Under the pieces are notes generated by a model that ran no database searches, was not told where the DNA came from, and saw only the letters and a list, made by a program, of their open reading frames with translations. The position numbers and the translations under genes were made by a program. 31,277 nt of DNA from a virus: the IMG/VR virus record IMGVR_UViG_3300044631_002201, positions 1 to 31,277 of that record. One strand, 5' to 3'. Below, piece after piece: positions 1-31,277 of this stretch. How positions within the stretch are numbered: position 1 is the stretch's first letter; every line of letters starts with the position of its first letter.

Positions 1-1684
1 CCACAGGGCCGTTGTCGCCGGTGCGGGCGGAAGGTGCGAAACCGGACGGGAACAGGAACTGCAGAGCGGTGCTCTCCAGATCCGTGGGCACCATCAGATA
101 GGAAGGCGTGAGGTTGATGGTGTTGCCAGCCAGGTCGGTCTGCTTGCGCATGGCCTTCTTCGCGGTGTTGAACCCGCTGGTGGTAATCGCCAGGCCGGTG
201 GAGCCGCCCATGTTGTTGTGGGCTGCATTGAACAGCGCCACGCTGTCCACGCTGGTCACGGCATTGCCGGTGATCAGGCCCCAGATGATGTTGCTCTCAA
301 GGCGGCGGAATCCGCGGCCGAGCATCTCGGGAACACGCTCCAGAGCGCTCAGATCATCGTTGATGATCGCCTGGCGGGTGACGGTCACCTTGCGGGCGTA
401 GGTGGCCAGCTTCCAAGTGTGCTGAGCCTCAACCAGAGTCCCGGCCTTGTACTCGCCACCTTCGAGCAATGCCTCAGGGGTGAGTGCACCGGCGACAATC
501 AAATCGTTGGCGTTTTTGAAGTCGGGCAGGTTGCGCTGACGGGCGATCGGTCGCCAGGTGTGGGGCTCCTCCTGATAGGCAGCGTCGAGAGTCTTGCCGG
601 CCAGGTTGGAAAACAGCAGCGGGAAGTCGCTGGTGCTGTGGAAACCACGGCTGACCAGTTCGGTCTTGCTCATGCCCCGGGTGTTGGTGCCGCGGGATTC
701 CAGATACTGGCGGGTCAGTTCCAGCAGGGTGTAGGAGCGAAACTCGCGGCCCAGGTCGGCGTCGTCGCCCTTGAGGGTGCCGGGGCGGATGCGGGCTTCC
801 AGGCCCAGGCTGATGCCGCGCATCAGGGTGTCGCCGCTGTCACGGGTGACGGCGATCTGGGCGGGATGACCCAGAGGGGCGGGGCCGTCAGCGGCGCGGG
901 TGTCGCCGCCCTCAAGGCGCAGGCGCATCAGGCGCACGGCCTCACGGCTGCACTCGGTCACGGTCTTGCCGGAGCGCACCAGCTCATCGGTCTGGGCGTC
1001 GGTCAGGCCAGCATCGCGGCCGAGACGCAGGATCTCGTTTTCGCGGCGGAGTTCGGAAGCGGTGCGCTGCAGCTCGGTGTCTGCGGCGGCCACGGGGGCG
1101 GGGGAAGGGGAAGGATCGGCGCTGCGCTGAGCGTCGATAGGCGCCGGGTCACCCCCGGCCTTGGTGAGGTCTTCGGTCATCGGGGGATCAGCGGGATTGA
1201 TCGTGTGCTGTTGGTCGCCGCGCATCACGGCATGCGTGTCCTGCCCGATCGGCACCAGAGAAACCAGATTCGGTTCCCAGTCGGTGCCGATCAGCAGGTT
1301 CCTGGCGCGGTCTTCGCGGTGCCGGTAGATCCGGGCATCCACAGAGAACCGGGCCGAGCCGGTCCGCAGCCGCGGCAGAGCGATGTCCATCGCAGCGGCG
1401 GGGCCGTCCACTACCACCTCACCGATCAGCTCGGTGATGCCTTCGTTGTTCCGCTGCAGCGACAGATTGGTAACCGCGCCCCAGATCGTGTCTGAGCTGC
1501 GCTTGTGGTCGTAGTCCGTCGGCAGCGGCCGCTTGGGCCACCGGATCGCTTCGTTGGTGTGGAGCAGCTGGAACCCATCGCCAACGTCGGCGTCCGTGCT
1601 GATGACGATCGTCGCGGTGCGAGTTTCCTCGTTCCACGAGTTCGGCGCCAGCAGCGCCATCCGTTGGATCTGTTGATGGTCCAT
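1..1684 (-). CDS. Prohead protease/major capsid protein fusion (3' end outside window)
   Basis: This reading frame starts with ATG at 1684 and stays open for 561 codons to the left edge, so its C-terminus is missing. Residues 1 to about 130 resemble the phage prohead protease: a candidate catalytic His60 lies in YDHKRS and a candidate Ser114 in ARFSVDAR. A Pro/Ala-rich linker with a short polar, coiled-coil-like stretch follows (about residues 180-240, possibly scaffold). From about residue 270 the sequence looks like an HK97-fold capsid protein of the Mu gpT type. Fused protease-capsid polypeptides are a known phage arrangement; self-cleavage would release the capsid subunit. It lies 16 bp after the portal gene, in the usual head-gene order. 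The fusion is read directly because no stop separates the two parts. Family assignment is from remembered motifs, not a search. Confidence 0.85.
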   Translation of the reverse strand, partial: MDHQQIQRMALLAPNSWNEETRTATIVISTDADVGDGFQLLHTNEAIRWPKRPLPTDYDHKRSSDTIWGAVTNLSLQRNNEGITELIGEVVVDGPAAAMDIALPRLRTGSARFSVDARIYRHREDRARNLLIGTDWEPNLVSLVPIGQDTHAVMRGDQQHTINPADPPMTEDLTKAGGDPAPIDAQRSADPSPSPAPVAAADTELQRTASELRRENEILRLGRDAGLTDAQTDELVRSGKTVTECSREAVRLMRLRLEGGDTRAADGPAPLGHPAQIAVTRDSGDTLMRGISLGLEARIRPGTLKGDDADLGREFRSYTLLELTRQYLESRGTNTRGMSKTELVSRGFHSTSDFPLLFSNLAGKTLDAAYQEEPHTWRPIARQRNLPDFKNANDLIVAGALTPEALLEGGEYKAGTLVEAQHTWKLATYARKVTVTRQAIINDDLSALERVPEMLGRGFRRLESNIIWGLITGNAVTSVDSVALFNAAHNNMGGSTGLAITTSGFNTAKKAMRKQTDLAGNTINLTPSYLMVPTDLESTALQFLFPSGFAPSARTGDNGPV

Positions 1685-1700
1685 GCCTCAGGCTACGGAG

Positions 1701-3134
1701 TTACTCCTGAGCTTCCGGTTCTGCATCCTCGGCAGGCGCGGCGGTGCGGCCGGGGGTGGCTGTCATGCCATCCACGCTCAGCGCCAGGCCTTTGGCGCGG
1801 GCGTCGGCCATGTCGGTCTCCAGCTCGGCCATCACTTCGGCGGGGATGAACCCAAGGGAGCGCTGCACTTCGGACAGGCTCATGAATCCAGCCTTCACAC
1901 CCTCGATCAGCGCCGTGATCTCCTTGGCCGGGTCCACCAACTCCCGGCGCGGCGGGGTCCAGATCATCCGGCGCGGGCCGCGCACCTGAGACAGGCGGGC
2001 GGCCTCGTTGAACCAGCGATGCACCGGGTCGAGCACCTGCGGGATTGTGATGTTCCAGCGCCAGGCTGCGACGTTGCGGTGAAACTCCAGCCACCCCATG
2101 CGGGCGCTGCTGAAATTCACGTCCGACAGGATGCCGGTCAGAGCCTCGAATGTGATCCCGTAGCCCGCTGCCACTGCGTGGAGGTGGTGTTTCTGGTGGC
2201 TCACGTAATCCGGCGACTGGGGCGGATTGGCGAAGGTGATCTGCTTGCCATCGGGCAGGATCTCGATCGCGCCCGGCTCCAGTGTTTCAGTGAGCGCTGT
2301 GGTGCTGGCCAGGTCGCTGGGCTCGTTGCTGTACACGAACGCCGTGAAACAGGCCGCGATCTTCGTTTTCAGCAGCATCGCCTGGGTGATGTCGTCAATA
2401 TCCCGCAGGTGCAGCAGCACCGCTGAGCCGAATGGCACGCCGATCGCCTGGCCGGCCCGGTTCACCTCGTAGGTGTGGATGATCTCGCTGGCTGGCACGA
2501 AGTCGCTCTGGATCTTCACCCCGTTCCATTCGGTCTCGCCCGGGTGGGTCTGCCGGATCCAGTAGCCCTCCAGTCGGCCGTCGCGGTCGTACTGCTGGCC
2601 GAACTTGATCCGGCTGCCGTCGTCCCGGCTGAAATCCAGCATGTCGGGCTCCATCACCTGCAGCCGCAGGCCCACTAGTCCCTGATCGGCCAGCCGCTCA
2701 TCCATCCGCCGCCGGATCAGGCAGCTGCCGCGCACGGCGGTGGTGCGGGCGATCAGCGACTGCAGGCCGTACCAGTTCAGCTTCCCGGCGTAGTCGCACT
2801 CGATCGTGTCCGCCCAGTCGTTCCAGGCCTGCTCATACCGCCGGCTGCCACCCTGCGGGCTGCCGATGATGCCATCCCCCACCCAGTTGTTGGTGATCAC
2901 CCGCACCGCCCGGTTGGCCCAGGGGTTGGAGTCCACCAGGTCTTGGTGCCGCCGCGTCAGCAGCCGCCAGGCGGTGCGGATGTCGGCGTTGGGTCCGCCG
3001 TTGCGGGTGTACCAGTTCTCTGTGCGCCTGGATTCCTTTGCCGACTCAAACGCCCGCAGATGGGTGATGGCCAGCTCTTTCTGCGCGGACTTGAGCGCCA
3101 GCTCCAGCTGATCGCGGGTCGGCTTGCGCGCCAT
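1701..3134 (-). CDS. Phage portal protein, lambda gpB family
   Basis: The 477-residue product would form the dodecameric portal ring at the capsid vertex through which DNA enters and leaves. The region after residue 45 (TRRHQDLVDSNPWANRAV, then the NNWVGDGI segment) is characteristic of the lambda gpB-type family. I chose ATG 3134 (MARKPTRDQ) because it sits 2 bp after the gpW-like stop and has an AGAGGGA Shine-Dalgarno sequence. The frame is open further upstream to 3341, but that extension only shadows the gpW-like gene. Neighbours on both sides are head genes. The length is somewhat shorter than lambda gpB, which carries a C-terminal part removed by protease. Confidence is high from context plus motif. 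Confidence 0.92.
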   Translation of the reverse strand: MARKPTRDQLELALKSAQKELAITHLRAFESAKESRRTENWYTRNGGPNADIRTAWRLLTRRHQDLVDSNPWANRAVRVITNNWVGDGIIGSPQGGSRRYEQAWNDWADTIECDYAGKLNWYGLQSLIARTTAVRGSCLIRRRMDERLADQGLVGLRLQVMEPDMLDFSRDDGSRIKFGQQYDRDGRLEGYWIRQTHPGETEWNGVKIQSDFVPASEIIHTYEVNRAGQAIGVPFGSAVLLHLRDIDDITQAMLLKTKIAACFTAFVYSNEPSDLASTTALTETLEPGAIEILPDGKQITFANPPQSPDYVSHQKHHLHAVAAGYGITFEALTGILSDVNFSSARMGWLEFHRNVAAWRWNITIPQVLDPVHRWFNEAARLSQVRGPRRMIWTPPRRELVDPAKEITALIEGVKAGFMSLSEVQRSLGFIPAEVMAELETDMADARAKGLALSVDGMTATPGRTAAPAEDAEPEAQE

Positions 3135-3136
3135 GC

Positions 3137-3334
3137 TCAGTCCCTCTTGAAGCTGGCGTAGTGCCGGCGGCGGCCAGCGCCGGCGATGCCAAGATCCTCC
3201 TCCATGGTGGCCTTGAGTTTCATCATGTCGGTGAGATTCCGGTACGAAACCTGCCGGCCGTTGCTGCTGACGGTGGTAACGCCCTCGGCAATCGCAGCCA
3301 CCAGGTCGTCGTACTGCTGCTGCGTAAATGCCAT
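3137..3334 (-). CDS. Head-tail joining protein, gpW-like
   Basis: This 65-residue protein matches lambda gpW in size, position and pattern. A helical N-terminus ending AAIAEGVTTV is followed by a short beta hairpin around NGRQVSY, a second helix (TDMMKLKATMEEDLG) and a basic tail (AGRRRHYASFKRD). In lambda, gpW plugs the portal after packaging and prepares the head for tail attachment. It lies between terminase and portal as in lambda (A-W-B). The start at 3334 has a strong GGGGAGG Shine-Dalgarno sequence in the 21-bp gap after the terminase stop. Confidence 0.88.
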   Translation of the reverse strand: MAFTQQQYDDLVAAIAEGVTTVSSNGRQVSYRNLTDMMKLKATMEEDLGIAGAGRRRHYASFKRD

Positions 3335-3355
3335 TGGACACCTCCCCGGTTCAGG

Positions 3356-5248
3356 CTACCGAGCGAGCCAAGTTCCCTTGCGGCGCTCGACGGCGGCAGG
3401 GGCGGCAGGGGCGGTGAGCTGCTGCGCGAGGCGATCCCACATCGTCCCCCGGGCGTACCTCCTAGACACCAGCTGCAGCGCGGCATAGGCCATCCGCGTG
3501 CAGTCGCCGCCCTCGTCGCGGCTGCCGGGTGGGCACTTCCATTCGTAGACCGTCTGGCCAGCTTGGCGCTTGGGCAGCTTCTTCCACGGGAACACCTCCG
3601 CCAGGAACTGATCAGTCGAGGCCTCGCCGAAGTGCAGATAGCCAGGCCCAGGTGTTTCCTGTCTCAGCCGGCCCTGCAGGTGCTGAATGCTGGTGTCATA
3701 GCCCACCGGATACAGCAGAACATCACGCCGGGTGGAGGCCTGATTCTTCCGGTCAACAAACACAGCCTTGCCCTTGTCAATCAGCGGCCGACCCTTGCCT
3801 GAAATGCCCTTCATGGGCGCCCACTTGCCCGCTCGGGTGCGGCACCAGTCGCGCACTTCCTTGGTCGCCAGGCCGCCATCGTCAATCCCGCCAAGGGCGA
3901 TCTGCAGCTCTACGCCATCCTCCCGGCGCCAGCGGGTCTCGCTGATCGCATCGAGCTGATCAAGGGTCTCGGTCTGCTGCGGGTCGCCGTCGATCTCGTA
4001 ATGGGCAATGTGCCAGCCCTCTTCGCCGCGGCCCCATCCCCAGACGGTCAGCACCAGCCGTTCGCCCACGGCGCCGCCGCCGCCCTGCACGTCCACGCCG
4101 GCGGTGAGCAGCAGCACGCCACCGGGCACGGTGCCGGCCGGGTAGCCGTTGCCGGCCTCCGCATCCTCGCGGCGCTTGGTCAGCCCCTCCACGTTCAGCT
4201 TGCCGGCGAGGGTGTCTTCCCAGGGCAGGCCCAGCACGGTGTTGTGGAAGGTCTGCATCAGGTCGGGGTCGCCCTTGCGCATCATCTCCAGCGCCTCCTG
4301 GTACTCCCGCACCAGCACGTCCCAGTCGGCTGCCGGTGAGTAGCTGTAGGCCGCCCAGATGTGGAAGCTCACCAGTCCCGGCACTTGGGAGACGGCCGTA
4401 GCCCGCCACTCACCCCGCTCCACCATCCAACGCTTTTTGCTGTGGGGGATCAGCTCGTGACAGTTCTGGCATTCGTACTTGCCGGCATCTTCGCCCTCCT
4501 TTCGCATCTGCTCCCACCGCAGCGTCTGGTGATCGCCGCAGAACGGGCAGGGCACATAGAACCGCCGCTGATCACCCTTCAGGAACCACTGCTCGGTCTT
4601 GCCGCCCACCTCCGCCTTGAAGATCGGCGTGCCGCCAATGGCAATCTTCCGGTCCCAGTAGTAGTCCGCCCGGTTCCGGCCCAGCTTGATCTGATCGCCC
4701 TCGCTGATCCGCTCGTAGGCGTCGGGCTCATCGAACAGCACCACCTTGCGCGACTTCCTGCGGAACGATCGGCCGCTGGCCGCGTTCACAATGTCGATCA
4801 GGCCGCCATTCGTGAGGATCTTCAGCAGGATGGTGTTGGTCGCCGTGTTCCTGGCCTTCGACTCCGACATCAGGCCCTGGAGCACAGGCGTGTCGTCAAA
4901 CAGTGGCTTGATCTCTTCCTTGCTGTAACCCTCGGCGTCTTCCTTGACCGGCTGAACCACCATGATTTCGCATGGATCGTGGTGGCTGTAGTACTGAATG
5001 ACCACGCCGTACATTTTCGTCCAGCCCACTCGGGCGGACTTCATGCAAGCCACCATCTCCACCTTGGGATCGGTGAAGCAGTCCAGGATTTCCCGCTGGT
5101 ACGGCAGGGTGCGCCAGTTCTGTTTCTGCGCCGTGCTGCCGGTGAGCACCGCGTTCTGATCGGCGTACTCGCTGAGCTGCAGCTTGGGCGATGGTTTGAA
5201 CCACCGCAGGATTTTGGCCTCCAGTTCGGCCACTGTGGCGCTGCTCAT
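3356..5248 (-). CDS. Terminase large subunit, GpA family
   Basis: The 630-residue protein is the ATP-driven DNA packaging motor and nuclease. The Walker A-like motif KSARVGWTK (residues 70-78) nearly copies the unusual lambda gpA P-loop. Walker B is VVLFDEPDA (169-177). A four-cysteine zinc site follows (CPFC at 234-237 and CQNC at 260-263), as in GpA-family terminases. The C-terminal half, with GVDVQGG at about 390 and GIDDGG later, fits the RNase H-like nuclease with its acidic residues. It overlaps the small-subunit gene by ATGA, showing translational coupling. GpA-type terminases usually cut cos sites, which suggests cohesive-ended packaging here; that is an inference. Confidence 0.96.
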   Translation of the reverse strand: MSSATVAELEAKILRWFKPSPKLQLSEYADQNAVLTGSTAQKQNWRTLPYQREILDCFTDPKVEMVACMKSARVGWTKMYGVVIQYYSHHDPCEIMVVQPVKEDAEGYSKEEIKPLFDDTPVLQGLMSESKARNTATNTILLKILTNGGLIDIVNAASGRSFRRKSRKVVLFDEPDAYERISEGDQIKLGRNRADYYWDRKIAIGGTPIFKAEVGGKTEQWFLKGDQRRFYVPCPFCGDHQTLRWEQMRKEGEDAGKYECQNCHELIPHSKKRWMVERGEWRATAVSQVPGLVSFHIWAAYSYSPAADWDVLVREYQEALEMMRKGDPDLMQTFHNTVLGLPWEDTLAGKLNVEGLTKRREDAEAGNGYPAGTVPGGVLLLTAGVDVQGGGGAVGERLVLTVWGWGRGEEGWHIAHYEIDGDPQQTETLDQLDAISETRWRREDGVELQIALGGIDDGGLATKEVRDWCRTRAGKWAPMKGISGKGRPLIDKGKAVFVDRKNQASTRRDVLLYPVGYDTSIQHLQGRLRQETPGPGYLHFGEASTDQFLAEVFPWKKLPKRQAGQTVYEWKCPPGSRDEGGDCTRMAYAALQLVSRRYARGTMWDRLAQQLTAPAAPAAVERRKGTWLAR

Positions 5249-5817
5249 CGCTCGCCCTCCGCCGCCAGCTCGAAGAGGGCCTCGCGGAGCATGTCCTTGA
5301 GGATCTCCACCTCTTCCGGGTCTAGGTGGGGGATTCGCTGCTTGGCTGCGCTGGCGGTCGCCAGGATGCGGGACTTTACCCGGCCAATGGTGTTGGCCCA
5401 GGCCCGCTCCACATCCTCGCGCTCCAGCAGCTGGCCTTCCTTCTGCTTGCGCTCCAGCTCCAGCAGGTTGGCCTGCTCGAATGCCTTGCGCTGCTGGCTG
5501 ATGGTGTAGGGCGGCAGCTCATCATCAGCCAGGGGCTCATCAGGCGGGCGCTGCGGTGGCGCGCTGGCGCGGGCGGTGTCATCGCGCACGCCGGGCTTGT
5601 CGCGCACCGCCTGGCGCTGATCGATGTTGGCCAGGTACTCATCCACCAGCAGGGCGGCCCGCACGCGCACCGGAGCGGCGCTGGCAGTGGAGCGCGGGAG
5701 CTTGCCTTGCTTGCAGAGCTTCTCCAGGTTCTGCCTGGTGCAGCTACGGCCGGTTTTGGCGCGGATCAGCTCGGAGCCCTTGCCAGCGCTCAGCAGTTGG
5801 TCGGTTGCAACCGTCAT
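5245..5817 (-). CDS. Terminase small subunit (Nu1-like), probable
   Basis: The 190-residue product is encoded directly before TerL, with ATGA overlap, where small terminase subunits lie. The N-terminus (GKGSELIRAKTGRSCTRQNLEKLCKQGKLP, about residues 13-42) looks like a winged-helix DNA-binding domain of the MerR/Nu1 type: a helix-turn-helix followed by a KLPR-like wing. The middle is Pro-rich and flexible. The C-terminal half is helical (ERKQKEGQLLEREDVERAWA), as in Nu1-like proteins that bind the large subunit. It would recognise packaging sites, probably those in the repeat-rich region just upstream. The ATG at 5817 lacks a clear Shine-Dalgarno sequence. Assignment is by position and fold pattern. 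Confidence 0.82.
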   Translation of the reverse strand: MTVATDQLLSAGKGSELIRAKTGRSCTRQNLEKLCKQGKLPRSTASAAPVRVRAALLVDEYLANIDQRQAVRDKPGVRDDTARASAPPQRPPDEPLADDELPPYTISQQRKAFEQANLLELERKQKEGQLLEREDVERAWANTIGRVKSRILATASAAKQRIPHLDPEEVEILKDMLREALFELAAEGER

Positions 5818-6081
5818 GCAACCAGCGTACGCGCGGGGTTGCGGTTCTGGATATATAGAGCGGAGCTTCCAGGGCTGGGCAACCTTATTGCGAAAATGGT
5901 ATCACCATAAGAATCGAGCGACGAGACGACCCATGCCAAGTCACCCCAGGGGGGACCCGCAGATCCCTTGCGCCGCAGTCGTTCTCATCAGATTCTCAAT
6001 AAGCTCACCGTCCTGACTGGGCTGGAGTGGTCTTGTTGATTCTCAATAAGCAATCAACGATCTCAGCGCATCAGCGCGAGA
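5818..6081. other. Non-coding repeat-rich region upstream of TerS, candidate cos/pac site
   Basis: These 264 bp hold no convincing gene. GCAACC/GGTTGC words cluster at 5806-5815 (as the palindrome GGTTGCAACC, inside terS), about 5819, about 5838 and about 5879. The element CTTATTGMGAA occurs once on plus (5884-5894) and twice on minus. The minus copies lie inside a perfect 14-bp direct repeat, GATTCTCAATAAGC, at 5991-6004 and 6038-6051. ATGGTATCACCAT is a 13-bp palindrome near 5897-5909. In lambda, cosN and the TerS-binding R sites lie just upstream of the small-subunit gene, so this is the natural place for the packaging site. The function is inferred from position and repeats only. Confidence 0.45.
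5852..5882 (-). promoter_or_regulatory. Candidate promoter for the packaging/head operon
   Basis: Reading the minus strand, TTGCCC (5877-5882) and the AT box TCTATATATCC (TATATA at 5852-5857) resemble -35 and -10 elements, with 17-19 bp spacing depending on register. The start codon of the small terminase gene lies 34 bp downstream. It is the only good promoter-like sequence upstream of the head genes. It differs from the leader family used by the small-gene operons, so these genes may be controlled separately. Confidence 0.4.
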
Positions 6082-6741
6082 TCAACGGGCGGAGGCCAGC
6101 GCCCGCTCTAGCGAGCTGCGCAGATACGGACCAGCGACGCGGCTGATCGTGGTCTGGCCGATGGCCTCCATTGGAAATCGCGGGCGGTAGCGCGGCTCGC
6201 GGCTCACCTCAATGAAGTACGGGAACAGCTGCTCACGTGATCGGCGGTACACACCAGCGGGCCTACCTCCGCCCTTGGGTGTGCCGATGAAGAATCCCCC
6301 GCGGTCAGTGGTTGAGAGGCCACGGGCGATCTGAGCGAAGAGCGCTTTTTTGGGGTTGCCTTTGTCGTCCAGGGCCAGTCGGGTAGGCACCAGCTTCCCT
6401 CTGACCCTGCCCCTACTCAGCCCCCGGAAATAGCCCTCAAACCCTTTGGGGTAGCGCTGCCCGCCCCGTATCTGCGGGCCGAAGTAGGGCCTGTTGGCCT
6501 GGGCCCCCACCAGGACCGTGGGGTCCTGTTTGGTCCCCCGCTGCACCAGGAAGGCGGTCTCGGTGAACCGGGTGGGGTCGTCGAAATACTGCCGGGTTCC
6601 CTCTGCCAGCGCCTTGCGCACATCGAACCCAGTGCGGTTCAGGGCCTGGCTGATCGCGAACGGCATCTGCCCGCGCATCGTGCCCAGCCAGAGCAAAGCG
6701 CGGGGCAGGTCGGACTGAATGTCCAGGCGCAGATCAGCCAC
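6082..6741 (-). CDS. Probable minor tail protein, lambda gpZ-like
   Basis: The 219-residue basic protein starts at GTG 6741. The segment MPFAISQALNRTGFDVRKAL (about residues 26-45) and the C-terminal pattern of a Pro-Met-centred helix (RFPMEAIGQTTISRVAGPYL) followed by SLERALAS recall the prophage minor tail protein Z family. That family is involved in tail-head completion, and its members begin with an AxAINR-type helix and end with a similar PMxxA helix. The Gly/Arg-rich middle looks disordered or nucleic-acid-facing. It is separated from the terminase genes by the candidate cos region, which is odd for a tail gene; in lambda gpZ is downstream of the head genes. I see no catalytic motif. 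The assignment is tentative. Confidence 0.45.
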   Translation of the reverse strand: MADLRLDIQSDLPRALLWLGTMRGQMPFAISQALNRTGFDVRKALAEGTRQYFDDPTRFTETAFLVQRGTKQDPTVLVGAQANRPYFGPQIRGGQRYPKGFEGYFRGLSRGRVRGKLVPTRLALDDKGNPKKALFAQIARGLSTTDRGGFFIGTPKGGGRPAGVYRRSREQLFPYFIEVSREPRYRPRFPMEAIGQTTISRVAGPYLRSSLERALASAR

Positions 6742-6779
6742 GTTCAGAACCGGATACCCACCCCCAGTCTGTCTGGGGC

Positions 6780-7085
6780 CTACCGAGATTCGAGCAGCTC
6801 CTCCAGCTCCATCCGCTTCAGGTCCAGGTCAGTGGGCAGATCCCAGGCCATCCACTCGTCGGGATCGTCGGCGCTGGTGATGGTGAGGCAGCCGACGGAA
6901 TTCCACGACGACACCCAGTTGAGGATCAGCTCCTGCCACCAGGCCAGCCACGGTGTCGAGCGGTCTAGCAGGTGCCAAGGGGTGGCGGCGCGCTTCACGG
7001 GGGCAGGGCATCTGCGCACAGTCTGCCAGCGGGCATAAAAACCCCCGCCTGCCAGGGCGAGGGTCGCGGTCCACTCGGACGCCAT
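6780..7085 (-). CDS. Hypothetical protein, 101 residues, Trp-rich
   Basis: I do not recognise a family. The protein is rich in tryptophan (ten, including LAWWQELILNW near residue 50), has an acidic C-terminus (DLPTDLDLKRMELEELLESR) and no predicted membrane segment long enough to be convincing. ATG 7085 follows the J-domain gene stop by 27 bp, and the gene ends 38 bp before the gpZ-like gene, so all three are probably co-transcribed. The WxxxL-rich hydrophobic core followed by charged residues suggests a small folded protein, perhaps a chaperone or tail accessory factor. That is only a guess from position. Confidence 0.55.
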   Translation of the reverse strand: MASEWTATLALAGGGFYARWQTVRRCPAPVKRAATPWHLLDRSTPWLAWWQELILNWVSSWNSVGCLTITSADDPDEWMAWDLPTDLDLKRMELEELLESR

Positions 7086-7112
7086 GTCCGAGAGCAGGCT
7101 ACAGGATGGCCG

Positions 7113-7613
7113 TCAGGCGGCGGCTAGCTGGCGGGGTGCGGCAGGCTGCTTGGCTTCGCTGCTGGTGAAACCCTGATAGCCGTACTTGGCGGCCAGCGTC
7201 TCCAGCCCGCCGGGGTTGCTGCGGCTCTTGCCGCACCATGCGGGCTTCCAGTACCAGCAGCTGCGGCCGGAGTGCCAGCGGCACTGCTGAGCCTTGAGCT
7301 GATCCTTGACGGGCTTGGTGTCACCCTGCACCCAGATCCAGTAGCCGATCAGGCTGATCTCTAGGTTGGGCAGCTTGAGCAGTTCAGCGATCACATCCAT
7401 GATCTCTTGCTCCGACTTGGCGTTGTACTTGTAGGTGCGGCCGTCGTTGGTCTTGCCGTTCTGGCCACTCAGGGCAGCGTGGTAGGCGGCATTGATCGCC
7501 TTCATGGTCTCCAGGTCGCCGCCGAGGTCGGGGTGGTGCTGGCGGGCGAGATCGCGGTAGGCGCGCTTGATCTCTTCAGGGGTGCTGAGGCCGGCGAAGT
7601 AGGTGGCGGTCAT
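7113..7613 (-). CDS. J-domain (DnaJ-like) protein
   Basis: Residues 8-50 form a short J-domain with the diagnostic HPD tripeptide at 27-29 (ARQHHPDLGG), which stimulates Hsp70 ATPase. The C-terminal half (ISLIGYWIWVQGDTKPVK, then CRWHSGRSCWYWKP) is the conserved module seen in small bacterial and phage J-proteins. It lacks the Gly/Phe and zinc regions of full DnaJ. I chose ATG 7613 (MTATYFAGL) rather than the upstream in-frame codon at 7679, because 7613 is preceded by the shared CCACTCGCCA leader and its promoter. The protein would recruit host DnaK, for example to remodel replication or assembly complexes, as lambda does through DnaJ; that role is inferred. Confidence 0.9.
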   Translation of the reverse strand: MTATYFAGLSTPEEIKRAYRDLARQHHPDLGGDLETMKAINAAYHAALSGQNGKTNDGRTYKYNAKSEQEIMDVIAELLKLPNLEISLIGYWIWVQGDTKPVKDQLKAQQCRWHSGRSCWYWKPAWCGKSRSNPGGLETLAAKYGYQGFTSSEAKQPAAPRQLAAA

Positions 7614-7725
7614 GGCTGGCTGGCGAGTGGTGGAGGGGCTTGCCTCCGATGTAAATATCCTACACCACTCCGAGCGCAAGTGAGCGCAAATGCACCCAAA
7701 CAGGCAGCCAGTTAACCGATCGTCA
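7614..7725 (-). promoter_or_regulatory. Leader cassette A: promoter, hairpin, CCACTCGCCA before J-domain gene
   Basis: On the minus strand, in order: TGACGAT (7719-7725, overlapping the stop of the upstream gene), GGGTGCA (7691-7697), a repeated TTGCGCTC, the -10 box TAGGAT (7657-7662), a hairpin GGAGG/CCTCC (7632-7636 with 7643-7647), then CCACTCGCCA (7621-7630) and ATG at 7613. There is no normal Shine-Dalgarno sequence close to the start. The same order of parts recurs at several other units in this window. Confidence 0.5.
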
Positions 7726-8046
7726 CACTTCGCCCAGCAGCTCGCGGAACTGCTCCAGGCTCATCACCACGAACTGATCGGCCGCGGCCGTGGTGCCCTT
7801 GCGCTTCACCACCAAGGCATGGAGGCGCTTGCCGGCGTTGACCTGCTGCTCCATCGCATCGCGCAGCCAGGCGCCGAGGCTCAGGGTGCGGCAGCACTTC
7901 GCCTGAATTGCGCAGCTCGGTGTCCACAGGTCGCCGCGGTCAAGGGTGGCGCCGGCAGGGATGCGCTCGCAGGGCATGCGCTCCGCCAGGTAGTCAGCGA
8001 TCAGCCGCTCAAAGGCCGAGCCCTTGCGTTTCTGGGGGTTGGCCAT
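7723..8046 (-). CDS. PD-(D/E)XK nuclease, Holliday junction resolvase-like
   Basis: The 107-residue protein has the layout of small phage resolvase-type nucleases. A basic start (ANPQKRKGSAFE, with Glu13 on the first helix) is followed by ATLDRGDLW (Asp39) and IQAK (Gln48, Lys50), the place of the usual (D/E)xK motif, and a C-terminal helix. The Gln in place of the usual Glu is noteworthy but occurs in related nucleases. The likely role is resolving branched DNA from recombination and replication before packaging. It starts 3 bp after the preceding gene and ends at the TGACGAT of the next leader, so it belongs to the two-gene unit beginning at 8436. Confidence 0.72.
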   Translation of the reverse strand: MANPQKRKGSAFERLIADYLAERMPCERIPAGATLDRGDLWTPSCAIQAKCCRTLSLGAWLRDAMEQQVNAGKRLHALVVKRKGTTAAADQFVVMSLEQFRELLGEV

Positions 8047-8049
8047 GGG

Positions 8050-8436
8050 TCAAGCGCCGAGACGTGCGGCGAGTCGCTGCAGAGCAGTCTGAGGGCAGCA
8101 GCTGCTCTCCGCCTCGCTGCCGTCGGGCAGGTAGATCGCGTTGCGCTGGTACGGCTCCAGCGTGAGGGGCGGGCTGTAGCTGGGGATAGGCAGCGGCGGC
8201 ACCCACTCGCGGCGCCACCAGGCCACCACGGCGCCACTCAGCAGCACTGCACGCTGAGCCTCTCCAGGGTGCGCCTGTGGGTCGGTGCGGGGCAGCCAGT
8301 CGCCGAACGTGAACGGGCAGGGCCGCAGGGGCGCCGCTGCGGGGGCTGCAGGCGACGGGACGGGTGTGGGCACCGGCGGAGGGGTTGAGGCGCCTTCCTG
8401 GGCCACGGCGGCGCGCAGCTGCTGGAGGACGTTCAC
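8050..8436 (-). CDS. Hypothetical protein, 128 residues, with Pro/Ala linker
   Basis: No family is recognised. A short N-terminal helix (NVLQQLRAAVAQEG) is joined by a Pro/Ala-rich linker (about 18-38) to a small domain with FGDWLPRTDPQAHPGEAQRAVLL and AVVAWWRREWVPPLP. Two adjacent cysteines occur near residues 113-114. The start is GTG 8436, just past the short sequence ATGCCGTGA that ends the leader cassette, so an upstream two-codon ORF (ATG CCG TGA) overlaps the start. The nuclease gene follows after 3 bp, so the two are probably translated from one message. A longer frame on the same strand is a shadow with arginine/proline-rich translation. Confidence 0.55.
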   Translation of the reverse strand: MNVLQQLRAAVAQEGASTPPPVPTPVPSPAAPAAAPLRPCPFTFGDWLPRTDPQAHPGEAQRAVLLSGAVVAWWRREWVPPLPIPSYSPPLTLEPYQRNAIYLPDGSEAESSCCPQTALQRLAARLGA

Positions 8437-8485
8437 GGCATGGCGGCGGGTAGGGGCATCCTACCGGCAGATGCACCCATCAGCA
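8437..8485 (-). promoter_or_regulatory. Leader cassette G before the 8436 operon
   Basis: On the minus strand: GCTGATGGGTGCA (GGGTGCA at 8472-8478), the -10 box TAGGAT (8458-8463), a GTAGG/CCTAC hairpin overlapping the -10, then CCCGCCGCC and ATG at 8441. The 13-mer GCTGATGGGTGCA is shared exactly with the plus-strand cassette at 16426-16438. It is a compact member of the leader family, with the -10 only about 17 bp from the start codon, so the transcript would be almost leaderless. Confidence 0.45.
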
Positions 8486-8520
8486 CCAAACAACGGGATT
8501 TCGGAGGGTTGAAGTGGTTT

Positions 8521-8897
8521 TGGGACATTTGGGACATTTGGGACAGCGCTGTCCCAAAGCAGAAGCCGCATCAGCACTGGCAGGTTGCCCGTGTTTGGGA
8601 CTTTGGGACACCTCTAGGGACATTTCCATCCATACCCATGGGACTAGGTACTAATACTTAAATAAATAATAGAAAAGGTATTTTCTTAGGGGCTGTCCCA
8701 AAGTCCCAAAACCTGCCCAGATCCGTTGCGCCGCAGTCGATTTGCCCTGGGACACTTCTGTCCCAAACTGTCCCAAAAGTCCTAAAACGCTGCAGCCTGG
8801 CTCATGTGGGCACCCTCCCCAGCGCCTGAAACTGCAGTCAGGGACAGGCCTGCCGCTACATGGGACAGCAGGGCAGCAGCTTTGGGACGTGTCCCAA
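8521..8897. repeat. Iteron-like array of GGGACA motifs with AT-rich core, candidate replication origin
   Basis: Between the primase gene and the 8436 operon I count 17 copies of GGGAC or its complement in about 375 bp: 11 direct (8522, 8531, 8540, 8597, 8605, 8617, 8640, 8749, 8841, 8862, 8884) and 6 inverted (8551, 8695, 8703, 8760, 8770, 8891). Most extend to TTTGGGACA. The first three are tandem at 9-bp spacing. Positions 8537-8558 form a perfect 22-bp palindrome (TTTGGGACAGC and its complement), and 8881-8898 is a second inverted pair with a 2-bp spacer. An AT-rich stretch (8646-8687) lies in the middle. Iterons flanking an AT-rich segment next to a replication gene are typical of origins; P4 is an example. 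Confidence 0.6.
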
Positions 8898-8903
8898 AAG
8901 GGC

Positions 8904-8940
8904 GTGAGCTCAGCTCACACCCTCAGTTGAAATGAGGGTG
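8904..8940 (-). terminator. Tandem hairpins after the primase gene
   Basis: CACCCTCA at 8918-8925 pairs perfectly with TGAGGGTG at 8933-8940 across a 7-base loop, about 35 bp beyond the primase stop. GTGAGCT and AGCTCAC (8904-8918) form a second palindrome adjacent to it. No U-tract follows on the minus strand, so intrinsic termination is uncertain. The hairpins could instead insulate the origin from transcription. Confidence 0.4.
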
Positions 8941-8974
8941 GCCGGGATTTGCGGCCACGGTGCATCAGTGCGGC

Positions 8975-11512
8975 TCAGTCGCCAGGCGGCACCCACTCCA
9001 CGGCCTTGCCCTTGCGGATCACCTGCCCACAATCCGGGGTCTCGGCCACGACGGACAGCAGCCAGGTGCGCACCTCAGCGGCAGGGGTGCGACGCGCCGG
9101 CAAGCACCATGCTCTGATCTGGGACTGCGGGACCGGGCGGCTGCCGTGACTGCTGCGCCACTCGCGGCCCTTGTCGAGCAGCCGCTTAATTGCCCCACCT
9201 GCGCCTGTTCGCACCGGGCCGAGCACCTTGTCCCGCTCACGGGCGAAGAGGGCCGTAAAGATGATCGCGGCGCGGATCACGTCTTCAGGGATGGGGGTGT
9301 TCAGGCTCAGCCCTGCAGAGGCCTGCCGGATGGCGTGAATGGCCAGGGCAATGCGGAGGGTGGCGCCGCGCTGTTTGCCCCAGTACTGCCGGTCGGATGG
9401 ATCGCTGGCGGCGAACTTGAACGACTCCGCCTGCCTGACCCACTGCACCATCGTGGCCTTGGCATCCTCGGCCACGGTGATGATGATCGGCTCGCCGTCT
9501 TCGCCGATCGGCAGCTTCGATGCGGCCGCATCCACCTGCTTGTAGAGGTTGGTGATCGCGGGGGCAATCAGCACGGTTGAGTCCTGATAGTCGTAGGCCC
9601 ACTCGCCTAGGTCGAACATCAGGAAGCGGCTCCACAGTCCATCGGCGTCCGCCATGCCCTCATTGGCATCGGCGTCGGCTTTCCACAGGCCTTCGAGGCG
9701 TGCCGGCTGCAAGCTGCCGAACAGGGATACGGCAGGGTTGGGCACGAAGATCGAATCGCGCCCCACCCGGTCGGTGATGATCTGCTCTCCGGGGTAGAGG
9801 CTGAGCCACTTCGCCCGATCGCTGCGGTTCGGTGCGCGGCACAACTGGCTGAACCACCCAGCGAGCTCATCGTGCACGGCCAGAAGCCCCGGGTTGGATC
9901 CGTTGCTGAGGATCATCTCAATCCGCTCAAAGGTGGCATCGCTGACCAGCAGGTGCCGCAGCTCGGGCTGAGGGTTCTCTGCTAAGAACTGGGCCATGGG
10001 ATCACCACCGGCGCCACCTGACTCAGAGGCCGCAGCCTTCGCCTCGCGTTCCGCCTGGGCCCGGCGATGCTTCCAGTCCGAGAGGGCATCAGCGTGCCGC
10101 TTGCGTTCTTGCGCCTGCCACGGCTTGAACGCCTGCATGGTGGTCGGGCCGGAGGTTGGCGACTTGCCCGAGCTGGCGGTAGCGATGTTGGCACCCCATA
10201 GCACACAGGCCTCCTTCCATGCGTGGGTGGGCGTCATGGCCACCCTGGCCCGGTTGCCGATGACAGAGCACACGCTGCAGAGGATCGGCAGCAGGAAGCC
10301 GCAGGGCTTGAGGGTCTGCTCCTTGGCGTAAGTGTTGATGAAGCTGGCCAGGCCAGGCGGGAATGCCAGATCGATCGATGCCAGATCAGCGGCCGCGGCC
10401 ACGTCGCGGTAGTTGCGGATCTCAACCGCCAGCTCATGGCGTTCGATGTCGTCGCCCTCCTCATCCGGCTCCAACTGCCACGGCGGCAGCTCCACCGGCG
10501 CATCAGGCGGGATGAACTGCTCGCCGTCAAGTGGTGGGGTTGGCGGGTCAGGCTTCGGCTTGGGCTTGTCGATCACGAACAGCGAGCGCTCGCCGAAGCT
10601 GTCGTGATCTTCGGTGCGGACATAACCCCAGGTGCGGCCATCGTGGCCGGTGACCGTCTCGCCCTTTTTGCTGCAATCAGGGGCTGATTTCGTCTCGCCG
10701 TGGCAACACCAGACCGAATTGCCGTCCTGGTGAATGCTGCAGGCACCGGAGTGGTCGCGGCCGCACATCGGGCACGGTTGCCGCTGGCTGCTGTTACGCC
10801 AGGTGCCGGATGCGTTGCTGTAGCTGCGCGGGCCGCGTGTGACCTGAGGCGAGATTGAGCGTCGTGTTTTCGGCCGCAGTGGTCGATCGCCGCAGAAGAC
10901 GCCCTGCAGCAGCGCGAACCATTCAGCCGGCAGCGGCTGCGCATCGGCAGGTGGCCGGCCAGCCCAGGCGTACTGATCGTCGTTGTCGGTGAAGTGAGAT
11001 TCCTTGGTGTAGTGCTGGCCCAGCACCACCACCTGAGTGCCGTGCTTGGCAAAGACGGCAAACTCCTCGCCCTTGTCATCGGCCCCACCTTCGCCAATGC
11101 CGACCTTCACGGTCTTCCCGCCGGCGGCAAGGATGGCCTTCTGCTCAGCGGCGACGGTGTAGACCAGCTTCAGCCGGTCGCTGTTGCCGGTGCGCACGAT
11201 GCGCCAGGTGTCGGCTGTGTACGGCTCGCAGCCATGCTGCTGGCAGAACGCCGCGGCCCTCGGCCCGTCAATGTCGATGGCGATGTGGCCAGGGGCGGCG
11301 CCGATGTGCCAGCAAACGCATTCAGGCGCCGTGGTCTGTAGCTCGGCCACGGGCACGCCGGCATGGTTCTCCCAGCCGTCACCAACGAGTGGCCGTTTGT
11401 CAGGCGCGCCAGGGAGCAACGGCCCGAAACTGGCGAGCATCGGCAGGCGTTCCAGGCGCCAGCGATCGGGCCCATAGGGGCCTGCCGCAGCGGCGGCTTG
11501 AGGTGTCTGCAC
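8975..11512 (-). CDS. Replication protein: PrimPol domain, zinc ribbon and DUF3987 helicase-like domain
   Basis: The 845-residue protein has the order known from phage and plasmid primase-helicases. An N-terminal bifunctional primase-polymerase domain carries the acidic motif IAIDIDG (residues 78-83; Asp80 and Asp82). A zinc-binding segment follows, CPMCGRDHSGAC and CC (247-270). The DUF3987-like ATPase region has the P-loop-like ASSGKSP (446-452) and later LLAVHDELAGW as a Walker B-like segment. It would prime and unwind phage DNA. Translation probably begins at GTG 11512, 3 bp after the RHH stop, with only a weak AAGGCG site. Its 3' end abuts the iteron array, which supports a role as the origin-acting protein. 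Confidence 0.88.
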   Translation of the reverse strand: MQTPQAAAAAGPYGPDRWRLERLPMLASFGPLLPGAPDKRPLVGDGWENHAGVPVAELQTTAPECVCWHIGAAPGHIAIDIDGPRAAAFCQQHGCEPYTADTWRIVRTGNSDRLKLVYTVAAEQKAILAAGGKTVKVGIGEGGADDKGEEFAVFAKHGTQVVVLGQHYTKESHFTDNDDQYAWAGRPPADAQPLPAEWFALLQGVFCGDRPLRPKTRRSISPQVTRGPRSYSNASGTWRNSSQRQPCPMCGRDHSGACSIHQDGNSVWCCHGETKSAPDCSKKGETVTGHDGRTWGYVRTEDHDSFGERSLFVIDKPKPKPDPPTPPLDGEQFIPPDAPVELPPWQLEPDEEGDDIERHELAVEIRNYRDVAAAADLASIDLAFPPGLASFINTYAKEQTLKPCGFLLPILCSVCSVIGNRARVAMTPTHAWKEACVLWGANIATASSGKSPTSGPTTMQAFKPWQAQERKRHADALSDWKHRRAQAEREAKAAASESGGAGGDPMAQFLAENPQPELRHLLVSDATFERIEMILSNGSNPGLLAVHDELAGWFSQLCRAPNRSDRAKWLSLYPGEQIITDRVGRDSIFVPNPAVSLFGSLQPARLEGLWKADADANEGMADADGLWSRFLMFDLGEWAYDYQDSTVLIAPAITNLYKQVDAAASKLPIGEDGEPIIITVAEDAKATMVQWVRQAESFKFAASDPSDRQYWGKQRGATLRIALAIHAIRQASAGLSLNTPIPEDVIRAAIIFTALFARERDKVLGPVRTGAGGAIKRLLDKGREWRSSHGSRPVPQSQIRAWCLPARRTPAAEVRTWLLSVVAETPDCGQVIRKGKAVEWVPPGD

Positions 11513-11515
11513 GGT

Positions 11516-11683
11516 TCACGCCTTGGCGGCGAGGGCCTTGTCTGCCTGATCAATCAGCATGCGGACGGCCTGGGAGCGGTTGCCCACTCCTGGGGTGCCG
11601 GCTACCACCCGGTCTAGTGCTTGGATGTGAGACGGCCGCACCATGACATTCAGCGGGACGCTCAGCGCAGAGGGTTGAGGCAT
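11516..11683 (-). CDS. Ribbon-helix-helix DNA-binding protein (55 residues)
   Basis: The product reads as a minimal RHH repressor. A beta-strand segment (SALSVPLNVMVRPS) is followed by helix HIQALDRVVAG, a turn (TPGVGN), and helix RSQAVRMLIDQADKALAAK, with the N-cap NRSQAVR typical of the second helix in MetJ/Arc proteins. It lies 3 bp upstream of the primase gene, so it is co-translated with it. It is divergent from the GIY-YIG/helicase operon across only 34 bp. A 9-bp inverted repeat covers both start codons, so autoregulation of both directions is likely. It is too short to be found by a 60-residue ORF cutoff. Confidence 0.75.
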   Translation of the reverse strand: MPQPSALSVPLNVMVRPSHIQALDRVVAGTPGVGNRSQAVRMLIDQADKALAAKA

Positions 11684-11720
11684 GTAGTAGATTGGGGGGG
11701 TCTCTACAGAATACTACATG
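11681..11720. promoter_or_regulatory. Inverted-repeat operator covering both divergent start codons
   Basis: CATGTAGTA (11681-11689) and TACTACATG (11712-11720) are perfect inverted arms with a 22-bp centre. The left arm contains the minus-strand ATG of the RHH gene and the right arm the plus-strand ATG of the GIY-YIG-like gene. A G7 run (11694-11700) and a second TAG/CTA pair lie inside. RHH proteins bind short repeats as paired dimers, so the neighbouring RHH protein is the obvious candidate ligand. Binding here would block both starts. Confidence 0.5.
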
Positions 11721-11879
11721 GCAGCCGGTGCGACAGCCAAGCCCGCCAACCGCTTCTACGTGTACCTGTTTCTGCGCCACGATGGCACGCCCTACTACGT
11801 GGGCAAGGGGACCGGGCGCAGGCAATGGGATCCACAGGGATGGATCTATGTCTGTCCAGCAGATAGGGAGGCCGCCTGA
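11718..11879 (+). CDS. Minimal GIY-YIG-like protein (53 residues)
   Basis: The sequence RFYVYLFLRHDGTPYYVGKGTGRR (residues 12-35) matches the first two strands of the GIY-YIG nuclease fold: YVY stands for GIY and YVG for YIG, and the following GKGTGRR carries the conserved arginine region. After residue 35 the frame runs only to QWDPQGWIYVCPADREAA and stops. The helix and the metal-binding glutamate of a complete domain (about 90 residues) are therefore missing or reduced to the terminal ADRE. It ends in TGATG overlap with the SF2 helicase gene. It could be a truncated relic, kept for translational coupling, or a functional mini-domain. Confidence 0.6.
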   Translation: MAAGATAKPANRFYVYLFLRHDGTPYYVGKGTGRRQWDPQGWIYVCPADREAA

Positions 11880-13348
11880 TGTTCACCCTTCGCGATTATC
11901 AAATCAAGCTGGCGAACGAAGGCGAAGCCGCGATGATGGGCGGCGAGGTGCCATGCCTGGTCAGCTCCACCGGATCGGGCAAGACTGTGATCCTCGCCGA
12001 GCTTGCCCGTAGGGCGCTTGCCCGTGGTGAGCAGGTGGTAGTGATCTGCCATCGAATCGAGATCCTTAGCCAGATTGTCACCAGCCTGCACAAGCATCTC
12101 GGGCAGCAGGTTGTCATCTCTCGAATCACCGCCGGCAGCCGTCCCAGGCTCGACCGAAAGGTGATCGTTGGGATGGTGCCGACGATGTGCCGCAGACTGA
12201 AGATGCTGGAGCAGCTGAAAGGGTGCACGCTATTGGCCGACGAAGCGCATCACGCTCCTTCGACCACTTGGACCAAGACGATTCAGGCGATCAGCCCGCG
12301 GCGAATGCTGGGGCTCACCGCCACACCCGTGCGCCCCGACGGCAAGGGCCTGGGTGACTCTGGCCTGTTTCACCGCCTGATCTTGGGCCCTGAACCGGCA
12401 GAGCTGATGGAGGTCGGCGCATTGGCTCGCTACCGGATGTTTGCCGCACCTCACACCGTCAGCGTTGACGGCCTGAAGAAGCGCTGCGGTGATTATGCGG
12501 TCAGTGACCTTGAGAAGCGGGTGGTGGCGATCAACGGCAGCATCGTTTCCGATTGGCGCCGCTTCAACCCGAAGGAGTTGTCAACGATCAGCGTCGGCGT
12601 TTCGGTGGATCACTGCCACGAGGTCGCGGCCATGTACTGCAGCGAAGGTGTGACGGCTGCCGCCGTAGATGGGACCACCCCGGCGGCGGAACGGGCCAAG
12701 ATCTTCAGCGACTTCAAGGCCGGTCGCATCACGGTGCTGTGCGCCTGCCAGGTCGTGGATGAAGGCCTCGATACCCCATCCGCCACGTGTCTGCAGCTAC
12801 TGAGGCCCACGGCCTCATTGCGGCTCTACAGGCAGCTAATCGGTCGCGTGCTGCGCCCCAAGCCCGACGGATCCGAAGCGCTGATCATCGACCACACGCC
12901 CACATGGAAGATGCTCCCTCCACCCGACGCAGAGATCGCGTGGACACTGAAGGCAGAGGTGCAGGAGCCCCGCGAGAAGCGCGAGGCAGTGATCAACCCG
13001 GACACCGGCGAGGTCACCGAGGGCGAACCAATTGAGACGCAGGTGCACCAGACCGGCGCCAATCTGGTGGAGATCACCCCCGACCTGCTGGCCCAGGCGC
13101 ACCCTGTGGTGGCGCGGCGGCTGCTGAATGAGCGGTGCCGCTTGGAGGTGGAGCAGCGGGCCCCGGACCTGCGCCGCTGGCTGAACTACCTTGACGTGCT
13201 GGAGGATGAAACCCTGAAGGTGCTGGAGCCAGCGCTAGGGCTGCAGCCTGGCTGGGCCCAAGGGCAGATGATGCTGAGGATGCTGCTGAGCCCTGCGCAG
13301 CGGCTGGCGGCCACGAAGCGGCTGCAGCGGTCGTGGGGTGGGGTATAG
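11879..13348 (+). CDS. Superfamily 2 DEAD/DEAH helicase
   Basis: The 489-residue protein carries the standard SF2 motifs: Q-motif-like RDYQIKL near the start, Walker A SSTGSGKT (29-36), motif II DEAH (121-124), motif III TATP (147-150) and motif VI QLIGRVLR (319-326). The phage-style SSL2/RAD25-like arrangement resembles helicases encoded near recombination genes. The last 150 residues (after HTPTWKML) form a charged, non-motif extension unique to this protein as far as I can see. ATG overlaps the preceding stop (TGATG). The likely role is DNA unwinding or branch migration during replication and ERF-mediated recombination. Confidence 0.93.
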   Translation: MFTLRDYQIKLANEGEAAMMGGEVPCLVSSTGSGKTVILAELARRALARGEQVVVICHRIEILSQIVTSLHKHLGQQVVISRITAGSRPRLDRKVIVGMVPTMCRRLKMLEQLKGCTLLADEAHHAPSTTWTKTIQAISPRRMLGLTATPVRPDGKGLGDSGLFHRLILGPEPAELMEVGALARYRMFAAPHTVSVDGLKKRCGDYAVSDLEKRVVAINGSIVSDWRRFNPKELSTISVGVSVDHCHEVAAMYCSEGVTAAAVDGTTPAAERAKIFSDFKAGRITVLCACQVVDEGLDTPSATCLQLLRPTASLRLYRQLIGRVLRPKPDGSEALIIDHTPTWKMLPPPDAEIAWTLKAEVQEPREKREAVINPDTGEVTEGEPIETQVHQTGANLVEITPDLLAQAHPVVARRLLNERCRLEVEQRAPDLRRWLNYLDVLEDETLKVLEPALGLQPGWAQGQMMLRMLLSPAQRLAATKRLQRSWGGV

Positions 13349-13524
13349 TGGCGGCAACTGCGCCCGCGATGATGCCAGCAGCAACCACTGAGGCGCGCAG
13401 CATCACGCTGCGGCTGCCTGTTCCACTGTTCGACCGCTTACGGGCGGCGGCAGCTGATGACCGGCGATCAATGAACAGCATGGCAGCGTTGCTGCTGGAG
13501 GCTGAGCTTGATCGCCGCAGCTGA
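13348..13524 (+). CDS. Second ribbon-helix-helix protein, CopG/Arc type
   Basis: The 58-residue product contains RSITLRLPVPLFDRLRAAAADDRRSMNS plus MAALLLEAELDRRS. This is a beta strand ending in RLP, a first helix (PLFDRLRAAAA), a turn and a second helix with the N-cap SMNSMAALL, the classical RHH pattern of Arc and antitoxins. I choose GTG 13348, overlapping the helicase stop as TAGTG and preceded by a GGGGTGGGG purine run; ATG 13369 and 13372 are alternatives. It is read in the helicase-ERF operon. No toxin-like partner is adjacent, so a phage transcription regulator is more likely than an antitoxin. Confidence 0.72.
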   Translation: MAATAPAMMPAATTEARSITLRLPVPLFDRLRAAAADDRRSMNSMAALLLEAELDRRS

Positions 13525-13578
13525 CCCGGCCCGCCAGAGCCGTGCCCAATCTGGCCGTCCTACCGCTCGATTCTGACC

Positions 13579-14160
13579 ATGCCCACAGCACGCGGGGCTG
13601 ATGCCGCCCCGATCGATGAATTGCTGCCGCCCAACTGCGGCCCCACTAGCCAGCAACTGGCCGCCCTTGATGCGGCAGTGGCTGCCGCCTTCCCTGCGTT
13701 CGGCAGCCTGGCTCCGAACGACGCAGCCGACATCAAAGGTCGGCGCCACGCCTACCTGAACCTGCCAGGCCTGCTGGAGGCCGTCCGCCCTGCCCTGATG
13801 GCGCAGCAGGTGATCATCGCCAACACCATCAGCATCGTGCCGGGTGGGTTCGTGGTGTCCACCATGCTGCGGCACAGCGGCGGCGGCTGGCGACTGTCTC
13901 AGTTCCCGGTGCTCAGCCTGACCAGCTCCAGCGCGATCTCGGCCGCGGCCACCAGCGGCTTCAGGGTGAATCTGCAGCTGCTCTTGGGCGTCTGCGCCTC
14001 CGATGAGGATGCAGCGCATGACGCGGCGCCTGCTGCAGCCCCGCAGCCGTGGGAGCCTCCCGCGCCTCCCTACGCACAGCCGATGGCAGTACCGCCCCAG
14101 CAGCAGCCCTGGGCCGCCCCTGCTCCACAGCCTCAACCCGATCCCTCCGCATACGTCTGA
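13579..14160 (+). CDS. ERF-family single-strand annealing protein
   Basis: The 193-residue protein fits the ERF superfamily of phage annealing proteins. The first half contains FPAFGSLAPNDAADIKGRRHAYLNL followed by LLEAVRPALMAQQVIIANTI, the typical 'helix-YxxL, then P-x-L-x-x-x-G/Q' region. VVSTMLRHSGGGW (93-104) matches the strand before the conserved block. The block SSSAISAAATSGFRVNLQLLLGVCASDEDA (116-145) is a degraded version of the GSAxTYaRRYxL signature. The C-terminal 40 residues are Pro/Gln/Ala-rich and disordered. ERF proteins anneal complementary strands and promote circularisation or recombination. The exonuclease two genes downstream completes a two-component recombination module. 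Confidence 0.72.
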   Translation: MPTARGADAAPIDELLPPNCGPTSQQLAALDAAVAAAFPAFGSLAPNDAADIKGRRHAYLNLPGLLEAVRPALMAQQVIIANTISIVPGGFVVSTMLRHSGGGWRLSQFPVLSLTSSSAISAAATSGFRVNLQLLLGVCASDEDAAHDAAPAAAPQPWEPPAPPYAQPMAVPPQQQPWAAPAPQPQPDPSAYV

Positions 14161-14162
14161 CC

Positions 14163-14669
14163 ATGAAGAGCGCACGTGTCAATCTCTGGAACGCCCAGCC
14201 GTCCCAGAACCCCAAAGCCCCGATCCTGAACGGTGCTGTCGAGCTGCCCGCCCAGCTGATCTGGGAGCTGTCCCAAGCGATGCAGCAGGGGCAGGGGCTG
14301 GAGACTAACCAGCAGACCGGGGAGCAGTTCTTCAAGCTGCGCCTCAGCGTCTGGCGCGGCACCGGCGAGAACAATGCTCCGGTGTTGAACGGCCAGATCG
14401 AAAGCCCCTCTGAGCGGGCCCAGTACCTGGCGCAAAAGGCTCAGCAGCAGGGCGGCGGGCAGTGGGGTGCTGCTTCCGCTGCCCCACCCCAGCCGCCCGC
14501 CTATGGGCAGCCCGCCCAACAGCCTGCGCCTGCTGGGTATCCGCCAGCAGCGGCGCCGCAACCTGCCGGGCCGCCAGCGGGCTACCCTGCGGCGCCTCCG
14601 GCAGCTGCTCCGCCAGCAGCAGCACCGCCGCAGTGGGGGCAACCTGCCCCCGGCGGATGGGGCGGCTGA
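14163..14669 (+). CDS. Possible ssDNA-binding-like protein with Pro/Ala/Gln-rich tail
   Basis: I choose ATG 14163, 2 bp after the ERF stop; an earlier ATG in the same frame only shadows ERF. The N-terminal 95 residues contain two similar blocks, KAPILNGAVELP (about 17-28) and NAPVLNGQIESP (about 65-76), around a compact beta-rich segment (FFKLRLSVWRG). The remaining 70 residues are almost only Pro, Ala, Gln, Gly and Tyr, ending GGWGG. A short OB-like domain plus a disordered tail, between annealing protein and exonuclease, is how phage SSB-like proteins are often arranged. The usual acidic DDDxPF tip is absent. The function is inferred; the sequence family is not certain. Confidence 0.5.
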   Translation: MKSARVNLWNAQPSQNPKAPILNGAVELPAQLIWELSQAMQQGQGLETNQQTGEQFFKLRLSVWRGTGENNAPVLNGQIESPSERAQYLAQKAQQQGGGQWGAASAAPPQPPAYGQPAQQPAPAGYPPAAAPQPAGPPAGYPAAPPAAAPPAAAPPQWGQPAPGGWGG

Positions 14670-15542
14670 TTGACCACCGATCGCCCACGGATCGCCCTCC
14701 TGCCGCAGCAGGGGGGCATTCAATTTGATGAGCCCAGCCATCGCTACTGGGTGTGGTCGCAGCGCCGTGGGCGGTGGCTGCAGCCGCCCAGTTGCTCGCA
14801 GGTGCTGGGCCTGGCCGGCGCCAAGGGCTTCAACCCTGAGCACTGGCGCCGCAAGCTGATTGAAAAGGAAAGGCTGCGGCCGGCTGAGGCAGAGGCCTAC
14901 ATGGATCTGCATCGCAACGGCCGCGCCGACATCGGCACCGAGCTGCACGCCCTGATCCGTCAGGAGCTGTTGGGCATCGCTGCGCCGCCGGTGCAGTTCG
15001 CCGAGTCGCTGATGCTGCTGGCCACCTGGCGGCGGTTGTTCCTGCCGCAGATCGAGGAGGTGATCGCCTGCGAGTCGCCGCTGGCCTCGCTGCGGCTGTT
15101 CTACACCGGCACGCCGGATCTGATCGCCCGCGTCGCCGGGCAATGGCTGATCGTGGATTGGAAGAGCAAGGTCAGTCAAGAAAAGGCGAAGCCCGATCAG
15201 GCATGGCCGCTGCAGCTGGCGGGCTACGACCTGCTGGCCCAGGAGCGCTATGGCATCCGCTTGGATGGGGCGATGAATCTGATGGTGTGGCCAGGCGGCT
15301 GCGAGGAGGTGTTCTGGCCGCCAGAGAAGATGGCCGAGCTGCGGCGCCGCTACATCGGCCACGTCGCCTGGGCCCATGCCGTCAAGGGGGTGCGCGGTGA
15401 TGCTGCTGCCGCCGGTGCGCTGGCGCATGTGCTGCAGCTCCACCCTGAAGCGCTGGAGCTGGCCACACCACCATCAGGCCATGGGGCGTGGACGGTGGCG
15501 CAGCTGCTGGGCAGCGATCACCCCGCTTTGCGTGCGGCTTGA
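14670..15542 (+). CDS. RecB/Cas4-type PD-(D/E)XK exonuclease
   Basis: The 290-residue protein has the RecB-family nuclease motifs in order: His93 in GTELHALI, Asp150 in YTGTPDLI, Asp163 and Lys165 in IVDWKSK, and the Gln182-x3-Tyr186 motif in LQLAGYDLLA. These place it with phage exonucleases that chew 5' ends to feed an annealing protein such as ERF. The start TTG 14670 directly follows the previous stop (TGA then TTG), suggesting termination-reinitiation. The 3' end overlaps, antisense, the tail of the minus-strand RHH gene. Confidence 0.87.
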   Translation: MTTDRPRIALLPQQGGIQFDEPSHRYWVWSQRRGRWLQPPSCSQVLGLAGAKGFNPEHWRRKLIEKERLRPAEAEAYMDLHRNGRADIGTELHALIRQELLGIAAPPVQFAESLMLLATWRRLFLPQIEEVIACESPLASLRLFYTGTPDLIARVAGQWLIVDWKSKVSQEKAKPDQAWPLQLAGYDLLAQERYGIRLDGAMNLMVWPGGCEEVFWPPEKMAELRRRYIGHVAWAHAVKGVRGDAAAAGALAHVLQLHPEALELATPPSGHGAWTVAQLLGSDHPALRAA

Positions 15543-15709
15543 CGCTGAGCGCGAGCCTGCCGGCGCATGTCCTCGAAGAGAAGCTGCCGCAGGTATCCGA
15601 CCCTGCCGAGCCCCCGCAGTTCGGCCTCGCGGTCAAGGTGCTCCACTTGCTCGGCGGGCAGTTCGACGGAGATTTGCCGGTGTCCGGGTTTCAGGGGCCA
15701 GCTGGGCAT
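15518..15709 (-). CDS. Third ribbon-helix-helix protein (63 residues)
   Basis: The pattern GHRQISVELPAEQVEHLDREAELRGL plus GRVGYLRQLLFEDMRRQARAQ is a textbook RHH: strand ISVELP, helix AEQVEHLDREAELRG, turn, and helix YLRQLLFEDMRR. It is encoded antisense to the end of the exonuclease gene and is divergent from the plus-strand gene at 15748 across 38 bp. This mirrors the first RHH gene, which also sits alone on the minus strand facing an operon. It probably represses itself and the 15748 operon. CTCTAGAG and two GGGTAC words in the divergent gap are possible binding sites. Confidence 0.68.
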   Translation of the reverse strand: MPSWPLKPGHRQISVELPAEQVEHLDREAELRGLGRVGYLRQLLFEDMRRQARAQRQAARKAG

Positions 15710-15747
15710 CGCGCTCTGTTCAGTGAATCCACTCTAGAGGGTACCGG

Positions 15748-15966
15748 ATGGGAACCTATGAGGTAGGGTACTGGGGCCATCCGCACACGCTGCTCCCTGA
15801 CGATGCCGACCACTGCCCGGGCCAGGCGGTGGGTGCCTTGCGTTCCAACGCAGAGCTCGGCCTCTCGCCTGTCACTGGACCCGTCGAGGTCTGCCGCTGG
15901 TTCCGGCTTTGTAAGGCTCAGGGCGGCAGCAAGCAACGAGCGGGTGGCTCCTATTCCGCGCCATGA
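15748..15966 (+). CDS. Hypothetical protein, 72 residues
   Basis: I do not recognise this product. In its favour: it has an AGAGGG Shine-Dalgarno sequence 8 bp before ATG 15748, ends in an ATGA overlap with the winged-helix gene, and uses GC-rich third positions like its neighbours. It contains two cysteines and a basic C-terminus (CRWFRLCKAQGGSKQ). An opposite-strand frame of 99 residues over the same bases has no convincing start context. The gene would be the first of the operon facing the RHH repressor. Confidence 0.42.
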   Translation: MGTYEVGYWGHPHTLLPDDADHCPGQAVGALRSNAELGLSPVTGPVEVCRWFRLCKAQGGSKQRAGGSYSAP

Positions 15967-16430
15967 TTGAACCCGCCTACCTGGCAGCACTGCGTCATCA
16001 GGTGCGCTGTGAACTGCTGCTGACGATGGTGCAGCTAGAGCAGCTGTGCCCTGGCTGGTGGGCTGACCTCAGCGAGATGGCCCAGCAACTAGGCACCGAT
16101 CGCGCATCCCTGAATCGGTCGCTGACCAAGCTGGAGGCGATGGGATTGATCAGGCGCGAGCGGATCAGTAACACCGGCGGGAACTGGGTTTGGTGGGTCA
16201 AGCGTTGCGAGGATGACCAGCCGTGTCCAGACGCCGAGCCGGCGTGGAGGCTGCGCGATCTTCAGCGCGGAAGAGTCATTCGCGTCACGATCCGCGGCAG
16301 GTGGCAATGGGCGGAGCGCCAGGGGATCCCTCGGGCGACGATGCAGAGCTTTCTTGGCGGCCACCAACGCACGATGAAAGGCCGCTGGCAGGTGGCAGGC
16401 AGCCCATGGGATGACGAATCTGGCTGCTGA
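15963..16430 (+). CDS. Winged helix-turn-helix regulator with second DNA-binding-like tail
   Basis: Residues 30-75 (WADLSEMAQQLGTDRASLNRSLTKLEAMGLIRRER, then GNWVWWVKR) form a MarR/GntR-type winged helix-turn-helix with recognition helix RASLNRSLTKLEA. The C-terminal part (IRGRWQWAERQGIPRATMQSFLGGHQRTMKGRWQVAG, about 105-145) looks like a second small helix-turn-helix of the kind found at the ends of homing nucleases. It probably binds DNA as a phage regulator. It overlaps the upstream gene by ATGA. Promoter cassette E overlaps its last codons and drives the next gene. Confidence 0.68.
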   Translation: MIEPAYLAALRHQVRCELLLTMVQLEQLCPGWWADLSEMAQQLGTDRASLNRSLTKLEAMGLIRRERISNTGGNWVWWVKRCEDDQPCPDAEPAWRLRDLQRGRVIRVTIRGRWQWAERQGIPRATMQSFLGGHQRTMKGRWQVAGSPWDDESGC

Positions 16431-16487
16431 TGGGTGCAAATGCGGTTCCGTTGCGGTAGGGTGGTGAAGACCACTCGCCATGTACCA
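16420..16487 (+). promoter_or_regulatory. Leader cassette E
   Basis: On plus: TGACGA (about 16411, in the end of the previous gene), GCTGATGGGTGCA (GGGTGCA at 16432-16438), the -10 box TAGGGT (16457-16462), hairpin GTGGT-gaag-ACCAC (16463-16476), then CCACTCGCC (16471-16479) leading into ATG 16480 (immediately followed by another frame) and ATG 16488. The stretch from GGTGCAAA to the -10 box agrees closely with the promoter of the 25312 gene (shared GGTTCCG and CGGTA blocks at the same spacing). Confidence 0.5.
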
Positions 16488-16796
16488 ATGGGCCACCATC
16501 AGGCGCCATGCGCGCCGCCCCCGTCAATCACCACCATCCGCCAGCAGTTCGACGACCTGCTGGCCCAATTCGAGACCGACCAACAGGCTCTCGCCGCCGA
16601 ACAGGCCGCCGTAGCCCGTGCCACCGAGGCCCTGCACGAATCCCCGGCGCTGCAGGCTGCCCTATCCCAGGGCCAGGAGCTGATGCGCGGCCGGGTGGTT
16701 GCGCTGATTGACCACCAGCTGGGGATGCTTAGGGAATCGCCCACGGCGGTGCTGCTGCGGGCGCTGCGGCAGCAGGTGAGGGAGGTGGAGCTGTGA
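16488..16796 (+). CDS. Hypothetical coiled-coil protein, 102 residues
   Basis: From ATG 16488 the product begins MGHHQAPCAPPPSI and continues as one long amphipathic helix (TTIRQQFDDLLAQFETDQQALAAEQAAVARATEALHES, then ALSQGQELMRGRVVALIDHQLGML). No catalytic motif is present. An in-frame GTG at 16434 lies before the -10 box and cannot be used from cassette E. The next gene overlaps by GTGA. Short helical phage proteins of this kind are usually scaffolding or accessory factors; I assign no function. Confidence 0.5.
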   Translation: MGHHQAPCAPPPSITTIRQQFDDLLAQFETDQQALAAEQAAVARATEALHESPALQAALSQGQELMRGRVVALIDHQLGMLRESPTAVLLRALRQQVREVEL

Positions 16797-17083
16797 GCGC
16801 ACCGATCATCATGTGGCGCCTCTTGTGGGGCGAAATCAAGCCCGTTCCCTGCACTAAGGTCACAGCCGGCTGTGTCTGGCCCGTTGAGCGCAACGGCCGC
16901 CGCGAGTCCCGAGCATCTGACTGGGCCAGCTACCACGAAACCTGGGCCGATGCCCACGCCGCGATGCTGGCCAAGGCAGAGCGCAAGCTGGCCGACTGCC
17001 GCCGCGAGCTTGAACGGGCCCAAGGCGACTACGGCCGAATCCAGGCCATAAAACCACCGGCTGATGTGGAGGTGTCCCAGTGA
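16793..17083 (+). CDS. Hypothetical protein, 96 residues
   Basis: It starts with GTG overlapping the preceding stop. A compact N-terminal half (IIMWRLLWGEIKPVPCTKVTAG, then NGRRESRASDWASYHETWADAH) is followed by a coiled-coil helix (AAMLAKAERKLADCRRELERAQ). The part 'S-x-Y-x-x-T-x-x-x-A' before the helix resembles a small domain frequent in cyanobacterial phage genomes, but I cannot name it. It is followed by the first 41-residue membrane protein, whose GTG overlaps its stop codon. Confidence 0.5.
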   Translation: MSAPIIMWRLLWGEIKPVPCTKVTAGCVWPVERNGRRESRASDWASYHETWADAHAAMLAKAERKLADCRRELERAQGDYGRIQAIKPPADVEVSQ

Positions 17084-17205
17084 CCCTCTCCATCCTCGCC
17101 GGCCTGCTGCAGATCATCTGCGTTGAGGCCGTGGTGGGCGCCTGCGTGCTGGCCACGTCGCTCTGGTGGGCTGCCTGCCAGCGGCTTAACCGGGAGGGGG
17201 AGTGA
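17080..17205 (+). CDS. Small membrane protein, copy 1 (41 residues)
   Basis: One hydrophobic helix (SILAGLLQIICVEAVVGACVLA, about residues 4-25) is followed by TSLWW and a charged tail (CQRLNREGE). The second copy at 17381 has the same length and is identical at 28 of 41 positions, so the two arose by duplication. GTG 17080 overlaps the previous stop (GTGA), and the gene ends in TGATG with the cysteine-rich gene. No signal peptide cleavage site is obvious, so it should remain anchored in the inner membrane. The function is unknown. Confidence 0.6.
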   Translation: MTLSILAGLLQIICVEAVVGACVLATSLWWAACQRLNREGE

Positions 17206-17384
17206 TGTTCCCACCCCTGAGTGAGCAGCACTGCTCCAGCTGCCGGTATTTTTTCCCCGATCAGCACGACCTAGGCCAGTGCCGCCGCAACCCGCCGCAG
17301 ATCGGCCCACGCGGGGAGCAGTGGCCCACCGTCGCCGCTGATGACTGGTGTGGGGAGTGGGTGGTTAGGGAGGGGAGGCCATGA
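17205..17384 (+). CDS. Four-cysteine small protein (59 residues)
   Basis: The layout Cys10-x2-Cys13, Cys26 (LGQCRRNPP) and Cys49 (ADDWCGEW) is a recurrent pattern in small bacterial and phage proteins. The conserved ends SCRYF, CRRNPP, WPTVAADDWCGEW are clear here. Four spaced cysteines suggest a zinc site or an iron-sulfur cluster; which is not decided by sequence. ATG 17205 overlaps the membrane-protein stop, and the last codons overlap the next membrane protein (ATGA), so it is encoded between two paralogous membrane proteins and probably made with both. Confidence 0.68.
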   Translation: MFPPLSEQHCSSCRYFFPDQHDLGQCRRNPPQIGPRGEQWPTVAADDWCGEWVVREGRP

Positions 17385-17506
17385 CCCTCGCCATCCTTGC
17401 CGGCATGGTCGAGATCATCGCCGTGCTGGCCATTGTCGGCGCCGCCACCCTGGCCACGTCGCTGTGGTGGGCCCTGTGTGAGCGGTTGGTGGGGGAGGGG
17501 GAGTGA
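17381..17506 (+). CDS. Small membrane protein, copy 2 (41 residues)
   Basis: This paralog of the 17080 gene has helix AILAGMVEIIAVLAIVGAATLA, the same LATSLWWA motif and an EGE end. The cysteine in the helix of copy 1 is alanine here, and the loop after WW differs (ALCERLVGEGE). Both copies keep Cys33 at the membrane exit. Duplicated membrane proteins flanking a four-cysteine protein suggest a small membrane complex; that is inference from gene order. The gene ends in TGATG with the next gene. Confidence 0.6.
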   Translation: MTLAILAGMVEIIAVLAIVGAATLATSLWWALCERLVGEGE

Positions 17507-17721
17507 TGCCTGAGAACACCCTGCTAGGCCGCTGCACCGTGGCCTATGAAGAGACCTTCAACGATGCACTGCAGGCCTGGCCCGACGCCTCCGCCCGACG
17601 CCGTGGCGTGGCTGCCGTAATCGAGCATCTGGCCGCTGAGCTGCTGGTGATGCACCAGCGCAATGAGGGCCGGCTGTCGGCGCACGACGCAGCGCAGCTG
17701 CTGCTGGAGGATCTGCGATGA
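17506..17721 (+). CDS. Hypothetical helical protein, 71 residues
   Basis: ATG 17506 overlaps the previous stop; a GTG just upstream at 17503 is an alternative that adds one residue. The sequence is alpha-helical and soluble (YEETFNDALQAWPDASARRRGVAAVIEHL, then AAELLVMHQRNEGRLSAHDAAQLLLEDLR). No motif is recognised. It is coupled to the following winged-helix gene by ATGA. Confidence 0.48.
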   Translation: MPENTLLGRCTVAYEETFNDALQAWPDASARRRGVAAVIEHLAAELLVMHQRNEGRLSAHDAAQLLLEDLR

Positions 17722-18041
17722 CCCCCATCAAACTCCGCATCGCCGCCGAGACCGTGCTGGCCCAGCTCCGCATGGAGGCCCAGCGCCCGGCTGCCATGCC
17801 GATCCGCCAGCTGGTGGCCATGCGCCGCACGATCAGCGACCGGGTGCTGATGGACTACCTGCACATCCGGGTGCTCACCGGCGGCTGTGGGATTGCGCCC
17901 ACCAGCAGCCTGCGCGAGGTGTGGGGCTGCGATCAGTCCACCGTGTCGCGCCGGGTGAATGCCGTGGCCGCCGCCGGCTTGGCCGACATCACCACCGGCT
18001 GGGGCGGGTATCGGGTGCATGGGTTGAGGGGGATGGGATGA
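17718..18041 (+). CDS. Winged-helix DNA-binding protein, 107 residues
   Basis: The C-terminal half reads as a winged helix-turn-helix: SSLREVWGCDQSTVSRRVNAVAAAGLADI, with recognition helix QSTVSRRVNAVAAAG and a wing ending GGYRVH. The N-terminal 50 residues are helical and may dimerise. It resembles small phage regulators that pair a short helix bundle with a GntR/MarR-like reader. ATG overlaps the preceding stop (ATGA) and its own stop overlaps the pyrophosphohydrolase start (ATGA), so it is embedded in a coupled operon. Confidence 0.62.
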   Translation: MTPIKLRIAAETVLAQLRMEAQRPAAMPIRQLVAMRRTISDRVLMDYLHIRVLTGGCGIAPTSSLREVWGCDQSTVSRRVNAVAAAGLADITTGWGGYRVHGLRGMG

Positions 18042-18493
18042 GCCCCGTAAATCAAGGGTTCTGGGATCCCGACCCAGACCCAACACTCCCACCATCAGGC
18101 ATTCGCTCCACCATGACCCACCCCTACGACGAACCCACCGGCGAGTGCCGCAAGTCGGCCGAATCGGCCACCAAGCCCCGCCTGGAGCTCCTGCCCAGCG
18201 CAGCACTGGAGCAGATCGCCGAGGTGCTCACCTACGGCGCCGCCAAGTACGAGGCCAACAACTGGTGCCGTGGCGCCCGCTGGGGCCGGTACTTCGCCGC
18301 CCTGCTGCGGCACGTCTTCGCCTGGTGGCGCGGCGAGGACCTGGACCCTGAAACCGGCATGAGCCACCTGGCGCACGCCGGCTGCTGCCTGCTGTTCCTG
18401 ATCGAGTACCAGCGCAACGGATGGGGCGCAGATGACCGATTCCGTGGGCCGGATCAGGAGGCGTTCCAGAAGTTCGACGGAGCGGAGCCATGA
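18038..18493 (+). CDS. dATP/dGTP pyrophosphohydrolase-like protein (DUF5664/MazG-like)
   Basis: The 151-residue protein contains the family block KPRLELLPSAALEQIAEVL, then GAAKYEANNWCRG, RWGRYFAALLRHVFAWWRGEDLDPETGMSHLAHAGCCLLFLIEY. In MazG-superfamily enzymes the E-x-x-E region and the glutamate/aspartate-rich EDLDPETG loop hold the metal ions that bind the nucleotide triphosphate. Members include phage enzymes that hydrolyse dATP or dGTP to adjust nucleotide pools. I choose ATG 18038, overlapping the regulator stop; a second start at 18113 (MTHPYDEPTG) also fits. No PurZ- or DatZ-like gene appears in this window, so a diaminopurine genome is not supported here. Confidence 0.75.
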   Translation: MSPVNQGFWDPDPDPTLPPSGIRSTMTHPYDEPTGECRKSAESATKPRLELLPSAALEQIAEVLTYGAAKYEANNWCRGARWGRYFAALLRHVFAWWRGEDLDPETGMSHLAHAGCCLLFLIEYQRNGWGADDRFRGPDQEAFQKFDGAEP

Positions 18494-18768
18494 TCCACCT
18501 CACCACCCCCACCCAGCAGGCCATGGCCCGCATCGCCACCGCGCCCGCCACCAGTGAGCAGGCCCGGCCCACGCCAACACCCTCCACCCGGTTATCCCTG
18601 GCCGCCTGCCCCATGCCGGCCCGGTGTTTTACGCCTTGCGAGACGTGCACCAACGTCGCCCGCAGCGTCGCCGGTGAGCTGGGGCAGGTGCTCAGGGAGC
18701 GCCACGGCGGGTCCAGTTCGGTGGCGGACTGGCTGGATGGATTCACACACACTGGAGATGAACGATGA
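18490..18768 (+). CDS. Hypothetical protein with cysteine cluster, 92 residues
   Basis: The N-terminal 40 residues are Thr/Pro/Ala-rich and probably disordered. They are followed by a compact cysteine segment ACPMPARCFTPCETC (four cysteines within 13 residues) and a helix (NVARSVAGELGQVLRERHG). The cysteines could hold a metal. It overlaps the upstream gene by ATGA and is followed by the DUF551-like gene with ATGA. The product family is not recognised. Confidence 0.48.
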   Translation: MIHLTTPTQQAMARIATAPATSEQARPTPTPSTRLSLAACPMPARCFTPCETCTNVARSVAGELGQVLRERHGGSSSVADWLDGFTHTGDER

Positions 18769-19283
18769 GCACTGATTACAGAGCGTTGTGTGCCGAGCTA
18801 ATTGAAGATGTCTGTTATCTGATTGACTGCGTTGATCATGACTGCTGCGATCCCGTCGCCCTGATGGAGTGCCGCGAGCATCTATGGCAGACCCGCGCCG
18901 CCTTGGCCCAGCCCGAGCCGGAGGGGCCGAGCGTTGAGACGATGGCACAGATCGTCTACGAAAATGCCATGCTCGCAACTGCGCCTGAACACGCCAGGCC
19001 GCACTGGCCGAGCTGGAGTGATCTGCCCAACTCAGACGCTCGCATCCACTCGTTGAACACAGCTGAAATCATCCTCGCCCGCTGGGGCCGCCCCACCACC
19101 AAGCCGGTGCCCGTGGCGGAGCGGCTGCCGGGGCCGGAGGATTGCGATTCGCGCGGCTGGTGCTGGTATTGGCACCCCGGCGAAGAGTGCTGGGAGATGG
19201 TTCCGGTTGTGACTGGCACATTGGACGAATGGACCCACTGGATCCCCCACCACGCCCTGCCACTACCCACCCCAACGCCATGA
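18765..19283 (+). CDS. DUF551-like protein, 172 residues
   Basis: The C-terminal 65 residues match the DUF551 layout: start PVAERLPGPEDCDSRGWCWYW, middle ECWEMVPVV, end DEWTHWIPHHALPLPTPTP. DUF551 is a small phage domain of unknown function with a conserved 'THW-P' ending. The N-terminal part (YRALCAELIEDVCYLIDCVDHDCC) is acidic and helical, with cysteines. It overlaps the glycosyltransferase start by ATGA, so the two are probably translated together. Confidence 0.62.
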   Translation: MSTDYRALCAELIEDVCYLIDCVDHDCCDPVALMECREHLWQTRAALAQPEPEGPSVETMAQIVYENAMLATAPEHARPHWPSWSDLPNSDARIHSLNTAEIILARWGRPTTKPVPVAERLPGPEDCDSRGWCWYWHPGEECWEMVPVVTGTLDEWTHWIPHHALPLPTPTP

Positions 19284-21652
19284 CTCGCTGCATCGTCATT
19301 GGGTGGGACGCCCACCACAACTGCATCGGCCGGGCCCATCTGATCGCCCGTGCCGCCGCGCTGGCATTTTCTGAGGTCCAGCTGATCGCCTTCGGGTTCT
19401 CCCATCTAGGCCGTGAGGTGTGGCCGCCACTGCGAGGTGAGCCGATCACTGTGATCCCTGAGCCCAAAACCGTCTCAGCGCTGATTGATCGCTGCCGCCG
19501 CATCGCCGCGGCCACCGATGCAGACGTGGTGATCGCCTGCAAAGCCCGGCTGCCGTCAGTGCTGCTGGGCATCGCCATCGCTGAGCGCAACGGCGCCCGG
19601 CTGATCGTTGACATAGACGATCACGAGTTGGCGTTCATTGATCCGAACGATGCCCCGCTCTCGCCGCTGGCGCTGCAGCAGCAGTTCCCCGAGCGGCTCG
19701 GCGAGGCCCCTTACTCACCGTTTTGGACGCTAGCGGCACAGCAGCTTACTAAGGCCGCTGATCACATCATCACCTGCAACTCCGAGCTGCAGGCATTGCA
19801 CGGCGGGGAGATCATCGCCCACCTGCGCGACCTGGAGGCGTTCCAGTCGCCGCAGGCTGATCCGCCCGCTGAGCTGCTGGAGATCCGCCGCCGCTGCACC
19901 CCGTTGGTGATGTTCCTAGGCACGCCGCAGCGGCACAAGGGCCTCGACGTGATCGCCCAGTCCGTGGCCCGGGTGCCAGGTGCTGGCGCGGCATTCATCG
20001 GCCGCATTCCCGACCGAGGAATCATCAGCGACATCACCCGCGCAGCTGGCGATCAGGCCGCAATGATCGACAGCGTGGCATTCGCGGCTATGCCCGCCTG
20101 CCTCGCGCTGGCTGATGCGGCGGTGCTGCTGCAGGATCAGTCCCGCGAGGCCAGCCGGTATCAGCTGCCGGCCAAGGCCTGCGACGCGCTGACGGCCGGC
20201 ATCAGGCTGATCGCCACACCTACCCCGCCGCTGCAGATGCTGGCGGACTGGGGGTTTCGGGGGATTTCGTTTGTGGAGTCGCCCGCTGAACTGCCCGACG
20301 CGATCCGCCAGTTGCAGCCACTGAGCGCTTCCGATCGGGAGGTGAATCAGCGCCTCGCGCACCAGCACCTGTCCTATGCCTCTGGAGCTACCACCATGCG
20401 CCACCTCCTGTCCCAGCCCAGCCGCCGGGCGATCAGTTACGCCGCCAGATCATTGATCGGGCTGCCTGAGCCTGGTCGGCGGATTATCCTGATGCTCTGG
20501 AAGCAGAACGACGCTGGAGTGTTTGGCAGGCGGGTGGACATGGTGGCGAAATATTTGGCCAGCCGCGATGACGTGGACCAAGTGCTGTTGGTGGAGAAAC
20601 CGCTTAGCACGCTGGACCTGCGCAAGCTGGAGCAAAGCCAGAACCGTCACCACAGGCTGTTGCACCGCTACGCGCAGCGCAAAAAGATCGGGCTGCTGGA
20701 CAAAGGCAAGCTGGCCATCAGAACGCCGGTGATGCCTGCAGGGCTCAGCGTGGCTGAACAGGGCGACTTCATTGAGCGGTACTGCCAAGGGCTGGTGGAG
20801 CAGGCCCTGGCGCGTTTCCCCGGCGCCAGGGTGGGGCTCTGGATTTACCCGTACTATCGCCACGCCGAGCGGATCGCCGCAGCACTGCCCACGGACTACG
20901 TGATCGCCGACGTGGTAGACGATCACAGGGCATGGCCCAACACATCCGCCGAGCGGAAGACAGAGCTCACGGAGCACTACCGCGCCATCCTGGATCTGGC
21001 CGACATGGGCCTTTACAACTGCCGGCACACGCTGCAGAGCATCGGCAGACTCAGCCCCACGAGAGCGCAGGTGGTGGCCAATGGCGTGGATTTCACCGGC
21101 GCACCGGATGCGGCAGAGGTGGCTGACCTGCGGGAGCAGTTAGTAGCGCCCGGCAATTTCCGGGGGATCATCGGCTATGCCGGAAACCTGGAGTCGAAAC
21201 TGGACTGGCCGTTGGTGGAACACGTGGCAGCCAAAAACCCTGACGACCTGGTGCTGCTGATCGGCAGCACGCACGTGGCCACCCAGCTGCCACAGCGGCG
21301 GAACATTCGCTACGTGGGCCCGGTGCCCTATGACGAGCTGCGCGCCTACCTGGCGACGTTTGACGTGGCGATTATCCCGCACCTGAAAACGAATCTCACG
21401 GCGGCGATGAACCCGCTGAAATGCTGGGTGTACGCCACGCTGGGGATTCCGATCATCAGCACCGACATTCCCAACCTGCCGGAGGATCTGCCGCAGCTGA
21501 AAATCACGCGCAGTCAGGGCGGGTTTACGAAGAACGTCCGCAAGGCGCTGAATTCGTTGGACGTGATGAGCGCCGAAGAGATCGTCGAGATCATCCGCCG
21601 GCACAGCTGGGCCAGTCGCCTGGAGTCGGTGGTGGACTGGTTCCACTACTGA
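19280..21652 (+). CDS. Double glycosyltransferase (two GT-B/GT4-like modules), 790 residues
   Basis: Module 1 (about 1-390) has a Rossmann-like opening (RCIVIGWDAHHN), an acceptor half and a donor half beginning VMFLGTPQRHKGLD (about 208-221), with SRYQLPAKACDALTAG near 300. Module 2 (about 399-790) opens RRIILMLWKQNDAGVFGRR and continues GIIGYAGNLESKLDWPLV (about 628), IRYVGPVPYDELRAYL and NPLKCWVYATLGIPIISTDIP, the donor-site signature. The usual second glutamate of the EX7E motif is replaced (Val in module 2, Asp in module 1), so activity is not assured. No membrane segment is visible. A soluble two-module sugar transferase could modify host surface glycans, virion proteins or DNA bases. 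Confidence 0.82.
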   Translation: MTRCIVIGWDAHHNCIGRAHLIARAAALAFSEVQLIAFGFSHLGREVWPPLRGEPITVIPEPKTVSALIDRCRRIAAATDADVVIACKARLPSVLLGIAIAERNGARLIVDIDDHELAFIDPNDAPLSPLALQQQFPERLGEAPYSPFWTLAAQQLTKAADHIITCNSELQALHGGEIIAHLRDLEAFQSPQADPPAELLEIRRRCTPLVMFLGTPQRHKGLDVIAQSVARVPGAGAAFIGRIPDRGIISDITRAAGDQAAMIDSVAFAAMPACLALADAAVLLQDQSREASRYQLPAKACDALTAGIRLIATPTPPLQMLADWGFRGISFVESPAELPDAIRQLQPLSASDREVNQRLAHQHLSYASGATTMRHLLSQPSRRAISYAARSLIGLPEPGRRIILMLWKQNDAGVFGRRVDMVAKYLASRDDVDQVLLVEKPLSTLDLRKLEQSQNRHHRLLHRYAQRKKIGLLDKGKLAIRTPVMPAGLSVAEQGDFIERYCQGLVEQALARFPGARVGLWIYPYYRHAERIAAALPTDYVIADVVDDHRAWPNTSAERKTELTEHYRAILDLADMGLYNCRHTLQSIGRLSPTRAQVVANGVDFTGAPDAAEVADLREQLVAPGNFRGIIGYAGNLESKLDWPLVEHVAAKNPDDLVLLIGSTHVATQLPQRRNIRYVGPVPYDELRAYLATFDVAIIPHLKTNLTAAMNPLKCWVYATLGIPIISTDIPNLPEDLPQLKITRSQGGFTKNVRKALNSLDVMSAEEIVEIIRRHSWASRLESVVDWFHY

Positions 21653-21654
21653 CC

Positions 21655-21727
21655 GGGGGTGCGGAACCGGAACCGCTGCGGTATGATTCCACCACGGGCA
21701 CAGGCCCGCCACTCGCCATTGCTTGCC
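21655..21727 (+). promoter_or_regulatory. Leader cassette F
   Basis: On plus: GGGTGCG (21657-21663) 5 bp after the glycosyltransferase stop, an A/T-alternating GGAACCGG spacer, the -10 box TATGAT (21682-21687), hairpin CGGGC-acag-GCCCG (21695-21708), CCACTCGCCA (21709-21718), then TTGCTTGCC and ATG 21728. It is arranged as in cassettes A and E. It gives the membrane-HTH gene its own promoter after the long operon. Confidence 0.5.
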
Positions 21728-21910
21728 ATGACCACGATTTTCTGCACCTTCTTGGTGCTGCTGTTATTGCCCGCGCTGTTCCTGTTGTGGCTGACGGAAT
21801 CCCGCCAGCAACGCGCCCGCCGCTGGCGCCGCGATGGTCTCACGTACCGCGCCATTGCTGAGCGGCTGGGCTGCTCACAGACCACGGCTCGCCGGTTGGT
21901 GGCAGCCTGA
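21728..21910 (+). CDS. Membrane-anchored helix-turn-helix protein, 60 residues
   Basis: The start at ATG 21728 (not the in-frame codon at 21659, which lies before the -10 box) gives a clean domain layout. A transmembrane helix (IFCTFLVLLLLPALFLLWL, residues 4-22) and a basic linker (ESRQQRARRWRRDG) are followed by a resolvase/Mor-like helix-turn-helix (TYRAIAERLGCSQTTARRLVAA, residues 39-60). The motif 'GLTYRAIAERLG-x-x-TTARRLV' is common in HTH_38-type DNA-binding domains. A DNA reader attached to the membrane by so short a protein is unusual. It might tether phage DNA or sense the membrane. Confidence 0.68.
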   Translation: MTTIFCTFLVLLLLPALFLLWLTESRQQRARRWRRDGLTYRAIAERLGCSQTTARRLVAA

Positions 21911-21933
21911 TCACTCACTAGGGAGACACAACC

Positions 21934-22659
21934 ATGACAACGCATCAATGGATAGCAGATCGCCGGCCAACCGCAAAAGATGCAGACAAAAATGGCGCAG
22001 TAATGATATTGGTGAACGATTCGAGAGGTGATGCCGGTGTGCTAACGGTGCCCTGGCAGCAGGTCAGTCTTGGTACTTTGTGGCAAAATACTATGCACAA
22101 TGGAGGCGACCTACAATTCCCCGCCCACCGCTCGCCGGTTGGTGGGGGTGGGGGCATGACCGACCAGCACCGCGCCACGCCTGAGCAGTGGGCATCGCAA
22201 AAGGCCTGGGCGGTTGACGACGACGACAGCGCCTGCCTGATTGATCTCCACGCCCGCGTCGAGGCGCTAGAGGCCGATCAACTGGAACAGGCCGAGAGTC
22301 AGCGATTCTGCGTTGATGCGATCGTGCGCCGCATCGAGGCGCTGGAGGCCGCGCCACAAGACAAGCTCGACCGGCTGATTGCGTTGGACGCCGCCGATCC
22401 GACTCCCGATCCCGCCATGCCCGAACTCCGCGCCGCCAGCGCTGAGGCGAGGCCTGCCAGCTCGCTAGATCAGATGATCATCGATGCCATGCTGGCGGCC
22501 CACGTAAAGGGCGGCGGCACTAGTTTTCCTGTCCCGCACCCCGACGAAATCAAGGCCGCAATCCGTGAGGTGGCCACTTGGCTCGACCGGTTCGCCCTCC
22601 ACGGCTCCGGCGAGTATGCGCAGGCGGCCAGGGTGCTGCGGCAAGAGGTGGGGCAATGA
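21934..22659 (+). CDS. Two-part hypothetical protein, 241 residues
   Basis: ATG 21934 has a good AGGGAG Shine-Dalgarno sequence. Residues 1-70 (WIADRRPTAKDADKNGAVMI) resemble a small stand-alone domain of cyanobacterial phages, and the DNA here is visibly richer in A/T than the rest of the window. Residues 75 onward (MTDQHRATPEQWASQKAWAV) match the start of another small protein common in Synechococcus, followed by coiled-coil helices (ARVEALEADQLEQAESQ). Met75 at 22156 could be a second start. The gene thus looks like a fusion of two normally separate reading frames, with a glycine-rich joint (SPVGGGGGM). Confidence 0.58.
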   Translation: MTTHQWIADRRPTAKDADKNGAVMILVNDSRGDAGVLTVPWQQVSLGTLWQNTMHNGGDLQFPAHRSPVGGGGGMTDQHRATPEQWASQKAWAVDDDDSACLIDLHARVEALEADQLEQAESQRFCVDAIVRRIEALEAAPQDKLDRLIALDAADPTPDPAMPELRAASAEARPASSLDQMIIDAMLAAHVKGGGTSFPVPHPDEIKAAIREVATWLDRFALHGSGEYAQAARVLRQEVGQ

Positions 22660-22802
22660 CACCAAGGCTCTACCACGTAAGCACCACTCACGGCCCTATC
22701 GAGCTCTACGCCGTCACCCAGGCCCAGGCCATCGCATCTGCCCTAGAGCTGGCTGGTCCTGGTGCCAGGGTGCTCAGGGTGTGGCGGGAGGGGGAGTCGT
22801 GA
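22656..22802 (+). CDS. Small conserved-looking protein, 48 residues
   Basis: ATG 22656 overlaps the preceding stop (ATGA). The product (MTPRLYHVSTTHGPIELYAV, then AQAIASALELAGPGARVLRVWREGES) is a strand-helix-strand unit reminiscent of small cyanobacterial phage proteins of unknown role. It is the last gene of this plus-strand run and meets the minus-strand microprotein convergently with only 3 bp between stops. It falls below a 60-residue cutoff. Confidence 0.55.
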   Translation: MTPRLYHVSTTHGPIELYAVTQAQAIASALELAGPGARVLRVWREGES

Positions 22803-22805
22803 CGT

Positions 22806-22880
22806 TCAGATTTCCCAGTCGCCGCGCTTCTTCTTCCCGCCGCCCTTGCCTGTGTTGTAGGGCTTGCCGCCTTTGGGCAT
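22806..22880 (-). CDS. Basic microprotein, 24 residues
   Basis: The frame encodes a Lys/Gly-rich peptide (MPKGGKPYNT, then GKGGGKKKRGDWEI) with a charged acidic end. AGGA lies at Shine-Dalgarno distance from ATG 22880, 24 bp after the upstream stop, which supports it as real. A purely chance frame of this size is common, so confidence is moderate. The lysine-rich loop suggests nucleic-acid or membrane contact; nothing more can be said. Confidence 0.4.
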   Translation of the reverse strand: MPKGGKPYNTGKGGGKKKRGDWEI

Positions 22881-22904
22881 GATCCTGCTGCTACTGAACC
22901 CAGG

Positions 22905-23114
22905 CTAAAGCCCCGGCTCATCACACTCCGAAGGCCCCCGCCGCGGCTGCTCACTCCCTACTGGGAGCTGCAGTCCGCGGCGTTGGCATTTCCAGCGAAA
23001 CGACCGCAGCGCCGCGTGACGGCTGGCACTGACCGACTCGACTCCCCACCCTTGGATCAGCCAAACGGGGATCCCGTCGCGGATGACCAGTTCGGTGGTG
23101 AAGAGGTGCTCCAT
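22905..23114 (-). CDS. Hypothetical protein, 69 residues
   Basis: The N-terminal part is hydrophobic and beta-rich (EHLFTTELVIRDGIPVWLIQGWGVES), followed by a basic helix (SRHAALRSFRWKCQRRGLQ) and a Pro/Glu-rich tail. No family is recognised. It starts 3 bp after the zinc-ribbon/HTH gene on the minus strand and ends 24 bp before the microprotein, consistent with one operon. Confidence 0.5.
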   Translation of the reverse strand: MEHLFTTELVIRDGIPVWLIQGWGVESVSASRHAALRSFRWKCQRRGLQLPVGSEQPRRGPSECDEPGL

Positions 23115-23117
23115 GGC

Positions 23118-23471
23118 TCAGGCTACGTGCCGCCAGGCCCGCCGCCGCACGATCCGGGTGATGTGGTTGGGCGTTACCCCATACCGCCTAGCCAGCACGG
23201 CCCTGGGCGTCCCTGCCGCGGCCTGCTTCCTGAGCCGGCGAATGTCGGCATCGGTGAGCACCGATCGCCCATTGCTGGCCCCTTGTCGGGCCGGTCGCCG
23301 GCGCTTGACACCAGGAAGCGGCCCCGGAATCCGGCGGCCGCTTTCATAGGTTTCGATTGATCGGGTGAGCTGGCCGCAGTCTTGGCACCGCAGCCAGCGG
23401 CGCTGGCCCTGGGAGATCAACCTAGTGTCCACCACTCGGGTGGTCCCGTTGCACCACTGGCAGGGGAGCAT
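23118..23471 (-). CDS. NrdR-like zinc ribbon joined to a helix-turn-helix, 117 residues
   Basis: Residues 1-45 (CQWCNGTTRVVDTRLISQGQRRWLRCQDCGQLTRSIETYES) match the zinc ribbon of NrdR-type regulators, with Cys4, Cys7, Cys29, Cys32 and the ending 'C-x2-C-x-x-x-x-x-x-TYE'. After a basic linker, residues 73-108 (TDADIRRLRKQAAAGTPRAVLARRYGVTPNHITRIVRR) form a helix-turn-helix like those ending homing-type endonucleases. The ATP-cone of true NrdR is absent, so it should act as a small DNA-binding protein rather than a ribonucleotide reductase repressor. It overlaps the upstream gene by TGATG. Confidence 0.72.
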   Translation of the reverse strand: MLPCQWCNGTTRVVDTRLISQGQRRWLRCQDCGQLTRSIETYESGRRIPGPLPGVKRRRPARQGASNGRSVLTDADIRRLRKQAAAGTPRAVLARRYGVTPNHITRIVRRRAWRHVA

Positions 23472-23701
23472 CAGCCCAAGCAGGCTGAACTCATTTTGTT
23501 CTCCAGCACCTCCATGGTGCGCCCGCTTTCGTCTCGCACAACGTAGGCCGGAGCATTGATGTATCCAGCCGTCCTAGGCGCTTTCACCTGAAAACGCCTT
23601 GGAGCAAATCCAACAACCGTGAATGATTCGCCAGGCAGCCCGGCAATGTAGATCGTCTGCCCCGTTTGATAGCGAGGCGTTGAGCTGTTACGTGGTTTCA
23701 T
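23471..23701 (-). CDS. Hypothetical beta-rich protein, 76 residues
   Basis: After a basic start (KPRNSSTPRYQTGQ) the protein is a compact series of strands (TIYIAGLPGESFTVVGFAPRRFQVKAPR), then INAPAYVVRDESGRTMEVLE, suggestive of an SH3-like or OB-like barrel. No catalytic motif is visible. It overlaps the upstream cysteine gene (ATGA) and the downstream zinc-ribbon gene (TGATG), so these genes form a tightly coupled set. Confidence 0.5.
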   Translation of the reverse strand: MKPRNSSTPRYQTGQTIYIAGLPGESFTVVGFAPRRFQVKAPRTAGYINAPAYVVRDESGRTMEVLENKMSSACLG

Positions 23702-23928
23702 AATGCAGTCTTGCGAGGAAGGATTTCAATCGAGCTGGCATCAGGATGCCGGCGCTCAGCGAACTGGTACGCCTGCCGTTTGCAGGTGGCGCGGATGGTG
23801 CAGCGCATCGGCCGGCAGCCGGGCCAGTGGATCTGCACCGGCCAGAACCTGGCGCCCGGCTCGCTGGTCCGGGTGATGCCCTCGCCGGCGGACTGGCAGG
23901 GGGCGGCGTCGGGGGTGAATCCGCTCAC
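23698..23928 (-). CDS. Cysteine-containing protein, 76 residues
   Basis: It starts at GTG 23928, overlapping the upstream stop (GTGA). Cys11, Cys38, Cys43 and Cys49 (PGCRPMRCTIRATCKRQAY) could bind a metal, and the arrangement with RxxC-basic residues is typical of small zinc proteins. The tail (FAERRHPDASSIEILPRK) is charged. The product family is not recognised. The same four-cysteine style recurs at 17205. Confidence 0.52.
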   Translation of the reverse strand: MSGFTPDAAPCQSAGEGITRTSEPGARFWPVQIHWPGCRPMRCTIRATCKRQAYQFAERRHPDASSIEILPRKTAL

Positions 23929-24224
23929 CGTGACACCTCCTGAGCCTGAATCCCCACCTCCCGAACCAGCACCACGGCGCCAGCCACCATGCCCAGCAGG
24001 GCCAGCGCGGCGGCAATCACGGCTCGGCGACCGGCAGCGGCCTGGGCAGCAGCCTGAGCGCGGCGGGCCTGGTCCTGGCGGAGCTGAGCAGCCAGACGGC
24101 GATCAGATGGAGCAGCATGGCCGTTCGTGGATAGAGATGATTTCAGCGCCCGAGAACCTGCGCTCGAAACATTGCCGAATGGCAGGGATGGTCCAGCCGT
24201 TGCCGGCGATCCATTCGAGATCAT
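23925..24224 (-). CDS. Membrane protein with basic N-terminus, start uncertain
   Basis: The reliable part is the C-terminus: a Gln/Arg/Ala-rich helix (LRQDQARRAQAAAQAAAGRR) followed by a transmembrane segment (AVIAAALALLGMVAGAVVLV) and a short tail ending EVSR. Its stop overlaps the next gene's GTG. The open frame reaches ATG 24224, but that part lies inside the 53-residue gene 24103-24264 in another frame and looks like shadow. The only other in-frame starts are GTG codons near the membrane segment. The true start may be a non-ATG codon near 24100, or the two frames could be joined by frameshifting. Confidence 0.4.
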   Translation of the reverse strand: MISNGSPATAGPSLPFGNVSSAGSRALKSSLSTNGHAAPSDRRLAAQLRQDQARRAQAAAQAAAGRRAVIAAALALLGMVAGAVVLVREVGIQAQEVSR

Positions 24225-24264
24225 GGCGTTCGTTGTCCTTGGTGTAGGTGATGTAGTAGGCCAT
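24103..24264 (-). CDS. Small conserved-looking protein, 53 residues
   Basis: ATG 24264 lies just after the upstream stop. The product MAYYITYTKD, then NERHDLEWIAGNGWTIPAIRQCFERRFSGAEIISIHE, then RPCCSI has a strand-helix-helix outline with the phrase 'RRFSGAEIISI' that I associate with small cyanophage proteins, without a known function. Its end overlaps the membrane-protein frame. It is below a 60-residue cutoff and was found by reading the strand. Confidence 0.6.
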   Translation of the reverse strand: MAYYITYTKDNERHDLEWIAGNGWTIPAIRQCFERRFSGAEIISIHERPCCSI

Positions 24265-24267
24265 TGG

Positions 24268-24564
24268 TTAGAAGGCATTGTTGGCGGCCTGAATCTGTTG
24301 AGAAATGAACCGCAGATCAGCCAGCAGGCTGTCCGTGAGATCCTTGGGCAGCGCCGGGCCAGCGTCCCAGGCGTTGTCCGCCACAGCCGTGGCCGTGACC
24401 TTCACCGCATCGATCAGCCCCACCAGCAGGGGCATGAGGGGGCGGTTGCGCTCGCCGCAGTCGGGGAGGCGGATCAGCTGCTGCGGGTTAGCCGGCAGCG
24501 CCTGGCGGGCGGCCTGAAGGATCAGGTCCGACAGGGCGCCGGGGCATTCAAGAGGGGTGCTCAT
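24268..24564 (-). CDS. Hypothetical helical protein, 98 residues
   Basis: No family is recognised. The product is helical throughout (LSDLILQAARQALPANPQQLIRLPD, then LVGLIDAVKVTATAVADNAWD, then LTDSLLADLRFISQQIQAANNAF), without cysteines beyond two and without a membrane segment. ATG overlaps the Gp157-like stop (ATGA). The tight coupling to Gp157 makes a shared role in DNA recombination conceivable. Confidence 0.5.
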   Translation of the reverse strand: MSTPLECPGALSDLILQAARQALPANPQQLIRLPDCGERNRPLMPLLVGLIDAVKVTATAVADNAWDAGPALPKDLTDSLLADLRFISQQIQAANNAF

Positions 24565-25106
24565 TTGATACTCCAGCTCCGCCGCTCCACCAGGGAGCAG
24601 CCGCCGATGAAATGGCCATTCTTGAGATCAGTCTTGATTGCCGGCTTGTCGAACTCCACCTTGGTTCGCTGGTATCGGTCCCAAAGATCTAAAGGCTCTA
24701 ATTCAGGATCCAATTCAAGGACCGTGGTTTTCCTGCTGGTGATCTTGTGCTCGGGCAACTGATAGGAGGTCTCATCAGGGATGGCCTTCTGCAGCGCCTG
24801 AATCAGCCGATCCTGCAGCGCATCGGCCTGCTGCTCATCGGCAGCGGCCAGCTCGCGCAGGGCATCGGCCCGGGCCTTGCGGGCAGCGTGCCGGGCCCGG
24901 AGCGAGTCGATCACCCAGCACCAGGCGTCGGCCTTGGAGAGGATGGCCTGCTTGTTGTCGGCCTCGGCCGAGATCAGGCCCTCCAGCGTGGCAGTGGCCG
25001 CGGCCACCACTGCGGGGTCATCAGAGAACAGATCGGCGGCGGCCTCGTCGATCTGCTGCTGCAGGCGGAGGGCGTCGCCGGTTAGGTCGTAGAGGGTGGC
25101 GGTCAT
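24561..25106 (-). CDS. Siphovirus Gp157-family protein, 181 residues
   Basis: The layout is that of the Gp157 family: TLYDLTGDALRLQQQIDEAAADL at the start, a long coiled coil with KADAWCWVIDSLRARHAARKARADALRELAAADEQQADALQDRL (about 60-105), then a C-terminal beta region (TTVLELDPELEPLDLWDRYQRTKV). In streptococcal phages the family is linked to phage resistance and lies by SSB and annealing genes. Here it would support replication or recombination with ERF elsewhere in the genome. The family is assigned by pattern, not by search. Confidence 0.75.
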   Translation of the reverse strand: MTATLYDLTGDALRLQQQIDEAAADLFSDDPAVVAAATATLEGLISAEADNKQAILSKADAWCWVIDSLRARHAARKARADALRELAAADEQQADALQDRLIQALQKAIPDETSYQLPEHKITSRKTTVLELDPELEPLDLWDRYQRTKVEFDKPAIKTDLKNGHFIGGCSLVERRSWSIK

Positions 25107-25312
25107 CGGTCAGCCTCCACGCGCAGCTCGACCCAGAGGGCGTCCCAGGTGGTGGCCCTGGGGCCGGTGGTGAAGTGGTTGAAGGCGGCGGCCTCTTGGC
25201 TGGCTCGAAGGAAGGCAAAGGGAGCCGCGATGATCGTCCCCAGTACGACCAATGCAAAGCAGATTTGGACTGTGGCGGCCAGCATTGCGAGTGGAGTTTT
25301 GAAATCGTCCAT
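25103..25312 (-). CDS. Small membrane protein, 69 residues
   Basis: I take ATG 25312 (MDDFKTPL), because 25339 lies between the -10 box and the CCACTCGC element of its leader. The transmembrane helix is LAMLAATVQICFALVVLGTIIAAPFAFL (about 8-35), followed by a soluble tail (RASQEAAAFNHFTTGPRATTWDALWVELRVEADR). It is the first gene of the Gp157 operon and overlaps that gene by ATGA. The leader cassette D directs it, divergent from the sigma factor. Confidence 0.58.
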   Translation of the reverse strand: MDDFKTPLAMLAATVQICFALVVLGTIIAAPFAFLRASQEAAAFNHFTTGPRATTWDALWVELRVEADR

Positions 25313-25402
25313 GGCGTAGCGAGTGGTGAACGCCTCCACACCATACCGGATCGGAACCCCTTTTGCACCCTATGATGGGGGCAAATCGTCACACTCGACC
25401 CG
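25313..25402. promoter_or_regulatory. Divergent promoter region between sigma gene and 25312 gene (leader cassette D)
   Basis: On minus, going to the 25312 gene: TGACGAT (25385-25391), GGGTGCA (25364-25370), GGTTCCG, the -10 box TATGGT (25340-25345), a TGGTG/CACCA stem and CCACTCGC (25318-25325). On plus, for the sigma gene: the -10 box TATGAT (25371-25376), directly abutting the GGGTGCA box, and CACTCGAC before the GTG start. The two transcription starts would share the same 40 bp, so one regulator could control both. Confidence 0.5.
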
Positions 25403-26461
25403 GTGCCAGCCAGCTCCAACCAGTCCTGGTGGCTTGACAGCATCGGGCGCATACCTTTGCTCACACCAGCCGAAGAGATCGAACTCGGCACGGCCATCCA
25501 GCGGTGGCAGTCCCATCCCGACCCATGCCCGCCAGGCATTAGGCGCCGGGGCATGCGGGCCCGCGATCGGTTCGTCTCAGCGAATCTGCGGCTGGTGGTG
25601 GCGTACATCTCCCGCCGCAGCCGCCTGTTCGCCGGGCAGGATCGCGAGGATCTGATTCAAGCCGGGAACATGGCCCTGCTGACGGCAGCGGAGCGGTTTG
25701 ATCCGGCCAAGGGCTATCGGTTCTCCACATACGCCTGGTGGTGGATCCGGCAGGGGGTGAACCGTCATATTGACCAGTACAGCAGGGCGATCGCCATCCC
25801 CGGCAGCCACTGCCAGCATCTAGCGAAGCTGGAGGCGATCACCCGGCGGATAGAGCTTGAGCTGAACCGCACGCCAACGCAGGCGGAGATCGCCGCAGAG
25901 ATGGGCGTCAGCGTGAAGGTGCTGGAGCAGGTGGTTGAGAACGGCCGATCGGTCGCCAGCCTTGACCAGGTGGTGACGGATGACGGGCTGGAGCTGGGCA
26001 GCCTGTGCGCCACCTACGACCGCACGCCAGAGGACGAGGAAGAGCAGCGCGAACGGTGGCGGCAGGCGGAGCAGCTGCGGGGGCTGATCGCCAGGTTGGC
26101 GCCGCAGGATCAGCGGCTGCTGTCCCTGGCCTGGGGCCTCGACGGGGTGGAGGTGCCGCGGCCTGAGCTGGCCCAGCAGGAGGGCCTGAGCACACGGGCC
26201 TTGGAGGTGCGGCTGGAGCGGCTGCAGGCGGCGCTGGCGTCGCAGTCGGTGCAGTTGGTGCTGGTGGCGGTGGAACGGGGGACGGTGGAGCCGAGGGATC
26301 GGAGCAGGCGGCGCCGCGAGCGGCCTGATCAGCTGGTGCTGGTGCCGGTCGAAAGGGTGAAGCCCGCGTCACCGGCGCTGCGCAGGGTTGGGGGATTCCC
26401 TCGGAACTGGGTCTGTCTCGGCGATCGGCTGCGGCTGGCGGTCAGTGGTGGGAGTTGGTGA
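25403..26461 (+). CDS. Sigma-70 family RNA polymerase sigma factor
   Basis: Residues 11-35 (LDSIGRIPLLTPAEEIELGTAIQRW) are region 1.2 as in cyanobacterial group 1/2 sigma factors. Region 2 follows, with RDRFVSANLRLVVAYI (about 55-70), DREDLIQAGNMALLTAAERFDPAKGYRFSTYAWWWIRQGVNRHI (about 80-123), close to the housekeeping consensus. Region 3 (LNRTPTQAEIAAEMGV) is also clear. Region 4 (LIARLAPQDQRLLSLAWGL, then PELAQQEGLSTRALEVRLERLQAAL) is divergent in the -35-reading helix, and an 80-residue basic C-terminal extension follows. The start is probably GTG 25403. It would redirect host polymerase to phage promoters. Confidence 0.9.
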   Translation: MPASSNQSWWLDSIGRIPLLTPAEEIELGTAIQRWQSHPDPCPPGIRRRGMRARDRFVSANLRLVVAYISRRSRLFAGQDREDLIQAGNMALLTAAERFDPAKGYRFSTYAWWWIRQGVNRHIDQYSRAIAIPGSHCQHLAKLEAITRRIELELNRTPTQAEIAAEMGVSVKVLEQVVENGRSVASLDQVVTDDGLELGSLCATYDRTPEDEEEQRERWRQAEQLRGLIARLAPQDQRLLSLAWGLDGVEVPRPELAQQEGLSTRALEVRLERLQAALASQSVQLVLVAVERGTVEPRDRSRRRRERPDQLVLVPVERVKPASPALRRVGGFPRNWVCLGDRLRLAVSGGSW

Positions 26462-26474
26462 TAGAACTGGCCGC

Positions 26475-26678
26475 ATGAAAGCATCAGAACTGCGAAAGCT
26501 AAAGGGCAGGCAAGTTCAGGCTCGCAGGCTGAGCAGGGATTACATCTATGAACCGCGCACGGTCACAGTGCTGGATGTCCAAGGCAGGAACGTCTTGATC
26601 GACGACGGCGGTATGACTGACTGGCTTTGGATCCCTGATTACAGGTTCACGCCACCGCCGTCGCCTGAGAAAGAGTGA
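26475..26678 (+). CDS. Hypothetical protein, 67 residues
   Basis: ATG 26475 is 14 bp after the sigma stop, and an earlier in-frame start only shadows the sigma gene. The product (MKASELRKLKGRQVQARRLS, then EPRTVTVLDVQGRNVLIDDGGMTDWLWIPDYRFTPPPSPEKE) starts with a basic helix and continues with beta strands typical of a small barrel ending WLWIPDYRF. No motif is recognised. It is probably co-transcribed with the sigma factor, since the hairpin terminator lies after it. Confidence 0.5.
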   Translation: MKASELRKLKGRQVQARRLSRDYIYEPRTVTVLDVQGRNVLIDDGGMTDWLWIPDYRFTPPPSPEKE

Positions 26679-26713
26679 CCCCCGCTCTGGGTCGGCCCGG
26701 CGGGCGCGGGGGT
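26678..26713 (+). terminator. Hairpin after the sigma-operon gene
   Basis: ACCCCCGC (26678-26685) pairs with GCGGGGGT (26706-26713), starting on the last base of the stop codon of the 26475 gene. No clear U-tract follows (TGTTGCT), so it is a stable hairpin of probable rather than certain terminator function. It separates the plus operon from the convergent minus operon. Confidence 0.45.
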
Positions 26714-26730
26714 GTTGCTGAGTCAGGCTA

Positions 26731-26757
26731 CAGAAAAGCCCGGCGCTGGGGCCGGGC
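26731..26757 (-). terminator. Intrinsic terminator for the minus-strand gene 26779-27036
   Basis: On the minus strand, GCCCGG (26752-26757) and CCGGGC (26738-26743) form a 6-bp stem with an 8-base loop, followed by TTTTCTGT. It lies about 22 bp after the stop codon of the 26779 gene and fits a rho-independent terminator well. Confidence 0.65.
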
Positions 26758-26778
26758 GGGGTGGGTGGTGGGGTGGGA

Positions 26779-27036
26779 TCAGGCCACGGTTTGATATCCG
26801 GGGCTAAAGATGAGGCCATCACGTGCGGCCAGCTGAGCCACTTTGCGAGTCTTGAAAGCCCAAGGCGCCAGCACCGTCACGCCCTCAGCATCGCGTGGGC
26901 CGGCGACCCATGCGCCTGCGGCGGCGTCCCAGATACCCCAGCCATTGCAGAGCATGTACTGGCCCGGCTGAACATCAACGCGGAAATCAGCCAGCTTGCG
27001 GGCGGTGAAGTTGGCGGCGGGGATCAGAGTGGTCAT
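26779..27036 (-). CDS. Hypothetical protein, 85 residues
   Basis: I choose ATG 27036 (MTTLIPAANFTARKLADF), because the earlier in-frame codon at 27138 lies before the promoter of cassette B. The protein is beta-rich (FRVDVQPGQYMLCNGWGIWDAAAGAWVAGPRDAEGVTVLAPWAF), with a short basic helix (KTRKVAQLAARDG) and FSPGYQTVA at the end. No motif is recognised. It is expressed from its own promoter and ends before a good terminator, so it is a one-gene unit. The 28168 gene has the same promoter but an unrelated product. Confidence 0.55.
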   Translation of the reverse strand: MTTLIPAANFTARKLADFRVDVQPGQYMLCNGWGIWDAAAGAWVAGPRDAEGVTVLAPWAFKTRKVAQLAARDGLIFSPGYQTVA

Positions 27037-27137
27037 GGCTGGCGAGTGGCGGTGGAGGCGTTTCCCTCCGATGCCCATACTGTAACCCGTGGGGCACACC
27101 CTGGCAACCACCAGGGCGGATGGTTTACAGATCGTCA
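27037..27137 (-). promoter_or_regulatory. Leader cassette B
   Basis: On minus: TGACGAT (27131-27137, at the stop of the upstream gene), -35 TTGCCA (27102-27107), 17-bp spacer, -10 TACAGT (27079-27084), a hairpin GGAGG/CCTCC (27054-27058 with 27065-27069), CCACTCGCCA (27041-27050), GCC, then ATG. The stretch from TTGCCA through TACAGT is the same in cassette C. This is the cleanest promoter of the set. Confidence 0.6.
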
Positions 27138-27476
27138 CAGCGACCGCTCGATGCGCTGCAGCTCGTCGCGGGCATCCTCCTGGCTCAGGCCGCAGTCGAA
27201 GCAGTCGACCTCGTCAATGGGCGCCGCTGGATGGTCGCCCTTCCTCGCCTGGTGTCGCTTTAACTCCGCCTCGCTGATGACCACTGGCGGCGGGCTGGTG
27301 AAAAGCGCCTCCGTTAGCCGCGCCTTTAGCCGCTGGCGATCCTCCAGCAGTGCGTGGATCAGCTCGGCTTCCGTCATGCCGGTATACAGAGCGTGACGGG
27401 CGAGCACGTCTCTGTGCGCCCAGTCGCCCAGCGATTCGCGGCTGACTCCGCGTGATGTTGGCTTGTAGCTGCTCAT
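27135..27476 (-). CDS. Hypothetical protein, 113 residues
   Basis: ATG 27476 overlaps the zinc-ribbon stop (ATGA); a longer frame upstream shadows that gene. The N-terminal half (YKPTSRGVSRESLGDWAHRDVLARHALYTGMTEAELIHALLEDRQRLKARLTEALF) is helical. The second half has an acidic segment with two cysteines (PIDEVDCFDCGLSQEDARDELQRIERSL). No family is recognised. It is the last gene of a three-gene unit on the minus strand. Confidence 0.55.
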   Translation of the reverse strand: MSSYKPTSRGVSRESLGDWAHRDVLARHALYTGMTEAELIHALLEDRQRLKARLTEALFTSPPPVVISEAELKRHQARKGDHPAAPIDEVDCFDCGLSQEDARDELQRIERSL

Positions 27477-27703
27477 GCCTGAACTCCTGACGATGGTGTG
27501 CGTGATTTCCGCTGCCTCGCCACCCTCTCCCGGTTCCACTCCCGACCGGCTGGCGATTGCTTCCAGCACCGGGAGCACAGGGGCGCGGTGCGGTCGCTGA
27601 TCACGGTGCGGCCGCACTGGGGGCAGGTGGGGAGAGCGGGGAGGTCGCCCGCCAGGCGGAGGCGATGGCGGGCGGTTTTGTCGCGGCTGGGTTGGCGGGG
27701 CAT
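27473..27703 (-). CDS. Zinc-ribbon protein, 76 residues
   Basis: The central part is a clear CxxC...CxxC zinc ribbon: TCPQCGR (Cys27, Cys30) and PLCSRCWK (Cys43, Cys46), with basic flanks (MPRQPSRDKTARHRLRL before, GREWNRERVARQRKSR after). This arrangement suggests a nucleic-acid-binding protein. The start ATG 27703 overlaps the stop of the 59-residue gene as TAATG, and its own stop overlaps the 113-residue gene. Confidence 0.68.
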   Translation of the reverse strand: MPRQPSRDKTARHRLRLAGDLPALPTCPQCGRTVISDRTAPLCSRCWKQSPAGREWNRERVARQRKSRTPSSGVQA

Positions 27704-27882
27704 TAGTCGCCGCCAACAGTTACGAACTTGTAATCGACCGAGAAGACTCGACCATTGATGTTGACCTTGTAGATACCGAAACGCTGTGAGATGATTTCAG
27801 CACGGGTTTCTTTTTTGATTCGAGCCCATGCGCCAGTTGAAAACTGGATGGGAGCGTTGGCGGCCAGAATGGCGGTGGTCAT
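27703..27882 (-). CDS. Hypothetical protein, 59 residues
   Basis: ATG 27882 gives MTTAILAANAPIQFSTGAWA, then RIKKETRAEIISQRFGIYKVN, then INGRVFSVDYKFVTVGGD. It is beta-rich with a basic centre, and A/T-richer in codon use than its neighbours. A GCCGG/CCGGC hairpin lies about 25-40 bp upstream, followed by CCACTGCA, a loose match to the leader family. It is just under a 60-residue cutoff. Overlap by TAATG with the zinc-ribbon gene supports it as real. No family is recognised. Confidence 0.6.
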   Translation of the reverse strand: MTTAILAANAPIQFSTGAWARIKKETRAEIISQRFGIYKVNINGRVFSVDYKFVTVGGD

Positions 27883-27937
27883 AGTGGTGTGTGCAGTGGA
27901 ATGACTGCCGGATAGGCTCCGGCGGGCCGTGGGGTGG

Positions 27938-28168
27938 TCAGGCGGCGGTAAAACCTCTGCTCATAAGCGAGAAGTAGAACTCTCTGGCCTGCCTGACGTT
28001 GTAGATGCCGTCACCGCGCCCCATGGTGCCGCCCCATCCCATATTGGTCAGGTGAAGCATGGTCACTTCGACCCACTTTTTGCCGGACTCGGAGGTGTAT
28101 GGCCTGAAAGTGCAGCGAGCGGCGGGCAGCTGCTGAGCTTCGGCGCGCTCAAGGGTGAAGGCGGTCAT
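27938..28168 (-). CDS. Hypothetical protein, 76 residues
   Basis: ATG 28168 (MTAFTLERAEAQQLPAARCT) follows cassette C; the earlier frame start lies before the promoter's hairpin. The sequence FRPYTSESGKKWVEVTMLHLTNMGWGGTMGRGDGIYNVRQAREFYFSLMSRGF is beta then helix, ending in an aromatic helix. The Gly-rich MGWGGTMGRGDG loop is distinctive. No family is recognised. Confidence 0.55.
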   Translation of the reverse strand: MTAFTLERAEAQQLPAARCTFRPYTSESGKKWVEVTMLHLTNMGWGGTMGRGDGIYNVRQAREFYFSLMSRGFTAA

Positions 28169-28269
28169 GGCTGGCGGGTGGCGGTGAACCGTTCCCGGTT
28201 CGGTCCCCTCACTGTAACCCGTGGGGCACACCCTGGCAACCCATCACCGGGTCAGTTCACACATCGTCA
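28169..28269 (-). promoter_or_regulatory. Leader cassette C
   Basis: On minus: TGACGAT (28263-28269), TTGCCA (28234-28239), 17 bp, TACAGT (28211-28216), a hairpin whose stem is GAACCG/CGGTTC with a GGAA loop (28186-28201), CCACCCGCCA and GCC before ATG. The -35 to -10 block is identical to cassette B, but the hairpin has different bases that still pair. This is what one expects if the structure rather than its sequence is kept. Confidence 0.6.
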
Positions 28270-28539
28270 CGGCAGCCGCCTCCCCAGCTCCCGCGCCCAC
28301 CGGTGATGCTCACCCGTCGGCTCACCCAGTGGCGGCGCCCCCTTCAGTGCCAGCTCCACCTGCAGGTTGGCCGCCTTGCGCTGCAGCTCAATGATCAGGT
28401 GCTGCTGCTGGTACCAGGCCTGGATCAGCTCATCGCAGCGCTCCGCCAACTGGTCCCGGCTCATGTGCGCGGCGGCGCGGCGGTCGCGTTCCATCTCGAA
28501 ACAGCTCGACAGGCTGAGGGTGAGATCGAGGCCGAGCAT
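28267..28539 (-). CDS. Hypothetical coiled-coil protein, up to 90 residues
   Basis: The frame opens with ATG 28539, but ATG 28494 (MERDRRAAAH) and ATG 28464 (MSRDQLAER) are other starts, and one of them is preferred if the divergent gene needs promoter space. The conserved-looking body (SRDQLAERCDELIQAWYQQQHLIIELQRKAANLQVELALKG) is a long helix with heptad pattern. The end (GEHHRWARELGRRLP) is basic. It runs into TGACGAT of cassette C at its stop. No function is assigned. Confidence 0.55.
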   Translation of the reverse strand: MLGLDLTLSLSSCFEMERDRRAAAHMSRDQLAERCDELIQAWYQQQHLIIELQRKAANLQVELALKGAPPLGEPTGEHHRWARELGRRLP

Positions 28540-28729
28540 GTCCGCGCAGCAGTTGGCTCAGTCTGAGCAGTGCGAACCCCCGCCCTACATCACCGTGGAG
28601 CGTGACGCCCGTGGCGGCGCCTGCTGGGTGGTGGTTGGCCTGGGCACTGAGGTGCGCTGCTACTGCGGCCAGCGAGCGGTGGCGCTGCTGAAGATGATGT
28701 GCGCCTCCAAGGGGATCCCGACGCCTTAG
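28538..28729 (+). CDS. Hypothetical protein, 63 residues, divergent from the coiled-coil gene
   Basis: ATG 28538 has GAGG at Shine-Dalgarno distance. The product has a short acidic N-terminus, then PPYITVERDARGGACWVVVGLGTEVRCYCG, then QRAVALLKMMCASKGIPTP: strands followed by a helix with three cysteines. The frame looks protein-like, and the only other plus-strand ORF here is its own N-terminal extension. Its ATG overlaps the longest possible minus start in the four bases CATG (28537-28540). Its 3' end overlaps the metallophosphoesterase stop by 4 bp. Confidence 0.5.
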   Translation: MSAQQLAQSEQCEPPPYITVERDARGGACWVVVGLGTEVRCYCGQRAVALLKMMCASKGIPTP

Positions 28730-29580
28730 GCAGTGGGAGCAGCGGTAATCTCGACGCCGCCTTTCTTCCTGGGCCTCAGCGTCAGCCAGATTCCGCCCAG
28801 CGACTTCGGCATTACGATCCGCTCCACTGCCCACCCGCCAGTGCCGGAGAACTCCTGTTTGTAGGTTCCCGTCTGCAGGTGCCAGCGCTGCTCAATCCAG
28901 ACCTTGCCGTTCTCCGCCACCCGATAGCAAGGGTGGGCCACCATGCTGCGCTCATGGTTGTGGCCGTTGATCACCAGGTCGGCATCCGGCGCCACCTGCG
29001 CATACCTGCCGCCGCCCATCGTGCCCTTGGTCACAATCCCGCCCCAAGCGCCGTGGTGGAAGAACAGCGTGCAGCGCCGCACCCGGCCGCCGTCGCGATT
29101 GTGGAACACGAACCGCACGAACCCCTGATAGCCCATGTGCTCAGTCGGTGCGCCGGCCGTGCGCATCAGACGGGTCACGTTCTCCAGCGGGTCGATCTCC
29201 TGGTGGTTGACGATCGCCGTTTCGTGATTCCCGTCGCCCATCATCAGGATCCTGTGCTGCCACGGTTTCAGCCACCCGGCTGATTCCTCAAACACCAGAT
29301 CGAAGTAATTGCCGCCTAAGTGCTCCGGTCTGATGTCACCCTTGCCGCCGCGACGGTCCTTTTTGCCCTGCATCAGGCACAGCACGTCGCCGAAGAACAG
29401 GGCGTGGCCGTTGCGATCCTGCATCTCATTGAGATGCCTGGCGAACAGCGCCCGGTCGCACTTCGGGTTGTCTAGGTGGATGTCTGAGGCCAGCAGGAAG
29501 GTCGCCGTGTCGGTGGTGACCTCATAGGGAATCCGTATCTCCAGCAGCTGAGGCGAGAGCCTGGTGGCGGTGATCGTCAC
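28726..29580 (-). CDS. Calcineurin-like metallophosphoesterase, 284 residues
   Basis: All the metal-ligand blocks of the family are present: ASDIHLD (Asp33, His35), FFGD (Asp65), GDGNHE (Asn118, His119), FFHHG (His175/176) and INGHNHER (His207, His209). Such enzymes hydrolyse phosphodiesters or phosphomonoesters with two metal ions. The phage copies are often predicted nucleases or nucleotide hydrolases. GTG 29580 overlaps the HNH stop (GTGA). It is placed between the HNH nuclease and the small genes, so a role in DNA end-processing or packaging is plausible but not shown. Confidence 0.88.
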   Translation of the reverse strand: MTITATRLSPQLLEIRIPYEVTTDTATFLLASDIHLDNPKCDRALFARHLNEMQDRNGHALFFGDVLCLMQGKKDRRGGKGDIRPEHLGGNYFDLVFEESAGWLKPWQHRILMMGDGNHETAIVNHQEIDPLENVTRLMRTAGAPTEHMGYQGFVRFVFHNRDGGRVRRCTLFFHHGAWGGIVTKGTMGGGRYAQVAPDADLVINGHNHERSMVAHPCYRVAENGKVWIEQRWHLQTGTYKQEFSGTGGWAVERIVMPKSLGGIWLTLRPRKKGGVEITAAPTA

Positions 29581-29918
29581 GGCTCAAGGGCTGGGGATAC
29601 TTCAGTGTGCAGACCACCCCCTAGCCATCCATCAATCCTGTTCTCCCGCTCGATGCAGTGCCAGGCCTGGGCAGCGAACCACTCCCGCCAGTCCGCCGAA
29701 GACTTGGCCCCGTTGCAGCGGCGGCAGGCCGGTATCAGGTTCTCCGCCACAGTCAGCCCGCCCCTAGAGCGCGGCAGCACGTGGTCAAGCGTGTCGGCTG
29801 GGTCGGTGCAGTAGGCGCACTGGTGGTTCCACTCGGCGAAGATTCGCCGCCTGAATCGGGCCTTGGTGATTTTCTTGGGCTGGAGCTCGGTCTGGTCGAT
29901 CTGGTGATCGAAGGGCAT
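29577..29918 (-). CDS. HNH endonuclease, 113 residues
   Basis: The protein carries the HNH core: zinc CAYC, then LDHVLPRSRGG (His/Asp of the active site), AENLIPACRRCNGAKSS, where the second CxxC and the catalytic His-Asn-type arrangement are seen. Phage HNH proteins of this size often assist terminase during cos cleavage, or act as free-standing homing nucleases. ATG 29918 overlaps the endolysin stop (TGATG), and the metallophosphoesterase follows by GTGA. The region before the zinc site (KKITKARFRRRIFAEWNH) is basic. Confidence 0.9.
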   Translation of the reverse strand: MPFDHQIDQTELQPKKITKARFRRRIFAEWNHQCAYCTDPADTLDHVLPRSRGGLTVAENLIPACRRCNGAKSSADWREWFAAQAWHCIERENRIDGWLGGGLHTEVSPALEP

Positions 29919-31201
29919 CAGCGCTCAGCGATGACTGCCCATCCCGTATTCGCGCCTTCCACCATCCACCGCGGGCCGAAGTTTCGCCGGCTGTATCTGG
30001 CGAACCGGGCCACGCCGCCCAGGGTGGTGCCGTTTACTAGATCGGCTTCACCGAAGGGATCGTGAACGATCAGATGGTCTCGGTCGTAGCCCACCACAAT
30101 CAGCCAGTGACCGCCGCCGGATGGTGCCGACACCGGGCCACGATGCAGGAACCCGCAGGGCACGGGCACTCCGCGGTTGATCTGCTGCTCCAGATCGGCG
30201 AACCCGGCCACCTTGGTGAACTTCGCCCGGATCCCGAAGCTCGACAGCGCCCGAATCTGCGCGGTCGGGTCGGTGGTGTCGCCGTACTGCTGGACCCGCT
30301 TGAGGTACTGATCGTCGCCATTGGCGCCCTTGAGGGTGCCGGGTTTAAGGTACTGCAGCAGCATGGCGCAGCTGGAGCTGAAACACATCCGGGCGGCTTG
30401 GGCGCGGTCGGCTGAATCCATCTGCGCATACCAAGGCACCTGCAGCGGGTTGCCGTAGCCGGTGGCCTGCTGCTGGAGCTGCACCGCCGGCCGCCCCGCC
30501 TGCGAGATCGCCGCCACTGCTCGGGCGAAGTAGGCCTCCCGATCCGCCAAGCCGTTGGCGGGGTCGCGACCGTTGACCTTTGCCGAAACCTGCCGGCAGC
30601 TGGCGCCCTGATCCACGAACGCATTGATCGCGTTCAGGTGCCACCAGAATCCGGCTGAGGTGAACGGATACCGGATCGACACGTAGGACGCCCCGTCCAT
30701 CACGCCTGGGTCTTTGATGTAGTCGGCGAAGCGCTGGTAGTTGTAGCGGCCCGTGAGCTGAATCGCCCCGGCGCCCTTGAACCGGCGACCGTCACCGGTG
30801 CGGGTGTTCCCCAGGTCCTGCCGGCCTTCGTAGGCGTCGCCGCTGGCGAGCTCCAGCATCCACCGCAGGCCGCCGGATTCGTGGCCGACCTGGGCCAGGA
30901 AGTGCCGGATCCTCGCCGGGGTGTTGATCGCGAATCTCCGCAGGCAGGAGTTGAGATCCGCCAGCTGCGACGCGCTGGGCGATCTGGTGAACACCGCCGC
31001 GGCCTGGGCCATCGTCACCAGCTCGGCATCCGGTGCCGGTGCTGCAGGGCTGCCCTGCGCCCGCCACAACTCGGTGAACTCCCGGCGCTGCTCATCGCTG
31101 GCGGCCTCCCATGCGGCCTCCCATGCGGCCAGCTGGTGAGGGGTGATGGTGCCGGCGCGGGCGACGTGCTCAGCAGCTGCGCGGAAGGTGGCGTAGGTCA
31201 T
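29918..31201 (-). CDS. Endolysin: GH19-like lysozyme/chitinase domain plus C39-like peptidase domain
   Basis: Residues 60-230 form a GH19-type domain with catalytic Glu108 in HESGG and Glu125 in AYEGR, followed by RFKGAGAIQLTGRYNY, all diagnostic. The domain cuts glycosidic bonds of peptidoglycan or chitin-like material. Residues 250-427 (VPWYAQMDSADRAQAARM, a Cys in FSSSCAML, GGGHWLIVVGYD with His365, and VHDPFG with Asp381) match a C39-like cysteine peptidase, so cell wall peptides may be cut too. The N-terminal 45 residues (AAWEAAWEAASDEQRRE) are helical with a short repeat. ATG overlaps the upstream stop. No signal peptide is seen, so a holin elsewhere is expected. Confidence 0.9.
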   Translation of the reverse strand: MTYATFRAAAEHVARAGTITPHQLAAWEAAWEAASDEQRREFTELWRAQGSPAAPAPDAELVTMAQAAAVFTRSPSASQLADLNSCLRRFAINTPARIRHFLAQVGHESGGLRWMLELASGDAYEGRQDLGNTRTGDGRRFKGAGAIQLTGRYNYQRFADYIKDPGVMDGASYVSIRYPFTSAGFWWHLNAINAFVDQGASCRQVSAKVNGRDPANGLADREAYFARAVAAISQAGRPAVQLQQQATGYGNPLQVPWYAQMDSADRAQAARMCFSSSCAMLLQYLKPGTLKGANGDDQYLKRVQQYGDTTDPTAQIRALSSFGIRAKFTKVAGFADLEQQINRGVPVPCGFLHRGPVSAPSGGGHWLIVVGYDRDHLIVHDPFGEADLVNGTTLGGVARFARYSRRNFGPRWMVEGANTGWAVIAER

Positions 31202-31277
31202 AGCAGGGAGGAAATGAAAGCGCGGTCAGGTGCGAGGCTGTCGATATTGGCCAGCATCGTGCCCCGGAACCCGTCCA
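31198..31277 (-). CDS. C-terminal fragment of the gene upstream of the endolysin (5' end outside window)
   Basis: The last 25 residues before a TGA (DGFRGTMLAN, then IDSLAPDRAFISSLL) are in frame from the right edge. The stop overlaps the endolysin ATG (ATGA), so the two genes are coupled. Too little is visible to name the protein; tail or lysis genes would be expected at this place. Confidence 0.6.
   Translation of the reverse strand, partial: DGFRGTMLANIDSLAPDRAFISSLL

Follow-up and report, generated by a model that had tools for sequence, protein, structure and literature searches.

The window is the whole stretch of DNA that was analysed, the 31,277-bp virus record IMGVR_UViG_3300044631_002201, which is incomplete and linear. 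It encodes a lambda-type portal, a GpA-like terminase, RusA, an SF2-type helicase, an Erf-like protein, an exonuclease and a sigma factor, and the genes switch strand at 11.5–11.9 kb. The large terminase is 73% identical to TerL of Synechococcus phage S-LBS1, a freshwater cyanosiphovirus from Lake Bourget (PMC6157547), which makes a freshwater picocyanobacterium the probable host. Among the plus-strand genes, an 836-aa open reading frame (19142–21652) has glycosyltransferase group 1 matches, and is 93–97% identical in some relatives and not found in others. The sigma factor (25403–26461, plus strand) is of the sigma-70 type, and its S-LBS1 counterpart is annotated as cyanobacterial RpoD-like. 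A 155-aa HTH protein (15963–16430, plus strand) has a weak match to phage replication-initiation profiles, and is 99–100% identical in five relatives with either of the two array types described below.

The region studied here has the following features.

8050–8436, minus strand: 128-aa gene flanking the array, co-oriented with the DUF3987 gene
8514–10488, both strands: exchange module (helicase half and array), replaced as one unit in type B relatives (see below), delimited by nucleotide identity
8518–8898, both orientations: iteron array, putative replication origin, with 17 GGGAC-core sites (consensus TTTGGGACA)
8522–8544, plus strand: three tandem iterons at 9-bp spacing (starts 8522, 8531 and 8540), in the outer arm facing the 128-aa gene
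8537–8558, both strands: perfect 22-bp palindrome TTTGGGACAGCGCTGTCCCAAA, equivalent to two head-to-head iterons
8594–8610, plus strand: inner iteron pair at 8-bp spacing, with its perfect inverted partner at 8694–8710
8646–8687, no strand: AT-rich core (81% AT), putative unwinding element at the dyad center, kept in relatives
8694–8710, minus strand: inner iteron pair of the opposite arm, a 17-nt perfect inverted match to 8594–8610
8749–8774, both strands: far-side outer arm, with one plus-strand and two minus-strand iterons
8841–8895, both strands: third cluster, adjoining the DUF3987 stop codon, with GGGACA, GGGACA and a head-to-head GGGACGTGTCCC
8975–11512, minus strand: putative initiator gene (845 aa), with a primase-like half and a DUF3987 helicase (Pfam PF13148, E 2e-47)
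8978–10488, minus strand: C-terminal half, a DUF3987 P-loop domain, modelled in structure predictions as an MCM-like AAA+ domain and a winged helix
10489–11512, minus strand: N-terminal primase-like half, swapped separately from the array

The array is located between the stop codon of the DUF3987 gene and the start of the 128-aa gene, and its nearest site is 80 bp past that stop codon. The original prediction had a divergent-style leader beside the array. The neighbor is instead the co-oriented 128-aa gene, and the divergent region of the record is at 11513–11878.

Seventeen GGGAC/GTCCC words are found at 8522–8895, the number given in the original prediction, which expected one or two by chance. 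In 3,000 dinucleotide shuffles of the array stretch the mean is 1.0 word and the maximum is 6, and any other 377-bp stretch of the record has at most 3. Exact copies of TTTGGGACA occur nine times in the record, all of them inside the array, and the reversed pattern does not occur. The three tandem copies, the 22-bp palindrome and the AT-rich stretch in mid-array, which had also been pointed out, are all present as described. No other 42 bp of the record come close to the AT content of the AT-rich stretch, 81% as compared to 64% for the next separate one, and the stretch is enclosed by the 17-nt inverted pair. Of the 17 sites, ten form pairs around a center at 8651–8653, with mirrored spacings of 9, 11, 46, 8 and 8, 46, 11, 10 bp (p 0.016–0.036 against shuffled strands or gaps). 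A degenerate extra site (8779–8787) follows the outer arm, and is intact in most relatives. The inverted repeats in the array are short iteron pairs and the 22-bp palindrome, with no single long stem.

An exact search of IMG/VR for two tandem iterons finds 18 contigs, 15 of which have the full array in the same layout; the other three have an isolated group of sites only. Among 16 phages, 76 of the 85 iteron-core columns (89%) show no variation, as compared to 165 of 289 other columns (57%; p 5.5e-9), a difference that is partly due to ascertainment, as two of the sites served to find the contigs and the cores were defined on the record's own array. The AT-rich core is also conserved in the relatives.

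Searches for known elements gave the following results. DnaA boxes occur in the record at the chance level, with none near the array. An Rfam search and a promoter/terminator scan of the array stretch have no matches, and there is no match by blastn between the array region and named phages. A cumulative GC-skew minimum had been expected at the array, but the minimum falls at 5461, in a record that is incomplete and linear and whose genes switch strand at 11.5–11.9 kb. The sole Pfam match of the initiator candidate is DUF3987, with no plasmid Rep family (Rep_3/RepA-type) detected. The array was thus not assigned to the classical iteron plasmid class, given this domain content and the chance-level DnaA boxes. 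The N-terminal half has no Pfam match, and is called primase-like on account of its position, of the primase domains that take its place in relatives, and of motifs read by eye.

Relatives of the DUF3987 protein were collected with a protein-based scan that is blind to the array, and further ones with a scan using the C-terminal half. They sort into three N-terminal halves and two C-terminal halves (types A and B), and five combinations are seen. The iteron type follows the helicase half alone across these five primase/helicase combinations, without exception in the 21 records where both parts are visible. In the 480 bp after the stop codon, C-terminal halves of type A have 12–14 TTGGGAC sites and no type-B sites, and those of type B have 7–10 type-B sites and no type-A sites. 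Most of the type A contigs came initially from the iteron search; the array-blind protein scans gave the same pairing.

The type B helicase half, found in six relatives, is about 44% identical to that of the record, and an array of a different iteron, GGGTGGAAT, is located at the same place. In three of these relatives (G016–G018), the GGGTGGAAT copies have a spacing of about 10 bp and flank an AT-rich core inside the shared flanks, and the GGGACA array is absent. Compared to the record, their C-terminal half is 44% identical, whereas the N-terminal half is 98%, the 128-aa gene 95–96% and RusA 89–97% identical. In G018, the exonuclease is 94% and the 155-aa HTH protein 99% identical, and the Erf-like protein is also within the range of 89–99%. 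Three other relatives (G002, G010 and G013) have an unrelated N-terminal half and a C-terminal half that is 95–97% identical, and the GGGACA array is retained. The second N-terminal half together with the second C-terminal half is followed by the second iteron (G020 and G021), as is a third N-terminal half (Prim-Pol and PriCT-2) together with the second C-terminal half (G019).

The original prediction had considered the array in relation to the primase. Relatives with the same primase half and the other helicase half indeed lack the GGGACA array, but a different iteron array is found at the same spot. Therefore, the likely partner of the array is the helicase half rather than the primase. The 128-aa gene is 95–96% identical in four type B records (G016, G017, G018 and G020), which argues against its product being the reader of the iterons.

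The edges of the exchanged segment are well defined at the nucleotide level. The identity between the record and type B is 97.9% at 10489–11579 and 95.6% at 8446–8513, with essentially none between. One edge (10488/10489) is in the interdomain linker and the other (8513/8514) is a few bp outside the outermost iteron. Identical edges divide another pair of relatives (L034 and L057), which have a different primase background. Passive joint transfer of an adjacent array and helicase half could in principle account for the pairing. However, the flank at 8446–8513 and the 128-aa gene are nearer to the array than the helicase domain is, yet they are unchanged, and linkage alone is thus a weak account. 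Judged from these alignments, the pairing of iteron type with helicase-half type is strict against a constant background. The comparison points to the C-terminal half as the probable seat of iteron specificity, at a resolution coarser than its winged helix. As a separate observation, in two type B relatives (L081/L085 in G016 and L082/L086 in G018) the alignment of the 489-aa helicase homologue is interrupted close to the C-terminus by about 100 bp of inserted sequence, within one open frame.

The same comparisons bear on the possibility that the array is an operator or enhancer of the minus-strand genes that follow it (the 128-aa gene, RusA, terminase and portal), at which a regulator or sigma factor of the phage would time late transcription. 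The array is just upstream of the 128-aa gene in the direction of that gene, and both a sigma factor and an HTH protein are encoded by the phage. On the other hand, no sigma-70-like promoter was found in 8400–9050, the immediately downstream genes hardly differ between array types, and the HTH protein is 99% identical in the type B phage G018 despite the different array. Moreover, 17 sites around an 81% AT core exceed the needs of an operator. We consider this function unlikely.

A packaging (pac/cos) or partition site is more unlikely still. The array precedes the terminase genes within one gene block, but it tracks the helicase half rather than the terminase. Type A arrays are retained with a large terminase that is only 30–31% identical in three relatives (G015, G013 and G002) and 49–71% identical in others. 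There is no ParA/ParB gene among the genes scanned.

A third iteron type is found in S-LBS1 (MG271909.1), the nearest cultured relative by terminase (73%). Its locus has the same organization: a primase-helicase gene points away from an SF2 helicase gene, and a 9-bp iteron array comes after the primase-helicase gene. In contrast to the record, the gene encodes a Prim-Pol domain and a VapE-like helicase half (PF05272, E 2e-63), and the iteron is AGGTTGGGCAG. The stop codon is directly followed by AGGTTGGGCAG/CTGCCTAACCT repeats, four of them in tandem at 9 bp, which belong to an array of GGTTGGGCA. A search for two tandem copies finds 35 IMG/VR contigs, 26 of which have arrays of at least four sites. 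A VapE-type gene ends 4–31 bp before the array in 21 of these 26 and overlaps the array in two; for the other three it was not found, two of these arrays being near the end of the available DNA. No DUF3987 gene was found near any of the 26 arrays. The VapE halves are 29–98% identical to one another. The S-LBS1 record ends with a 127-bp exact repeat (34261–34387, again at 34515–34641) inside the iteron array (34261–34641). This repeat may be an assembly overlap, and the true copy number of the S-LBS1 array is therefore uncertain. A search of the S-LBS1 report (PMC6157547) finds no mention of a replication origin or of repeats.

The array could also be an origin that is read by another protein (a host factor, the 489-aa helicase or the 155-aa HTH protein), with the helicase half merely co-traveling. 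Physical adjacency would permit such co-transfer, and the 155-aa protein has its weak match to 'replication initiation' profiles of phages. However, this protein keeps 99% identity between iteron types, the identity of the 489-aa helicase ranges from 59 to 97% within type A with the iteron unchanged, and there is no excess of DnaA boxes. In addition, the iteron switches with the helicase type in three cases, one of them a different helicase family. Another reader is therefore improbable.

The explanation that we strongly favor is that the array is a replication origin and that its iterons are recognized by the DUF3987 protein through its C-terminal half. The helicase-half/iteron pairing in natural exchanges is the chief evidence; together with the conservation and the AT-rich dyad core, it argues for the origin that was originally predicted here. 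The array is real and conserved, and probably functional in this role. The C-terminal half is modelled as an AAA+ domain (mean pLDDT 66). MCM helicases give the best structural matches to this model, with Z scores of up to 11.6 (264 residues at an rmsd of 5.2), although the MCM match in Foldseek has an E-value that is not significant. SCCmec Cch (5dgk) is among the first Foldseek rows, also without significance (E 0.6). The last 86 residues are modelled as a winged helix, the domain itself being the last about 75 residues, with a pLDDT of 81 and Z scores of 6–8 to winged-helix domains. A search of PDB sequences with the DUF3987 protein has no match, and both folds are assigned from the models only. 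Their likeness to MCM and Cch does not prove function.

In the proposed mechanism, copies of the DUF3987 protein would bind the TTTGGGACA iterons through the C-terminal winged helix of the helicase half. Once both dyad arms are occupied, the helicase would be assembled at each flank of the AT-rich core (8646–8687), which would then melt. The MCM-like AAA+ ring would be loaded and unwind outwards, and primers would be synthesized by the N-terminal primase-like half. We infer the iteron binding, core melting, helicase loading and bidirectional start by analogy with SaPI, SCCmec and pRN1. The helicase half and the array would constitute one specificity cassette that is swapped as a unit, with the primase half swapped separately.

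Similar arrangements are known in other mobile elements. In staphylococci, the C-terminal domain of SaPI Rep and SCCmec Cch2 binds short iterons directly downstream of its own gene (PMC7581432). The phage locus shares with these systems a putative initiator helicase, repeats directly downstream of its gene, and a primase as a fused or neighboring domain; the related SCCmec helicase Cch is also among the first, non-significant structural matches noted above. In comparison, the phage helicase is a DUF3987 protein (PF13148), which is not described for SaPI or SCC (PMC7581432), the iterons are different, and the array is larger (17 putative sites in two arms and a third cluster). The origin of plasmid pRN1 was mapped experimentally directly 3′ of the ORF904 gene for a primase (AEP)-helicase-winged-helix protein (PMC4234260), the same position as that of the phage array. 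However, pRN1 has a 100-nt stem-loop and an SF3 helicase, with no iterons, whereas the phage has iterons around an AT-rich core.

DUF3987 is a widespread mobile-element family of unknown function. In Kazlauskas et al. 2018 (PMC5862659), its members are predicted helicases, with a winged helix as a possible means of origin recognition, and the primases of mobile elements with a DUF3987 helicase and winged helix have the same protein layout as the phage protein. The relevant passages name no iteron or origin sequence. No DUF3987 or VapE origin was found named in a literature search that covered few subscription journals, and the papers listed for TTTGGGACA are unrelated. The motif had been proposed to be new. 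Iterons directly 3′ of an initiator helicase gene are already known, but the motif and its DUF3987 partner are unreported in the searchable literature. The DUF3987 and VapE iterons thus appear to be undescribed. The new parts would be the DUF3987 and VapE partners, together with the natural exchange that, on the present alignments, assigns specificity to the helicase half. The locus supplies candidate cognate DNA for DUF3987 and natural domain exchanges that point to the helicase half for origin choice, which brings the DUF3987 prediction within reach of a direct test needing two protein halves and two short DNA probes. The CyRepA Rep proteins of cyanobacteria were rejected as relatives, as they are described with DUF3854/DEXDc domains rather than DUF3987.

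One rule may hold for several mobile-element helicase families (the two DUF3987 types, VapE, and the SaPI/SCC Reps). The origin would be a dyad of iterons of about 9 bp directly behind the initiator helicase gene, and the helicase, winged helix and iterons would move as one replication-specificity cassette, freely joined to unrelated primase halves, perhaps letting coexisting phages avoid mutual replication incompatibility. This generalization is tentative, and we place it slightly below an even prospect. If it is true, the helicase gene alone could suffice to predict the origin of many phages and elements. Candidate origins are given here for freshwater cyanobacterial phages, VapE-type phages and many Bacteroidales elements.

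When genomes were scanned with the helicase half of this family, no relative was found. No obvious array follows the DUF3987 stop codon in cyanobacterial plasmid genes and in phages CASP1, DSL-LC05 and MMP7, and an array after DUF3987 is thus not universal. A generic 8-mer repeat score over the first 300 bp after distant DUF3987 stop codons is too blunt for short 3+3 dyads. Distant DUF3987 genes nevertheless often carry dyads of repeats of about 9 bp right after the stop codon, as in gut phages (L062, L063, L207 and L208), a Streptococcus prophage (L205), a Bartonella plasmid (L222) and many Bacteroidales loci. By an inverted-repeat score over the first 300 bp after the stop codon, 43 of 73 Bacteroidales loci are in the top 5% of their own controls, a count over related loci that are not independent. 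The same score missed the array of the record, the arms of which are interrupted. The first 70 bp past the DUF3987 stop codon in Bacteroidales loci (L125–L204) often have a 3+3 dyad of 9-bp repeats, followed by a co-oriented gene. The sequence of this dyad differs by locus, for example TGTCGGTTT, GCACTTTC, GCAGTTTC and GCACATTTTCGCAAC. Long inverted repeats with the common part GCTTGCGCG are located directly after DUF3987 in a Rhodovastum plasmid with a phage capsid-type gene (L219, 4503–4640) and in a viral contig (L060, 1971–2130).
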